Shown piece by piece: positions 1 through 64,000 of a stretch of DNA of 64,000 bases. A model generated the notes under the pieces. It ran no database searches, was not told the origin of the DNA, and worked only from the letters and a program-made list of their open reading frames with translations. Made by a program: the position numbers and the translations under genes. The DNA comes from Candidatus Polarisedimenticola svalbardensis. GTDB lineage: Bacteria > Acidobacteriota > Polarisedimenticolia > Polarisedimenticolales > Polarisedimenticolaceae. The stretch lies in NCBI GenBank assembly GCA_014764515.1, contig JACXWD010000003.1, positions 44,351 to 108,350 on the forward strand, read 5' to 3'. The first letter of the stretch is position 1. The number at the start of each line of letters is the position of its first letter.

Positions 1-156
1 GGGAACAAAGGAAGATATTTCCGACGAAGGGCCCGGTTTTTTCTTTTATCCCACGGACAGGGAAGATAATAATATCCGCATATTCGTCATTCGTTCGTCG
101 CTCAGCGGGATGGAGATCGTGGACTGAGCGTCTTTTCGATGGAGAAGGAGTAGAGG

Positions 157-450
157 GTGAACAAAGCTGAACTGGTCGACAAGCTTTCGACAAGAACAGG
201 GCTTTCCAACACGGAGGCGAGGACGGTGGTCGATGCCATCTTTGATCCGGACCCGCAGATTGGCCTGATCGTGTCGGAGCTTAAAAGCGGTGGCAAGGTC
301 GCGATCAGCGGTTTCGGGACATTTGAAGCTCGCCAGAGAAAAGCTCGCCAGGGCCGCAACCCGCACACCGGCGAGCCGATCGACATCCCAGCGACCCGCG
401 CGCCGGCATTCAAAGCCGGCAAGCCGCTCAAAGAGTCTCTTAAAGGCTGA
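157..450 (+). CDS. hup: HU family DNA-binding protein
   Basis: MNKAELVDKLSTRTGLSNTEA...GKVAISGFGTFEARQRKARQGRNPHTGEPIDIPATRAPAFKAGK; GTG start preceded by GGAGAAGGAG. Confidence 0.93.
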   Translation: MNKAELVDKLSTRTGLSNTEARTVVDAIFDPDPQIGLIVSELKSGGKVAISGFGTFEARQRKARQGRNPHTGEPIDIPATRAPAFKAGKPLKESLKG

Positions 451-526
451 ATCTGGAATGATGTGCCGGACGTGACCGGAATCCCGGTTGACGTCCGGTA
501 CCGCAGTCCGGATCAGGACGGCGACA

Positions 527-2911
527 ATGATGGTCAGCAAGAAGCGTAAAGCGGCTGACCGCCGCCGCCGCAAGCCTGCACGGGGGCGCGGAAGAACCGG
601 GCGCGCGAGGCGGCTCAAGAGACTGGCTGCCGCCGCAGCCGTGATGGCGGTGGTTGCAGCGGCCGTATCGCTTTACCTTTACGTCGAGGTGACCAGCCGG
701 TTCGAGAGCCGGCTGTGGGCGCTCCCCTCCGGTATCTATTCATCCAGCCTGACACTGACGGCAGGCAGTCCGGTAGACGCCGGCTACCTGTCCCGGCGCC
801 TTGATCGCTGCGGCTATGCCCGCACCGGTGATGACCCTGACCGGCCGGGGCAGTACCGCCTGAAAGGCGGGCTGCTGGAAGTCAGCCTGCGGCCGTTCCG
901 TTCCCCGGCAGCCGAGCCTGGAATTCGCTGGAGGTCTCTGCGAATCGTGAACCGACGATTGGCGGAGATCCTGGACCGGGCCGGCGATCGCCGGGACCGG
1001 GTCATGTTCGAGCCTGAACTGCTGGCGTCTCTCCAGGGCCCGCGGCGGGAGGACCGGCAGATCCTGATGATTGAGGATGTGCCTCCGGTTTTCCTCAAGG
1101 CGATTCTCGCTGCCGAGGACTCCCGGTTCTTCAGCCACTCCGGCGTCGACTTTCGCGCCGTGGTCCGTGCCGCTCTCGCCAACGTCAGGCAAGGGAAGAT
1201 CGTTCAGGGCGGGAGCACCATTACCCAGCAGACGGTGAAGAACCTATATCTCGGGAATCAACGGACATGGTGGCGGAAGCTTCGGGAACTGCCGATGGCC
1301 CTGATCCTGGACCTGCGGTACGAGAAGGAGAGAATCCTCGAGGTCTATCTGAACCAGGTCTACCTGGGGCAGCGGGGGACCGAAGCGGTTTGCGGGTTCC
1401 AGGCTGCGGCAAGATTCTATTTCGGCAGGGACCTGGATGACCTGTCCCACTCGGAGCAGGCCGTCCTGGCAGGCTTGATCCGGAGCCCGGGGCGGTACAA
1501 CCCGTTCCGCCACCCGGAAGCGGCCCTGGCCCGCCGGGACCAGGTCCTGGACGCCATGGTGCAGCGAGGCTGGCTGACCGACGAGGAGCGCCGGCTGGCC
1601 TCCCTGGAGCCTCTCCAGCTCGCCAGTGGCGAGAAAGGGTTCGGCAAGGGGCGATACCTGGTTGATTTTGTTCGAGCCGACCTGTCCTCGTTCTACGACG
1701 ACCAGGTGCTACAGGAGGAAGGACTCAAGATATTCACCACCCTGGACACCCAGCTCCAGGAAAGAGCGGAAGAGGTCCTGAGGACCCGCCTGGCGGCTCT
1801 TGAAAGAAGCGTCCCGCTCCTGGCCAGGAATGCGTCCCGGCAACCCCTCCAGGGCGCGGTCCTGTTCAGCCGCCCTCTGACCGGTGCGGTGCTGGCCATG
1901 GTCGGCGGGAGAGACTACCAGGACACCCAGTTCAACCGCACCACCCAGAGCCGGCGCCAGCCCGGATCCTGCTTCAAGCCGTTCGTATACCTGGCCGGAT
2001 TCGAAAAGGCGATCAACGGTGGAGAAGGGTTGACTCCGGGAGCTGTTCTGGACGACGCGCCGATCACCCTGATCTCCGCAGGAAAATCATGGAGTCCGAT
2101 GAACTACGATCGGGAGTTCCGGGGACCGGTTACGGTACGGCAGGCTCTCACCGATTCGATCAATATCCCGGCGGTCCGGGCCGGCGAGGCGGCAGGATTC
2201 CCCCAGGTGATCGACCTGGCCGGCCGTTGCGGCATCAGCAGTCCGATGCAGCCCTGGCCTTCCCTGGCCCTGGGAACCCAGGAGGTCTCGGTCCTGGAAC
2301 TGGCTACCGCCTATGGCACCATCGCCAACGGCGGACTCCGCTCCGAACCAAGGATCATCGAGGAAGTCTGGAACGCCGCCGATGAACCGCTGCAGAGCCG
2401 GGAGGTGGAGCTGCACCGGGCGGTCAGTTCCCGAGCGGCCTTCCTCATGAACAAGATCCTCCAGGGTGTCCTGGATCACGGCACCGCCCGGTCCTCCCGG
2501 AAACTGGGGTACCGCGGCAACGCCGCCGGCAAGACCGGAACCACCGATGACACCCGGGATGCCTGGTTCGTCGGTTACACCCCGGACCTCCTGGGGGTAG
2601 TGTGGGTCGGCTATGACGACAACCGGCGCACCGGCCTGACAGGGGCGACCGGAGCACTGCCGATCTGGGTCGATATTGTGTCCACTGCAGGCGCCCGAAA
2701 TCGTGAGGCCGAGTTCCGACGGCCGTCAGGCATCGTGAAGCGGAGGATCGACCCTTTGTCAGGGCAGTTGGCTGTTCGGGCCTGTCCCAGGCGCCTGGAG
2801 GAGTTGTATGCCTCCGGCACCGAGCCGGATTCCGACTGTGAGCTCCACAGCCGGGAGCGCCGGGGCTGGTTCAAGGGTCTTTTCCGCAGGAAAAAGAACG
2901 CCGACGATTAG
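527..2911 (+). CDS. Class A penicillin-binding protein (bifunctional transglycosylase/transpeptidase, PBP1 family)
   Basis: N-terminal TM; GT51 motifs EDSRFFSHSGVD, GGSTITQQTVKN; transpeptidase SxxK region QPGSCFKPFVYL, SxN DSINIP, KTGTT. ATG at 527 preferred to the 488 TTG. Confidence 0.93.
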   Translation: MMVSKKRKAADRRRRKPARGRGRTGRARRLKRLAAAAAVMAVVAAAVSLYLYVEVTSRFESRLWALPSGIYSSSLTLTAGSPVDAGYLSRRLDRCGYARTGDDPDRPGQYRLKGGLLEVSLRPFRSPAAEPGIRWRSLRIVNRRLAEILDRAGDRRDRVMFEPELLASLQGPRREDRQILMIEDVPPVFLKAILAAEDSRFFSHSGVDFRAVVRAALANVRQGKIVQGGSTITQQTVKNLYLGNQRTWWRKLRELPMALILDLRYEKERILEVYLNQVYLGQRGTEAVCGFQAAARFYFGRDLDDLSHSEQAVLAGLIRSPGRYNPFRHPEAALARRDQVLDAMVQRGWLTDEERRLASLEPLQLASGEKGFGKGRYLVDFVRADLSSFYDDQVLQEEGLKIFTTLDTQLQERAEEVLRTRLAALERSVPLLARNASRQPLQGAVLFSRPLTGAVLAMVGGRDYQDTQFNRTTQSRRQPGSCFKPFVYLAGFEKAINGGEGLTPGAVLDDAPITLISAGKSWSPMNYDREFRGPVTVRQALTDSINIPAVRAGEAAGFPQVIDLAGRCGISSPMQPWPSLALGTQEVSVLELATAYGTIANGGLRSEPRIIEEVWNAADEPLQSREVELHRAVSSRAAFLMNKILQGVLDHGTARSSRKLGYRGNAAGKTGTTDDTRDAWFVGYTPDLLGVVWVGYDDNRRTGLTGATGALPIWVDIVSTAGARNREAEFRRPSGIVKRRIDPLSGQLAVRACPRRLEELYASGTEPDSDCELHSRERRGWFKGLFRRKKNADD

Positions 2912-2943
2912 ACGGCCGCCTGCGCCACCCCGTATAGTTCTTC

Positions 2944-3441
2944 ATGATGAGCAAGGAACCCGGCGCCTCGCCCCGGACGAGGGGGAGGGGACTGACATAT
3001 CTGGAGCTTCTGGTCGCCCTGGCGGTGATCCTCGTGCTGGCCACGGCGATCATCCCCCTGAGCCGCTGGAACGAGAAGCGCCGCCGGGAGGTCTGGTTGA
3101 AGTCCAGCCTGGTGACCATGCGCGGCGCCATCGACCTGTACCACGACTACGCCAGTCAGGGACTGATCATCCAGGAAGACGTGGAGCAGATGTTCTACCC
3201 CCCTTCCCTGGAGGATCTGGTGGAAGGTATCGATGTCGGGGACCCCACATCCCCGGAGACCACCCATGTCCAGTTCCTCCGGGAGATACCGGAGGACCCG
3301 TTCACCGGAGAGGCGGAGTGGGGCATGCGATCGTACCAGGACGATTGGGACAGCGATTCATGGGGCAGGGAAAACCTGTACGACGTGTACAGCCTGTCTA
3401 CCATGGAAGCGCTGGACGGTACGTATTACAAAGACTGGTGA
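2944..3441 (+). CDS. Type II secretion/type IV pilin-like protein (GspG-type pseudopilin)
   Basis: GLTYLELLVALAVILVLATAIIPL prepilin N-terminal segment; DPFTGEAEWGM...DVYSL GspG-like C-terminus. Confidence 0.8.
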   Translation: MMSKEPGASPRTRGRGLTYLELLVALAVILVLATAIIPLSRWNEKRRREVWLKSSLVTMRGAIDLYHDYASQGLIIQEDVEQMFYPPSLEDLVEGIDVGDPTSPETTHVQFLREIPEDPFTGEAEWGMRSYQDDWDSDSWGRENLYDVYSLSTMEALDGTYYKDW

Positions 3442-3502
3442 CCTTCGATCCGATCAGGATTTAACTAGACTAATTGGCACTTGATTCCCCCTCCCAAACA
3501 GC

Positions 3503-3531
3503 TTTACACATTTGTTCGTTGGATCTATGAT
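3503..3531 (+). promoter_or_regulatory. Sigma-70 type promoter
   Basis: TTTACA - 17 nt - TATGAT, about 50 bp upstream of the ATG at 3584. Confidence 0.65.
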
Positions 3532-3583
3532 TCCTGTGTCAGAGCGTCCGGCACAGGTCGCCGCTCAACGGGAGATGCAAGCT

Positions 3584-3946
3584 ATGGCAACACGGAAGCA
3601 GGTGGCAAAGGGCGGAGCCAGGAAGGTCAACGCGGCGGCGCAAGGATTCGTCGATTCGGTGGCCCGGTCCGTGGCCGACAAGGTCAAGGAAGATCTGCCG
3701 ACCCGGGAAGAATTCCGTGAACTGAAGAAGGCGGTTCGGGAACTGCAGCGCAAGCTCCGATCCGGTAGCGGCTCCGGAACTCGCAAGGCCGGCCGCCCCC
3801 GATCCAACCGCAAATGCGAGGTTGCCGGCTGCAACCTTTCCCACGTGGCACAGGGTTTCTGCTCCAGGCATTACCAGGCCCGGCGCAGGGAAGAGATGGC
3901 CGCAGCGGCCAGCAAGCCGGCAAGGAAGAAAGCCAGGAAACGCTAG
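3584..3946 (+). CDS. Putative DNA-binding protein: coiled-coil N-terminus, AT-hook-like GRPRS, CxxxxC-x9-CxxH zinc-finger-like motif, Lys/Arg-rich tail
   Basis: MATRKQVAKGG...GRPRSNRKCEVAGCNLSHVAQGFCSRHYQARRREEMAAAASKPARKKARKR; start chosen downstream of the promoter. Confidence 0.6.
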   Translation: MATRKQVAKGGARKVNAAAQGFVDSVARSVADKVKEDLPTREEFRELKKAVRELQRKLRSGSGSGTRKAGRPRSNRKCEVAGCNLSHVAQGFCSRHYQARRREEMAAAASKPARKKARKR

Positions 3947-3957
3947 CCTGAAAATAC

Positions 3958-3985
3958 GAAGGCCTGGTGGTGTCACCGGGCCTTC
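3958..3985 (+). terminator. Hairpin terminator
   Basis: GAAGGCCTGGTG-GTGT-CACCGGGCCTTC followed by TCTTC. Confidence 0.55.
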
Positions 3986-4008
3986 TCTTCAAGTCGCTTG
4001 TTTTATTG

Positions 4009-4095
4009 TGGTGCCGAAGGCGAGACTCGAACTCGCACGGGATTGCTCCCGCCGCCCCCTCAAGACGGTGCGTCTACCAATTCCGCCACTTCGGC
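4009..4095 (-). tRNA. tRNA-Leu (GAG)
   Basis: Minus strand GCCGAAGTGGCGGAATTGGTAGACGCACCGTCTTGAGGGGGCGG...GAGTTCGAGTCTCGCCTTCGGCACCA; long variable arm, loop TTGAGGG, encoded CCA. Confidence 0.93.
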
Positions 4096-4129
4096 ACGAT
4101 CGGATTCGAAACAGAATTATAGTCGGGAA

Positions 4130-4486
4130 TCACTCGCCGTCGCCCTCGTTCTCAACAGGTTCCTGAGGGATGACAGGAAGGGATACTTCCCCTGCAGGTT
4201 CTTCCTGAACAGCCGGTGCCGCCGTGGAGTCCAGGGCCGAGCCGCTGCCGCCGTCACTGCCGGACAGGATCGACAGCGTCAACGAGGTCACCATGAACAG
4301 GACCGCGGACCCGGTGGTGATCTTCGAAAACGCGGTAGCCGCCCCCCGGGCTCCGAACGCGGTCTGACTGCCGCCGCCGCCGAAGGCGCCGGCAAGATCG
4401 GCACGCTTGCCGGTCTGGAGCAGGACCACCAGGATCAGGATCGTCGAGACGATGATATGGAGAACGATTACCAATACTTCAAGCAT
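4130..4486 (-). CDS. secG: Preprotein translocase subunit SecG
   Basis: MLEVLVIVLHIIVSTILILVVLLQTGKRADLAGAFGGGGSQTAFGARGAATAFSKIT. Confidence 0.93.
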   Translation of the reverse strand: MLEVLVIVLHIIVSTILILVVLLQTGKRADLAGAFGGGGSQTAFGARGAATAFSKITTGSAVLFMVTSLTLSILSGSDGGSGSALDSTAAPAVQEEPAGEVSLPVIPQEPVENEGDGE

Positions 4487-4567
4487 GGGATTCCTCGAAA
4501 TTGTTGCCGTAAAACCGCGGAAATATAGCATACGGCTCGGCGGTATCCAAATCCGTCCCGATGTTCC

Positions 4568-5341
4568 TCAGGCCGTAGCCGACAGAATGATAGTCAAAAA
4601 GCCGGCCGGGTCCAGGGCAGCGCCTCCCACCAGACCACCGTCTACGTCGGGAAGGGCCAGAATACCGGCCGAATTCTTTGGATTCATCGATCCGCCGTAC
4701 AGGATCCGGGTTGCGTCCGCAGTGGCCTGACCGGCGATGGCCGCCACTTCATCCCGTATGAATCGGTGGACCTCCTGGATTTCCGGCGTTGTCGGCGTCC
4801 GGCCGGTTCCGATGGCCCAGACCGGCTCGTAGGCCAGCACCAGATCTCCATCAGACGGCGGCCCGCCAGCTTCCAGGCCGGCGCGGACCTGCCTGCCCAC
4901 GACTTCAAGAGTCGCACCTGTGTCGCGCTCGGTCTCCTGTTCTCCCACACACAGTACCGGTATGAGCTTGTGCCGGTAGGCCGCGGCTACCTTGCGGCCG
5001 ACCATGTCGTCGGTCTCGCCGAAAATAGCCCTGCGTTCCGAGTGGCCCAGGATCACCAGCCGTACGCCTGCCTCCGCCAGCATCGGAGGTGCGATCTCTC
5101 CAGTCAGGGCGCCATGGTCTTCCCAGTGCATGTTCTGGGCGCCGGGAAGGATCGCCCGGGTTGCGGCCAGCCGCCGGCATACCGGGCCGATGGCGATGAA
5201 GGTCGGCGCCACGGCGATGTCTGCCTGCGGCTCTGGCGGGAGGATCGCAAGTAGTTCATCGACAAGTTTCTCCGCTTCCGCCGGCCCCAGGTTCATCTTC
5301 CAGTTGCCCATGATCAGTGGACGGCGCCGTGGTGTGGCCAT
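4568..5341 (-). CDS. tpiA: Triosephosphate isomerase
   Basis: MGNWKMN, LGHSERRAIFGETD, VLAYEPVWAIGTGRTPT, LYGGSMNPKN. Confidence 0.97.
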   Translation of the reverse strand: MATPRRRPLIMGNWKMNLGPAEAEKLVDELLAILPPEPQADIAVAPTFIAIGPVCRRLAATRAILPGAQNMHWEDHGALTGEIAPPMLAEAGVRLVILGHSERRAIFGETDDMVGRKVAAAYRHKLIPVLCVGEQETERDTGATLEVVGRQVRAGLEAGGPPSDGDLVLAYEPVWAIGTGRTPTTPEIQEVHRFIRDEVAAIAGQATADATRILYGGSMNPKNSAGILALPDVDGGLVGGAALDPAGFLTIILSATA

Positions 5342-6522
5342 CAGGCGTCACCCAGAGCATCAACGCCGGGGAGCGGCAGCCCGGACAGGAACTCCAGGGA
5401 TGCGCCGCCTCCGGTGGAAACATGAGACATCCGGTCTGCCAGGCCGAACTTCCGTACCGCCGAGGCGGTGTCGCCGCCGCCGACGACGGATACGGCGTTG
5501 CTGCCGGCCAGGGCTTCTCCGATTTTGCGGGTGCCGTTTGCGAACTGGTCCAGTTCGAACCTGCCCAGTGGCCCGTTCCAGAGCACCGTCCTGGCGCTCT
5601 TGAGGACAGGTGCGAACAGTTCTACCGACTTCGGGCCGATATCGACTCCTGCCTCAATCCCGGTGATGTCTACATTGTCGGTGGTGCGGTAGGTGTCGTC
5701 GTCGCCCAGGGTGACCACATGATCCACAGGGAGCATGAAACGTTTGCCCGCCTCAGCCGCCTGTTGCATGAGAGCTTTGGCCAGGGAGAGCTTGTCGCCC
5801 TCGATCAATGATTTGCCTACCGGGTGAACCATGGACTTCAGGAACGTGTAGGCCATCGCTCCTCCGACGATAAAGGTGTCCACCACCGGCATGAGGTTTT
5901 CGATCAGCGTGATTTTGTCCGATACCTTCGCCCCGCCGAGAATGGCGACGAACGGGGATTCAGGCGAGCCTGTCAGCTTGCCCAGTTCCTCCAGTTCCCT
6001 GTGCATCAGGAACCCGGCTGCGGCAGGTTTCAGTATTCCCGGGACACCGGCGGTGGAGGCATGGGCGCGATGGGCTGTGCCGAACGCGTCATTGACGTAA
6101 ATATCGGCCAGCGCTGCCAGCTCCGCTGCGAATTCTTCATTGTTGGCTTCTTCCCCGGGATGGAACCGCAGGTTCTCCAGGAGGGCGAAACCGCCGTCCG
6201 ACAGGCTGTCCGCCGCCGCTTTGGCCGGCTCGCCGATGCAATCTTCCGCGAACGTTACCGGTCTTCCCAGCTTTTCCTCCAGTCGGCGGGCCACCGGCGC
6301 AAGGGACAGTTCCGGCTTGGCCTTGCCTCGAGGCCGGCCGAGATGGGACGCCAGGATGGTGCGTGCGCCCTGCTCCGCGAGATAATGGAGGGTCGGCAGT
6401 GCGGCATTGATGCGGTTGTCGTCTGCAACTTCACCGCCATCCAGGGGGACGTTGAAATCCACCCTGCAGAATACCTTCCTGCCTTTGAGATCGAGATCGC
6501 GGACGCTCAATTTCTTCGACAT
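5341..6522 (-). CDS. pgk: Phosphoglycerate kinase
   Basis: KVFCRVDFNVPL, LASHLGRPRGK, LENLRFHPGEEAN, ILGGAKVSDKI, VGGGDTASA. Confidence 0.97.
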   Translation of the reverse strand: MSKKLSVRDLDLKGRKVFCRVDFNVPLDGGEVADDNRINAALPTLHYLAEQGARTILASHLGRPRGKAKPELSLAPVARRLEEKLGRPVTFAEDCIGEPAKAAADSLSDGGFALLENLRFHPGEEANNEEFAAELAALADIYVNDAFGTAHRAHASTAGVPGILKPAAAGFLMHRELEELGKLTGSPESPFVAILGGAKVSDKITLIENLMPVVDTFIVGGAMAYTFLKSMVHPVGKSLIEGDKLSLAKALMQQAAEAGKRFMLPVDHVVTLGDDDTYRTTDNVDITGIEAGVDIGPKSVELFAPVLKSARTVLWNGPLGRFELDQFANGTRKIGEALAGSNAVSVVGGGDTASAVRKFGLADRMSHVSTGGGASLEFLSGLPLPGVDALGDA

Positions 6523-6538
6523 CGCTCGGTCCTTTCGC

Positions 6539-7837
6539 TCACGCCTGCAGGTTCTTCCTGCCGAGGATGGTGTCCAGGTTCTTTCGATGGGCCGGACTCA
6601 GCCCACGTATCAATGCGTTGCTCTGCCGGATCTTCTCCCGCTTCATGATGGTTCTCACGGCGGATGCGATCCGTTGCCGGATATAGGCATCCTCCCGTCC
6701 GTATATCCTGATCAAATCCAGTAGCTCGTCTTTCTGGCCGATCAGCTCCAGAGCGGCCAGAAGTTCCGGCTCGACACGATAGCCCTTTCTGCGAAGATCG
6801 TCCCGCAGCTCGCGGATCGCGACCCGGCTGCCGATGCGGGCCAGCTCCAGGTGTGCCTTGGCCCGGGCGCGCTGGAGATGGTCCGGGCCATCACCGTCCG
6901 CTTCCGGGGAGCTCACCTCGAGAAAGTCCTTGAGGCGATAGGTCAGCGCGTTCACGTTCAGGGCGCCGATCACTTCCACCAGGGTCTGGAGCGGCAGCGG
7001 TTCGACGACCCACTCCAGCGCCTCGGCCACGGGACGCCCCCGCCGGGGCCCCAGCGCCTTCAGCGCCATCCCGATCCGGGTGCAGAATTCCGGGTCGGCC
7101 GCCCGCCGTCTCATCTCCTCGATCATCGGGTTGATGGAGTCGATACTCCTCCGTGACAACTGGTGCAGAGCCTCGTTCCAGGTTTCGTAGTTCGGGGCGG
7201 CCAGGTCACTCAGCAGGTCATCCAGAGTCGGTTCCCGTCGCTCATCCACGTTGCCGCCGTTCTGCAGCCGCTCCGCCAGCGCCGCCACTTTCCGTGAGCG
7301 GTCCTGCATCAGGCGTTTCAGGATCCCGCGGCGTTTGGCAGTCTTGAGGCGGGGGAGGATGGCGCATGCCGCCAGCCTCAGCCTGGCATTCTCGTCGTTG
7401 TCCAGGACCAGCCCCAGAACATCACGCAGGGCGTCGTCCTGGCCTGCGTCATACAGTTCGATGAGTGCCTGGACCGCGGCGATCCGGACCACTACATCCG
7501 ATTCGCTCCGCAAAAACCGCTGCAGGGATGCCACGGTTTCCGCCGTGGGAAACCGGGCCAGTCCGTGAGCCGCCTTCTCGCGGATCGCCAGTGATTCGTC
7601 TCTCAGGAGGGTGGCCAGGGGCCCGCGTCCCCGGGGATCCTTGATCAGCGCCAGGAGCTGGATGGCGTGGCCCCGGATCTGGTTGTCGTCTCCGCCGAGG
7701 GATTCGATCAGGCGTTCTACAGCCCGGGCGCCGATGACCGACAGCCTGGCTTTGGAGGAATCGACCTCAACCTGCCTGGGGCTCCCAAGCCGCTGGATCA
7801 ACTCCTGGATCTCGTTCGCACGTTTCCTGCGTGTCAT
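6539..7837 (-). CDS. HEAT-repeat domain protein
   Basis: Repeated helical units (IRGHAIQLLALIKDPRGRGPLATLLRDESLAIREKAAHGL...); internal start MTRRKRANEIQELIQ preferred. Confidence 0.65.
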   Translation of the reverse strand: MTRRKRANEIQELIQRLGSPRQVEVDSSKARLSVIGARAVERLIESLGGDDNQIRGHAIQLLALIKDPRGRGPLATLLRDESLAIREKAAHGLARFPTAETVASLQRFLRSESDVVVRIAAVQALIELYDAGQDDALRDVLGLVLDNDENARLRLAACAILPRLKTAKRRGILKRLMQDRSRKVAALAERLQNGGNVDERREPTLDDLLSDLAAPNYETWNEALHQLSRRSIDSINPMIEEMRRRAADPEFCTRIGMALKALGPRRGRPVAEALEWVVEPLPLQTLVEVIGALNVNALTYRLKDFLEVSSPEADGDGPDHLQRARAKAHLELARIGSRVAIRELRDDLRRKGYRVEPELLAALELIGQKDELLDLIRIYGREDAYIRQRIASAVRTIMKREKIRQSNALIRGLSPAHRKNLDTILGRKNLQA

Positions 7838-7976
7838 AATGTATGAGGTGGACCCAGGCCCCCGGCTCGGACCGACCGCGGCAGCGGCGAGTTTGCCGGC
7901 GCGACGGGGCGACCTCAACACGGAAGCGTGTGGGATTATCAATCGACGGGAGAAGCAAGTCAACTTGACCAACGGT

Positions 7977-8501
7977 ATGAAAGCGACCCTGTTCATCGTG
8001 ATTGCCTGGGCTATGTGCCTCGGGGCTGCCTGTACCGGTCCGGAGGGCCGTGCGGAGGGGATGTACGAGGAGTCGATGGAAAAGATTACAGCCGGGGATC
8101 TCCAGGAAGGGGTGAGCCTCCTTCAGCAGGTGATCTCCGAATACCCGGATACGGCTGCCGCCGGGCAGGCAAGGAAAGAGATCGATCTGTACCGCGGGAT
8201 CGCCGGAGCTGTTGAAAACTATCCGGTGGCCAGCGCCAGGGACCTGATGGTCCGTACGGCCCGGGTGCTGGAACGCCTCCGGTTCAGGAGGCGCCTGCCT
8301 GCCGCCCTGGACGATCTGGTGCCGCAAAAGCTGGACTCCACGCCGGTGGACCCATGGGGCGAGGCGCTGATTTATGTCCGCAGCTCCAACGGCAGGGGGT
8401 ATTCCCTGATCAGTCTCGGCTCGGACGGGGCCGAGGGCGGCAGCGGCGCAGCACGGGACATCGTCATCCGGAACGGCGAGTTCAAGGAAGGTGGCTGGTA
8501 G
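7977..8501 (+). CDS. Putative lipoprotein with short TPR-like segment and GspG-like C-terminal domain
   Basis: MKATLFIVIAWAMCLGAAC lipobox; DPWGEALIYVRSSNGRGYSLISLGSDGAEGGSGAARDIVI resembles the GspG C-terminus. Confidence 0.6.
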   Translation: MKATLFIVIAWAMCLGAACTGPEGRAEGMYEESMEKITAGDLQEGVSLLQQVISEYPDTAAAGQARKEIDLYRGIAGAVENYPVASARDLMVRTARVLERLRFRRRLPAALDDLVPQKLDSTPVDPWGEALIYVRSSNGRGYSLISLGSDGAEGGSGAARDIVIRNGEFKEGGW

Positions 8502-8941
8502 TGTTCGCCACGATGCTGTTTTTTCTCCAGCTCATGATGACGGCGGATGGGCCGAAGTCGGCTGTGGCTGTTCTGCCCTCCGGTGACGAGTTCATGCTGG
8601 AGCTGGCGGTTACTCCCGAAGAGCGGCGAATCGGGTACATGCACCGGGACCAGGTCGGTCCCGGGGACGGCATGCTGTTTCTGTTCGGAACCGACGAGAT
8701 TCACGGGATCTGGATGAAGAACTGCCGGGTTGCCCTGGACATCATCTGGCTGGACCGTGATTTCAAGGTCGTACATATCGCAACGGATCGACAGCCCTGC
8801 GAGGCGGACGGCCCCTGTCCTTCCGCCTACCCGTTCCGGCCGGCGCGCTATGTGCTGGAACTGGCGGCGGGACGGGTTGGGGAGACAGGACTGAAGGCCG
8901 GTGACCAGGTGGTGGTTCTGTCGGATCCACCGATCCGTTGA
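8501..8941 (+). CDS. DUF192 family protein
   Basis: RRIGYMHRDQVGPGDGMLFLFGTDEIHGIWMKNCRVALDIIWLDRDFKVVHI; GTG overlaps the upstream stop. Confidence 0.85.
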   Translation: MFATMLFFLQLMMTADGPKSAVAVLPSGDEFMLELAVTPEERRIGYMHRDQVGPGDGMLFLFGTDEIHGIWMKNCRVALDIIWLDRDFKVVHIATDRQPCEADGPCPSAYPFRPARYVLELAAGRVGETGLKAGDQVVVLSDPPIR

Positions 8942-8966
8942 ACTGGAAGAGGAGAGCGAGTCCGGT

Positions 8967-10250
8967 ATGACCAGGATGACCAGGGCCGTCTGGCCCATGT
9001 TGCTGTTTGTTGTCGGGATAGTGGTCGGCGGCTCCGCAGCGGCACAGGACGATGCCGGTACGGCGCGCCCCACGCCGAAAGGAGCCGATCTCGTTCTTCT
9101 GGAGGAGATCCGTGTGCTGGCCCGGCGGATGACCGTGCTGCGGGAAACATCTCCGGCACTGGATCCTCCGCCGGTGGCTGTCCGGGCGACCCAGGACCTG
9201 ATCCGGATCGCAATGGAGATCCGCGGACGCAGCATGCTCCCTGCGGAGCAACTGGCGGCAAGGGACCGGGCGTGGGCCGATCTCGGCTTCCCCCGGCCGG
9301 ATGTGCCCACCAGCGCTTTGACACACCTGGCAGGGGACATCGCCGGAGTCGGTCTGGACGCGGCGGGGAACCGGCTGCTTGTGGACGTGGACCGGTTGAC
9401 CGACGAGGATTTCTTCATCGAGCAACCGAATGATCCGACCATAGCCCTGCTCCTGGCCACCGGTGTGCGGCCGGACGAACCGACCATGGTCCACGCCCTG
9501 ATGCACCTGGTGCAGCACCAGCGGGGCCGGACCGTCGGCGAGACGACCACCGACGCGCTGCTGGCTGCGGCAGCCCTCGAAGAGGGTGAGGCGAACCTGG
9601 TGGCGGTGATGTACCTGTTCAAGGCCATGGGGTTGCAGCGCAATATCCTGGCCATGGGGTACACACCAGATCAGGCGCTGGCCGGAGCCCTCATGCCCAC
9701 AGGGTTCGAAGGCGCGCCGGAACTGGATCGCCAGATACTGAATTTCGTCTACATGGATGGATTTGAAGCCCTTTCCTGGATCTGGCAGGCTGCCGGCTGG
9801 GAAGGGGTTGATCGCTTCATCGGGCGGTCCCGGGCCACACACGACCTCCTCCACATGGACCGCCCTCCTGCCAGAACGGTCCTGCCTGAGCCGGTTCTGC
9901 CGGAACTGCCTGCCGGGTACACGGTGCGGGACCGGGACAGTCTGGGGGAGCTGGGGATCGTGATGCTGGTCAACGCCATGACCGGCAAGGAAAACCTGGG
10001 CCCACAGGCGGGAGACGGCTGGCTGGCCGACCGGGTGCTCCGGCTGGAAACCGACCGGGGTGGTAACGGCGTCACCGTCTGGGTGTCTCGCTGGCGGGAT
10101 GAAAAACAGGCGGAGGAATTCCTCCAGCTGTATCGGCGGGGGCCTGAGCCGGCGACAGGACTGGATCGCACCTCCCGGAGGACCGGATCCGAGGTCGAGA
10201 TCCTGGTGATTCCCTCCTCTCTTCGCCCACCTGAACCGTCCGGCGAATAA
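8967..10250 (+). CDS. Secreted zincin-like protein with altered metal/catalytic motif
   Basis: Signal peptide; HALMHLVQHQ...EEGEANLV resembles the HELTHALQDQ...EGEA family. Confidence 0.5.
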   Translation: MTRMTRAVWPMLLFVVGIVVGGSAAAQDDAGTARPTPKGADLVLLEEIRVLARRMTVLRETSPALDPPPVAVRATQDLIRIAMEIRGRSMLPAEQLAARDRAWADLGFPRPDVPTSALTHLAGDIAGVGLDAAGNRLLVDVDRLTDEDFFIEQPNDPTIALLLATGVRPDEPTMVHALMHLVQHQRGRTVGETTTDALLAAAALEEGEANLVAVMYLFKAMGLQRNILAMGYTPDQALAGALMPTGFEGAPELDRQILNFVYMDGFEALSWIWQAAGWEGVDRFIGRSRATHDLLHMDRPPARTVLPEPVLPELPAGYTVRDRDSLGELGIVMLVNAMTGKENLGPQAGDGWLADRVLRLETDRGGNGVTVWVSRWRDEKQAEEFLQLYRRGPEPATGLDRTSRRTGSEVEILVIPSSLRPPEPSGE

Positions 10251-10338
10251 CCCGGTTCTTTACATCCGTGAACCTCCTGGGCTAGAGTTGGCCCGGCGAC
10301 GGAGGGTGCCGGAAATCGAACGGTTTTTCATGCAGGTC

Positions 10339-10396
10339 TAGTCCCTTTGGACTATTAACCAATTTGGTCCGCGATCCGACTTGAACCTGTTCGCGG
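10339..10396. promoter_or_regulatory. Cluster of inverted repeats upstream of nuoA
   Basis: TAGTCC-CTTT-GGACTA (10339-10354), ACCAA-T-TTGGT (10358-10368), CCGCGA...TCGCGG (10369-10396). Confidence 0.4.
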
Positions 10397-10473
10397 CCCG
10401 GTGATACACCTACGCGTCCATGCCGATCCCGGCCGGCTCCCATGAGCCGGATCCGGATACGGGGGAGCACGAG

Positions 10474-10827
10474 ATGGCGGCGTATTTTCCTGTTCTGCTG
10501 TTCCTCCTGGTCGGGCTTTCCTTTCCGATCATTACCCTGTTCATCGCATGGCTGGTTCGGCCGAACCGGCCCAACGACGTCAAGAGCTCGGTCTACGAGT
10601 GTGGCATCGAGCCGGAGACGCCGGCCTGGACGCGGGTATCGGTCCGGTTCTACATCATTGCGGTGCTGTTCGTGATTTTTGATGTTGAGACGATCTTCCT
10701 GTTTCCCTGGGCGGTGAAGTACGGGGTCCTGGGTCTGTTCGGCTTCATCGAGATGAGCATCTTTCTCCTGATCCTGGTGGTCGGGTATATCTACGCGTGG
10801 AGAAAGGGAGCCTTGCAATGGGCCTGA
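10474..10827 (+). CDS. nuoA: NADH-quinone oxidoreductase subunit A
   Basis: [41 protein letters not shown]. Confidence 0.95.
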
Positions 10828-11303
10828 GCCGTGAGCTGCAGGAAGGGGACCATCCCGCCATCCTGGTGACCAAGTACGAGTCCCTGTTCAACTGGGCCCG
10901 GAAATCGTCCCTCTGGCCGATGACGTTCGGGCTGGCGTGTTGCGCCATCGAGATGATGTCCGCCGGCGCATCACGGTTCGACATGGACCGGTTCGGCGCA
11001 GGCATCTTCCGGGCAACCCCGAGGCAGGCTGACCTGATGATCGTTTCGGGGTCGGTGACCGAGAAAATGGCGCCGGTGATCCGCCGGCTGTACGACCAGA
11101 TGCCGGAGCCGAAGTGGGTCATGTCCATGGGGATCTGCTCCACCGCCGGCGGCCCGTTCCCGACCTACAGCCACGTGCAGGGCGTCGACCGTGTGGTGCC
11201 GGTGGATGTCTACATCCCTGGCTGCCCGCCCCGGCCCGAGGCCCTGTTCTACGGCCTCCTCATGCTGCAGGACAAAATCGACAAAATGAAGTACTCGAAA
11301 TAG
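10818..11303 (+). CDS. nuoB: NADH-quinone oxidoreductase subunit B
   Basis: [31 protein letters not shown]. Confidence 0.97.
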
Positions 11304-11315
11304 GACGGCAGGGAA

Positions 11316-11903
11316 ATGGCAACCACCGAACCTCCTGAAGAGAACGGCAGTGTCGAGCAGGCACCGACATCGGCAGCGCTGGATCGACTCCTGGCGGCCA
11401 TGCCCGACGCCGTGGTCGAGTCCGAGTTCCAGCGCGGAGCACCAATCGCCCGGGTCGCGCCGGCGCGGCTGCTGGAAGTGATGACATTCCTTCGGGATGA
11501 TCCGGCCTGCCGGTTCGAACTGCTGTCGGATCTGTGCGGCATGGACCTCGGCATGGTCCGCCCCGACGGCGAACGGTTCGACGTGGTCTACCACCTCTAC
11601 AGCGTGGAGCATAGCCACGTGCTGACGGTTAAAACCGCCGTGGCGGACGGGACCGACGCCCCCAGCGTCACAGGGATCTGGCTTACAGCCAACTGGCACG
11701 AGCGGGAAGCGTTCGACATGTTCGGGATCGGATTCGCAGGCCATCCCGACCTGCGCCGGATCCTGATGCCGGATGAATTCGACGCCTTCCCCCTGCGGAA
11801 GGACTTCCCCCTGGAAGGCCGTGAGAAGGATCACGGTTACTGGCGGCAACCTGGTGACGACGACCGCTATACCTACGTCGCCGAACCGCCGGAGAAAAAA
11901 TAA
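11316..11903 (+). CDS. nuoC: NADH-quinone oxidoreductase subunit C
   Basis: WHEREAFDMFGIGFAGHPDLRRILMPD...FPLRKDFPLEG. Confidence 0.95.
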   Translation: MATTEPPEENGSVEQAPTSAALDRLLAAMPDAVVESEFQRGAPIARVAPARLLEVMTFLRDDPACRFELLSDLCGMDLGMVRPDGERFDVVYHLYSVEHSHVLTVKTAVADGTDAPSVTGIWLTANWHEREAFDMFGIGFAGHPDLRRILMPDEFDAFPLRKDFPLEGREKDHGYWRQPGDDDRYTYVAEPPEKK

Positions 11904-13000
11904 TGCTGGGCACCAGAGAACTCGAGATCAATCTCGGCCCCCAACACCCCAGCACCCATGGTGTTCTCCGTGTGAAGCTGAAGCTGGACGGTGAGACGAT
12001 CGTGGAGTCCGACCCGGTTATCGGCTACCTGCACCGTGGCTGCGAGAAACTTGGTGAAAATCGCAACTACATCCAGACCGAGGTCTACACCGACCGCATG
12101 GATTACATCGCCGCCATCAACGAGAACCTGGTCTATATCGAGGCGGTGGAGAAACTCCTGGGTGTGGAAGCGGCGCCCAGGGCCCAGTACATGCGGGTCA
12201 TCCTGGCCGAGCTCCAGAGGATCGCAAGCCACCTGGTCTGGCTGGCGACCCACGCCCTGGACATCGGCGCCATGTCGGTCTTCCTGTACTGTTTCCGGGA
12301 ACGGGAGGCGATCCTGGACTTGATCGAAGGGTATTGCGGCGCCCGGCTCACCACCAACGCCATCCGGGCCGGCGGCATGCGTCTCGATTTCCCCGACGGC
12401 TGGACCGGCGCGGCCAAGGATTTCTGCGATGAATTTCCGGCCCGGCTCAAGGAGTACGACACCCTTCTCAAGACCAACCGGATCTGGATGGGGCGCACCA
12501 AGGATATCGGCGTCATATCCGGCGAGAAGGCTCTGTCCTACGGCATTACCGGTCCCTGCCTGAGGGCATCCGGTGTGAACTACGACGTTCGCAAGGCGAT
12601 GCCCTACGAAGTTTATTCGGAGATGGAATTCGATGTTCCCCTCGGTTCGGTAGGGGACACCTACGACCGCTACCTGGTCCGCCTCGAAGAGATGCGCCAG
12701 AGCCGGTTGATCGTCCTGCAGGCCCTTGCAAAGATGCCTGAAGGGCCGGTCATGAACAAGGTGCCGAAAAGGATCAAACCACCGGCAGGCGAGGTGTACG
12801 TGGTGAACGAGGGTCCCCGGGGAGAACTGGGGGTCTACCTGGTGAGCAACGGCACCGACACGGCGGAGCGCTGCAGGTTCAAGTCACCCTGTTTCGTCAA
12901 TTTGCAGGCGCTGCCCGAACTGGCCAAGGGCCACATGGTGGCGGATATCGTCGCGCTGATCGGAACGCTGGACATCGTACTGGGCTGTATCGACCGCTGA
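11903..13000 (+). CDS. nuoD: NADH-quinone oxidoreductase subunit D
   Basis: INLGPQHPSTHGVLR, GYLHRGCEKLGENRNYIQ, APRAQYMRVILAELQRIASHLVW. Confidence 0.97.
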   Translation: MLGTRELEINLGPQHPSTHGVLRVKLKLDGETIVESDPVIGYLHRGCEKLGENRNYIQTEVYTDRMDYIAAINENLVYIEAVEKLLGVEAAPRAQYMRVILAELQRIASHLVWLATHALDIGAMSVFLYCFREREAILDLIEGYCGARLTTNAIRAGGMRLDFPDGWTGAAKDFCDEFPARLKEYDTLLKTNRIWMGRTKDIGVISGEKALSYGITGPCLRASGVNYDVRKAMPYEVYSEMEFDVPLGSVGDTYDRYLVRLEEMRQSRLIVLQALAKMPEGPVMNKVPKRIKPPAGEVYVVNEGPRGELGVYLVSNGTDTAERCRFKSPCFVNLQALPELAKGHMVADIVALIGTLDIVLGCIDR

Positions 13001-13027
13001 TCGAGGCGGAACCGCCGGGGACATGGA

Positions 13028-14167
13028 ATGAAAGAACAATTAATACAGTACCTGGCAGTCCCGATGTTGCAGATCGCAGCAATCATCGGCGTCATGCTGC
13101 TGTGCGTGATGTACCTGGTGCTGTGGGAGAGGAAACTGATCGCCTTCATGCAGGTCCGCATGGGACCGATGCGGGTCGGGTACCACGGCCTGCTCCAGCC
13201 GATTGCCGACGTCGTGAAGCTGTTGCTCAAGGAAGATGTGGTCCCGAAGGCGGCGGACCGCTGGGTGCACCTGATTTCTCCGATCATCCTCATGATCCCG
13301 GCACTGGCCTGTTTTGCGGTCATACCGTTTACCGGGACCAGTTTCGAGGTTGGTGCATTCACCATCCCGCTGGTCAATTATGATGTGCCTGCCCTGACGG
13401 TCACGTCGTGGGTCGCCGATCTGAACATCGGCCTGCTGTATTTCCTGGCGATCTCCAGCCTGGGGGTCTACGGCCTGGTCCTGGCAGGCTGGTCCTCCAA
13501 CTCCAAGTACTCGATGCTCGGATCTCTGCGGTCCGCGGCCCAGATGATCTCCTACGAGGTTCCGCTGGGCCTGTCCATCGTGGCGATCCTGATGCTGTCC
13601 GGCACCGCCTCCCTGGTGGGGATCGTGGAAGCTCAGCAGGAGGCCGGACACTGGTGGCTTTTCTGGGCGCCGCTCGGGGTGCCGCTCTTATGGCCCCAGT
13701 TTATCGGCCTGTTCCTGTACTTCGTCGCCGCCGTCGCCGAGACCAACCGGGCGCCGTTCGACCTTCCGGAAGCAGAGACCGAACTGGTGGCCGGCTTCCA
13801 CACCGAGTACTCCGGCATGAAGTTCGCCTTCATGTTCCTGGCCGAGTACCTCAACATGATCCTGGCCGCCCTGATCGTTTCCGTCCTGTTCCTGGGCGGC
13901 TGGCTGCCGGTGACCTTCGGTATCCCCGGTCTGAGCGAGCTGTTCGGCAATTTCCTGCCGTTCCTCGGCGGGGCCGGAGCGGCCATCACCGGTTTCTTCT
14001 GGCTGGCGCTGAAGGTATTCCTGGTTCTGACCGTCTACCTGTGGCTGCGGGCGACCTTCCCGCGATACCGCTACGACCAGCTCATGAGCCTGGGCTGGAA
14101 ATGGCTGATCCCCATGGGCCTGGCCCACGTGATGGTGACCGCGCTGTTCATGCTGCTCCGCGGCTGA
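13028..14167 (+). CDS. nuoH: NADH-quinone oxidoreductase subunit H
   Basis: WERKLIAFMQVRMGPMRVG, KEDVVPKAADRW, AETNRAPFDLPEAETELVAGFHTEYSGMKF. Confidence 0.97.
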   Translation: MKEQLIQYLAVPMLQIAAIIGVMLLCVMYLVLWERKLIAFMQVRMGPMRVGYHGLLQPIADVVKLLLKEDVVPKAADRWVHLISPIILMIPALACFAVIPFTGTSFEVGAFTIPLVNYDVPALTVTSWVADLNIGLLYFLAISSLGVYGLVLAGWSSNSKYSMLGSLRSAAQMISYEVPLGLSIVAILMLSGTASLVGIVEAQQEAGHWWLFWAPLGVPLLWPQFIGLFLYFVAAVAETNRAPFDLPEAETELVAGFHTEYSGMKFAFMFLAEYLNMILAALIVSVLFLGGWLPVTFGIPGLSELFGNFLPFLGGAGAAITGFFWLALKVFLVLTVYLWLRATFPRYRYDQLMSLGWKWLIPMGLAHVMVTALFMLLRG

Positions 14168-14182
14168 CATCGGGAGAAAAGA

Positions 14183-14665
14183 ATGTCCGTAGTCCAACGA
14201 CCTGAACTGTCCCTCTGGAAGAGACTCTTCCTGGTGGAGCTGTTGCAGGGCATGGCGGTGACCTTCCGGCACTGGTGGCGGAAACCGACCACCGAGCAGT
14301 ACCCGAAGGAACGACCGAAGATCCTTCCCAGGTTCCGTGGTATCCCGAAGCTCCAGGACCATCCGGACGTGGAAGGTATCCTGTGCATCGCCTGCAACCA
14401 GTGTTCCATCATCTGCCCGGACGACTGCATCACCGTCCTGGGCGAGCCCCGGACCGTCGGCAAGGGCAAGCAGGCCAAGGTCTTTATCCTGGATTATGAA
14501 CGTTGCTGCTTGTGCGGCCTGTGTGAAGAAGTCTGCCCCACGACCCCGGTGCCGGCGATCTTCATGTCCCACGAGTACGAGCTGGCCCGCTACAAACGGG
14601 TTGACCTCATGAACGACATGAAGGAACTGTACGAGCCGCAGCCGACCAAGGAGTACCTGAAATGA
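14183..14665 (+). CDS. nuoI: NADH-quinone oxidoreductase subunit I (2x[4Fe-4S])
   Basis: CIACNQCSIICPDDC and CCLCGLCEEVCPT ferredoxin motifs. Confidence 0.95.
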   Translation: MSVVQRPELSLWKRLFLVELLQGMAVTFRHWWRKPTTEQYPKERPKILPRFRGIPKLQDHPDVEGILCIACNQCSIICPDDCITVLGEPRTVGKGKQAKVFILDYERCCLCGLCEEVCPTTPVPAIFMSHEYELARYKRVDLMNDMKELYEPQPTKEYLK

Positions 14666-15177
14666 CCGAGGTCTCCCTTCCGCTCTTCCTGGTGTTTGCC
14701 GCCGTCGGCGTGTTCGGCGCCGTGATGATGGTGACCCGGACCCAGCCGGTGCACAGCGCACTGTACCTGGTGCTGACCCTGTTCTCGGTGGCGGCGATCT
14801 ACGTCCTGCTTCATGCCGAGTTCCTGGCGGTGGTGCAGATCCTGGTCTACGCCGGCGGCATCATGGTGCTGTTCCTGTTCGTGATCTTCCTGGTTCGGCC
14901 CCCTGTGCCCGGCGAGGCGCGTTGGCACGGAGGCAGGCATGTCCTGCTGTCCGCCGGCCTGGCCGTGATCCTGGCCTGCGCCCTGGGGTGGCACTTCCTT
15001 GAGAGTGCACCCGCCGCCGCCGGCAACCCTTCCGCCCTCCTGGAAGGGGGGAACATGGAACAGGTCTCCATGACCCTGTTCCGCTATTACATCCTGCCGT
15101 TCGAGACCGTATCGATCCTGTTGCTGGTGTCGATGATCGGCGCCATCGCCCTGGCGAGGAAAGGGGAGGGCGTCTGA
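14662..15177 (+). CDS. nuoJ: NADH-quinone oxidoreductase subunit J
   Basis: PVHSALYLVLTLFSVAAIYVLLHAEFLAVVQILVYAGGIMVLFLFVI. Confidence 0.95.
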   Translation: MTEVSLPLFLVFAAVGVFGAVMMVTRTQPVHSALYLVLTLFSVAAIYVLLHAEFLAVVQILVYAGGIMVLFLFVIFLVRPPVPGEARWHGGRHVLLSAGLAVILACALGWHFLESAPAAAGNPSALLEGGNMEQVSMTLFRYYILPFETVSILLLVSMIGAIALARKGEGV

Positions 15178-15479
15178 TGCTGACACCGACCCACGTGATG
15201 ATTTTCAGCCTGGTGTTGTTCGGAGTCGGGGTGTTCGGCGTCCTGACCCGTCGCAACATCATCATCGTGCTCATGAGCCTCGAGTTGATCCTGAACGCGG
15301 CCAACCTGAACTTCGTCGCTTTTTCCTGGGCCCATCCAAGTATCCACGGACAGGTATTCGCCCTGTTCGTCATTTGTGTCGCCGCCGGCGAAGTGGCGGT
15401 GGGACTGGCGATCCTGATCACTCTTTTCAGGAACCGGAATTCGGTGAATATCGACGAGTTCCACCTCATGAAGGGATAA
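15177..15479 (+). CDS. nuoK: NADH-quinone oxidoreductase subunit K
   Basis: GVLTRRNIIIVLMSLELILNAANLNFVAF, CVAAGEVAVGLAILITLFR. Confidence 0.95.
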   Translation: MLTPTHVMIFSLVLFGVGVFGVLTRRNIIIVLMSLELILNAANLNFVAFSWAHPSIHGQVFALFVICVAAGEVAVGLAILITLFRNRNSVNIDEFHLMKG

Positions 15480-15492
15480 CGGGGTACCGTTC

Positions 15493-17529
15493 ATGCTCGA
15501 TCTCATCTGGCTTATTCCGCTGATCCCGCTTACCGGCGTCCTGATCAACGGGTTCTTCGGCCGCAGGATGCCGCTGAAGACCGTAGGCGTCATCGCGTGC
15601 GCCACCGTTCTGATCGCGTTCCTGCTTTCAGTTGGAGCGGTCGTTCAACTGGCCGGTAGCGAACCGAACCCTGATGGCCTCCGGATCCATGAACTCTCCC
15701 TGGGTGACTGGATGCCGCTGGACGCCGTCTCGGTTCCCTGGGAGTTCTCCCTGGACCCCCTCGGTTCGGTGTTGCTCCTGGTGGTGACCGGTGTCGGCTT
15801 CCTGATCCATGTCTACAGCATCGGCTACATGGCCCACGAGAAGGATTACGCCAGGTTCTTTACCTACCTGAACCTGTTCATGGGGATGATGCTGACCCTG
15901 GTACTGGCCGGGAACATGATGGTGATGTTCGTCGGCTGGGAAGGGGTGGGGCTGTGCTCCTACCTGCTGATCGGATTCTATTATGACAAGCCGTTCGATC
16001 TCCGCACCGGCCTGACCTGTGCCGATGCCGGCCGCAAGGCGTTCATCACCAACCGGATCGGTGACTTTGCCTTCCTGATCGGCGTCCTGTACCTGGCAAT
16101 CAATTTCGGAACGCTGACCTTCAGCGAGATTTCGGAGAGGGTGGCCCACGCCGGGCCGGGAGCTCACGGTCTGCTGGTCGGCGTCGGGATCCTCCTGTTC
16201 CTGGGAGCCTGCGGCAAGTCGGCCCAGATTCCGCTGTACGTCTGGCTCCCTGACGCCATGGCCGGCCCGACGCCGGTCTCGGCCCTGATCCACGCCGCCA
16301 CCATGGTGACCGCCGGCGTTTACATGGTCGCCCGCATGTCGGCGCTGTACGCCCAGGCGCCGGAGGCGATGGCGGTCATCGCAGCGGTCGGCGCCCTGAC
16401 GGCGATCTTCGCGGCGATCATGGGCACCGCCGCCACCGATATCAAGAAGGTGCTGGCCTACTCCACCGTCAGCCAGCTGGGGTACATGTTCGCCGCCTGC
16501 GGCGTCGGGGCGTATGTCGCCGGCATCTTCCATCTGATGACCCACGCCTTCTTCAAGGCGCTGCTGTTCCTGGGAGCCGGATCGGTGATCCACGGTATGA
16601 ACGGGGAGCAGGACATCAGGAAGATGGGCGGGCTCAAGAAGAAAATGCCCAGGACCTACTGGACGTTCCTGGTGGCGACCCTGGCCATCGCAGGCATTCC
16701 GGGGCTGGCCGGTTTCTTCTCCAAGGACGAGATCCTGTGGGGCGCCTGGTCCTCCGGCAACAAGATCGTCTGGCTCACCCTGGCCGCCGCAGCAGGCGTG
16801 ACCGCCTTCTATATGTTCCGGCTGGTCTACTTGACCTTCTGGGGGACTTTCCGGGGCGGCGACGAAGCCGAATCGAAGGTCCACGAATCCAACAGCCTCA
16901 TGACGGTGCCGTTGATGGTTCTGGCGGTTCTGGCCGCCGTGGGAGGCTGGATCGGGATCCCGAAGCTTCTGACGTTCGGAAAGGACATCAACCTGTTCCA
17001 CCACTGGCTGGCGCCTGCGATCTCGCTCCCCCATGGGGATGGTCACGGCGTCGAGGCAAGCCACTCGGCAGGACTGGAATTCGGTCTGATGGCGGTGGCG
17101 GTCGGTATCGCCGTGTTCGGGATACTCCTGGCCCTGCACGTCTACAAGAGCAGCACCCTGCCCCAGAAGATCGCCGACACCCTCGGTCCGGTGTACAAGC
17201 TGGTCCGCAACCTGTTCTGGGTGGACGAGCTGTACAAATTCGCCATCCTGAAGCCGTTCTACGCCGCATGCCGAGGGTTCCGCTGGGTCGATATCCACGT
17301 GGTGGACGGACTGGTCAACGGAACCCGCAATGCAACCCTGGGGCTGTCCTACATCTCCAACCTCCACGACCGGATCGTGGTGGACGGCCTGGTCAACCTG
17401 ACCGGCTGGGTCACCACGTGGCTCCACAGAATGCTCAGCCGGGTGCAGACCGGCATGATCCAGACGTACCTGAGCGTGATGCTCCTGGGCGTTTTCATCC
17501 TGATCGCTTATTACACACTGGCGGGGTAG
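15493..17529 (+). CDS. nuoL: NADH-quinone oxidoreductase subunit L
   Basis: YFTYLNLF/GWEGVGLCSYLLIGFYY, LPDAMAGPTPVSALIHAATMVTAGVY, HAFFKALLFLGAGSVIH. Confidence 0.97.
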   Translation: MLDLIWLIPLIPLTGVLINGFFGRRMPLKTVGVIACATVLIAFLLSVGAVVQLAGSEPNPDGLRIHELSLGDWMPLDAVSVPWEFSLDPLGSVLLLVVTGVGFLIHVYSIGYMAHEKDYARFFTYLNLFMGMMLTLVLAGNMMVMFVGWEGVGLCSYLLIGFYYDKPFDLRTGLTCADAGRKAFITNRIGDFAFLIGVLYLAINFGTLTFSEISERVAHAGPGAHGLLVGVGILLFLGACGKSAQIPLYVWLPDAMAGPTPVSALIHAATMVTAGVYMVARMSALYAQAPEAMAVIAAVGALTAIFAAIMGTAATDIKKVLAYSTVSQLGYMFAACGVGAYVAGIFHLMTHAFFKALLFLGAGSVIHGMNGEQDIRKMGGLKKKMPRTYWTFLVATLAIAGIPGLAGFFSKDEILWGAWSSGNKIVWLTLAAAAGVTAFYMFRLVYLTFWGTFRGGDEAESKVHESNSLMTVPLMVLAVLAAVGGWIGIPKLLTFGKDINLFHHWLAPAISLPHGDGHGVEASHSAGLEFGLMAVAVGIAVFGILLALHVYKSSTLPQKIADTLGPVYKLVRNLFWVDELYKFAILKPFYAACRGFRWVDIHVVDGLVNGTRNATLGLSYISNLHDRIVVDGLVNLTGWVTTWLHRMLSRVQTGMIQTYLSVMLLGVFILIAYYTLAG

Positions 17530-17557
17530 CCCTTCGCGAACCGTGAGGTCCTGAACG

Positions 17558-19180
17558 ATGAACCCATTCGGTGATCAACTTCTCAACGTCATCACCTTCG
17601 TGCCGCTGGCAGGCGCGCTGGTCCTTCTGCTCCTTCCCAAGGAGAAGAACGAGCTGGTCGCCCGGCTCGCCACGGTGTTCGCCGGCCTGGGGGTGCTGGT
17701 CAGCCTGCCGCTCTGGTTCGCCTGGCAGAGCGCACCCACCGACGGCCACGGGTTCCGGTTCGTGTTCGAATCGAACTGGATCCCCTCCATCGGCGCCAAA
17801 TACATCGTCGGCGTGGACGGCATCTCCATGCTGCTGGTGCTGCTCACCACCATCATGGGGCTCATCGCCATCCTGTCGTCATGGACGGCGATCCAGACCA
17901 GGGTGAAAGGGTTCTACGTTTTCATGCTGATCCTGCAGACCGGCATGATCGGTGTGTTCGTCAGCCTGGATATGTTCCTGTTTTACATTTTCTGGGAAGT
18001 GATGCTGGTGCCGATGTACTTCATCATCGGGATCTGGGGCGGCAAGCGCAAGCTGTACGCCGCCATCAAGTTCTTCCTGTACACCCTGTTCGGATCGGTG
18101 CTGATGTTGCTGGGGATCATCGCCCTGTACTTCTACCATGAGAAAGTCACCGGCATGTTCACGTTCGACATCCGGTACCTGCAGGCCATGGGCGCATGGT
18201 CCGGCTGGTTCGATCTGCAGTGCTGGATCTGGCTGGCGTTCTTCCTGGGCTTCGCCATCAAGGTGCCGATGTTCCCGTTCCACACCTGGTTGCCCGACGC
18301 TCACGTCGAGGCCCCGACCGCCGGCTCGGTGATCCTGGCGGCGGTTCTCCTGAAAATGGGTACCTACGGTTTCGTCCGGTTCAGCCTTCCGATGATGCCC
18401 GAGGCCACCAAGCACTACCTGCCGTATGCCTTGACGCTCTGCGTCATCGGTATCATCTACGGCGCCATGGTGGCCATGGTTCAGAAGGACTGGAAGAAGC
18501 TGGTGGCGTATTCCTCGGTCAGCCATCTCGGCTTCTGCATGATCGGGATTTTCGCTCTGACCGCCGACGGAATCACCGGCGGCGTCCTGCAGATGCTGAA
18601 CCACGGCCTGGCCACCGGCGCCCTGTTCCTCATCGTCGGCCTTGTTTACGAGAGGCGCCATACCCGTGAAATCTCCGAATACGGCGGGCTGTGGAAAGTG
18701 ATGCCGGTATTCGCCGTGCTGTTCATGATCATGATGCTTTCGTCCATCGGGATGCCCGGCATCCCGGGGAACGGGTTCATCGGCGAGTTCACCATCCTGA
18801 TGGGCGTGTTCGCCCTGCCGCAGAAGTTCTGGGCGGTGTTGGCCGCCACCGGGATCGTGCTGGGCGCGGCCTACATGCTGTGGCTGTACCAGCGCACCAT
18901 GTTCGGCGAGTTGAGCAACGAGAAGAACAAGAATCTCAAGGACCTGAACTTCCGGGAGATCGCCACCCTGGTCCCGCTGGTTATTCTCAGTTTCTGGATC
19001 GGTCTTTACCCGAAACCGTTCTTCAACATCCTTGCGGAGCCGGTGAACAAGCTGGTGGCCCAGGTGGAACAGACCTGGCAGTACCCGGACAAGGTCGGCA
19101 AGCTGGCCGGCGACGATGTGCTCGTTCGCCTTGATGAACTGGAAGAGGCGATGCCTGAAGAAGGGAACGAGGTGCACTGA
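17558..19180 (+). CDS. nuoM: NADH-quinone oxidoreductase subunit M
   Basis: FYIFWEVMLVPMYFIIGIWG, WLPDAHVEAPTAGSVILAAVLLKMGTYGFVRF. Confidence 0.97.
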   Translation: MNPFGDQLLNVITFVPLAGALVLLLLPKEKNELVARLATVFAGLGVLVSLPLWFAWQSAPTDGHGFRFVFESNWIPSIGAKYIVGVDGISMLLVLLTTIMGLIAILSSWTAIQTRVKGFYVFMLILQTGMIGVFVSLDMFLFYIFWEVMLVPMYFIIGIWGGKRKLYAAIKFFLYTLFGSVLMLLGIIALYFYHEKVTGMFTFDIRYLQAMGAWSGWFDLQCWIWLAFFLGFAIKVPMFPFHTWLPDAHVEAPTAGSVILAAVLLKMGTYGFVRFSLPMMPEATKHYLPYALTLCVIGIIYGAMVAMVQKDWKKLVAYSSVSHLGFCMIGIFALTADGITGGVLQMLNHGLATGALFLIVGLVYERRHTREISEYGGLWKVMPVFAVLFMIMMLSSIGMPGIPGNGFIGEFTILMGVFALPQKFWAVLAATGIVLGAAYMLWLYQRTMFGELSNEKNKNLKDLNFREIATLVPLVILSFWIGLYPKPFFNILAEPVNKLVAQVEQTWQYPDKVGKLAGDDVLVRLDELEEAMPEEGNEVH

Positions 19181-20706
19181 TGGCCGGGTTCGACCCAGCG
19201 GTCTTCATTGAAAACCTGGCCTGGATGAAGCCGGAGCTGCTTCTGGCCGGCTTCGGCCTGCTGCTGCTGCTGGCGTCGGCCACCGTACCGGTGGCTATCC
19301 GCCAGGTCGGCGGCTGGTTGACCCTGGCCGTCCTGGCCGTGGCCGCATTCCTGGTCACCGCCCAGCTGTCTGCAGGGTCCGGCGGCACGGTGGCATCCAC
19401 CGGGGCCTTCCCCGACATAGCCGGGAATCCTGCTTTCGTCGTTGACGGTTTTGCCGTCGTGTTCAAGCTGATTTTCCTTCTGGGCGCCGCGTTTACCGTA
19501 TTGATGTCGATGAAGTATCCCGACACCGATGGCGAGGATTCCGCTGAATTCCTTGCCTTGGTGGTGTTCTCGGTGTTCGGCATGATGTTCCTGGCTTCGG
19601 GAACCGGCCTCATCACCATCTACATCGGTCTCGAGACCATGGCCCTGGCCGGCTACCTGCTGGTCGGGTTCAGGGTCCAGGAAAAACGGGCCAACGAAGG
19701 TGCGGTCAAGTATTTCGTCCTGGGCGCCCTGGCCTCGGGAATCCTGCTCTACGGGATCTCCCTGGTGTACGGCGCCACCGGTTCCATCAACCTCTACGGG
19801 ATCGCCGCCTCTCTTGCCGGTGACGATTCCGGAGCAGCCGGCTTCCTCGGTCTGGGCGTCGTGCTCATGCTGGTCGGTATCGGCTTCAAGGTAGCTGCAG
19901 TGCCGTTCCATATGTGGGCGCCGGATGCGTACGAAGGCGCGACCACACCGGCCACCTCGTTCCTCGCTACCGCGGCCAAGGCCGGTGCGTTCGCCATGCT
20001 GCTGCGGGTGTTCGTTACCGCCTTCGGCGACAGGGGAGCGGACTGGGCGCCGCTGATGATCCTGCTGGCCGCAGCCTCCATGACCGTGGGGAACATCGCC
20101 GCCCTGCGCCAGGACAACGTCAAGCGCATGCTGGCGTTCTCATCGGTCGGCCATGCCGGTTATGTGCTCATGGGTCTGATCGCAGTCGGGCTTTCCGGAG
20201 GGGATGCGGCAATCCGCGCCCGGGGCCTGCTGTCGGTGGCCCTGTACCTGTTCATTTACACCTTTGCCACCGCCGGCGCCTTTGCCCTGGTCGCATTGCT
20301 CCGCAAGAACGGCCAGCCCGGAGAGATGCTGGACGACTTCAACGGCCTGGTAAAGCGCCATCCGGTTGCGTCGGTCTGTATGTTGTTGTTCCTGCTTTCC
20401 CTGGCAGGCATCCCGTGCACTGCAGGGTTCATCGGGAAATGGTGGCTGTTCGGCGCCGCAATCAAGGTGAACCTGGTCTGGCTGGCGGTTGTGGCTGTCC
20501 TCAACAGCGTGGTCTCGCTGTACTACTACGCCCGGGTCATGGTGGCGATCTTCATCCGGGACGGTGACGGGGAATCGAAGATTCAGGTGCCTCTGCCGCT
20601 GTCTGCCGCCATAGGGGCCGCCGGACTGTTTACGCTGGTCATCGGGGTGTACCCGCAGCCGTTCATCCGTCTGGCCCGGTATGCCGTCCTGATGATGGGG
20701 GCCTGA
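19180..20706 (+). CDS. nuoN: NADH-quinone oxidoreductase subunit N
   Basis: FHMWAPDAYEGATTPATSFLATAAKAGAFAMLLR; ETMALAGYLLVGF. Confidence 0.95.
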   Translation: MAGFDPAVFIENLAWMKPELLLAGFGLLLLLASATVPVAIRQVGGWLTLAVLAVAAFLVTAQLSAGSGGTVASTGAFPDIAGNPAFVVDGFAVVFKLIFLLGAAFTVLMSMKYPDTDGEDSAEFLALVVFSVFGMMFLASGTGLITIYIGLETMALAGYLLVGFRVQEKRANEGAVKYFVLGALASGILLYGISLVYGATGSINLYGIAASLAGDDSGAAGFLGLGVVLMLVGIGFKVAAVPFHMWAPDAYEGATTPATSFLATAAKAGAFAMLLRVFVTAFGDRGADWAPLMILLAAASMTVGNIAALRQDNVKRMLAFSSVGHAGYVLMGLIAVGLSGGDAAIRARGLLSVALYLFIYTFATAGAFALVALLRKNGQPGEMLDDFNGLVKRHPVASVCMLLFLLSLAGIPCTAGFIGKWWLFGAAIKVNLVWLAVVAVLNSVVSLYYYARVMVAIFIRDGDGESKIQVPLPLSAAIGAAGLFTLVIGVYPQPFIRLARYAVLMMGA

Positions 20707-20852
20707 ACGGCCGTTTTCTTGGCGGGCCTTGATGCCGAATCCGGTCAGCCCTGCTAAAGTAGCGAATCCGGAAGGGTCCGCAGCCCGGGCGGCAAGGTCG
20801 CCCTTAAGGCTAAACCCTTGATAGGTAAAGGTTTCTATGGAAAGTTCGGTGC

Positions 20853-21083
20853 ATGAAACCGGACGATGAGACACGGGAAAACGGCAGGTCGCCCCTGGCC
20901 CTGGCAGGGATGGGGCTGGAACTGGCGATCACCGTGATTTTGGTCGCAGCATGCGGTTACTGGCTCGACCGTCTCTGGGGTACGAAACCCTGGCTGTCGG
21001 TTCTGGGGGCCGCGCTGGGGATGACGGTGGCTATGGTCAACCTGGTCCGGAAAGCCCGACCGGGCGGCAAGGGGGGAGTCTGA
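20853..21083 (+). CDS. AtpZ/AtpI-type F0F1-ATPase accessory membrane protein
   Basis: AGMGLELAITVILVAACGYWLDRLWGTKPWLSVLGAALGMTVAMVNL, upstream of atpB. Confidence 0.75.
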   Translation: MKPDDETRENGRSPLALAGMGLELAITVILVAACGYWLDRLWGTKPWLSVLGAALGMTVAMVNLVRKARPGGKGGV

Positions 21084-21475
21084 TGCCAAGCGCGGAACAT
21101 AAGCGATTCGTGTTTCTGGCTGCCCTGTTGTCGCTGACGCCGATCGTGTGTCTTCCGTGGGCGGCGCGAATTTTTGGAACGGAACTGCCGTGGGCGCTGG
21201 GAGGCTGGCTGGTTCTGGCAGTGGCCGGAGTGGTGGCCGGCGGCTGGCTGGTGTCGTCCCATGGGAAGCCGGGAAACGGTTTCATGGGCGCCCTGGTCGG
21301 AGGCATGCTTGCGAGGATGGTACTCACCGTTGCCGGAATGGGCGCGGCCATGACAGCGGGCAAACCGACGATGTGGGCGTTCGCCGCCGGGGCGGTGGCC
21401 GGATTCCTGCCGGTGATGGTTTTTGAGTTGATCTGGTTTTACAGGGCGTCACGGAAAGACGCCGCCCGGGCCTGA
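21083..21475 (+). CDS. Membrane protein, probable ATP synthase subunit I-like
   Basis: Four hydrophobic segments; ATG overlaps the upstream TGA; sits between atpZ-like and atpB. Confidence 0.5.
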   Translation: MPSAEHKRFVFLAALLSLTPIVCLPWAARIFGTELPWALGGWLVLAVAGVVAGGWLVSSHGKPGNGFMGALVGGMLARMVLTVAGMGAAMTAGKPTMWAFAAGAVAGFLPVMVFELIWFYRASRKDAARA

Positions 21476-21487
21476 GGAGCGAGGTTC

Positions 21488-22369
21488 ATGACAGGAGCGG
21501 AAGAACAGGCTGTGGAGCACGGCATCGAGCAGGCGCCTGTGGCCGTCGAGGGGATCGAGCAGGTGGCGGAGCACGTTGAAGAGGAATTCAACGTCAGCGC
21601 CTCCATCATCCACCATATCCTGGACTCGAAGGAAATACCGATCCCGTTCACCCATGCGGCCATCCCGCTTCCGGAGATCTACCTGTTCGGACAGGACTTC
21701 TCCATCACCCTGCACGTCGTGATGATGTGGGTTGCGGCGCTCCTGCTGCTGGCCGCCTTCGGCCTGGCCGCCCGCCGGATCAAGGATCCGGTTCCCCGGG
21801 GCATCCGCAACGCCCTCGAAATGATGATGGTGTTCGTCCGGGACGAGATTGCACGGAAGTCGATAGGGGAAGGGGCGGACCGGTTCGTCGGTTACCTCAT
21901 GAGCACATTCTTTTTCATCCTGACCTGCAACCTGCTCGGCCTGATCCCCGGCATGGCAACCGCCACCGGAAATATTTCGGTGACCGCCGGCCTGGCGATT
22001 ACGGCTTTCATCATGATCCAGTGGAGCGGGATCCGGAAATTCGGCGTCATCGGCCACTACCGGCATCTGGCTCCCGGCGGACTGCCGGGCTGGCTGAAGC
22101 CGCTCATGGTGTTCGTCGAGTTCCTGGGCATGTTGATCAAGCCTTTCTCCCTCTGTATCCGGCTGTTCGCCAACATGATGGCCGGCCATGTGGTCATCCT
22201 GGCCCTGATTTCCCTGATCTTTATCCTGGGGACGATCTGGGTAGCGCCGGTTTCCGTCGCCTTCGCGCTGTTCATCTACCTGCTCGAGATACTGGTTGGG
22301 TTCATCCAGGCGTTCATCTTCACCATGCTGACCGCCCAGTTCATCGGAATGTCGGTACACCCGCATTGA
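21488..22369 (+). CDS. atpB: ATP synthase F0 subunit a
   Basis: LKPLMVFVEFLGMLIKPFSLCIRLFANMMAGHVVI; IQAFIFTMLTAQFIG. Confidence 0.95.
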   Translation: MTGAEEQAVEHGIEQAPVAVEGIEQVAEHVEEEFNVSASIIHHILDSKEIPIPFTHAAIPLPEIYLFGQDFSITLHVVMMWVAALLLLAAFGLAARRIKDPVPRGIRNALEMMMVFVRDEIARKSIGEGADRFVGYLMSTFFFILTCNLLGLIPGMATATGNISVTAGLAITAFIMIQWSGIRKFGVIGHYRHLAPGGLPGWLKPLMVFVEFLGMLIKPFSLCIRLFANMMAGHVVILALISLIFILGTIWVAPVSVAFALFIYLLEILVGFIQAFIFTMLTAQFIGMSVHPH

Positions 22370-22446
22370 TCGGGTTTTGATAAATTTTACAGGTATATTC
22401 GGCCGCATCTGCGGTAACGGAATTGAAGCCAAGGAGGATTGAGGAA

Positions 22447-22665
22447 ATGGAAGGACTCGTATTCATCGGCGCCGGTCTCGGTGCAGGCCTTGCCATCCTG
22501 GGTGGTGGTCTCGGTATCGGCCGTCTGGCCGCCTCCGCCATGGAAGGGATCTCCCGGCAGCCCCAGTCGGCAGGCAACATCCAGACCGCCATGCTGATCG
22601 CCGCAGCGCTGATCGAGGGTGTAACCTTCCTGGCGCTGGTGATCTGCTTCCTGATGCTGCCCTAA
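22447..22665 (+). CDS. atpE: ATP synthase F0 subunit c
   Basis: GAGLGAGLAILGGGLGIGRLAASAMEGISRQPQSAGNIQTAMLIAAALIEGVTFLALVICFLML. Confidence 0.95.
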   Translation: MEGLVFIGAGLGAGLAILGGGLGIGRLAASAMEGISRQPQSAGNIQTAMLIAAALIEGVTFLALVICFLMLP

Positions 22666-22680
22666 GGCGGCTGTACGACG

Positions 22681-23286
22681 ATGAAACCGATGACGCCCTA
22701 TCGCATGGCGGGCGGACTCCTGGTCCTGTTCGGAACGACCGTTCCGGCGCTGGCATCCTCCGATGGAGGAGGCGGCGCCAAGGCTCTCATGGAGCCTCAT
22801 ATCGGAACGATCTTCTGGACGCTGATCACGTTCCTCGTGCTGGCTTTCCTTCTGGGAAAGGTGGCCTGGAAGCCGCTTCTGGGAGCACTGGATGCCCGGG
22901 AGAAATCCATCGAGGACAGCCTGGACCAGGCCAAGAACGAACGGGACGAATCCCTGAAGCTGCTTGAAGAGCACAAGGCGCTGGTCGCCCAGGCCCATCG
23001 GGAGCGGGCGGAAGCGCTGACCCGGGCCGAGCAGGAAGGCGAACGGCTAAAAAGCGGCATCATGGACGAGGCCAAGGAGCAGCGCGAGAAGCTGTTGGCC
23101 CAGTCCCGGGAGCAGGTGGAGGCCGGTCTCAAGCAGGCACGGACGGAGCTTCAGGGCCTCGCCGTGGACCTGGCAATCCAGGCCGCCACCAAGCTGCTGG
23201 AAAAGAACGTGGATGATGCGAGCCAGAGAAAGCTGGTGGAAGACCACCTGGCTGATCTGGAGCGACGTTCCGGCCAGCAGTCCTGA
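22681..23286 (+). CDS. atpF: ATP synthase F0 subunit b
   Basis: TM then LLGALDAREKSIEDSLDQAKNERDESLKLLEEHKALV...amphipathic helix. Confidence 0.9.
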   Translation: MKPMTPYRMAGGLLVLFGTTVPALASSDGGGGAKALMEPHIGTIFWTLITFLVLAFLLGKVAWKPLLGALDAREKSIEDSLDQAKNERDESLKLLEEHKALVAQAHRERAEALTRAEQEGERLKSGIMDEAKEQREKLLAQSREQVEAGLKQARTELQGLAVDLAIQAATKLLEKNVDDASQRKLVEDHLADLERRSGQQS

Positions 23287-23311
23287 TTCTGTCCGACGCC
23301 AGCTAATCGGG

Positions 23312-23345
23312 AAGGGGCCGCGGTTCGCCACGGCCCCTTTCTGCT
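23312..23345 (+). terminator. Rho-independent terminator after atpF
   Basis: AAGGGGCCG-CGGTTCGCCA-CGGCCCCTTTCT. Confidence 0.75.
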
Positions 23346-23363
23346 GTCCTTATTCGGGGGCAG

Positions 23364-24464
23364 ATGATGCGAACGATCGAAATCCGGTCCGGCCTTCCGG
23401 TAGAGAGCATCTGCCCGGTTCATCTCGGGCCGGATGCCCCCGGTCGCCTGGTTCAGGATCTGGCCCGGGCCGGCTATGGCCGAACGGTTCTGATCTCCGA
23501 TTCCAACGTAGCGCCGTTGCACGCGGATCAGCTCACTGCCGCCGCCGCCGCTGCCGGGGTGCAGACAGACCTCCTGACCTTCCCTGCCGGTGAACGGTTC
23601 AAGACCCGGGAAACCAAGGCTGATATTGAGGATCGCCTGGCAAACCTAAAGGTCGGAAGGGACGGAGCGATTGTAGCCCTGGGAGGCGGTGTGACCGGTG
23701 ACCTGGCCGGTTTCGTGGCAGCCACCTGGAGCCGGGGCATACCGGTCTATCAGGTCCCTACGTCCCTTCTCGCCATGGCCGACGCCGCCATCGGCGGGAA
23801 GACCGCCCTGGACCTGCCGGGAGCTAAAAACAGGATCGGCGCCTTCCACACCCCTGAAGGTGTTTACATCGACCCGAGTTACCTCAAGACCCTGCCGGCG
23901 GACCGGTTCACGTCCGGGCTTGCGGAAGTGGTCAAGTACGGGGTCATCGCAGACCCCGGGATACTGTCAGTTCTGGAAGAACGATTCCAGGCGGTCCGTG
24001 AACCGGACTCCCCGGTCCTGCTGGACCTCCTGGTCTCCTGCGTTCGCATCAAGGCGGCGGTAGTGCAAGAAGATCCTCTTGAGGCCGGCCGCCGGGCGGT
24101 TCTGAACTTCGGCCATACGGTGGCGCACGCCCTGGAAGCGGTTTCCGGATACGACATCGATCATGGCGAGGCTGTTGCCGTCGGGATGGTGGTGGAAGGC
24201 CGGCTGGCCGCGGATATCACCGGTTTCCCCGGGGAAGAGCTGGAACGGCTGGAGCAGTGCCTGGTTCACGCCGGGCTGCCGGTGAAGCTGCCACAGGGGT
24301 TCGATCCGGCAGAGATCCTGGAGGCGGCCGGGGCAGACAAGAAAAACCGGGAGGGCCGGATCCGTTGCGCTCTGCCTGTTCGACTCGGTGAGATGATCCC
24401 CGGGCCGGACCCTACGGTTGCCGTGAACCTCCCGTCCCTTCGGGCCGCCCTGGCGGCGGATTGA
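23364..24464 (+). CDS. aroB: 3-dehydroquinate synthase
   Basis: ALGGGVTGDLAGFVAATWSRGIPVYQVPTSLLAMADAAIGGKTALDLPGAKNRIGAFHTP. Confidence 0.96.
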   Translation: MMRTIEIRSGLPVESICPVHLGPDAPGRLVQDLARAGYGRTVLISDSNVAPLHADQLTAAAAAAGVQTDLLTFPAGERFKTRETKADIEDRLANLKVGRDGAIVALGGGVTGDLAGFVAATWSRGIPVYQVPTSLLAMADAAIGGKTALDLPGAKNRIGAFHTPEGVYIDPSYLKTLPADRFTSGLAEVVKYGVIADPGILSVLEERFQAVREPDSPVLLDLLVSCVRIKAAVVQEDPLEAGRRAVLNFGHTVAHALEAVSGYDIDHGEAVAVGMVVEGRLAADITGFPGEELERLEQCLVHAGLPVKLPQGFDPAEILEAAGADKKNREGRIRCALPVRLGEMIPGPDPTVAVNLPSLRAALAAD

Positions 24465-24540
24465 CTTCATACCGGCGCGGGTTTAACTTTGCCCCGTCGT
24501 AAACTCAATCATTCGAACGGTTTGAGCAGGTAGATACCCA

Positions 24541-26484
24541 GTGGCAAAAACACCGGTTCTCGGGCGATACCAGATATTGAAGGAACTGGGCCGTGGAGCC
24601 ATGGGCCGTGTTTTCCTGGCGCTGGACCCGGATATCCAGCGCAAGGTCGCCATCAAGACGATCCAGGTATTCGCCTCCCTGCCGGAATCGGAGCGGGGAG
24701 AAGCCCGGGAGCGGTTCAACCGGGAAGCCCGCGCAGCGGGCAAACTGCTCCATCCGGGGATCGTCACACTGTTCGACGTCGGGGAGCATAAAGGCATCCC
24801 GTTCCTGGCAATGGAGTACGTGGAGGGGACGGCGCTGGACCATCATTGCCGGACCGGCGACCTGCTCCCTGTGGACCAGGTACTGGAGATCATCCGGCAG
24901 GCGGCGGTGGCGCTGGAGTTCGCTCACCAGGCCGGGATCGTCCACCGGGACATCAAGCCGGCCAACCTGATGCTGGTAGGCGGGTCCACGGTGAAGATCA
25001 TGGATTTTGGCCTGGCCAAGGCGCCTGCCGCCCAGCTGACCAGTGACGGAACCTTGCTGGGCACCCCTGGATACATGTCCCCGGAGCAGATCCGCGGCGG
25101 GATGGTGGACGGCCGTTCCGACCTGTTCTCTCTGGCGTGTGTTCTTTACGAGATGCTCACCGGCACCAAACCGTTCGACGGCGATTCCATCTCCTCGGTG
25201 GTGTACCGGGTGGTCCATGAGGATCCCCCGGATCCGGCCGGTCTGGGTGGCCGTGTTTCTCCCGAACTGGCGGCATTCCTGGCCGGCGCCCTGGCCAAGG
25301 ATCCCGGGGAGAGGCCCGCCAACGGTCGTGAGTTCTCCGAACGTCTGGCCGCCCTGGGGAGTGAGGGGAAGCCGCGAGCTGCAGCCGGCGCCGACCTGAT
25401 GAACGGCGACCCTTCACCGCCGCCGGTGGCCGACCTCCCGCCTGCGGTCCATTCCCGCAGAAAGAAAAAACGCTCGGTCGGAAAACCGGCCGGTGTGATG
25501 GCAGCCCTGTTGATAGTCGCCCTGGGAGTTTGCGGGTGGATCTATCGAGGAGAGCTGAAAACCGTTTGGGAGGACTGGACCTCCAGGCGGCAGGTGCAGG
25601 CGACAGGTCTGCCCGAGTACTACGAGGCGACGGTGAAAACCGAGCCGGCCGATCTGCCTGTCCTGCTGGATGGGGAGCCGCTTGCAGGGGAGACGGTTCG
25701 CTTTTCGCCGACCCCCCCGCATGGAACGCTGACATCCGAACTGGAGTGCCGTTCCGTGGTTCACCCCCTGGACGCCCTGGATGCAGGAGGAGAGGTCAAC
25801 CTGGTATTCGACCCGGTGCGGTTGGACCTGGCGCTTCCGGTGCCGGTTGAGGGCGCCGGCCTGAAGGTGAACGGCACGGAGCTGGGAGCCGTGCCGGAAA
25901 CAGTGGACCTGGACCTGTGCCGGGAGAACCGGCTCGAATTCCTCGCTGCCGGCTATTACCCCCTGGAGGTGACGATCCCTTCCGCGGCAACTCCCCTGGA
26001 AGCCCGGACACTGGTGGGATCGATCGCCATGGAGCGGATACCTACCGGAACCCTGCTGCTGCCCGAGGCGGGCTACCCGCTCACTGTTCGGATCGACGGC
26101 CGGCGGAGGGAACTTTCCGGGGGCAAGATCGAGGTCGAAGCCGGTGAACACCGGTTGCGGATCACCAACGAACGTTACTGGATTGATCAATCGGCGCGGG
26201 TCGAGATCAAGGCCGGCGAATCGACCCGTCCGATTCGATCTCTCCCCGCCCTGGCCGCCTTGAGTGTTCTGGCCTATCCGCCCAACTGCCGTGTCCTGTT
26301 GCGAAAAGGTGGCGGTGACAACTGGAAGTTTTTGGAAAATACACCGCTTACCGGGTACAAGATCGCTGCCGGGGACTATCATCTACGTGTGGAACTGGTT
26401 TCCACCGGCGACGTGCGAGAACAGGACATCCGGCTCAAGGCCGGCACCAATCCGCCGGTACGGGTGTCGTTCGGAGGGAAGTAA
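24541..26484 (+). CDS. Membrane Ser/Thr protein kinase with extracytoplasmic PEGA-like repeats
   Basis: YQILKELGRGAMGRVFLALD, IVHRDIKPANLML, IMDFGLAK, GTPGYMSPEQI; TM near GVMAALLIVALGVCGW; GTG start. Confidence 0.9.
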   Translation: MAKTPVLGRYQILKELGRGAMGRVFLALDPDIQRKVAIKTIQVFASLPESERGEARERFNREARAAGKLLHPGIVTLFDVGEHKGIPFLAMEYVEGTALDHHCRTGDLLPVDQVLEIIRQAAVALEFAHQAGIVHRDIKPANLMLVGGSTVKIMDFGLAKAPAAQLTSDGTLLGTPGYMSPEQIRGGMVDGRSDLFSLACVLYEMLTGTKPFDGDSISSVVYRVVHEDPPDPAGLGGRVSPELAAFLAGALAKDPGERPANGREFSERLAALGSEGKPRAAAGADLMNGDPSPPPVADLPPAVHSRRKKKRSVGKPAGVMAALLIVALGVCGWIYRGELKTVWEDWTSRRQVQATGLPEYYEATVKTEPADLPVLLDGEPLAGETVRFSPTPPHGTLTSELECRSVVHPLDALDAGGEVNLVFDPVRLDLALPVPVEGAGLKVNGTELGAVPETVDLDLCRENRLEFLAAGYYPLEVTIPSAATPLEARTLVGSIAMERIPTGTLLLPEAGYPLTVRIDGRRRELSGGKIEVEAGEHRLRITNERYWIDQSARVEIKAGESTRPIRSLPALAALSVLAYPPNCRVLLRKGGGDNWKFLENTPLTGYKIAAGDYHLRVELVSTGDVREQDIRLKAGTNPPVRVSFGGK

Positions 26485-28001
26485 TGCGGAAGGTCAGCGC
26501 CATCCCGGTCCTGCTGCCGGCGATTCTGCTGTTCGCGGCAACCTGGGCGGGGATCCCCGCCATGGCCGACGAGCAGGCCGCCGCCAGGCAGTACAGGGTC
26601 GCCCGCCGGCTGGCGGCGGAAAGATCGCCGGACGCGGCCACCGCACTGCGCAAAGTAGTTGATCTGGCCCCGTTGGGGCCGCTGGCCGACGATGCCCTGG
26701 TAGAGCAGGGGATCCTGGCAGGCGCGCCGGGCTGGCCGGCGGACCTGGGTCTGCTCACAGGTGGCGGCATGGCCCGGGCTGCAGCCCTCATGCGCACCGT
26801 GACCGAAGAGTATCCGTCAGGGGACCGTATCCACGAAGCGCGCTACCGCGCCGCGTTGCTCAAGATGGAGCCGGTTGTAGGCCAGGATCTTTCCGCCGCA
26901 CGGCTCGATCTCCTCACCGTCGCCAACGATCCGGCCGCCGGACTGTGGGCGGCGAGAGCCCGGTACGTATCCACCTGGATCGACCGGGTGAACGGCCACG
27001 AGGCCCGGGCCCGCACCAGCCTTGAGAGACTCAGGATCGATTACCCGGCCACGGCGGAAGGGGCCCTGGCCCGAATCGGACTGGCGCAGATGATCCTGCA
27101 GGATGGAGATTACGGAGAGGCGGCTGCGCTGTTGCAGGAGAACGAGTCGATGCTCAGCCGGTCGCCGATCACCAGCCGGGTTCCCGAAGCAGGCCGCCTG
27201 AATGGCGCTGCGATCCGTGCTGTGGCAACCCGGTCCTTCCGCATGGGGTTGGCCGGCGACAGGCGCTGGAACCTGTCGGCAGACAGCTTCCCGGCAACCG
27301 GGATCCGAAATGCCGACGGGCTGGCTGTGGACTCCGGATCCGGAACATTGCTTTCCGACCGTAAGGCCGGAATTGTGGTGCTGTACGACGAACAACGGGG
27401 AAAGCAGGGTCAATGGGATATTCCAGGTCCAGTCGCCGTCGCCGTGGACCGCCTTGGCAGGATCTGGGTCGCCGGGGATGCCGGCCTGGTGATGATCAGG
27501 AACGGAGTGGCCGAAACCGTGGCCGACCTGGGAGCGTTCGCCTCACCCCGCGCCATCGCCTGTGACACTCTCGGCTCGATCTGGCTTCTGGATCGCAAGG
27601 GAACGAGGATCGGCAGATTGCGGCCGGGAACCACCAGGCTGGAGTCGGTGTGGCAGGGAGAAGACCGCCTGTCTTCCATCGTCTGGGACGGTCGCCGCAT
27701 GCTCGCCCTGGACACCCGGGGCCGGAGAGTCGTCGAAATCCGTGAAGAAAATCAGCTGAAGACCGTCGTCGCCGGCACTTTCGAAAAGCCGGTCGCACTC
27801 GCTTCGGATCTTCTGGGTCGTTTCGCAGTTCTGGACGACCGCACGAAAAGGGTGACGTTGTTCGGTGGTGACGGTGTCGAACTGGGCGGCTATGCACTGG
27901 GCGCCGCAGGCCCTTCAAGAACTGAAGGGCTGGTGATGTACCCCGGGGGTGGGATTGCGGTGACCGGGTCAACGGGGCCGACGGTTTACAGATTCCGCTG
28001 A
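26484..28001 (+). CDS. Secreted TPR-like/NHL-type beta-propeller protein
   Basis: Signal peptide; Tol-Pal/YbgF-like helical repeats, then repeated LGRIWVAGDAGLV/LGSIWLLDRKG/LGRFAVLDDRTK units. Confidence 0.55.
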   Translation: MRKVSAIPVLLPAILLFAATWAGIPAMADEQAAARQYRVARRLAAERSPDAATALRKVVDLAPLGPLADDALVEQGILAGAPGWPADLGLLTGGGMARAAALMRTVTEEYPSGDRIHEARYRAALLKMEPVVGQDLSAARLDLLTVANDPAAGLWAARARYVSTWIDRVNGHEARARTSLERLRIDYPATAEGALARIGLAQMILQDGDYGEAAALLQENESMLSRSPITSRVPEAGRLNGAAIRAVATRSFRMGLAGDRRWNLSADSFPATGIRNADGLAVDSGSGTLLSDRKAGIVVLYDEQRGKQGQWDIPGPVAVAVDRLGRIWVAGDAGLVMIRNGVAETVADLGAFASPRAIACDTLGSIWLLDRKGTRIGRLRPGTTRLESVWQGEDRLSSIVWDGRRMLALDTRGRRVVEIREENQLKTVVAGTFEKPVALASDLLGRFAVLDDRTKRVTLFGGDGVELGGYALGAAGPSRTEGLVMYPGGGIAVTGSTGPTVYRFR

Positions 28002-28014
28002 TCGGCGGCCGTCC

Positions 28015-30036
28015 ATGGAGATCGATGTTTTGAAGAGGATTGCCTGCGGTTGTTTCCTGGTTGCCCTGCTCCTCGTCCCGGGGCCGTCCTGGTCTCAGGA
28101 ACAGGACCCCGCATCGGTTGTCGAGATTCTGGCGAGGGTGCGGGACGACCTGATCCAACTGCGTCTCGAGCAGGCCCTGGCGTCCCTGGACGGTCTATTT
28201 GAGCGCAGCGATCTCACCCGGCAGGAACGGGCCGACGCCTGGGTCCTGCGATCCAGGGCTCACGTCGCTTTCGGGGATCTGGATGCGGCCATGGAGGATT
28301 ACCGGGAAATCCTCAACCTCCGTCCCGGCTTCCGCCAGGAAAGCAGCCTGGTGACCCCGGAAGCGGAGAAACGGTTCAACAAGCTGCGCGCCGAGATGAT
28401 CAGCACCCTGCGGCTGGATATCCAGCCTGCAGACGCCGTTCTGATCATCGACGGCGAGAAGATCCTGCCATCGGCATCCGGCACCGTGGCGGTGCTGGCC
28501 GGCTCCAGGCGTATCCGACTCGAGAAGCGGGGCTTCGATGCTCTGGATGAGGAACTGGACCTGCCTGCAGGGGTTGAGTTCGGGTTCCAGCGCCAGTTGT
28601 TCCCGAATGCACGGGATGTGGTGATCCGATCCTGGGTGCCCGGTGTCCAGGTGCTCGTGGACGGAGGCGAAGCAGGCGAAACGGCCCGGGCCGGGAACAG
28701 CTCTGAAGGTTATGGCGATTCCCAGGGAGGCGTTCTGGTGATCCAGGATATGTCCCTGGGTGAACATCAGTTCGAATTCCGGATGGACTGTTACCTGACC
28801 CAGAGCCTCAAACGTATGGTCACGGTGGATATCATGGAGCCGACGCCGCTGCTGCTTCCCCGCCTTGAGATGGAGCGGCTGCATGTACCCCTGGTGGCCA
28901 AGGCGGATTTCCCCCAGGCTGAGATCTTCGTTGACGGCGACAAGGTCGGCGACCTGCAGTCCGAACTCCTGTTCCTGTGCCCCGGCGAGCGCGACGTGGA
29001 ATTCAGGGCCGGCGGACGAACGGTGTACGGCAGCCGGGTGAACGCCCGGGACGGCGAACCGGTGGAGATAGCGGCGACCGCCCGGCCGACGGTTATCCTG
29101 GCAGGCGCCGACAGCTGGCCCGCCGCCCTGGAACAGGCAGCTCTGCGTTACAGCCGGGCCGAGATGGAAAGCACACCGCTGGACAGGGGAGTCAACGATC
29201 CGGAGCGATGGGATCCGGACGATTTCCCGGCGGACGTGGACCTGGTGTTCGCAGTTCTGGAAAAGGATGATCTGGGCGTTGGCCGTATGATCATGTACAG
29301 CCCGATCCTGGATTCGTTCCAGGAAATGACTCCGGAACGGGTGGACGCCCTTTCGGCACTCCGGCCGGTCTGGATGGTCCCGGCTCCCGGCGTGAAGCTG
29401 GTGGATGCTCCCGGTGGCGGCGGCATCCTGGTGGCGGCGGTCCGGCCCGGCGGCCCGGCAGGCCGTGCCGGGCTCTCACCTGGCGCACGGTTGCTGGATC
29501 TGGACGGCCAGGCGCCGGCGGCGGTGGTGGATTACGAAGCCGCTCTGGCCGGTACGGCGCCGGGAGAAAGTCGGACCCTCAGGTTCCGAACCGGGGATGG
29601 TGAGGATGATGTCCTCGAAGTGGTTGTTCCCTCCGGCGATTCGCCGTTGGTGGCCGGCTCGGCCATGCGAGGTCAGGCACTGCCGTTGATGGCTGCATGG
29701 GCCCGTGTGGACATGGCGGCCTACCCGGACCGGTCCGTCTCGGCTCAGGCGAACCTGGCCCTGGCCCTGGCCGAAGCAGGGAATTTCAAAGCGGCGGTGG
29801 AAGCCTGGAAACGTGTGCGGTGGACTGACCGCCCGGGTATCGGCGAGGGAACCAGGGCGTACTATCTGGGGAGAGTTCTGGACCGGCTGGGCCGTGAGGA
29901 CGAAGCGGTTCGTGCGTTCCGCCGGGCGGCTTCAACCCATGCCACGGTGTTTACCGACGACGGCCCCGGTGTTGCCCCGGCGGCCAGGGACCATCTGGCG
30001 GATCTGGGAGTCAGCTCGGCCGACCTCCACGAGTAG
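28015..30036 (+). CDS. Secreted TPR + PEGA-like + PDZ-like protein
   Basis: Signal peptide; LDIQPADAVLIIDGEKI, VPGVQVLVDGGEAG; PDZ-like ILVAAVRPGGPAGRAGLSPGARLLDLDGQ; C-terminal TPR. Confidence 0.6.
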   Translation: MEIDVLKRIACGCFLVALLLVPGPSWSQEQDPASVVEILARVRDDLIQLRLEQALASLDGLFERSDLTRQERADAWVLRSRAHVAFGDLDAAMEDYREILNLRPGFRQESSLVTPEAEKRFNKLRAEMISTLRLDIQPADAVLIIDGEKILPSASGTVAVLAGSRRIRLEKRGFDALDEELDLPAGVEFGFQRQLFPNARDVVIRSWVPGVQVLVDGGEAGETARAGNSSEGYGDSQGGVLVIQDMSLGEHQFEFRMDCYLTQSLKRMVTVDIMEPTPLLLPRLEMERLHVPLVAKADFPQAEIFVDGDKVGDLQSELLFLCPGERDVEFRAGGRTVYGSRVNARDGEPVEIAATARPTVILAGADSWPAALEQAALRYSRAEMESTPLDRGVNDPERWDPDDFPADVDLVFAVLEKDDLGVGRMIMYSPILDSFQEMTPERVDALSALRPVWMVPAPGVKLVDAPGGGGILVAAVRPGGPAGRAGLSPGARLLDLDGQAPAAVVDYEAALAGTAPGESRTLRFRTGDGEDDVLEVVVPSGDSPLVAGSAMRGQALPLMAAWARVDMAAYPDRSVSAQANLALALAEAGNFKAAVEAWKRVRWTDRPGIGEGTRAYYLGRVLDRLGREDEAVRAFRRAASTHATVFTDDGPGVAPAARDHLADLGVSSADLHE

Positions 30037-30040
30037 GGTC

Positions 30041-30688
30041 CTACCACTGGGTTACCCCCGGCTGGCCCGCCAGGGTCAGATGCCTCAGGGATTCGCGATT
30101 CTCATGGATCGCCTTGCCCGTCCACATCTCGGTTGTGATCAGCTCTCCAAGCACCAGTCGAAGGTCTTCCTTTCTCCGGGCTTCGATAGCGCTCCCGAAT
30201 TCAGCCAGGGAAGTCTGAACCTGCCCCGAGCTCTGATCGATCATGTTCATGATCCGGGCATCCCGGGCGTCCAGGGCCTCGTCCAGTTGCATACGGTCCA
30301 CCAGGTCGATCTCGGCTGTGAGATCCGGGGGGGAGCCTGTGGAGAGCCGACCACCTGATGACCATGCGATACCGGCTGCCATGCCGGCGGCCAGGAGGAC
30401 GGTTGCCGCGGCGAAGCCTGCTGCAAACATGCGGAAACCGCCTGGGCGACTCCACCATCCGGCGCCGGCGCCCCGGAGGTCCGGTTGACCCAGCAGGACG
30501 ACCCTGGGAGGTTCGGGCACCGCAGGGGACGCCGCCGAAAGGGACTCCCTTGTGCCATCCAGCTCTTCCAGTTCCAGCCGGCAGGGCTCGCAATCCTCAA
30601 GGTGCCGGTCCAGTTCGATCCGGGCCTGTCCCTCGATTTCGCCGTACAGTCTGTCCAGAAGACGATCTCTCCATTCATTGCAAACCAT
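30041..30688 (-). CDS. Anti-sigma factor with zf-HC2 domain
   Basis: LDRHLEDCEPCRLELEEL (HxxxCxxC), single TM; overlaps the ECF sigma stop. Confidence 0.75.
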   Translation of the reverse strand: MVCNEWRDRLLDRLYGEIEGQARIELDRHLEDCEPCRLELEELDGTRESLSAASPAVPEPPRVVLLGQPDLRGAGAGWWSRPGGFRMFAAGFAAATVLLAAGMAAGIAWSSGGRLSTGSPPDLTAEIDLVDRMQLDEALDARDARIMNMIDQSSGQVQTSLAEFGSAIEARRKEDLRLVLGELITTEMWTGKAIHENRESLRHLTLAGQPGVTQW

Positions 30689-31262
30689 CGGTCCCACCTT
30701 CTCGCGCCAGTGCGGTTTTTAAACTTTTGAGGCCGTAGTACATCCTCGATTTCACCGTACTCTCCGGGCAACCCAGCAGTTCGGCGATTTCGCGAAATTT
30801 CAATCCCTGGAACTCCTTGAGGACCAGGACCTCCCGCTGCTCCGGTTGGAGGCGCGTGAGCGCCCGGCGGACGACTGCTCTGCGATCGCTCTCCACCAGC
30901 AGGCTGTCCGGAGTGACCGGCCTGCCCTCCACAACCGTTGGAGCCCTCTCTTCGCGATCTTTTCCACCGTCCACCACTACGGCGGCCCACCGCCCCTTCT
31001 TCCGCATGTGATCACGGGTCAGGTTCAGGGCGATCTGGTACATCCAGGTTGAGAACTTGCCGCCTGGATGGAACAGCTTCGCCTTGGAGAGGATCCGCAG
31101 GAAGGTCTCCTGACAGATGTCCTGTGCTTCCTCTCGACGGGGAAGCATGCGGTACACGAAGCGAAACAGCGGCCGCTCCCACCGCTGTACCAGCAGGCCC
31201 AGGCTGCCGGTGTCTCCCTTCTGGATTGAAGCCAGAAGCTCTTCGTCCGCTGGAATGTCCAA
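30675..31262 (-). CDS. ECF RNA polymerase sigma factor
   Basis: AQDICQETFLRILSKA; LQPEQREVLVLKEFQGLKFREIAELLGCPESTVKSRMYYGLKSLK. Confidence 0.92.
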   Translation of the reverse strand: MDIPADEELLASIQKGDTGSLGLLVQRWERPLFRFVYRMLPRREEAQDICQETFLRILSKAKLFHPGGKFSTWMYQIALNLTRDHMRKKGRWAAVVVDGGKDREERAPTVVEGRPVTPDSLLVESDRRAVVRRALTRLQPEQREVLVLKEFQGLKFREIAELLGCPESTVKSRMYYGLKSLKTALAREGGTDGLQ

Positions 31263-31377
31263 GTCGGAGACCCTCCGGTCGGTAAGCGTTCCGTTCTCAA
31301 TGATCTCACCAGATTAAACGCCTCGCCCACCTGTTTGGACGAACCTCCCTCGCATGGAACTTCCGCATGAGAGTGGG

Positions 31378-31537
31378 TGACAAATGTTGTCAGTGTCTCC
31401 GATGCAGACGCCGAATATTGTCATTTTTTCACGTTCTGGCACTGCCTTTATTACGGATTTTTAGGATTTCTTTCAATTCTATGGCCGATATCGATCCGGG
31501 AATCAACACATTACAAAATAGTAAAATGCATATGCAT
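31378..31537. promoter_or_regulatory. AT-rich intergenic region with palindromes between ECF sigma and the signalling operon
   Basis: TGACAA-ATG-TTGTCA (31378-31392) and ATGCATATGCAT (31526-31537) in an AT-rich stretch of a GC-rich window. Confidence 0.5.
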
Positions 31538-31614
31538 AAATTGGTAAGCATATTGCTCAATTAGGATTCGTCGCAACGACGGGTGCCGGCCAAGCGGCAC
31601 AGCGGGGAGAACGA

Positions 31615-32934
31615 GTGGTGCCAGCGAGTTTGCCTAACGCCCGGATCGGTGAGGAAACAGCTTGCCGCCTTCTGGACGCTGAAGAGGAAATTCGCAGCCT
31701 GTGCGGCGAAGTCCTGGAGCGCTACGAGGAAACGACTCTGGTTTACCGTCTGGTGAACAAGCTCGGTAGTGTCCTGGGAGAAGAAGCTATCGCCGGAACC
31801 GTTCTCGAAGATGCGGCCCGGGTTCTGGGCGCCGACTCCGCAGAGATCTGGTTACAAGGGGAAGACCACCTGGAACTGGTGGCAGCCGTGCCGTCATTTC
31901 CGGCCCGGCCCGTGGTGGAGCGCCCCGGACCCTGCAAGGCGGTACTGGAAGGTCGTCCCTGGATCCAGGAGTCGGCGGAAGGGATGGCGCCGGAAATCGC
32001 CGTGCCGATCCCCGGCAGCACAGGTGAACCGATCGGTGCCATGGTTTTGATCGGCCGAGCCGACAAGCGCAACTATCGCACCGGAGAAATGAAACTCCTG
32101 ACAGCTCTGGCCACCATGCTTTCGGCCTTTATACGGAACCATCGCCTGGCCGCAAAGGCCCGGCTGGCCGATTCAAGGGCTCGGGAACAGGAAATCGCCC
32201 GCCAGGTCTATCTCGGGCTTCTTCCTGAGCGGGATCCGGAATTCGAAGGTCTGGCTATTTCCGGAGCGTGTATTTCCGCCGACACCGTAGGTGGAGACTA
32301 TTACGGCTACCACCCACTGCCCGACGGTGGCCTGGGAGTTGCCATGGCCGACGTCACCGGGCATGGGATCGGCGCCGCCATGTACATGGCCGCCGCCAAA
32401 GGTGTCTTCCAGGCCGAGTCCAGGCGGGTGATCTCACCTTCGGACCTGCTTCGAAGGGCGAACGAAGCTCTGGAGTCGGATTTTTCCAGATCGGATATGT
32501 TCGCAACCGCCTTTTTTGCTCATTTCAAGCCGGGCAGCGATCGATTCGAATACGCTCTTGGCGGGCACAATCCTCCGATCCTGATCCGGACCTCCGGCCG
32601 TGTGGAGATGCTGGACCGGGGCGGCATCGCCCTGGGCATCCTGCCTGATGTGCAGTACGAAGAGACCAGTTGCCGTGTCGAAGCCGGCGACACCCTGGTT
32701 GTGTATACCGACGGTCTTCCGGAAGCCAGGGATGAAGACAGGACTTTCTACGGTCTGGATCGGTTGAAGCGCCTTTCCGTTCTGCACCGCACGGCGGATG
32801 CCGATGAACTCCGGGACCGGATCCTGGACGACCTCATGGCGCATACCGGCGGCAGGTCTCCTTCGGATGACGTCACCCTCATCGTAATCAGGTTCACAGG
32901 CGGACCGGCCCCGAAAGGCGGGACGGATGCCTGA
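31615..32934 (+). CDS. GAF domain + PP2C/SpoIIE-type serine phosphatase
   Basis: VGGDYYGYHPLPDGGLGVAMADVTGHGIGAAMYMA; GGHNPPILIR; VVYTDGLPEARD; SDDVTLIVIRF. Confidence 0.9.
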   Translation: MVPASLPNARIGEETACRLLDAEEEIRSLCGEVLERYEETTLVYRLVNKLGSVLGEEAIAGTVLEDAARVLGADSAEIWLQGEDHLELVAAVPSFPARPVVERPGPCKAVLEGRPWIQESAEGMAPEIAVPIPGSTGEPIGAMVLIGRADKRNYRTGEMKLLTALATMLSAFIRNHRLAAKARLADSRAREQEIARQVYLGLLPERDPEFEGLAISGACISADTVGGDYYGYHPLPDGGLGVAMADVTGHGIGAAMYMAAAKGVFQAESRRVISPSDLLRRANEALESDFSRSDMFATAFFAHFKPGSDRFEYALGGHNPPILIRTSGRVEMLDRGGIALGILPDVQYEETSCRVEAGDTLVVYTDGLPEARDEDRTFYGLDRLKRLSVLHRTADADELRDRILDDLMAHTGGRSPSDDVTLIVIRFTGGPAPKGGTDA

Positions 32935-33304
32935 ACTTCAAACCATCATGATCGTCGATGACGACGCTTTCGTGCGCAGGCCGCTGGAATACATTCTGAA
33001 AGCGGAGGGCTTCCGGCCGATCCTCGCCGGCGACGGTGAAGAATGCCTGAGGCTGGTCGCCGAAGATCGTCCCGATCTGATTTTCCTCGATGTGATGATG
33101 CCCGGTCGCGACGGGTTCGGCGTGTGTCACGCCCTGAAAAGCGATCCGGTCTATTCCGATATTCCGATCATCCTGCTCTCGGCCAGGGGGCAGGAACATG
33201 ACGAAGCAAAAGGTCTGGCCATGGGTGCGGAAGAGTTCATGACCAAACCGTATTCACCATCCGAATTGATTCGCCGGGTACGGCAGATCCTTGAAAGCCG
33301 CTGA
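32927..33304 (+). CDS. Single-domain response regulator (CheY-like)
   Basis: MIVDDDAFVRRPLEYIL; FLDVMMPGRDG; MTKPYSPSELI. Confidence 0.93.
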   Translation: MPELQTIMIVDDDAFVRRPLEYILKAEGFRPILAGDGEECLRLVAEDRPDLIFLDVMMPGRDGFGVCHALKSDPVYSDIPIILLSARGQEHDEAKGLAMGAEEFMTKPYSPSELIRRVRQILESR

Positions 33305-33321
33305 GCGGAGGGGGAAGAGAC

Positions 33322-33525
33322 ATGGCGATGGAAGCAATGAAGCTGGATGCAACGAATCAGGCACGCTTGCTGACGCAGCAGGAATTGCATCTGAAGATCG
33401 AGAACGTGACCGAAGAAGTGCTTCGGGATGCCGCATCGCCGGCACCCGACGAGCCGATGTGCCCGCGCATAATCTCGGCAGCGGACCTTGTCCGGCGGAT
33501 GAAGCCGTTCATGGTCTACAACTGA
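33322..33525 (+). CDS. Small hypothetical protein (67 aa)
   Basis: Own ATG with RBS-like GGAGGGGGAAG; fits an 18-nt gap downstream of CheY and a 13-nt gap upstream of the next gene. Confidence 0.55.
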   Translation: MAMEAMKLDATNQARLLTQQELHLKIENVTEEVLRDAASPAPDEPMCPRIISAADLVRRMKPFMVYN

Positions 33526-33538
33526 CCGGAGCAGACTG

Positions 33539-35656
33539 TTGGCCCAATGGAATCATCAGGACAAGACGCTGTACGCCAAACTGGTGTACTACGGGCCTGC
33601 GTTCGGCGGTAAAACCACGAACCTGGAGGCGATCCACGAGATCACGGACCATGATTCCACCGGATCGCTGCTCTCGGTGCGAACCGCCCAGGACCGCACG
33701 CTGTTCTTTGACCTGCTGCCGTTCGAACTCGGCCATATCCACGGCTACAAGGTAGCGCTGAAACTGTATACGGTTCCCGGCCAGGTTCAGTACAACGCCA
33801 CCAGGAAGGTGGTGCTCAGCGGAGCGGACGCCGTCGTGTTCGTCGCCGATTCCACCCGCACCCGGGTCAAGGACAATCGTGACAGTTTGAAGGATCTGGC
33901 GGCCAATATGGAAGCCAACAAGCTCAATCCTGCGCATGTGCCGGTACTGATCCAGTACAACAAGCAGGATGTGCAGAATGCCATGACCGCCGACGAGATG
34001 GAGCAAGCCTACGGCGTCCGGCCCGGGAAAGGGTTCCCCGCCGTTGCGACCCGGGGTGACGGGGTCATGGAAACCTTCCTGGCCGCAACGAAGGTGATGT
34101 TGCGACGCCTGGTCGAGAAGGCCGACAGCAAAACCAGGGAGTCGATCGACAGCGACAGCCTGGCCTCCCAGGTAGACAAGGCGTTCGAGCCCTATCTCTC
34201 ACGGGCCAAAGCGGTGCAATCCCTGCCTTCCATGCCCGCAACTTCCGGTGCCGAGAGTGCCGGCGCCGTGGTGATAGCCGACGGCGATCTCATGGAGCGG
34301 GCCGTGCAATCCAGCGTAGCCCTCGGTGAGCAGCTGGCGACGGAGCGGCAGCGCACAACCCGGATGGAACGCGAGTCCCGGACCTACCGGCAGCTGGGAG
34401 AGTTGCTGCGACAGACCGGCGCGACCTTCGACTATCGCGGGATCGTCGATCAGACCTTGTCCATGGCATCGGAAGTGGTAGGGGCGGCGGTCATCTCCCT
34501 TGTCAAGGGCGGCACCGATGAAGACCGCGCTGTTGCGGTGCACCAGGTCTGGGGCTCTGCCAGCGACCCGTTGTCCCTGACAGTGCCCGGGCGCCATATG
34601 CTGGCCCGTCTCGTCGCCGGCAAGGCTCCAATGGTTTTCAATGACCTCTCGGATGAGGAATGCGAATCGATCCCCCCCGGGATCCGTGAGCAGTTTCGGG
34701 CCATCGCCGGATTCCCGGTGGACCCGGTTCGGGGCACCACCCTGGTGGCCTACGCCCCCGGTCCGGACGGCAGGTTCGGCGAGGAAGACATCCGATTTCT
34801 TTCAACCGCCGCGGCTCATCTGGCCGTCGGCCTTGAAAAAGCAAGGCTATACCAGGAGCTCAGCTCGACCCGGGACCGGCTGGAAGTGCTGGTCCAGGAA
34901 CGCACCGAGGAATTGCGCCTGGCTTACGAGGAGATCCGGAGCCGGGAGCAGATGAAGGACCGCTTCCTCTCCAATCTGTCCCATGAAATGCGCACGCCTC
35001 TGACCACGGTAACCAGCGCCGCCACCTTCCTGAGAGATTACGAATCCAGCGCCGAGGCCCGCCGGGAGATGGCCGATGCCGTTCTGGACGCCTGCGGTCT
35101 CCTGAACAGGCATCTTGAAAATCTTTTCCGGGCTGTACAGCTCCAGTCCGCAGGGGACACCCTGGACCTGGACGACACCACCCCTGAAAACCTGCTTTCG
35201 GAGGCTGTCGGGCTCGCCGGGACGCCGGATCTCTTGGTGACAATCGATGAAGGCGTACAGCAGCTGAGAGTCGATCCGCGGCGGTTGAGCCGCGCGTTGG
35301 CCAACCTTCTGGAGAATGCGAAAAAATTCGGAAATTCCGAGGACAAGGTTGAGTTGAATTTGGAATTTTGCGGCGGGCCGACGCCGTCGATAGTCGTTTC
35401 GGTTCTGGATCGCAACGACCCGATCCCGGACGAAGACAGGGAACGTATCTTCCTGCCCTTCGAACAGGGCGGAGACCCATTGACCGGGAAGCCGGCCGGT
35501 ATCGGCCTGGGCCTTTATGAAAGCAGGGAGATCGCCGAACTCCATGGTGGAAGTCTGCAATACCGTGAGCGGAACGGCGGAGGCAACGAGTTTCGCCTGG
35601 TGTTCCCGGTCGTTGCCCGGATGGTGGAGGAGCGGACGGAGGTGGCAGGTGCCTGA
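33539..35656 (+). CDS. MglA-type small GTPase - GAF - histidine kinase fusion
   Basis: MglA motifs YYGPAFGGKTTNLEAI, DRTLFFDLLPFELG, LYTVPGQVQYNATRKVVLSGADAVVFVADS, IQYNKQD; GAF; HisKA FLSNLSHEMRTPLTTV; ATPase ALANLLENAKKFG, GIGLGLYESREI; TTG start. Confidence 0.88.
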   Translation: MAQWNHQDKTLYAKLVYYGPAFGGKTTNLEAIHEITDHDSTGSLLSVRTAQDRTLFFDLLPFELGHIHGYKVALKLYTVPGQVQYNATRKVVLSGADAVVFVADSTRTRVKDNRDSLKDLAANMEANKLNPAHVPVLIQYNKQDVQNAMTADEMEQAYGVRPGKGFPAVATRGDGVMETFLAATKVMLRRLVEKADSKTRESIDSDSLASQVDKAFEPYLSRAKAVQSLPSMPATSGAESAGAVVIADGDLMERAVQSSVALGEQLATERQRTTRMERESRTYRQLGELLRQTGATFDYRGIVDQTLSMASEVVGAAVISLVKGGTDEDRAVAVHQVWGSASDPLSLTVPGRHMLARLVAGKAPMVFNDLSDEECESIPPGIREQFRAIAGFPVDPVRGTTLVAYAPGPDGRFGEEDIRFLSTAAAHLAVGLEKARLYQELSSTRDRLEVLVQERTEELRLAYEEIRSREQMKDRFLSNLSHEMRTPLTTVTSAATFLRDYESSAEARREMADAVLDACGLLNRHLENLFRAVQLQSAGDTLDLDDTTPENLLSEAVGLAGTPDLLVTIDEGVQQLRVDPRRLSRALANLLENAKKFGNSEDKVELNLEFCGGPTPSIVVSVLDRNDPIPDEDRERIFLPFEQGGDPLTGKPAGIGLGLYESREIAELHGGSLQYRERNGGGNEFRLVFPVVARMVEERTEVAGA

Positions 35657-36107
35657 TCACCCCGCAGTTGAAACCAGGATGATCCCCAGTGATCCGTCCC
35701 TGTTCAAGGAAATCCGGGACTGGCTCGCCGGAGTTGCCCGGAAAGAAGGGTTCGACGAGCGGGAGACCCTGGAACTTAGCGTGGCCGTCAACGAAGCGTG
35801 TGCCAACATCCACCGCCACGCCTATTCCGGCCGTGACGACGGGGAGATCCGGTTCCAGCTGGAGATCCGGGAGGCGATGTTCAATATCAGGATCCGGGAT
35901 TACGGCAAGCGGTTCCTTCCCGAGGCGTGCCGGACTCCGGACCTCGAAAATCCGTCCGAGGGCGGATACGGAGTGTTCCTGATCCATGAACTGATGGATG
36001 AGGTCGAGTACATACGAAAAGAAGCCGGCACCGAATTACGAATGACGAAATGTCGACAGGCCGGGTCTTCGGTCGAGAAAGGTCATGGTCATGTCGGACA
36101 GACCTGA
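35649..36107 (+). CDS. RsbW/SpoIIAB-like anti-sigma factor serine kinase (HATPase)
   Basis: ETLELSVAVNEACANIHRHAY N-box; VRIRDYGK-like NIRIRDYGKRF; EGGYGVFLIHELMDEVEY G-box; start overlaps upstream stop. Confidence 0.87.
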   Translation: MPDHPAVETRMIPSDPSLFKEIRDWLAGVARKEGFDERETLELSVAVNEACANIHRHAYSGRDDGEIRFQLEIREAMFNIRIRDYGKRFLPEACRTPDLENPSEGGYGVFLIHELMDEVEYIRKEAGTELRMTKCRQAGSSVEKGHGHVGQT

Positions 36108-37032
36108 AACCGGCGCCGGAAAGCCGATGGAATCACACTCCATCCAGGACCTGGAGGAACTGTGCAAGGTGCATTCCATCAGCCTGGAACTGATCCGGCG
36201 CAGCCATAACCTGGACGACCTGCTGGATGTGGTTCTGGACGAGCTTGAAAACCGTCTTGCGGAAATCCCGGGACACGCCCTTGGGAATCGTGGTGAATCG
36301 ATGGGGGACGTCCATGACACCGCCCGGCTGAAAGCGCTGGTGACTTTTACCAGCCAGGCGGCGGAGCTGAAGGTGAAGGCGGAATTCAACCGCGAACTGC
36401 AGTCGGCCCTTGATGCCGCCGAGGCGGACCGTGAGCGGCTGGACGGGGTGATGGCCTCCATCGCGGCGGGGATCGCCATCCTGGACCGGGACGGCAAAAT
36501 CGTCAGCGTCAACAACGCCATGGCCGGACTGGTCGGCCGGGATATCGAGAGCCTGGAAGGTGACACCGTGGACTCATGGGTCGGCAAGGTTGAGGCCGGT
36601 GGTGATGGTGAGATCCAGACCCGTGTGCCTGGGGAAGGCTTGCGGGTCAGGCTGATATCCAGAAGGAATCTGAAAGGTACTGCCGGGGGCGAAGTGCTCA
36701 TGATGAACGACATAACCGAAAGGGATCGAATAGTGCAGGAAAGACATTACAAGGAAAAAATGCATGGCCTCATGCAGACCATCGGCATGCTGACCCACCA
36801 GATCAACAACCCCCTGACGTCACTGTTGGGCAGGGCCCAGATCCTGCGGATGAAATCCGAGGGTAACGAAGACGTCCTCAAGGCGGCCGGGGTAATCGAG
36901 GAATCGGCCCGCCGCATTGCCGGGCTGATCCAGGATCTCTCCGAACTGGTCAAGATCGGTGATCGCGAGGAGCTGGAGGACATGATCGACCGGGGCCTGG
37001 AGCCCGGGCAGATAGACCGGAGGAAGCCATGA
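36085..37032 (+). CDS. PAS + HisKA/DHp protein lacking an HATPase domain
   Basis: PAS: MASIAAGIAILDRDGKIVSVNNAMAGLVGRD; H-box-like MLTHQINNPLTSLLGRAQIL; ORF ends shortly after the DHp helices. Confidence 0.75.
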   Translation: MVMSDRPETGAGKPMESHSIQDLEELCKVHSISLELIRRSHNLDDLLDVVLDELENRLAEIPGHALGNRGESMGDVHDTARLKALVTFTSQAAELKVKAEFNRELQSALDAAEADRERLDGVMASIAAGIAILDRDGKIVSVNNAMAGLVGRDIESLEGDTVDSWVGKVEAGGDGEIQTRVPGEGLRVRLISRRNLKGTAGGEVLMMNDITERDRIVQERHYKEKMHGLMQTIGMLTHQINNPLTSLLGRAQILRMKSEGNEDVLKAAGVIEESARRIAGLIQDLSELVKIGDREELEDMIDRGLEPGQIDRRKP

Positions 37033-37379
37033 AGGTCAGGGAAGATCGCAAGGATGGCGTTCTCCTGTTGTACCTCGAAGGTGACGAATGCCTCGACTGC
37101 AGCACTGCCGCCGACGTGAGAACCATGATTCTCGAGAAGATCGACGGAAATTCCGACGTAGTGATGGATCTGTCCCGGGTGCAGTTCGTCGATTCGGCAG
37201 GCCTCGGGGTTCTGATAACGGTCTACAAGGCTACCAGGAGAAAAGGCAGACAGGCCCGGTTCGCCGGCGCCCGCCCGGAAGTCCATCACATCATGGAGGT
37301 CATACACCTCAACCGGATACTTGAAATGAGCCCCAACGTCGCTACTGCTGTTCGTGAACTTGGGGAGCTCCAGGCCTGA
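37029..37379 (+). CDS. STAS domain anti-sigma factor antagonist (RsbV/SpoIIAA-like)
   Basis: DVVMDLSRVQFVDSAGLGVLITVYKATRRKG with conserved DSAGLG. Confidence 0.93.
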   Translation: MKVREDRKDGVLLLYLEGDECLDCSTAADVRTMILEKIDGNSDVVMDLSRVQFVDSAGLGVLITVYKATRRKGRQARFAGARPEVHHIMEVIHLNRILEMSPNVATAVRELGELQA

Positions 37380-38379
37380 GCCGGGCCAGGACCATGGCCG
37401 CCAGAAACGCCAGGATGAGGCCCACACCGATGTAGGCCCCCGGCGGCAGCACCGCCACACCGCTGTCGTTCACCAGCCCGGGCGCCGTTCCCAGTAACTG
37501 CCAGTTGATCCAGGCATGGATCCCCGCTGCGTAGTGCAGGTTGTGGGTCACGATGGCTATCAGGCCGAACAACAGGCCCAGTGCAAATGCGAATACGAGC
37601 TGGCGCAGGATCTCCTGCCGGGGCAGGCCGGGGGCGATATGTTCCAGGGAAAACAACGTGGCCATGGCGACCAGGGCGAACCACCGGCGCAATCCGGGCT
37701 TCCGTATGCCCAGTCGGGGAGAGAGGCGCTTGAGTTCACTGAGCACCAGTCCCCGGTAGTACACCTCTTCACCGAAGGCCAGCAGCGCCTGCCCCACAAG
37801 AATCCAGATAAGCAGCGGCTGAGGAGGCGGCCACGCGAGATGCAGGCCTCCACCGAGGGCGAGCGAGAGCATCCACAGCAAACCGTAGGTGGCGGCCACC
37901 ACTGCCAGCGTCGCAACGGCGGCGGCAGGGAACCTGGACGGACGGCTGCGGTCCCAGGTCCGTGCCCCGGCCGGCCGGGAGAACGCTCCCAGCAAAACGC
38001 ACAGCAGGATCAGAAGCACGCCGCCGAGCACCTTGTACCAGGCGTCGTATTCGGCCTGGGAGGCGACGGGCGGAGCCAGGCTGTAGAAGATCGGATCATA
38101 GAGGGTGAGGGAAGCCCACTTTTCCACCAGTAGAATCAGGAGCAGCGGGGTCAGGCTGCCGAGCCGGATCCCTTTCCCTCCTCTGCCGCCGACAGCACCG
38201 ATCTGCCATTCCCGGGCGGATACCAGGAGGAGAAAGAAGATCGCGGCGAACAGCAGGGATCCGACGGTACCGGAGACGTACGGAGAGCCGGGTGTGCCGT
38301 CGTGGAACTGGCGGAGAATCCCGGCGGTGAGCAGGGTCAGTCCGATCATGATCCATGCCAGTGTTCTGGGAATTCTCAA
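37342..38379 (-). CDS. CPBP family intramembrane metalloprotease
   Basis: GEEVYYRGLVLSEL, LFSLEHIAPG, YAAGIHAWINWQL; TTG start inferred; overlaps the STAS gene 3' end by 38 bp. Confidence 0.8.
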   Translation of the reverse strand: MRIPRTLAWIMIGLTLLTAGILRQFHDGTPGSPYVSGTVGSLLFAAIFFLLLVSAREWQIGAVGGRGGKGIRLGSLTPLLLILLVEKWASLTLYDPIFYSLAPPVASQAEYDAWYKVLGGVLLILLCVLLGAFSRPAGARTWDRSRPSRFPAAAVATLAVVAATYGLLWMLSLALGGGLHLAWPPPQPLLIWILVGQALLAFGEEVYYRGLVLSELKRLSPRLGIRKPGLRRWFALVAMATLFSLEHIAPGLPRQEILRQLVFAFALGLLFGLIAIVTHNLHYAAGIHAWINWQLLGTAPGLVNDSGVAVLPPGAYIGVGLILAFLAAMVLARLRPGAPQVHEQQ

Positions 38380-38443
38380 GGGCGGTGTGCTTTCTCCAGC
38401 AAGGTACGGTTCGCTAGTATACAGTCCAGTCGGGAGGGACAGG

Positions 38444-39856
38444 ATGAAGAGAAAAGCGAAGATCGGCGGCACATTGGGTCCGGCCTGCGACAGCACCGCC
38501 CGGCTGTCCGGTATGCTCGAAGCCGGAATGGATGTGGCCCGGATCAACTTCTCCCACGGAGTTGCTGAAGATCACCTGGCCCGGGTTCGACGCCTTCGCC
38601 GGACGGCGAAACGGCTGAAACTCAACGTTGCGGTTCTGGCCGATCTGCAGGGTCCCCGATTCCGGGTCGGGACTTTACCCCCTTCGGGACTGGACCTCAC
38701 CGCCGGGTCGGCGGTGGTCCTAGAGGCGGGCAAGGCCAGGGCGGAGAGCGGCCGTATCCCGGTGGTCTACCCGGCCCTTCCCCGGGATGTGCGCCGTGGA
38801 TCGATCATCCTGCTGGATGACGGAAATTTTCGGCTGCGTGTGCGGTCGGTCCGGGATGACCTGGTGCGGTGCGAGGTGGAGCAGGGCGGCGTCCTCACAA
38901 GCGGGAAGGGGATCAACCTGCCCGGGGCGACGCTGTCGGTGCCGTCCCTTACCGCCAAGGACCGCAGGGATCTCAAGGCGGCGGTGGAGATGGAAGCGGA
39001 CTGGCTTGCGATCTCTTTCGTGCGCTCGCCGGATGACGTCAGGACGGCCCGCCGCCTGCTGCGCAAGGCGGGGAGCGACATGCCGGTGATGGCCAAGATC
39101 GAACGCCCTGAAGCGATCGATCGCCTCCACGAGATCCTGGCCGAGGCCGACGGCATCCTGGTGGCCCGGGGGGACCTGGGCGTGGAACTCCCTCCGGAAA
39201 AGGTGCCGGCACTGCAAAAAGAGGTTATCGAGGCGGCCAACGATTCCGGCCGAACGGTGATGACCGCCACCCAGATGCTGGATTCCATGCGCCGATCACC
39301 TCGTCCCACCCGGGCGGAGGTGTCGGATGTGGCCAACGCGGTGCTGGACGGCACCGACAGCCTGCTCCTGACGGCGGAGACCGCCGTGGGCGAATACCCG
39401 GTGGAGGCGATCGGGATGATGGACCGTATCATCTGTGAGGCGGAATCCACCGGCCGGGTCCGCCGGTCCCCGCTGCCCGAGCCTCCGGTCTCGATCCGGG
39501 AGTCGACCTGCATGGCCGCAGTCCGCGCCGCCTATGAATCCGGAGCGAAATACCTGGCGGTTTTCACCATGAGCGGCGCTTCGGCCCGGTCGGTGGCCCG
39601 ATTCAAACCCGGCACCCCGATCCTGGCGTATACGCCCCGTCCTGAAGTGCAGCGCCGTCTTGCCGCCCAGTGGGGGGTCACCGCCGTACTTTCGCCGGAA
39701 CTGTACAGCTCACGGGACCTGGTGAACCACCTGGAGAAGGCGTTGCTGAAGGGCCGCCATGTTTCCAAAGGGGACCTGGTGGTGGTGGTTTCAGGGTTCC
39801 CGGTGGGGATCGCCGGAACCACCAATCTGGTGGCGGTCCACAAGGTACAGGGCTGA
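38444..39856 (+). CDS. pyk: Pyruvate kinase
   Basis: KIGGTLGPACDSTARLSGMLEAGMDVARINFSHG, MAKIERPEAIDRLHEIL, ILVARGDLGVELPPEKVPALQKEVI, TATQMLDSM. Confidence 0.96.
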   Translation: MKRKAKIGGTLGPACDSTARLSGMLEAGMDVARINFSHGVAEDHLARVRRLRRTAKRLKLNVAVLADLQGPRFRVGTLPPSGLDLTAGSAVVLEAGKARAESGRIPVVYPALPRDVRRGSIILLDDGNFRLRVRSVRDDLVRCEVEQGGVLTSGKGINLPGATLSVPSLTAKDRRDLKAAVEMEADWLAISFVRSPDDVRTARRLLRKAGSDMPVMAKIERPEAIDRLHEILAEADGILVARGDLGVELPPEKVPALQKEVIEAANDSGRTVMTATQMLDSMRRSPRPTRAEVSDVANAVLDGTDSLLLTAETAVGEYPVEAIGMMDRIICEAESTGRVRRSPLPEPPVSIRESTCMAAVRAAYESGAKYLAVFTMSGASARSVARFKPGTPILAYTPRPEVQRRLAAQWGVTAVLSPELYSSRDLVNHLEKALLKGRHVSKGDLVVVVSGFPVGIAGTTNLVAVHKVQG

Positions 39857-39863
39857 TCCTGAT

Positions 39864-39962
39864 TGGCGGAAGCGTGTGGGAGTCGAACCCACCCCGGACG
39901 GCAGAACCGCCCGACAAGCCGGTTTTGAAGACCGGGCCGGCCACCGGACCGGATACGCTTCC
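39864..39962 (-). tRNA. selC: tRNA-Sec (UCA)
   Basis: Minus strand GGAAGCGTATCCGGTCCGGTGGCCGGCCCGGTCTTCAAAACCGGCTTGTCGGGCGGTTCTGCCGTCCGGGGTGGGTTCGACTCCCACACGCTTCCGCCA; 99 nt, anticodon TCA, long variable arm, 8-bp acceptor. Confidence 0.93.
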
Positions 39963-40055
39963 AACCGCCGGCCATGGTAAGCGGTTCGAGACCGGAACGC
40001 CAATCTCCAGTGGTGCCATCCGCTACCTCCTGTGCTACATTAGGCCGCTTGCCGT

Positions 40056-40131
40056 GGGGCTGTAGCTCAGCTGGGAGAGCGCTTGACTGGCAGTCAAGAG
40101 GTCAGGGGTTCGATCCCCCTCAGCTCCACCA
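40056..40131 (+). tRNA. tRNA-Ala (GGC)
   Basis: GGGGCTGTAGCTCAGCTGGGAGAGCGCTTGACTGGCAGTCAAGAGGTCAGGGGTTCGATCCCCCTCAGCTCCACCA. Confidence 0.95.
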
Positions 40132-40134
40132 TTC
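40105..40134 (+). repeat. Direct repeat copy 1 (3' end of tRNA-Ala)
   Basis: GGGGTTCGATCCCCCTCAGCTCCACCATTC. Confidence 0.9.
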
Positions 40135-40241
40135 AGCATTTATAATTAATCCCAGCAACCCAGGATTCGCGGTACTCCCAGGTGCCTTGAACAGCGGGGG
40201 ATCGGTCCCCACAGGGATCTCGCTGCGCTCGTCATTGTCCG

Positions 40242-40271
40242 GGGGTTCGATCCCCCTCAGCTCCACCATTC
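40242..40271 (+). repeat. Direct repeat copy 2 (orphan tRNA-Ala 3' end)
   Basis: Identical 30-mer 137 bp downstream, no tRNA 5' half attached. Confidence 0.9.
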
Positions 40272-40367
40272 CTTCCTCCCTCCAACGCGCTATACTTTCG
40301 CTTCCGGAACTGGATCGGCTGAAACGCCGGGCGTCGGGGTTCGTATACCTGCTATCGAGGAGTTTTC

Positions 40368-41645
40368 ATGGTTCACGTGACGTCCGAGATCGGGCGCCTG
40401 CGCAAGGTACTGCTGCACGAGCCGGGGCCTGAGGTCGACCGCATGGTTCCGGCCATGATGGAGGACCTGCTGTTCGACGACATCCTCTACGGTGACAGGG
40501 CCCGGGAGGAGCACGCCGTGTTCCGCCGTGTACTCCAGCTGGTGGGGATCGAACTGGTAGAGGCGGCGGATCTGCTGCGGGAGGCGCTGGAGCGGCCGGA
40601 AGCCCGGGCCTGGCTGTTTGAAGTCCTGCTGGAGGAGTTCCCCAGATCCCTGCGGTCGTATCTGGAAGCCCGGTCGGTGGACGAGCTGGCCGAGGCGATG
40701 ATCTGCGGGATCCGGCAGGAGCCGGACCACCGCGGCGTCGAGGTGGAGGATCTGTACCGCCTGGCGCCGCTGCCGAACTACTGTTTCCAGCGCGATCCCC
40801 AGATCATCCTGGGGGACGGTGTCATCTTCTCGAGTATGGCGGCGCCGGCCCGGCATCGTGAGCCGCTCCTGAGCCGTTTGATCTTCACCTTCCATCCCGA
40901 TTACGCCGACATACCGGTGATCCTGGATCCGATCCGGCGGAGCGGGGAACAGCAGCTGTTCGTCGGTTCCCAACACCCTCATATCGAAGGGGGCGACCTG
41001 CTGGTCCTGTCGCCGGATGTTGTGGCTGTCGGTGTCTCCGAACGGACCAACCATACTGCGGTCCAGCAATTGGCGAGAACCCTGGCCAGAAAGGAAGGCG
41101 GACCCCGCTGGCTTCTGGAGGTCCGGTTGCCGCGGCGCCGGGCGTACATGCACCTGGATACCCTGATCACACCGATTGACCGTGACGCCGCCCTGGTCTA
41201 CCCGCCGGTCATCCTGGACCAGGGACGGGAGCGGGCCGAGGTGGCCGAGTACGATCTGCATTCGGAAGACCCGGATCCGGTCCCCAGGGATGATCTGCTG
41301 GGAGCCCTGGCAGCCAGGGGAGTCGACCTGTCTCCGATCCATTGCGGTGGTCCGGATCCGGTGGATCAGCAGCGTGAGCAGTGGACCGACGGCTCCAACG
41401 CCCTGGCTCTGGCGCCGGGGGTGTTGACGCTGTACGACCGCAATGTGAGAACCGCCGACGAACTGGACCGCCACGGGTACCGGATCGTATCGGCCAGGGA
41501 CCTGTTGCTGGGAAAGGCGGAGCTGAGCCTGGACCGGCCGGACAGGACCTGTATTTTATTGTCCAGTAACGAGATCTCCCGTGCACGGGGAGGCCCCCAT
41601 TGTCTGAGCCACCCGCTGGTCCGGGACGATCCCAGTCCCGCATAA
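40368..41645 (+). CDS. arcA: Arginine deiminase
   Basis: LPNYCFQRDPQIILGDGVI, HIEGGDLLVLSPDVVAVGVSERTN, YMHLDTLITPIDRD, ARGGPHCLSHPL. Confidence 0.9.
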   Translation: MVHVTSEIGRLRKVLLHEPGPEVDRMVPAMMEDLLFDDILYGDRAREEHAVFRRVLQLVGIELVEAADLLREALERPEARAWLFEVLLEEFPRSLRSYLEARSVDELAEAMICGIRQEPDHRGVEVEDLYRLAPLPNYCFQRDPQIILGDGVIFSSMAAPARHREPLLSRLIFTFHPDYADIPVILDPIRRSGEQQLFVGSQHPHIEGGDLLVLSPDVVAVGVSERTNHTAVQQLARTLARKEGGPRWLLEVRLPRRRAYMHLDTLITPIDRDAALVYPPVILDQGRERAEVAEYDLHSEDPDPVPRDDLLGALAARGVDLSPIHCGGPDPVDQQREQWTDGSNALALAPGVLTLYDRNVRTADELDRHGYRIVSARDLLLGKAELSLDRPDRTCILLSSNEISRARGGPHCLSHPLVRDDPSPA

Positions 41646-41661
41646 GCACACAGAGGGAACC

Positions 41662-43431
41662 ATGAAGAAGATCCTGATCGGAATTCTGGCATTCATCGGC
41701 GCCATCGCGATCCTGGGCGCCCTGGTGGTCGCACTGCTGGGGATGGTGTTCTCCATGGGGGAGGCAGGTGTCCCCGATGTGGTCGTGGTGGAACTGAACC
41801 TTGAGAACGGCCTGGTGGAGTATGTCCCGGATGACCCGTTCGGAGCGGCCATGCTGTCCGGCGCAGTCAGCGTGCGGGACGTGGTGGACGGCCTGTCCCG
41901 GGCCGCAGACGACGACCGTGTGGTGGGGCTGGTGGCCAAGGTCGGCAACGGCCGCTTCGGTCTTGCCCAGATCCAGGAGATCCGCGATGCGGTGGAAGCG
42001 TTCCGGGAATCGGGCAAACCGGCGGTTGCCTGGGCCGAGACCTTTGGCGAGGTCAGCCCGGGGAACGGCTCGTACTACCTGGCCACCGCCTTCGACCGCA
42101 TCTACCTGCAGCCTTCCGGGGACATCGGCCTGAACGGACTGATGTACGAATCGCCGTTCATATCCGGCGCCCTGGCCAAGCTGAAAATCAACGCCCAGAT
42201 GGACCAGCGCTACGAATACAAGAACGCCATGAACATGTACACGGAGACCGGGTACACCGAACCCCACCGTGAGGCGATGAAGGCCCTGATGAACTCCCAG
42301 TTCGATCAGATGGTCGAAGGGATCGCCGAGTCCAGGGGGCTGGCGGTGGACGAGGTCCGGGCGTTGTTCGACCAGGGCAGCTTCCTGGGCGAGGCCGCCA
42401 TGGAATCGAGACTGGTGGACGGCATCGCATACCGGGACGAAGTGTTCGCGCTGGTTGAAGAGGAGACCGGGCTGGAGCCGGAATACCTGTACCTGCCGGT
42501 CTACCTGGAGCGGGCAGGCCGTCCAGGTGAGCGCGGCAAGACCATCGGCCTGGTGTACGCCGTAGGCGCCGTGGTTCGAGGGTCCAGTGAATACGAGCCT
42601 CTTTCCGGTTCGTTCGTCATGGGATCCGATTCGGTATCCGCCGCCCTGCGTTCGGCCATCGATGACCCCAGGGTGGAGGCGATCGTCATGCGGGTCGATT
42701 CTCCCGGAGGCTCGTACGTCGCTTCCGACACCATCTGGCGCGAAACGGTGCGGGCGCGGGAGGCAGGCAAGCCCCTGGTCATCTCCATGGGCAATGTGGC
42801 GGCGTCGGGAGGGTATTTCGTGTCCATGTCCGCCGATGCGGTAGTGGCCCAGCCGGGCACCATCACCGGGTCCATCGGCGTCCTGGGCGGGAAGATGAAC
42901 ACCAGTGCATTCTGGGAGCGGCTGGGCATCACTTTCGACGAGGTCCACACCAGCGCCAACACCCTGTTGTATTCCTCCAGCGCCGATTACAGCGAATCGG
43001 AATACGCCCTGTTCCAGGGCTGGCTCGACCGGGTGTACGCCGACTTCACCCAGCGGGTCGCCCAGGGACGGGATATCCCCATCGAGGGGGTTCGGGAAAT
43101 CGCCAAGGGCAGGGTCTGGAGCGGCCGGGATGCCCTGGAACTGAACCTGGTGGATGCCCTGGGAGGGCTGAACACCGCAGTCGATCTGGCCCGGGAGGCG
43201 GCCGGGATTCCCGCGGAAGACCCGATCCGGATCAAGGTTTTTCCCCGGAAGAAGAAAATGCTGGAAGCTTTCCTGGACAAGGGACCGGCATCCAGTCACG
43301 AGCAGGTCTATCAGTCTGTGGGAGCGATCCTGAACAGGCTCCGTCCGGTGGTCAAGGCGGCCGAAACAATGGGAGTTCTTGAGCAGCAGGACCGGACCCT
43401 GACCATGCCGCCGGCGGAGCTGGTTCAGTAA
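41662..43431 (+). CDS. sppA: Signal peptide peptidase SppA (S49)
   Basis: VMRVDSPGGSYVASDTIWREV-type motif, MGNVAASGGYFVSMSADAVVAQPGTITGSIGVLGGK. Confidence 0.95.
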   Translation: MKKILIGILAFIGAIAILGALVVALLGMVFSMGEAGVPDVVVVELNLENGLVEYVPDDPFGAAMLSGAVSVRDVVDGLSRAADDDRVVGLVAKVGNGRFGLAQIQEIRDAVEAFRESGKPAVAWAETFGEVSPGNGSYYLATAFDRIYLQPSGDIGLNGLMYESPFISGALAKLKINAQMDQRYEYKNAMNMYTETGYTEPHREAMKALMNSQFDQMVEGIAESRGLAVDEVRALFDQGSFLGEAAMESRLVDGIAYRDEVFALVEEETGLEPEYLYLPVYLERAGRPGERGKTIGLVYAVGAVVRGSSEYEPLSGSFVMGSDSVSAALRSAIDDPRVEAIVMRVDSPGGSYVASDTIWRETVRAREAGKPLVISMGNVAASGGYFVSMSADAVVAQPGTITGSIGVLGGKMNTSAFWERLGITFDEVHTSANTLLYSSSADYSESEYALFQGWLDRVYADFTQRVAQGRDIPIEGVREIAKGRVWSGRDALELNLVDALGGLNTAVDLAREAAGIPAEDPIRIKVFPRKKKMLEAFLDKGPASSHEQVYQSVGAILNRLRPVVKAAETMGVLEQQDRTLTMPPAELVQ

Positions 43432-43447
43432 CCTTTGCTGCGCACGT

Positions 43448-43468
43448 TTGCGGATTTACCATCCGCAA
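43448..43468 (+). terminator. Hairpin downstream of sppA
   Basis: TTGCGGAT-TTACC-ATCCGCAA; no U-tract. Confidence 0.35.
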
Positions 43469-43535
43469 CGATCCCGGGTATCGAGGTGTCCCCGGGTCGC
43501 AGGCAGCGTAATTTAGTAGTGCGACAGAGGCAGCA

Positions 43536-43579
43536 GGCGCCGGGCAGGTACACCCCCCCCACCAGTCCGGCGCCAAATT
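43536..43579. terminator. Inverted repeat between convergent sppA and namZ-like genes, possible terminator
   Basis: GGCGCCGG...CCGGCGCC followed by AAATTTTTATT. Confidence 0.4.
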
Positions 43580-43580
43580 T

Positions 43581-44765
43581 TTATTCGGGGTACAGCAGGA
43601 ACGGACGTCGTTCGGACCGGAAGCGGTCCAGGTCCTCCCGCCAGGAGTCCTCGAGTTCCAGCACCGAAGCGCCCTGTTCCAGCCCTTCCCGGATCCCGGG
43701 CCTCCCCAGAAGCAGGTCCATGGCCAGGCGGTCGTTTTCGAACTCGTAGGTTTCACGCCGCCAGTCGAACAGGTCCGGATTCAGATCCCGGGCGATAGCG
43801 ATCGCCTCCAGGTACCAGGTGAAAGAGCGGTACGTATTGCGGTCCTCGACGTGAACGAACACGCCGCCGCACCGATCGCCTGCATGTTTCTGGAACATCG
43901 GCCGGAACGAAACCGGCCGGGGAACGGCGCCCTCTCCGGAAAGCCGGCCGGCCCAGGTTTTTCCGTCGATCCACGGCGCGCCGAACTGCAGGAAAGGAAG
44001 GGTGGTGCCCCGGCCTTCCGAGAGGTTGGTCCCTTCAAGGAGGCATGCGCCTGGATACACGATGGCGGTCTGGAGGTCCGGCATGTTCGGGGAAGGGGAA
44101 ACAAACGGCAGGCCGGTCTCGTCCATGTACATCGGCCGGTGCCAGCCCTGCATCGGAACGACCCGGAGGTCACAGCCGATGCCGAATGCGTCGTTGTACA
44201 TCAGGGCCAGTTCCCCGGTGGTCATTCCATGACGGGGCGGGATCGGGTAGCGGCCGACGAACGATGTCATGGACGGGTGCAACAGCGGCCCTTCCATAAC
44301 AACGCCGCCGATCGGGTTGGGCCGGTCCAGTACCACCACCGGAAGACCGGCTTCCCGGGCGGTTTCCATGACGAAGCTCAAGGTTGTGACGTAGGTATAG
44401 TACCGGCTGCCCACGTCCTGGAGGTCGTAGACCACGGCGTCCAGCCCTTCCATGTGTGCGATGTCCGGACGCAGCGACAGAAGGTTGTCGCCGTACAGGC
44501 TGACCACCGGCAAGCCAGAATCCCGATCGGTGGTCTGTCCCACCGATTCCATGTCCTGGGCTTCGCCCCCGGTGCCGTGTTCCGGTGCGAACAGCCGCCG
44601 GACGTCCAGGCGGCCCCGATCCCGGATCAGGTCCACGGCATGCCTGTACTGCCGGTCTACCGATGCCGGGTGGACCACAAGCCCTACGCGGGCTCCAGCA
44701 GACAGGCCGGCATGATCCGACGCGTCGTCCAGGAATACTTCCAAGCCTGAAAAAACGGTATCCAT
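43581..44765 (-). CDS. DUF1343/NamZ-like exo-beta-N-acetylmuramidase family protein
   Basis: VGLVVHPASVDRQ, LFAPEHGTGGEAQD, LVVYDLQDVGSRYYTY-like, LDRPNPIGGVVMEGPLLHP. Confidence 0.88.
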   Translation of the reverse strand: MDTVFSGLEVFLDDASDHAGLSAGARVGLVVHPASVDRQYRHAVDLIRDRGRLDVRRLFAPEHGTGGEAQDMESVGQTTDRDSGLPVVSLYGDNLLSLRPDIAHMEGLDAVVYDLQDVGSRYYTYVTTLSFVMETAREAGLPVVVLDRPNPIGGVVMEGPLLHPSMTSFVGRYPIPPRHGMTTGELALMYNDAFGIGCDLRVVPMQGWHRPMYMDETGLPFVSPSPNMPDLQTAIVYPGACLLEGTNLSEGRGTTLPFLQFGAPWIDGKTWAGRLSGEGAVPRPVSFRPMFQKHAGDRCGGVFVHVEDRNTYRSFTWYLEAIAIARDLNPDLFDWRRETYEFENDRLAMDLLLGRPGIREGLEQGASVLELEDSWREDLDRFRSERRPFLLYPE

Positions 44766-44820
44766 CGGCGGTTATCCCTCCCGACCGGTTAGGAAACGAC
44801 ATGCTATTGTAACCCCCGTT

Positions 44821-45390
44821 ATGAATTATTTTGCACTGGACTGTGAAGCATCGGGGCCGATGCCCCCGCTGTACAACCTGCTCTCCATCGGTGTGACGGT
44901 GGTCCGTCCCGAGAACGGCCGCCATGTCGTCGGGGAATCCTGGTACGTGGAGCTGAAACCGATTTTCCCCGGGTTTGAGCCTGAAGCCCTGGCGGTCTGC
45001 GGCCTGGACATGGACCGGCTCCGGGTCGAAGGGACCGGACCGGAAAAAGCGATGGCGGACCTGCGGGAGTGGGTCCTGGAAAAGAACCGGCCTGCAAAAG
45101 AGAGACCGGTGTTCGTAGGTCACAACGCTGTTTTTGACTGGGCCCATATCAATTATTACTTTAAGCATTTCAATATCGACAACCCGTTCGGATACAAGGG
45201 TATCGATACCAAGTCCCTGGCCATGGGCGCTCTCGGAATTTCGTGGAACGACACATCCAAGGAGAACCTGGAGGCGTTGCTGGACCTGCCGGCCCAGGAT
45301 CCGGCCCAAATCCACAGGGCCGACTACGACGCCATGTACCAGGCGCTCATACTCCAGCGTTTGCTTGACATGGAACTACCCCGGCGTTAG
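44821..45390 (+). CDS. DEDD 3'-5' exonuclease (DnaQ/RNase T-like)
   Basis: YFALDCEASGP, VFVGHNAVFDWAHINYYFKH, HRADYDAMYQALILQRL. Confidence 0.83.
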   Translation: MNYFALDCEASGPMPPLYNLLSIGVTVVRPENGRHVVGESWYVELKPIFPGFEPEALAVCGLDMDRLRVEGTGPEKAMADLREWVLEKNRPAKERPVFVGHNAVFDWAHINYYFKHFNIDNPFGYKGIDTKSLAMGALGISWNDTSKENLEALLDLPAQDPAQIHRADYDAMYQALILQRLLDMELPRR

Positions 45391-45429
45391 CTTTATCAGC
45401 TTCCCTCATGGGAATGGCCGGAGGTATCC

Positions 45430-46002
45430 GTGGACCCGAAAGATTTCAAATTCCTTCCCAACAGGGTCGAAGCCGATCCTACGGCGTGGATCGCCCCCAA
45501 CGCGGTGATGGTCGGAGATGTGCGTATCGGGCCCGATGCCTCGGTGTGGTACGGCTGCGTGCTGCGCGGGGACATGGAGCCGATCCGGATCGGCGCCCGG
45601 ACCAACATCCAGGACCTGACCCTGGTCCACGTGGATCGGGATTGCCCGGCGATCATTGGCGACGGGGTCACGGTTGGTCACCATGCCGTTATCCACGGCT
45701 GCACCATCGGCAACGATGTCCTGATCGGCATGGGGGCGGTGGTGCTCAGCGGGGCCACGGTAGGCGACGGCGCCCTGGTGGCTGCCGGGGCGGTTGTGCG
45801 GGAAGGTTTTGATGTGCCGCCGGGGATGGTTGCCGCCGGCGTGCCGGCCAAAATCCGTGGCGAGGTGACGCCGGAACTCCATCGCAGGATTCTCGACGGG
45901 GTGGAGACCTACGTACACTATGCCCGTCGATACCGGGAAGGCGAGCTTGGCGGCGGAAGGTACGGTAGCGAATTCAGTGTGACACCCGGAGAGCCGTCGT
46001 GA
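45430..46002 (+). CDS. Gamma-carbonic anhydrase family protein (left-handed beta-helix)
   Basis: SVWYGCVLRGDMEPIRIGARTNIQDLTLVHVD, VGHHAVIHGCTIG. Confidence 0.9.
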   Translation: MDPKDFKFLPNRVEADPTAWIAPNAVMVGDVRIGPDASVWYGCVLRGDMEPIRIGARTNIQDLTLVHVDRDCPAIIGDGVTVGHHAVIHGCTIGNDVLIGMGAVVLSGATVGDGALVAAGAVVREGFDVPPGMVAAGVPAKIRGEVTPELHRRILDGVETYVHYARRYREGELGGGRYGSEFSVTPGEPS

Positions 46003-46988
46003 TTGAAGAGTCGGGACACCGTCTGTTCAGGGAAGTCATCAGCAGCCATGATGCGGTGGTGCTGACCGCTCACATGCATCCGGACGGCGATGCCCTGGGC
46101 TCTCAGCTCGGGCTGGCGGCCTTCCTCATGTCCCAGGGCATCGAGGTCACGATCCTGAACCCGGACCCGGTATCCGAAACCCTTAAGTTCATCGTCGATC
46201 CGCGGCACAACGTCCAGACGTTCGATCCGAAGTTGCACCAGGCAATTCTCCGTGGCGCCGCCCGTATCATCCTGCTGGACAACAGCGCACCGGACCGGCT
46301 CGGCTCCATGGAGGGGGCGATGGTTGAAAACGCCGGCCGCGTTTTGTGCATCGACCACCACCCTTCACGCAATCCTCCCTGGGCGGACATGATCCTGGAT
46401 CAGGCTTCCTCCGCCACGGCGGCCATGGTGTTCGAACTTGTCGCGCGTCAGGGCTGGACACCGGATCAGGCGGCGGCCCGTGCCCTGTTCACCGGGCTTG
46501 CGACGGATACCGGGTTCTTCCGTTTCAACTCAACCAACCCCCAGGCTCACCGTATTGCAGCCGACCTCCTTGAGATCGGTGTGGATACGGCTGCTACCTT
46601 CCAGGCGGTGAACGAGCGCAATACTCCGGCCTACACCCGGCTCCTTGGCGAGGCCCTGTCCGGCCTCCGCCTGGATGCAGGAGGAGCGGTAGTCTCCGTC
46701 CGGATCGACACCGATACCCAGGTTCGTTGTGACGCTCGCGGCGTGGACACCTCAGAGATGACCACCCCGTTGCTCGCCATCGACGGGGTCAGGATCGCGC
46801 TGCTGTTCCGGGATCTGGGTGATGGCGACATCAAGGTCTCCCTGCGGTCCAAGGGCGACATCAACGTCCATGCCCTGGCGATGAAGTTCGGCGGCGGCGG
46901 CCATCTCAACGCTTCCGGGATCGTACTGGCCGGGGATCTGGGCCAGTTAGTGGACCAGGTTGTCGCCGAAGCGGTCCGGCTGATCTGA
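45999..46988 (+). CDS. DHH/DHHA1 phosphoesterase (NrnA-like)
   Basis: HMHPDGDALGSQLGLAAFL, LLDNSAPDRLG, CIDHHPSRNPPWAD, FGGGGHLNASGIVL. Confidence 0.92.
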   Translation: MIEESGHRLFREVISSHDAVVLTAHMHPDGDALGSQLGLAAFLMSQGIEVTILNPDPVSETLKFIVDPRHNVQTFDPKLHQAILRGAARIILLDNSAPDRLGSMEGAMVENAGRVLCIDHHPSRNPPWADMILDQASSATAAMVFELVARQGWTPDQAAARALFTGLATDTGFFRFNSTNPQAHRIAADLLEIGVDTAATFQAVNERNTPAYTRLLGEALSGLRLDAGGAVVSVRIDTDTQVRCDARGVDTSEMTTPLLAIDGVRIALLFRDLGDGDIKVSLRSKGDINVHALAMKFGGGGHLNASGIVLAGDLGQLVDQVVAEAVRLI

Positions 46989-47025
46989 TCTGGCATCCGG
47001 CACGGCCGGTTGGTATCCTCGGCGC

Positions 47026-47652
47026 ATGGCGAAGATCGGAGTCATGCTTACCGGTTGCGGCCGCCTGGACGGCACCGACGTCCACGAGGCGGTCCTGGCC
47101 CTGATTCACATTGAGAACAAGGGGCACACCTCGGTTTGCCTCGTGCCGGACGGTGACCAGCCGATGGTGGCGGACCATGCCGGCGCCGAACTGGACCTGC
47201 CGGGCCAGACGCGGAACATGCTTCAGGAGTCGGCTCGCCTGGCATTCGGCGCCGTGCGCCTGCTCCATGAAGTGCCGGTCCGCATGCTGGATGGTGTGAT
47301 CCTCCCTGGTGGAGCCGGTTCATTCCGATCCCTCTGCAGCCAGGGAGGCCAGGGGATCGGAGGCGGCGTGCTGCGGCAGGACGTTCGCACTTTTCTGGAA
47401 GCGCTGCTGGACAAGGGTGGCCGGATCGGGGCGACCGGCCTCGCCACCGTGGTGCTGGACAGGCTTCGTGAGCGTTCCCTGCGGCAGGATCCAGCAGGGA
47501 TGCAGGCGGAAAAGCTGGAGGTCGATCCTGACGGCAGGACCGCCTATTGTTCCGGCATGTTGGGAGCACGTTCCCTGGGCGAAGCCGGGACGGGCATTTC
47601 GAAACTTGTTGACTGGGTTGCCGGCGGCCCGGCGAAGGAAGGGCCAGGCTGA
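47026..47652 (+). CDS. ElbB-like DJ-1/PfpI family protein
   Basis: MAKIGVMLTGCGRLDGTDVHEAVLALIHIENKG, DGVILPGGAGSFRSL, GISKLVDWVAG. Confidence 0.75.
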   Translation: MAKIGVMLTGCGRLDGTDVHEAVLALIHIENKGHTSVCLVPDGDQPMVADHAGAELDLPGQTRNMLQESARLAFGAVRLLHEVPVRMLDGVILPGGAGSFRSLCSQGGQGIGGGVLRQDVRTFLEALLDKGGRIGATGLATVVLDRLRERSLRQDPAGMQAEKLEVDPDGRTAYCSGMLGARSLGEAGTGISKLVDWVAGGPAKEGPG

Positions 47653-47897
47653 TGGAAGTCCGATTCCGGCTGTTCGCATCCCTTTCGGAGAAAGCCGGCG
47701 CAACCGAGGGCACGGTGACCCTTCCCGGAAATGCCACCGTTCGTGACCTGTGGGGAGAGCTGGTTTCACGGTTCCCGGCCCTGGCCGACACCGGGTTCGT
47801 TCCGTTGGTAGCCTGCGACATGGAATATGCAGGCTGGGATTCTTCGTTGGAAGACGTGGCCGAGGTCGGTTTCCTGCCGCCTGTGAGCGGCGGCTAG
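47652..47897 (+). CDS. moaD: Molybdopterin synthase sulfur carrier subunit MoaD
   Basis: MEVRFRLFASLSEKAGATEGTVTLPGNATVRDLWGEL...VGFLPPVSGG. Confidence 0.9.
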   Translation: MEVRFRLFASLSEKAGATEGTVTLPGNATVRDLWGELVSRFPALADTGFVPLVACDMEYAGWDSSLEDVAEVGFLPPVSGG

Positions 47898-47909
47898 ATC
47901 GGGGCTGGG

Positions 47910-48338
47910 ATGATCCGTTTACAGGCCGAGTCAATCCGCCTCGAGGATCTGGTGCAGGCGGTTCAGGACGATGCCCACGGCGCCGTGGCGATATTTCTGG
48001 GGACGGTTCGGGACCACAACATCGGACGCAAGGTGCTGTACCTGGAGTACGAGGCGTACACGGATATGGCGGTGCGCGAGATGGAGAAAATCCGGGACCT
48101 GGCCCTCGAGAAGTACGATGTGGGCCGTATTGCCATAGCCCATCGCAGCGGTCGGCTGGAAATCGGTGAAGCATCCGTGGCGGTGGTGGCCGCCTCGGCC
48201 CACCGGGCTGCAGCGATGGAAGCCTGCCGGTTTGCCATCGACAGGCTCAAGGAGACGGTGCCGATCTGGAAGAAGGAGTTCTTCGAGGGCGGTGAAGCCT
48301 GGATCGAAGGGGCCGGCGGCCCGATGAGGCCGGTCTGA
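47910..48338 (+). CDS. moaE: Molybdopterin synthase catalytic subunit MoaE
   Basis: GAVAIFLGTVRDHNIGRKVLYLEYEAYTDMA, IAIAHRSGRLEIGEASVAVVAASAHRAAAMEACRFAIDRLKETVPIWKKE. Confidence 0.95.
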   Translation: MIRLQAESIRLEDLVQAVQDDAHGAVAIFLGTVRDHNIGRKVLYLEYEAYTDMAVREMEKIRDLALEKYDVGRIAIAHRSGRLEIGEASVAVVAASAHRAAAMEACRFAIDRLKETVPIWKKEFFEGGEAWIEGAGGPMRPV

Positions 48339-48341
48339 TCC

Positions 48342-49172
48342 CTAGCGGAAGCCGGCTTCGTCCAGTGCATCCTCATCCATTCCAAGGTAGTGTCCCAACT
48401 CGTGATACAGGGTCACGGCGATCTGTTCCTGGAGGTCGCCGGCCAGGGCGGAGAACCTCTCCAGGTTGCGCTGGAACAGGAGGATCCTGGGGGGGAGGTC
48501 CACGGCGGCGCCGATCTGCCCCTTGCGGTCCAGCGGCGTCCCGGTAAACAGGCCGAGGGTCTCGAGTGCCGACGTGCCCTCGTCCACCAGCGCACCGGGC
48601 ACAACCGGTTCCACGGTGGTGGCGACCTGGTCCAGATGCTTCCTGAAATCCTCCGGGAGCCGGTCGGCGGCCTGCTGCACCAGTTGCTCAAAACTTCCGG
48701 TCTCGATGCGCCGGATCTCGGGGTAGCGTTCCGGGTCCAGGCGGGACGCCTCCCGGTAGCGGTCGTCCGCTTCCACGGCCGCCCCTCTGAATTCCTGGAT
48801 CATGCCGTCCAGGTAGTGTCCGTCCGGGAAATCGGCGGCTGTCTGCACCAGGTGGTTCGCCACCTCGGCAGCTTCATCGAGGCAGCCATCTTCGAGGAGA
48901 GCGAACCCCAGTTCCCCACGGAACTCCAGATCATCAGGGTCCAGCTCCGCTGCTCGTTGAAGGTAGGGGATTCCCCGGCCCGCCTCGCCGTTCTCGACCC
49001 AGGCCTTGCCGGCAAAAAACTGCAGCACCGGGTCCTCGTCACCGGCCTGGGAGATCTGATCCAGGGCGATCCTTAATGCCAGTTCCGGATCGTCATCATC
49101 CAGAGCCTGGTAAATACGTTCGATAGCAGCGAGATCCTGTTCCTGTTCCACGACGGCCCTCCGGGGCCGCAT
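48342..49172 (-). CDS. TPR protein with C-terminal zincin-like metallopeptidase domain
   Basis: Helical repeats then RILLFQRNLERF...VTLYHELGHYLGMDEDALDEAGF (HExxH). Confidence 0.78.
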   Translation of the reverse strand: MRPRRAVVEQEQDLAAIERIYQALDDDDPELALRIALDQISQAGDEDPVLQFFAGKAWVENGEAGRGIPYLQRAAELDPDDLEFRGELGFALLEDGCLDEAAEVANHLVQTAADFPDGHYLDGMIQEFRGAAVEADDRYREASRLDPERYPEIRRIETGSFEQLVQQAADRLPEDFRKHLDQVATTVEPVVPGALVDEGTSALETLGLFTGTPLDRKGQIGAAVDLPPRILLFQRNLERFSALAGDLQEQIAVTLYHELGHYLGMDEDALDEAGFR

Positions 49173-49217
49173 TGTGGCAGACCCGGGTATCGCATGGCAA
49201 ACCGGCAGGGGACAGTT

Positions 49218-49931
49218 TCAGATCATTTCCCGCAGGTGCGCCAGGGCGGAATGCTCGACCTGCCGCACCCGCTCGCGGCTCAGCCCAACCTGCGCACCGA
49301 TCTTTCGAAGGGTCAGGGCCGGAGTGCCGAGGAGGCCGTATCTCAGGATGAGGATCTCCCTCTCCCGGGGGTCGAGGTCGGATAGGTGGGACAGGACCCA
49401 GTTGGTGAACTGTCTCCGGATCCAGAGTTCGGCCGTGTCCTTCTGCGCACGGTTTACCAGCACATCCTCAAGGAGAAGGGATCCGTCCGCTTTTGCCGGC
49501 TGGTGCAGGGAAAGGGGGGGCATGGACATGGCCAATATGCGGTGGACCTCCTTGGCCGGAATACCCGAGGCTTCCGCGACCTCGTCGATTCCCGGTTCTC
49601 CGGTCCGTGCCGACCGCAATTCCCTCCGTGCTTCCCGAATGCGGGCAGCTTTCTCGCTGCGGTAGCGTGGTACCCGGACCGGGTCGGCCTGTTGCTGGAT
49701 TGCGCTCAACATCGACTTGCGGATCCACCAGTCGGCATAGGTGACGAATTTCACACCTCGTTCCGGTTGGTACCGGATGGCAGCCTCCACCAGGCCCAGG
49801 TTCCCGCAGGCGATCAGTTCGTCAAAAGGCAGGCCGCATCCGATGTAACGCCGGGCCACATGGGGCACGTAGGCCATGGTCGTCTCGATCCAGGTCTCCC
49901 GTTCGTTGCCGTCGGATTTGATTTCGATCAA
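49218..49931 (-). CDS. RNA polymerase sigma-70 family factor (regions 2-4)
   Basis: GLPFDELIACGNLGLVEAAIRYQPERGVKFVTYADWWIRKSMLSAIQQQ; LDPREREILILRYGL...LRKIGAQVGLSRERVRQVEHSALAHLR; TTG start at 49931 inferred. Confidence 0.88.
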   Translation of the reverse strand: MIEIKSDGNERETWIETTMAYVPHVARRYIGCGLPFDELIACGNLGLVEAAIRYQPERGVKFVTYADWWIRKSMLSAIQQQADPVRVPRYRSEKAARIREARRELRSARTGEPGIDEVAEASGIPAKEVHRILAMSMPPLSLHQPAKADGSLLLEDVLVNRAQKDTAELWIRRQFTNWVLSHLSDLDPREREILILRYGLLGTPALTLRKIGAQVGLSRERVRQVEHSALAHLREMI

Positions 49932-50051
49932 TGGATCATCTTCCCGTCCCGCCTCCCTGTCAGGCCAAACAGCCCGGATCGGCGGGATATTCCCGTCTTC
50001 AGGCTGCTTGAGCGCCTTGATCGGCCGTGTTAAGGTTCGTTTGCCGGGATC

Positions 50052-51902
50052 ATGGAAAAAGCCGGGACCGGGGAGGTGCGGGTCGTGGCCCAGGAAACCA
50101 GAGAAAACATCCGAAACCTGGCGATCCTTTCCCATGTCGACCATGGGAAGACCACCCTTGTGGACGCACTTTTATGGCAGACGGCGATCCTGCGGGAGCA
50201 TCCCGACCTTCCGGACGCCGTTCTGGCAGCGCCGGAAGCGGCGCGGGAAAAAGCGGTTTCTTCCATGCCGCGCATGGTCTCGCTGGACTACGGGCCGGTC
50301 ACCATCAATATCCTGGATACTCCGGGGCGGGCCGATTTCGGCAGTGAAGTGCAGCGCACTCTTCAGATGGCCGACGGGATCCTCTACGTTGTGGACGCCC
50401 ATGAGGGTCCTTCTCCCCGGAATCGCTTTGTGCTGGAGCAGGCCCTGATGGACGGCCTGGCTCCCATCGTTGTTCTCAGCAAAATGGACCACCCACACGC
50501 ACGTCCCGGTGAGGTTGTAGAGGAAATTCGGGGAATCTTGGCCGATCTGGATGCCAGCGAGCGCCAACTGGATTTCCCGGTCCTTTTCTGCGATGCGCTC
50601 CACGGTGTCTGCAGTCCGTCACCGGACCTCGGCAGGGGTTCGCTGCGGCCGCTTCTTCAGACCATCCTCGAGACGGTCCCGGCGCCGAAGTACGAGGCAG
50701 GCGACTCGTTCCGCATGCAGGTGGCGGCGCTGGAATATGATGACTTTCTCGGCAGGTTGGCCATCGGCCGGGTTCTGGGCGGCCGTCTGGAGCCGGATCA
50801 GGAGATCAGTCGCTGCACGCCGGAGGGAGAGGTGTTCCGCTCACGACTGGCCGGCTTGTGCCGCGCCCGGGGAATGGGTCTCACCGAGGTTCGGGAGGCC
50901 GGACCTGGAGATCTGGTGGCATTGTCCGGAATCCAGGCCGTTCGGATCGGCGACACCCTGAGCGGCGAAACAAGCCCCGAACCGCTCCCGCCCCTGCGGG
51001 TGGACCGTTCCACCATATCGATAGTGGTCTCCCGCAACGATTCTCCCACTGCCGGGCAGGACGGCCCTCATACAAGCCCTGCGGCTCTGAGGGAGCGGCT
51101 GTGGAGGGAGATTCTGACCAACGCGGCTATCGAGGTCGATGAGACCGGTCAGGCGGATAGCTTCAGGATCGCAGGCCGGGACGAACTGCAACTGGCGATT
51201 CTCATCGAGATGATGCGACGGGAAGGGTACGAAATGCTGGTGAGCCGCCCCGAGATCGTGGTGCAGGCCGGCGAAGGAGAATCATGCGAGCCGGTGGAGA
51301 CCTTGATGCTGGACTGTGCCGAGCAGTACTGCGGCGTTGTCACCCAGAAGGTTGAAGCCAGGCAGGGAAAACTGACCCGGATGGTGAACCACGGCACCGG
51401 CCGTGCACGAGGAGAGTTCCGCATTCCCAGCCGGGGACTGATCGGGTTCCGGAACGAGTACCTCAGCGACACCCGGGGCACCGGCATCATGAACCACATC
51501 TTCGAAGCGTATGAACCTGCCCTTGGCGAGATACCGACCCACCGTGCCGGGATCATGGTGGCCGACCGGCCGGGCCGGGCCACCGCTTTCGCCATCGAAC
51601 ATCTGCAGTCCCGGGGGTCGATCTTTGTTTCTCCCGGAGATGCGGTCTATGAAGGGATGATTGTCGGCGAAAATTCCACCGCCAGCGAGATCCGGGTGGA
51701 TATCACCAAGGTCCGGCGCAAAGGCAGCCTCGATCCCGACGCGCCGGCGCAAGAACGGGCCGGACTCATTCCGCCCCGGTTCATGAGCCTGGAGCAGGCC
51801 CTGGAATTCCTGGATGAGGATTGTGTCGTCGAGGTAACACCCCGGGTTTTCCGACTGCGGAAACGGAAGCTTAAGGCCGGCCAGGATACCCGGAACTCCT
51901 GA
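50052..51902 (+). CDS. typA: Translational GTPase TypA/BipA
   Basis: NLAILSHVDHGKTTLVDALLWQ, ILDTPGRADFGSEVQRTLQMADGILYVVDAHEGP, NEYLSDTRGTGIMNHIFEAYEP; GTG at 50085 is an alternative start. Confidence 0.93.
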   Translation: MEKAGTGEVRVVAQETRENIRNLAILSHVDHGKTTLVDALLWQTAILREHPDLPDAVLAAPEAAREKAVSSMPRMVSLDYGPVTINILDTPGRADFGSEVQRTLQMADGILYVVDAHEGPSPRNRFVLEQALMDGLAPIVVLSKMDHPHARPGEVVEEIRGILADLDASERQLDFPVLFCDALHGVCSPSPDLGRGSLRPLLQTILETVPAPKYEAGDSFRMQVAALEYDDFLGRLAIGRVLGGRLEPDQEISRCTPEGEVFRSRLAGLCRARGMGLTEVREAGPGDLVALSGIQAVRIGDTLSGETSPEPLPPLRVDRSTISIVVSRNDSPTAGQDGPHTSPAALRERLWREILTNAAIEVDETGQADSFRIAGRDELQLAILIEMMRREGYEMLVSRPEIVVQAGEGESCEPVETLMLDCAEQYCGVVTQKVEARQGKLTRMVNHGTGRARGEFRIPSRGLIGFRNEYLSDTRGTGIMNHIFEAYEPALGEIPTHRAGIMVADRPGRATAFAIEHLQSRGSIFVSPGDAVYEGMIVGENSTASEIRVDITKVRRKGSLDPDAPAQERAGLIPPRFMSLEQALEFLDEDCVVEVTPRVFRLRKRKLKAGQDTRNS

Positions 51903-51919
51903 TATTTCAAGCGTTTCGG

Positions 51920-51948
51920 TTGACGGTCCAACCGGGCGCGTGTAACCT
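51920..51948 (+). promoter_or_regulatory. Sigma-70 type promoter upstream of rny
   Basis: TTGACG - 17 nt - TAACCT. Confidence 0.45.
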
Positions 51949-51992
51949 GAGACGGTTTTTCCGCCGTATTGCAGCGCATTCCGGGAGTACCC

Positions 51993-53555
51993 ATGGACCT
52001 GACGAACATCCTCATCGGTTTAGGGCTAGCCGTCGCGGCGACGTTCCTGGGCTGGTTCCTGAATATGAGACTTGGCGGACGCTCGCTGGATGCAGCGAGA
52101 AAACGGTCTGACGAAATGATCCGCAATGCCCGCCGGGAGGCCGACAAGACGCGGCAGGCCACTGTGCTCAAGGCCAGGGAAGATATTTTCCAGCTCAGGA
52201 AGAAGGCCGAGAACGACATGCGTTCTCGAAAAGGACAACTCCAGAAACGCGAGCGGGATATCCGCGCCGGCAGCCGCCGCCTCCAGGAAGAAGAAACCGA
52301 ACTGGAGCGCAAGGTCGAATCCCTGGAAGAGGTCCGGAACGGCCTGACTGCAAAGGAGTCGGAGCTGGAGCAGCTCCACCTGGAAGGCAAACGGATCATC
52401 GAAGAACAGAATAACCGGCTGGAAAGAGCCTCGGGGCTTACACAGGTAGAGGCCCGGCGCCAGTTACTCCAGAATCTGAAAGCCGAGGCCCGCTTCGACG
52501 CAGCGGCCCATATCAAGGAAATCAAGGACGAGGCCCAGCGCACCGCCGAGCGGGAGTCGGGGAAGATCATCGCTCTTGCCATCGAGCGCGGTGCATCGGA
52601 CCTGAGCGCCGAGAGGACCATCAGTCACTTCCCGCTACCCAAGGGGAGTGATCTGAGGGGTCGCATCATCGGTCACGAAGGCAAGAACATCAAGGCGTTC
52701 GAAAAGGTTACCGGAATCCAGATCCTGATCGAGGAAGATGCCGAGAGCGTCACCCTGTCCGGATTCAACCCGGTGAATCGGGAACTGGCCAGGCGGGTGC
52801 TGACATCCCTCATCAAGGACGGCAATATCCACCCCCGCAGGATCGAGGAGTTGCACAAGCGTCACAGCAAGCGCCTCGACGAAGAAATGCTGCAGGCCGG
52901 TGAGGCGACCCTCAAGGAGTTGGGCATCAAGGGGGTGCATCTCGAGATCGTCAAGCTCCTGGGCCGTCTCAAGTACCGCACCTCCTACGGCCAGAATGTA
53001 TTGATGCATTCCAAGGAAGTGGCCTACTTCACAGGTATGCTGGCGGCGGAACTCCGTATGGATGAAAAGCTGGCCAGGAGGGCCGGCCTGCTCCACGATA
53101 TCGGGAAGGCGATCGACTACGAACGGGAAGGAACCCATCCGGAGATCGGCGCCGAGATAGCAACGAAATGCGGCGAGCACGATGTGGTCGTCAACGCCAT
53201 CGCGTCCCATCACGAAGATTGCGAAGTCATCTCTCCGATTTCGGTTCTGGTGTCCGCCGCCGATTCCCTTTCCGGCGCCCGACCCGGCGCCCGGCGCAAG
53301 AGCGTCGCCGAATACATCAGGCGCATCGAGCGCCTGGAGGATCTGGCCAATTCCATGGAGGGCGTGGAGCAGTCCTACGCTCTGCAGGCCGGTCGTGAAA
53401 TACGGGTCATCGCCTCGTCGAAGCAGGTGGACGACGCCAGGCTGGACATGCTGGCTGGAGATCTGGCCGGCAAGATCCAGTCGGAGATGGATTACCCGGG
53501 CAAGATCAAGGTCACCGTCATCCGAGAGCACCGCGCCGTGGAGTTCGCCCATTGA
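51993..53555 (+). CDS. rny: Ribonuclease Y
   Basis: N-terminal TM, coiled coil, KH GRIIGHEGKNIKAFEKVTGIQILIEED, HD RAGLLHDIGKAIDYEREGTHPEIG. Confidence 0.96.
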   Translation: MDLTNILIGLGLAVAATFLGWFLNMRLGGRSLDAARKRSDEMIRNARREADKTRQATVLKAREDIFQLRKKAENDMRSRKGQLQKRERDIRAGSRRLQEEETELERKVESLEEVRNGLTAKESELEQLHLEGKRIIEEQNNRLERASGLTQVEARRQLLQNLKAEARFDAAAHIKEIKDEAQRTAERESGKIIALAIERGASDLSAERTISHFPLPKGSDLRGRIIGHEGKNIKAFEKVTGIQILIEEDAESVTLSGFNPVNRELARRVLTSLIKDGNIHPRRIEELHKRHSKRLDEEMLQAGEATLKELGIKGVHLEIVKLLGRLKYRTSYGQNVLMHSKEVAYFTGMLAAELRMDEKLARRAGLLHDIGKAIDYEREGTHPEIGAEIATKCGEHDVVVNAIASHHEDCEVISPISVLVSAADSLSGARPGARRKSVAEYIRRIERLEDLANSMEGVEQSYALQAGREIRVIASSKQVDDARLDMLAGDLAGKIQSEMDYPGKIKVTVIREHRAVEFAH

Positions 53556-54295
53556 CCATCCCCGGGGAAGCGGTTTCCGCCACCGGTTACATCCTGTTGG
53601 GGACTGCCGTCAGCACCGCTCTTCTGCACACCCTCATTCCGGATCACTGGATTCCGTTCGTTCTGGCCGGCCGGGCCAGGGGCTGGAGCGCCGGCTACAC
53701 CGCCCTGATTTCCGGGTCTTCGGCCCTGGTACACGCGGCTCTCTCGTTATTGCTGGCCCTGGGCGCCGGGTATATCGGCCGTGAGGCTGCGGCGAGTCTG
53801 GGAGAGACCCTGGAGAGCGCCGCCGGAATCCTGCTGATCCTGTTCGGCCTGGCGTACGCCGGCTGGTCCTGGAAAAAGGGTGGGCACTTCCATCCCGGCG
53901 GATCGTTGCTTCATGGAGGGAGCGGCAGCGCAGGTTGTTCCGGTTCCGAGGGTGACGCCAATCCCGATCACCTCCATTACCATCCCGATGAAGGCCTGAT
54001 CCGCGGCAAGGACGGCACCAGTGCCTGGACCTTGGCCATGATCATCGGGATCAATCCCTGCATCCTGATCCTGCCGGTGATCCTGGCATCGGTGGAGCAT
54101 GGCGCCAGGGCAGTCAGCCTGGTGGCTGCCGCCTACGCCGCCGCCACCTGTGTCCTGATGGTTGGCCTGTCCGTCCTTGGAGTGATCGGAGCCCGCCGTA
54201 TCACGCCGCCGGCCATCGCCAGGCACATGGAGATGATCAGCGGACTGCTCATCGCTCTGACCGGGGCGGTGGTTATGCTGATCCCGCACCAGTAG
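53552..54295 (+). CDS. Polytopic membrane protein, NicO/TauE-like transporter candidate with His-rich loop
   Basis: HTLIPDHWIPFVLAGRARGWS; GHFHPGGSLLHGG...DHLHYHPDE; IIGINPCILILPVIL; TTG overlaps rny stop. Confidence 0.6.
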   Translation: MTIPGEAVSATGYILLGTAVSTALLHTLIPDHWIPFVLAGRARGWSAGYTALISGSSALVHAALSLLLALGAGYIGREAAASLGETLESAAGILLILFGLAYAGWSWKKGGHFHPGGSLLHGGSGSAGCSGSEGDANPDHLHYHPDEGLIRGKDGTSAWTLAMIIGINPCILILPVILASVEHGARAVSLVAAAYAAATCVLMVGLSVLGVIGARRITPPAIARHMEMISGLLIALTGAVVMLIPHQ

Positions 54296-55478
54296 AACGG
54301 ATCACCACGGTTACGGTCTGGTCGTCGTCGGGCATCTTGTTTTTCGAGAAAGAACCGACCGCCTCGAAAATGGCGTCCACCAGTTCCCTGGCCCTGGTCC
54401 AGGTCCTGGAAACCATGATCTCCTTGAGCCGGTCTACGCCGAACATATCGTCGGCGTTGTCGGCAGCTTCGGTAATGCCGTCGGTATACGCCAGGAAAAT
54501 CGTACCTGGAGCGATGGTGGTGTACCCGCGGCGGTACCGGGCCCCCGGGTCCGGCCCCAGGATCAGGCCGCCGCACCGGAGTTCTTCGAACTCGCCATCC
54601 CTCAGCACCAGCGGCGGAGGATGGCCGGCGTTGGAGTAGACCATGGTGCCGTCCCGTTCCAGTTCGGCGTAGAACAGGGAAATGAACCTGGCGGCCAGGG
54701 TGCTGCGGCTGACCACCCGGTTCAGCTTCTCGATGGTTGCGGTCAGGCGAAGATTTTCTTCGATCCCCATGCGCAGCCCGATAATGGCGTCCCTGGCCTG
54801 CAGGGCGGCGGGCAGCCCATGGCCGGCGGAATCCGCAACGGCGATTCCCAGAATGCGATCCGAGACCTCCAGGTAATCGTACAGGTCCCCTCCGACCTCT
54901 TCCGCAGGGATGCTGTTGCTCCAGACGTCGTAGTCCCCGAAGGACGGGGAGACCTTGGGCAGGAGGGAAAGCTGGATCTCCCTGGCTTGGGCCACCAGGT
55001 CCTTCAATGCGCCCTCCCGGAGCTTCAACTGGATGACGTGCCGTATGGTCCGCAGGGTGTACAAAACCTGGTCGGTGTCGGCCCAGTCGCCCAGGCTGAA
55101 TGCGATGAGCAGCTGGTTGCGTTCACCGACGGCAATGGCGGCGAAGCATTCGACGCCGAGAGTCTGCTCGAGACCGGCGTCCACGCCAGGATCCCCGATA
55201 CAGTGCAGGATCGTGCCGAGCTTGCATAGCTCCAGGATCGGCGGATAATCCGCCGGTATGCTGATCCCCTCGGGAGCTCCCGCTTCCGGGTACTGGTCGT
55301 GGAGGACATACTCGTCATCCCGGCGCACGTACACCCGCCCCGCCGTCAGGTTCAGCGCCTCGTGGAACTCGTCCACAACCAGGCGCGCCATGGCGGAGAG
55401 ATCGGCCACCCTGTCGTCCGAACGGTTGATCTTGTCCAGGGTTTCTTCCAGCTTGCTGAAGAGGCCTTTGTAGTCCAT
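54273..55478 (-). CDS. GAF-like + PP2C/SpoIIE-type serine phosphatase
   Basis: VGGDLYDYLEVSDRILGIAVADSAGHGLPAALQARD; YSNAGHPPPLVLRDGE; LAYTDGITEAADNADD; DDQTVTVVIR. Confidence 0.9.
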   Translation of the reverse strand: MDYKGLFSKLEETLDKINRSDDRVADLSAMARLVVDEFHEALNLTAGRVYVRRDDEYVLHDQYPEAGAPEGISIPADYPPILELCKLGTILHCIGDPGVDAGLEQTLGVECFAAIAVGERNQLLIAFSLGDWADTDQVLYTLRTIRHVIQLKLREGALKDLVAQAREIQLSLLPKVSPSFGDYDVWSNSIPAEEVGGDLYDYLEVSDRILGIAVADSAGHGLPAALQARDAIIGLRMGIEENLRLTATIEKLNRVVSRSTLAARFISLFYAELERDGTMVYSNAGHPPPLVLRDGEFEELRCGGLILGPDPGARYRRGYTTIAPGTIFLAYTDGITEAADNADDMFGVDRLKEIMVSRTWTRARELVDAIFEAVGSFSKNKMPDDDQTVTVVIRSTGAGSA

Positions 55479-55634
55479 GGCGGCGATGGTATCGCCAATT
55501 GCCGAGGAAATCACGCCTGGGGGCGACATTCGGGGGCGGTCTTTACGCAGGGTCCCGTTTCTGTGAAAATGACCGCTTACGGACCACTTTCAATCGGATT
55601 CGAACCGATCCAGGGCAAAAGCGAGAGGAACGGC

Positions 55635-56801
55635 ATGATCAAGGAACTGTACACGGCTGAGAACCACGAGTTCAAGGAGCGGGCCAGGGAAGTTGCCGAG
55701 AAGGCGATGCGCCCGGTGGCGGCGAAATACGACGTGGAGCAGACCTATCCATGGGAGGTTCAGAAGGCGATCAAGGAAGCCGGGCTGAGCGGCGTCTGGA
55801 TCCCGAAGGAATATGGCGGTTCCGGAGGAGGCGTTCTCAACCTTTGCCTGGTCATTGAAGAATTTTCCAAGGCCTGCGGAGGGATGGGCGTGGCCTACGC
55901 GGTGAACGCGCTGGGGACCTTCCCCATCATCCTGGGAGGCACCGAAGAGCAGAAGCTGCGCTGGCTGCCTGACGTGGCGTCGGGTGACAAGCTGGTGGCG
56001 TTCGGTCTGTCCGAGAAGGATGCCGGCTCCGATGCGGCCTCCATGACCACAACCGCGGTCAAGGATGGCGACGAATATGTTCTCAACGGCGAAAAGAAAT
56101 GGAACACCGGCGGAGCGGTCGCATCCCTCAACACCATTTTCGCCGTCACCCAGCCCGGCCGCGGAGCGCGTGGTATCTCCGGAATCGTGGTTGAAAAGGA
56201 CCGGCCGGGCTACCGGGTAGGGAAGCACGAAGACAAGATGGGCATCCGCTGCGTGCCGGTGGTTGAGATCCATCTTGAAGACTGCCGGGTCCCGGTTGAA
56301 AACCTGTTGGGCAACAATGAGGGCGGCGGGTTCAAGCACGCCATGAAGACTCTGGACCTGGCCCGGCCAGGCGTGGCGGCACAGGCGATCGGCCTGGCCC
56401 AGGGCGCCTTTGACCTGGCGGTGGAATACACCACCAAGCGCCAGCAGTTCGGACAGTCGATCAGCGCATTTCAGGGGATTCAGTGGATGATGGCCGACAT
56501 GCAGACCCAGATCGAGGCGGCGAGGCAACTGGTGCATACCACGGCCAGGGCGGCGGATGCCGGCGCGAAAAATATCGGCAAACTGTCCGCCATGTGCAAA
56601 CTCATGGCGACGGACACCGCCATGAAGGTGACCACCGAGTGCGTCCAGCTGTTCGGCGGCTACGGCTACATCAAGGACTACCCGATCGAAAAATACATGC
56701 GAGACGCGAAAATCACACAGATATATGAAGGGACCAACCAGATTCAGAGGCTGGTAATCGCCCGGCATATCCTCCGGGAGGCCGCAAGCCGGGCAAGCTA
56801 G
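55635..56801 (+). CDS. Acyl-CoA dehydrogenase
   Basis: AFGLSEKDAGSDAASMTTTAV, LNGEKKWNTGG, QLFGGYGYIKDYPIEKYMRDAKITQIYEGTNQIQRLVIAR. Confidence 0.95.
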   Translation: MIKELYTAENHEFKERAREVAEKAMRPVAAKYDVEQTYPWEVQKAIKEAGLSGVWIPKEYGGSGGGVLNLCLVIEEFSKACGGMGVAYAVNALGTFPIILGGTEEQKLRWLPDVASGDKLVAFGLSEKDAGSDAASMTTTAVKDGDEYVLNGEKKWNTGGAVASLNTIFAVTQPGRGARGISGIVVEKDRPGYRVGKHEDKMGIRCVPVVEIHLEDCRVPVENLLGNNEGGGFKHAMKTLDLARPGVAAQAIGLAQGAFDLAVEYTTKRQQFGQSISAFQGIQWMMADMQTQIEAARQLVHTTARAADAGAKNIGKLSAMCKLMATDTAMKVTTECVQLFGGYGYIKDYPIEKYMRDAKITQIYEGTNQIQRLVIARHILREAASRAS

Positions 56802-57025
56802 CCGGGGAACGGGTGGTTACACCAGCGCAATCGGGGCGGACGGTTTGCGGCGGAGGGGGGCCGAGCTGTCGCCCCGCGTCAGGTTGGCATCCATTTTTCG
56901 GCATGGTTGCCGGTTTTGGTGGGATGGAAAATAAAAAGACCCGGAAAACAGAGACGATCCGGAAAGGCGGGGATGGCATCCTCCTTGCAACTGTGTGGGG
57001 CACACATGACCTCCTCCTGGTCAGT

Positions 57026-57083
57026 GTCAAGCCCTCTCCGGGTCTGAAGGATTTGCCCCCCCGCAGACCTGGAGAGGGCTGAC
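57026..57083 (+). promoter_or_regulatory. Long 5'UTR hairpin sequestering the Shine-Dalgarno of the next gene
   Basis: AGCCCTCTCCGGGTCTG (57030-57046) pairs with CAGACCTGGAGAGGGCT (57064-57080), 17 bp with one G-U; extended by GTCA/TGAC with a bulged A; GGAGAGG lies in the 3' arm, TTG start at 57086. Confidence 0.65.
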
Positions 57084-57085
57084 CT

Positions 57086-57709
57086 TTGTCTGAAGTCACC
57101 GACAAAACCAGACTGTTCCAGGCTGCAGTGGAACTGCTCGGCTCATCAGGACGGCAGGCGGTCATCCCGGTGGAAGGGGTGAGCATGCTGCCGACCTTCC
57201 CCCTCGCTTCCAAGATCCTGGTGGATTTTTCCGCCCGATCTCCTGTCCTGGGAGACATCATCCTGTTCCACCAGGCAGGGTCCCTGGTCGTCCACCGCTT
57301 CCTGGCCCGGGTCAAGTCCCGTCACCACGGGCCATGCCTGCGAACCCGGGGCGACTCTCTTCAGGCACTGGACCCGCCGCTCCTGGACAAGGACCTTCTG
57401 GGGAGGGTCATTGCCTATCGCAGGGACGGCAGCTGGTACCGACTGGAGGGAGCCGGCGCACGTTGGTGGGCTGCGATGGTCGGTTCCCACGATTACTTCT
57501 GGGCCGTTCTCGCCATCGGCGCCGGTCGCGCGGACGGTATGCTCTTGAGGATCGGACTGGGGCGCTGGCTGAAGCCGGCGGTGGGAGCCCTGGACCGTTT
57601 CGGGTTGAGACTGGGGGACAAAATCCTGTTTCGCCTGCTGCACCGGACGATGGATCCGCCCGCCCTTGCGGACACCGAACTCAAGGCGCTGGGGCAGCCC
57701 CGTCCTTGA
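57086..57709 (+). CDS. S24/S26-type (signal peptidase-like) protein
   Basis: VIPVEGVSMLPTFPLASKILVDFS...LGDIILFHQAGSLVVHRFLARV...LRTRGDSLQALDPPLLDKDLLGRVIA. Confidence 0.75.
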   Translation: MSEVTDKTRLFQAAVELLGSSGRQAVIPVEGVSMLPTFPLASKILVDFSARSPVLGDIILFHQAGSLVVHRFLARVKSRHHGPCLRTRGDSLQALDPPLLDKDLLGRVIAYRRDGSWYRLEGAGARWWAAMVGSHDYFWAVLAIGAGRADGMLLRIGLGRWLKPAVGALDRFGLRLGDKILFRLLHRTMDPPALADTELKALGQPRP

Positions 57710-57782
57710 GCGGTCCGCTGCTATACTGGCCTGATACGGCGCATGAGGCGCCTTCCCCTGAAAGGACTGTAGGAAACCGCGC

Positions 57783-60521
57783 ATGATCAATGCCATCCTT
57801 ACCAAAGTATTCGGCTCCCGGAACGAGCGTTACCTGAAGACGCTCCAGCCGATCGTAGAGCAGATCAGCAGTCTCGAGCCGGAGATCCAAAAGCTCAGCG
57901 ATGAACAGCTGGCAGCCAAGCGGGAGGAGTTTCGGGGCCGCCTGCAGCAGGGGGAGAGCCTGGTCGATATCCTCCCGGAAGCGTTCGCCGTGGTCCGGGA
58001 AGGCGCTGTGCGGGTCTTGCACATGCGGCACTATGACGTCCAGCTGATCGGGGGGATCGTTCTCCACGAGGGCAAGATCACCGAAATGAAAACCGGTGAA
58101 GGCAAGACCCTGGTGGCGACCCTTCCCGTTTACCTCAACGCCATTGAAGGAAAAGGCGTTCACGTGATCACGGTGAACGACTACCTCGCCAAGCGCGACT
58201 CGGAATGGATGGGACGGTTGTACCGCTTCCTCGGCCTGACCGTCGGGGTCATCCAGCATGACATGCCGGACGACGAGCGACAGGCCGCTTACCGGGCCGA
58301 CATCACCTACGGGACCAACAACGAATACGGGTTCGATTACCTGCGGGACAACATGAAGTTCTCCCTGGAGTCCATGGTTCAGCGCAGCCAGAATTTCGCC
58401 GTCGTGGACGAGGTGGACTCGATCCTCATCGACGAGGCTCGAACCCCGTTGATCATCAGCGGCCCTGCCGACGAGTCCACGGACAAGTACTACCGTATCG
58501 ACAAGATCATTCCCAAGCTCGAGAAGGGCGCGGTGATCCAGGGCGGCAAGCAGTACGAAGTGGAGCACACCGGTGATTTCGTGGTGGATGAAAAGTCCAA
58601 AACCGTCACCCTGACCGACACCGGTGTTGAACACTGTGAAAAGCTGCTGGAGATCGGGAACCTGTTCGATCCGGCCAACATGGAGATCCTGCATCACGTC
58701 AACCAGTCCCTGAAAGCTCATGTCCTGTTCAAGAAGGACGTGGACTACATGATCAAGGACGGCCAGGTGGTGATCGTGGACGAGTTCACCGGCCGGCTGA
58801 TGCCGGGCAGGCGCTGGAGCGACGGGCTGCACCAGGCGGTGGAGGCGAAGGAAGGGGTCAAGATCGAGCGTGAGAACCAGACCCTGGCCACCATCACGTT
58901 CCAGAACTACTTCCGCATGTACGAAACCCTGAGCGGGATGACCGGCACCGCCGACACCGAGGCGGTGGAGTTCGGCCAGATCTACGAGTTGGAAGTGGTG
59001 GTGATCCCCACCAACCGGCCGTTGATCCGTCTGGAGCACCCGGACGTGGTTTACGGAACCGAGCAGGAGAAGTGGGATGCGGTGGTCCAGGATCTGAAGG
59101 AGTGCAAGGAAGCGGGCCGTCCGGCGCTGGTGGGAACGGTTTCCATCGAGAACTCGGAAAAACTGTCTACCCTGCTCCGTCGCTCCGGGATCAAACATGT
59201 GGTCCTCAACGCCAAGTACCACGAAATGGAGGCGGAAATCGTCGCCCAGGCCGGCCGGCTCGGCTCGGTGACCATCGCCACCAATATGGCCGGCCGGGGC
59301 ACGGACATCCTGCTGGGAGGCAATCCGGAGTTCCTGGCCCGTCAGGAACTGGCGCGACGGGAGGTCAAGGAATCGGACATTGACGCAGAAACCTGGAAAT
59401 CCGAATTCGATGCCGGGCTTGTTGAGTCCGAGCGGCTTTGCAAGCTGGAGCACGACAAGGTTCTGGACCTGGGCGGGCTCTACATCGTCGGCACCGAACG
59501 CCACGAATCCCGCCGCGTCGATAACCAGCTCCGAGGCCGGGCCGGTCGGCAGGGCGATCCAGGCGCCTCCCGGTTCTACCTCTGCCTTGAAGATGATCTC
59601 ATGCGGATATTCGCAAGCGACCGCATGAAGTCGGCCATGCAGAGCCTTGGGATGCAAAAAGGCGTTCCCATTGAATCCGGCATGGTCAGCAAGGCGATCG
59701 AGCGTGCCCAGAAGCAGGTGGAGCAGCGCAACTTCGATACCCGCAAGCATCTCCTGGAATACGACGACGTCAACAACAAGCAGCGCACCCAGATCTACGA
59801 GTTACGCAAGGAACTCCTGCTGGGCAAGGAGCAGAAGGAATACGTCCACGGCAAGGCCCGGGAGATCATCGGGCTTCTGGCCGATGACTACCTGGGTGCC
59901 CATCCGGACCCGGGGGACTGGGATCTTGAAGGTTTCAGCCAGCAGGTCCTGCACTACTTCGGGACCACCCCGGACCATGCCGGCATCGCCGTGACCGATA
60001 CGTCGCTGGATGTCCTCCCGGAAAAGCTCTGGGAGAAGATGGAGCAGCGTTACGCCGAGAAGGAAGCGAAGGTCGGCGACGAGTTGATGCGGCGGTACGA
60101 GCGCCACATCCTGCTCCAGATCATCGACAGCTCCTGGAAAGACCACCTCCTGGCCATGGATCACATGAAGGACGGCATCGGGTTGCGGGCTTTCGGCCAG
60201 CGCGATCCGCTGGTGGAGTACAAGCGGGAGTCGTTCGATATGTTCAGCCAGATGAAGGAACGTATCGAAAACGAAGCGGTGCGGTTCCTTTTCCTGCTCA
60301 ATCCGATGACCGAGGAGGAGCGCCGCCAGGAGGAGGAGAAGCGCAGGAAGGAACAGGCCCAGATCTTCCGATCCGCATCCTCGTCGGCCGCCGGGGTGAC
60401 CGCCCGTGGCGGCGTCCAGGCGGTGAAGCGCCAGGAGGCCAAGATCGGACGCAACGATCCCTGTCACTGCGGATCCGGGAAGAAGTACAAACGTTGCCAT
60501 GGCGCCCCGGGTGGTCGCTGA
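57783..60521 (+). CDS. secA: Preprotein translocase ATPase SecA
   Basis: [58 protein letters not shown]-terminal [14 protein letters not shown]. Confidence 0.98.
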
Positions 60522-60537
60522 TAGAATGCCAGCCTGA

Positions 60538-62034
<1,497 letters not shown>

Positions 62035-62037
62035 CTA

Positions 62038-62499
62038 TCACGCATCGCTGGCCATGGCTGAATTCCGGGCGCCGGCGTCGATCTCGATCTTCCGGGAACC
62101 TTCGCCCATGTCGTGGAACCGTATGGCGATGGCATGTTCCCTGACGTGGGCGGGCAGCTTCTCGCCCCACTCCACCACCACAACGCCTCCAGAGTCCAGC
62201 AGGTCGTCAAGGCCCAGGGATTCGATCTCCTGGGGCTCGTCGTTCAGGCGGTAGAGATCGACGTGGAACATCGGAAGGCGGCCGCCCGAATACTCCTGCA
62301 CCAGGGTGAACGAAGGGGAGGTGACATCTTCCGGGACAACACCCAGGCTGGCGGCGATGCCCCTGGCGAAAACGGTCTTCCCCAGACCGAGATCACCTTC
62401 CAGGACGACCAGTTCGCCGCCCTTGAGCGTACCGGCCAGACGCATGCCCAGTTCGTACGTTTCCTGTTCACTCAGGCTGAAGGTTGTGTTGGCGCTCAT
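62038..62499 (-). CDS. tsaE: tRNA threonylcarbamoyladenosine biosynthesis protein TsaE
   Basis: LVVLEGDLGLGKTVFARGIAASLGV, VTSPSFTLVQEYSGGRLPMFHVDLYRL, VVVEWGEKL. Confidence 0.95.
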   Translation of the reverse strand: MSANTTFSLSEQETYELGMRLAGTLKGGELVVLEGDLGLGKTVFARGIAASLGVVPEDVTSPSFTLVQEYSGGRLPMFHVDLYRLNDEPQEIESLGLDDLLDSGGVVVVEWGEKLPAHVREHAIAIRFHDMGEGSRKIEIDAGARNSAMASDA

Positions 62500-62509
62500 G
62501 GGACCCATC

Positions 62510-64000
62510 CTAACCTTTTTCCCACCCGGTTCGCAGCCACTGGATCGCTCCAGGCAACTGCTCCAGCAGATCGGAAGCGATGAGGCTGTCCATGCCGGTC
62601 TCGCAGGCGGCCAGGTCGCCGGCAAGGCCATGGAGGAAAACACCCAGGCGGGCCGCATCGAACGGAGCGCAGCCACCGGCCAGGAAGGCGCCGATGATCC
62701 CGGAGAGGACGTCGCCGGTGCCGGCTGTCGCCATACCGGGGTTGCCGGTGCTGTTGAATGCGGCCCTGCCGTCCGGCATGGCGCTCACCGTGCGATGCCC
62801 CTTGAGGACGACCACCGATCCGGATTTGACGGCCAGCAGCCGGGCGGCGGCCAGGCGGTCCTCCTGGATCCTCCCGACCTCCTGTTCCAGGAGGCGGGCG
62901 GCCTCTTTGGGATGGGGGGTCAGGATCGTCGCCCCCTTCCGGCTCCTGAGGATTTCGAGGCCTTCCTTTGAAGCCGCCAGAGCGTTGAGGCCGTCGGCAT
63001 CGATCACCATGGGAAGATCACATGTCTCAACCAGGCCCGCGACCAGTTCCCGGACGGCGTCCCCCGATCCCAGGCCGGGTCCAACGGCAAGGGCGTCCTG
63101 GCCGTCCGCCGGTTCGGTCCTTCCTGCGGTCATCAACTCCGGCTGCTCTCCCGTCAGCTCAGCGCGCATCGATTCGGAGACCGCCAGCGTACACAGGCCG
63201 ACCCCGGTGCGAAGAGCCGCACGGCCCACCAGGACAGCGGCGCCGGTTTTGCCTGGGGAGCCTGCATAAGCCAGTAGATGGCCGTAGGTCCCTTTGTGGC
63301 TGTCGGCAGGGCGGGGAGGCAGGAGTCCGGCGGCGATGGTGGCGCCGACCCATTCCATATCCGGGCCGGCCTGTGCCACCGATTCGTCGGGAATGCCGAT
63401 GTCTATTACCGACCATTCGCCGGCAAAGGTGTCGGTAGGGGCCGAAACCAGCGGCAGTTTCGGCCGGCAGATGGTGTAGGTCCGGGAGGCGCGCACCGGC
63501 TCGCCGGCAACCTCAAGACTGTCGGCGTCCAACCCGGACGGCAGATCGACGGAAACGATCTCGCATCCGCTGCCGTTGATCGTCCCCACAACCTCGGCCA
63601 GAAGGCCGCGAACCCCGCCCTTGATGCCGGTGCCAAGCATGCAGTCCAGGATCAGAGGGTTGGCCTCGAGAAACGGTGTCAGACCGTTCAGAGCGGCGTT
63701 GTCGGTGATGGAGACGACCTGCAGTCCCGATCGGGCCGCCGCTTCAAAATTGGTCGCGGCGTCTCCCTTCAACTCCGACCTGTCGGCGAGAAGGATCACG
63801 CCTGGGGTCAGCCCGGCCCTCTTCAGAAGCCGGGCCACAACCAGTCCGTCGCCGCCGTTGTTCCCTTTACCGCACAGGATCAGCACCGGACGCGAGTCCA
63901 GGTCCGGGTAGTCCTGCCACAGTCCGTCCACCACGCCACGGCCTGCCGCCTCCATCAGATCGAGGCCTGGAATTCCCAGTTCCTCGATGGCGTGTCGATC
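62510..64000 (-). CDS. nnr: Bifunctional NAD(P)H-hydrate epimerase/dehydratase (N-terminus beyond window)
   Basis: ILCGKGNNGGDGLVVARLL; HKGTYGHLLAYAGSPGKTGAAVL; STGNPGMATAGTGDVLSGIIGAFLAGG; reading frame open to 64000. Confidence 0.94.
   Translation of the reverse strand, partial: DRHAIEELGIPGLDLMEAAGRGVVDGLWQDYPDLDSRPVLILCGKGNNGGDGLVVARLLKRAGLTPGVILLADRSELKGDAATNFEAAARSGLQVVSITDNAALNGLTPFLEANPLILDCMLGTGIKGGVRGLLAEVVGTINGSGCEIVSVDLPSGLDADSLEVAGEPVRASRTYTICRPKLPLVSAPTDTFAGEWSVIDIGIPDESVAQAGPDMEWVGATIAAGLLPPRPADSHKGTYGHLLAYAGSPGKTGAAVLVGRAALRTGVGLCTLAVSESMRAELTGEQPELMTAGRTEPADGQDALAVGPGLGSGDAVRELVAGLVETCDLPMVIDADGLNALAASKEGLEILRSRKGATILTPHPKEAARLLEQEVGRIQEDRLAAARLLAVKSGSVVVLKGHRTVSAMPDGRAAFNSTGNPGMATAGTGDVLSGIIGAFLAGGCAPFDAARLGVFLHGLAGDLAACETGMDSLIASDLLEQLPGAIQWLRTGWEKG

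Follow-up and report, generated by a model that had tools for sequence, protein, structure and literature searches.

A histidine kinase joined to its own MglA-family GTPase within a partner-switching operon

The window, a stretch of 64,000 nucleotides from Candidatus Polarisedimenticola svalbardensis, encodes a protein of 705 amino acids (AA) in which a Ras-like GTPase of the MglA family and a histidine kinase form a single chain. The fusion is a variant of MglA-family and two-component signalling set within a partner-switching operon; it is real and old, and it has been retained in at least 13 bacterial families. The architecture is apparently undescribed so far, as a literature search found no description of an MglA–histidine kinase fusion, with the qualification that subscription papers were mostly beyond reach and that novelty is therefore unproven.

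Analysis of the reading frame supported the claim of an earlier note, made from the sequence alone, that one uninterrupted ORF runs through both moieties; it begins with TTG and is preceded by GGAG. The domain arrangement proposed there was likewise borne out by Pfam and by similarity to solved MglA, and the full order is MglA-family GTPase, flexible linker, coiled coil, GAF, coiled coil, HisKA and HATPase (Table 1). The Pfam matches to Arf (residues 66–160), GAF_2, HisKA and HATPase_c each exceed the curated cut-off. Residues 5–192 align without a gap to the solved MglA of Myxococcus xanthus (5ymx, E 7e-49), as against E 3e-6 for the best Arf match of this G-domain, and residues 463–690 match solved histidine kinases (E 4e-20). 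Every part of the fusion is under purifying selection relative to a congeneric genome, with dN/dS lowest in the GTPase (0.08) and amounting to 0.15 in GAF, 0.12 in coil plus DHp and 0.15 in CA.

Table 1. Features of the fusion gene and its operon, in window positions. Gene counts over the ten orthologous loci are lower bounds (BLAST on simple reading frames).
Feature	Positions	Strand	Evidence
GAF-SpoIIE (PP2C-type) phosphatase, RsbU-like	31615..32934	+	Pfam SpoIIE E 2e-53, GAF; orthologue in 9/10 loci
Single-domain response regulator, receiver only	32927..33304	+	Pfam Response_reg E 8e-27; 10/10 loci
67-AA protein, conserved family without Pfam or NCBIfam match	33322..33525	+	9/10 loci, absent in L048
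GTPase-GAF-histidine kinase fusion, 705 AA	33539..35656	+	Pfam, solved structures, homologues
MglA-family GTPase domain, residues 1–195 (P-loop G19-T26, Arg53, TVPGQ with Gln82, NKQD 141–144)	33539..34123	+	
Flexible linker, residues 196–255, length not conserved	34124..34303	+	GTPase-to-coil distance, 35 homologues
Predicted coiled coil, residues 256–296, length 40 in all 35 homologues	34304..34426	+	
GAF domain, residues 300–433	34436..34837	+	Pfam GAF_2 E 2.6e-7
HisKA (DHp), residues 472–534; phospho-acceptor His482 at 34982–34984	34952..35140	+	Pfam HisKA E 3e-10
HATPase_c, residues 579–691; N box and G2 normal, G1 degenerate (DRNDPIP)	35273..35611	+	Pfam E 2e-18
RsbW-type serine kinase / anti-sigma-like ATPase	35667..36107	+	Pfam HATPase_c_2 E 6e-32; NCBIfam RsbW below cut-off; 5/10 loci
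PAS-HisKA protein without ATPase domain, H-box THQINNPLT	36085..37032	+	Pfam HisKA E 2e-11, PAS
STAS protein, anti-sigma-factor-antagonist type, DSAG phospho-serine site	37029..37379	+	Pfam STAS E 3e-21; 7/10 loci

The fusion recurs widely. A profile built from 16 fused proteins and searched over 297 genomes of the window's phylum returned 35 full-length matches, distributed over 34 genomes and 13 families; since the 35 include near copies, counts over them are not independent. One of the fusion-bearing genomes is a single contig of 5.985 Mb. A GTPase query in 60 relatives found frames of about 700–840 AA in the window's family, where no genome lacked one, as well as in other genomes of its order and class. 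Because full-length homologues occur in 13 families, the single-contig genome included, the fusion is not an assembly artefact. Homologues with the same architecture and operon, which the earlier note had suggested looking for, thus exist, and its refuting scenario, that the GTPase and the kinase are two proteins merged by a frameshift or join or are always encoded separately in homologues, failed. A pseudogene is excluded by the recurrent full-length homologues and by dN/dS values of 0.08–0.15. Outside the window's phylum, the sampling covered the phylum of one Deltaproteobacteria MAG, where none of 198 genomes carried the fusion at E <= 1e-110; a plasmid search gave only a partial match, to a Deinococcus GTPase, and a single scan of genome contigs gave unrelated kinases only. 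Of related architectures, a 788-AA MglA-PAS-HATPase-receiver hybrid in family f32 (L100:3301-5664) links MglA to a kinase in a second manner, and reading frames of roughly 800 AA whose GTPase match is the same occur in other sampled f32 genomes. Family f5 has a GTPase-GAF protein with extra N-terminal sequence and no kinase domain (L104:4747-6624), and in two f27 genomes TPR-DUF4388 proteins directly follow fusions that have no phospho-histidine (L057:3177-4697, L097:6879-8429).

The catalytic motifs of the GTPase are fully preserved: G1–G4, Arg53 and Gln82 are intact in all 35 aligned fused proteins, and R53-T54 and T78-Q82 are invariant, placing the Arg finger next to the G2 Thr and TVPGQ in G3, with NKxD in G4. 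According to the motif criteria that define group 1 of the MglA family (Wuichet and Sogaard-Andersen, 2014; PMC4316618), the G-domain is homologous to MglA rather than to other small GTPases and has the intrinsic Arg finger and TVPGQ; at 705 AA the fusion lies outside the 150–240 AA size range of the group, and no MglB roadblock gene stands alongside. In a quickly built tree of 77 GTPase domains, all stand-alone MglA proteins, that of M. xanthus included, formed one clade (support 99) and the window GTPase with nine orthologues a separate one (support 95), the remaining fused lineages also falling outside the stand-alone clade. The fused GTPases therefore do not stem from recent duplication of the genome's mglA. 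The tree leaves the branching order among the fused lineages unresolved and is thus compatible with a single fusion event or with several.

These relationships bear on the designation 'polarity GTPase' in the earlier note, of which membership in the MglA family stands; polarity is a family inference only, for a domain outside the M. xanthus clade and an operon without hints of motility or a pole. The statement that no roadblock protein is visible is true locally, none having been detected among the operon proteins scanned, but the genome does encode one MglB, its one detected Roadblock match, beside a stand-alone mglA. A search of the window genome for a roadblock hidden near the fusion gene led to this match alone. 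The genome has a third MglA-family GTPase, of 539 AA and with a long acidic, proline-rich tail (L002:1492-3111), encoded immediately after the gene for a Der/EngA-like double GTPase; tailed MglA-like proteins of related genomes form a clade of their own.

The earlier note was silent on the partner-switching operon that surrounds the fusion. Its genes share one strand, overlap or follow each other within 17 bp, and encode together a SpoIIE phosphatase, a HATPase_c_2 kinase and a STAS protein, as recognized by Pfam. Comparison of ten orthologous loci from four families, the window included, placed the response regulator directly upstream of the fusion in every case. The same position is found in the distant families f14 and f16, and in one distant locus (L096, family f78) SpoIIE and response regulator genes lie downstream of the fusion. 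A genome search with SigB/F/G for a sigma target returned nothing over the cut-off, only general sigma-70 relatives. An ECF sigma factor gene and a zf-HC2 anti-sigma-like gene (30041-31262) are divergent from the operon and lie beside it in several orthologous loci.

Two operon proteins deserve separate comment. The members found of the 67-AA protein family measure about 62–81 AA and all end in a C-terminal Asn. As the combination of response regulator, small protein and GTPase recalls RomR/RomX/MglA, we considered a RomX-like exchange factor; this reading is weakened by relatives that lie beside a response regulator at two loci (L141, L143) where no GTPase-kinase was found, the former also having SpoIIE. 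The PAS-HisKA protein occurs at all ten loci, if weakly in L049, and its orthologues are likewise short. In the window and in all eight f1–f3 orthologues its H-box His is followed by Gln, Lys or Arg, and in f4 by Asp, so that autokinase activity is unlikely; the protein may serve in phosphotransfer or docking.

In the kinase moiety of the fusion, the 'complete histidine kinase' of the earlier note holds for the H box (H482-E483), the N box (N593) and G2 (GxGLG), but the G1 box departs from the textbook form, reading DRNDPIP instead of DxGxG. The congener has DRNERIP, orthologues of other genera have a normal DxGxG, and among the 35 sequences the degeneration is confined to the window's genus, in which it may weaken ATP binding. 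The phospho-histidine has been lost in 7 of the 35 homologues, and phosphotransfer consequently cannot be the role of all of them; His482 is retained in all ten orthologues of the window's own lineage.

The spacing of the domains suggests how they may communicate. From GAF to the H box, 22 of the 35 proteins have the window's length, 12 are longer by 21 residues and one by 19; an increment of 21 equals three heptads, as expected of a continuous coiled coil, and so points to a rigid connection by which GAF would drive the kinase mechanically. The distance from the GTPase to the first coil ranges from 70 to 126 AA across the 35 homologues and obeys no heptad rule, the linker being rich in Pro and Ala; conserved are the residues immediately past the GTPase and the coil preceding GAF. 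The pattern suggests that the GTPase hangs on a tether and serves either to dock or position the kinase or as an output in its own right. Since the GTPase-to-coil length is free and the GAF-to-H-box length is heptad-bound, a tethered docking or positioning switch appears likelier than a rigid nucleotide gate. Of the two mechanisms put forward in the earlier note, positioning of the kinase thus fits better than gating by nucleotide state; an allosteric effect of the docked GTPase on the kinase is possible despite the flexible linker.

Taken as a whole, the explanation that we tentatively favour is that of a cytosolic sensor kinase with a built-in, flexibly tethered GTPase of the MglA family, the GTPase setting where or when the kinase feeds the response regulator and the partner switch. 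The GTPase would bind and hydrolyse GTP by means of its intrinsic Arg53 and Gln82 and, when GTP-bound, would dock on a partner or at a cellular place; docking would deliver the GAF-kinase dimer to the partners of the kinase, or keep the dimer on or off, and nucleotide state would thereby decide where or when the kinase signals. GAF, for its part, would signal to the H box via the rigid coiled coil, and the kinase would phosphorylate the adjacent single-domain response regulator, which by its position is the best candidate substrate. The regulator, perhaps with the 67-AA protein, would then set the SpoIIE phosphatase, which would dephosphorylate the STAS protein in opposition to the RsbW-type kinase, the output being a partner switch; how the regulator acts on SpoIIE, and what the 67-AA and PAS-HisKA proteins do, are guesses from operon context. 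Recurrence of the architecture, intact GTPase motifs, the linker rules, adjacency of regulator and SpoIIE and the organization in one tight operon favour this explanation, and it is weakened by the degenerate G1 box, by the presence of RsbW and STAS genes in only 5 and 7 of the ten loci, respectively (both lower bounds), by the lack of a SigB/F/G match and by the 7 of 35 homologues without phospho-histidine.

Somewhat unlikely, in our estimate, is a direct allosteric gate, in which the binding of GTP or GDP would alter the kinase core within the dimer and tune autophosphorylation independently of partner or localization. Both domains remain in one chain across 13 families, and residues just past the GTPase and in the coil before GAF are conserved, both of which speak for such a gate, but the linker between GTPase and coil is variable and Pro/Ala-rich, whereas the coil that connects GAF with the kinase is strict. 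Less probable still is the reverse direction of signalling, with the kinase as input and the GTPase as output, such that phosphorylation or the GAF signal would set the state of a GTPase acting on an effector (compare Myxococcus MglA). The GTPase motifs are never lost, in contrast to the phospho-histidine, and f5 proteins combine GTPase and GAF without a kinase; however, the window's lineage keeps His482 in all ten orthologues and has the response regulator always adjacent. That the GTPase is vestigial or purely structural and no longer cycles nucleotides is very improbable, since its catalytic motifs are invariant in 35 homologues and its dN/dS is 0.08, even if the locus has no roadblock GAP gene and the whole genome a single MglB. 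An assembly join or frameshift mistaken for one protein is ruled out for practical purposes by the 35 full-length matches in 34 genomes, one of them a single contig, and by the conserved synteny.

Both conservons and Myxococcus polarity pose the unsolved question of how bacterial Ras-like GTPases communicate with two-component kinases; in these systems the components are separate proteins. In the fusion they are permanently joined, and the nucleotide dependence of the kinase could therefore be measured on one purified protein, while the stable operon names a likely substrate, the adjacent response regulator, and a likely output, the partner switch. More doubtful than the tethered arrangement itself is the broader proposition of a covalent Ras-like GTPase/two-component kinase whose GTPase cycle, without a dedicated roadblock GAP, governs kinase input to the regulator and the SpoIIE-RsbW-STAS module; if true, it would unite three bacterial switch types in one module.

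MglA of M. xanthus and Thermus thermophilus stands alone, measures about 195 AA and is coded together with MglB. The fusion shares with these group-1 proteins the GTPase fold, gap-free over residues 5–192, the Arg beside the G2 Thr, TVPGQ and NKxD, and differs in being joined to GAF and a kinase, in having no adjoining MglB gene and in lying outside the stand-alone clade. The survey of prokaryotic Ras-like GTPases excluded proteins >240 AA, thereby removing 39 of 488 members of the MglA subclade (PMC4316618), and this limit left out a widespread multidomain branch. In the conservons, which are actinobacterial G protein systems, kinase and GTPase are separate proteins of one pathway that includes a roadblock (PMC4316618, PMC13343842). 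Operon and pathway are likewise shared by a histidine kinase and an MglA-family GTPase at our locus, but conservons comprise four proteins (CvnA kinase, CvnB roadblock, CvnC and the group-2 GTPase CvnD) and no response regulator, a set that the fusion locus does not contain, whereas here GTPase and kinase are one chain accompanied by a regulator and a partner switch. The RomR/RomX complex of M. xanthus is an exchange factor for MglA (PMC10329633, PMC7332107), and in both cases a receiver protein and a small protein are coded beside an MglA-family GTPase, although no homology has been shown between the 67-AA protein and RomX. Finally, the operon resembles RsbU/RsbW/RsbV and SpoIIE/SpoIIAB/SpoIIAA in uniting a SpoIIE phosphatase, an RsbW-type ATPase and a STAS protein with DSxG; it is distinguished from such modules by having no identified sigma target and by the addition of a PAS-HisKA protein without ATPase domain, a response regulator and the GTPase-kinase itself.
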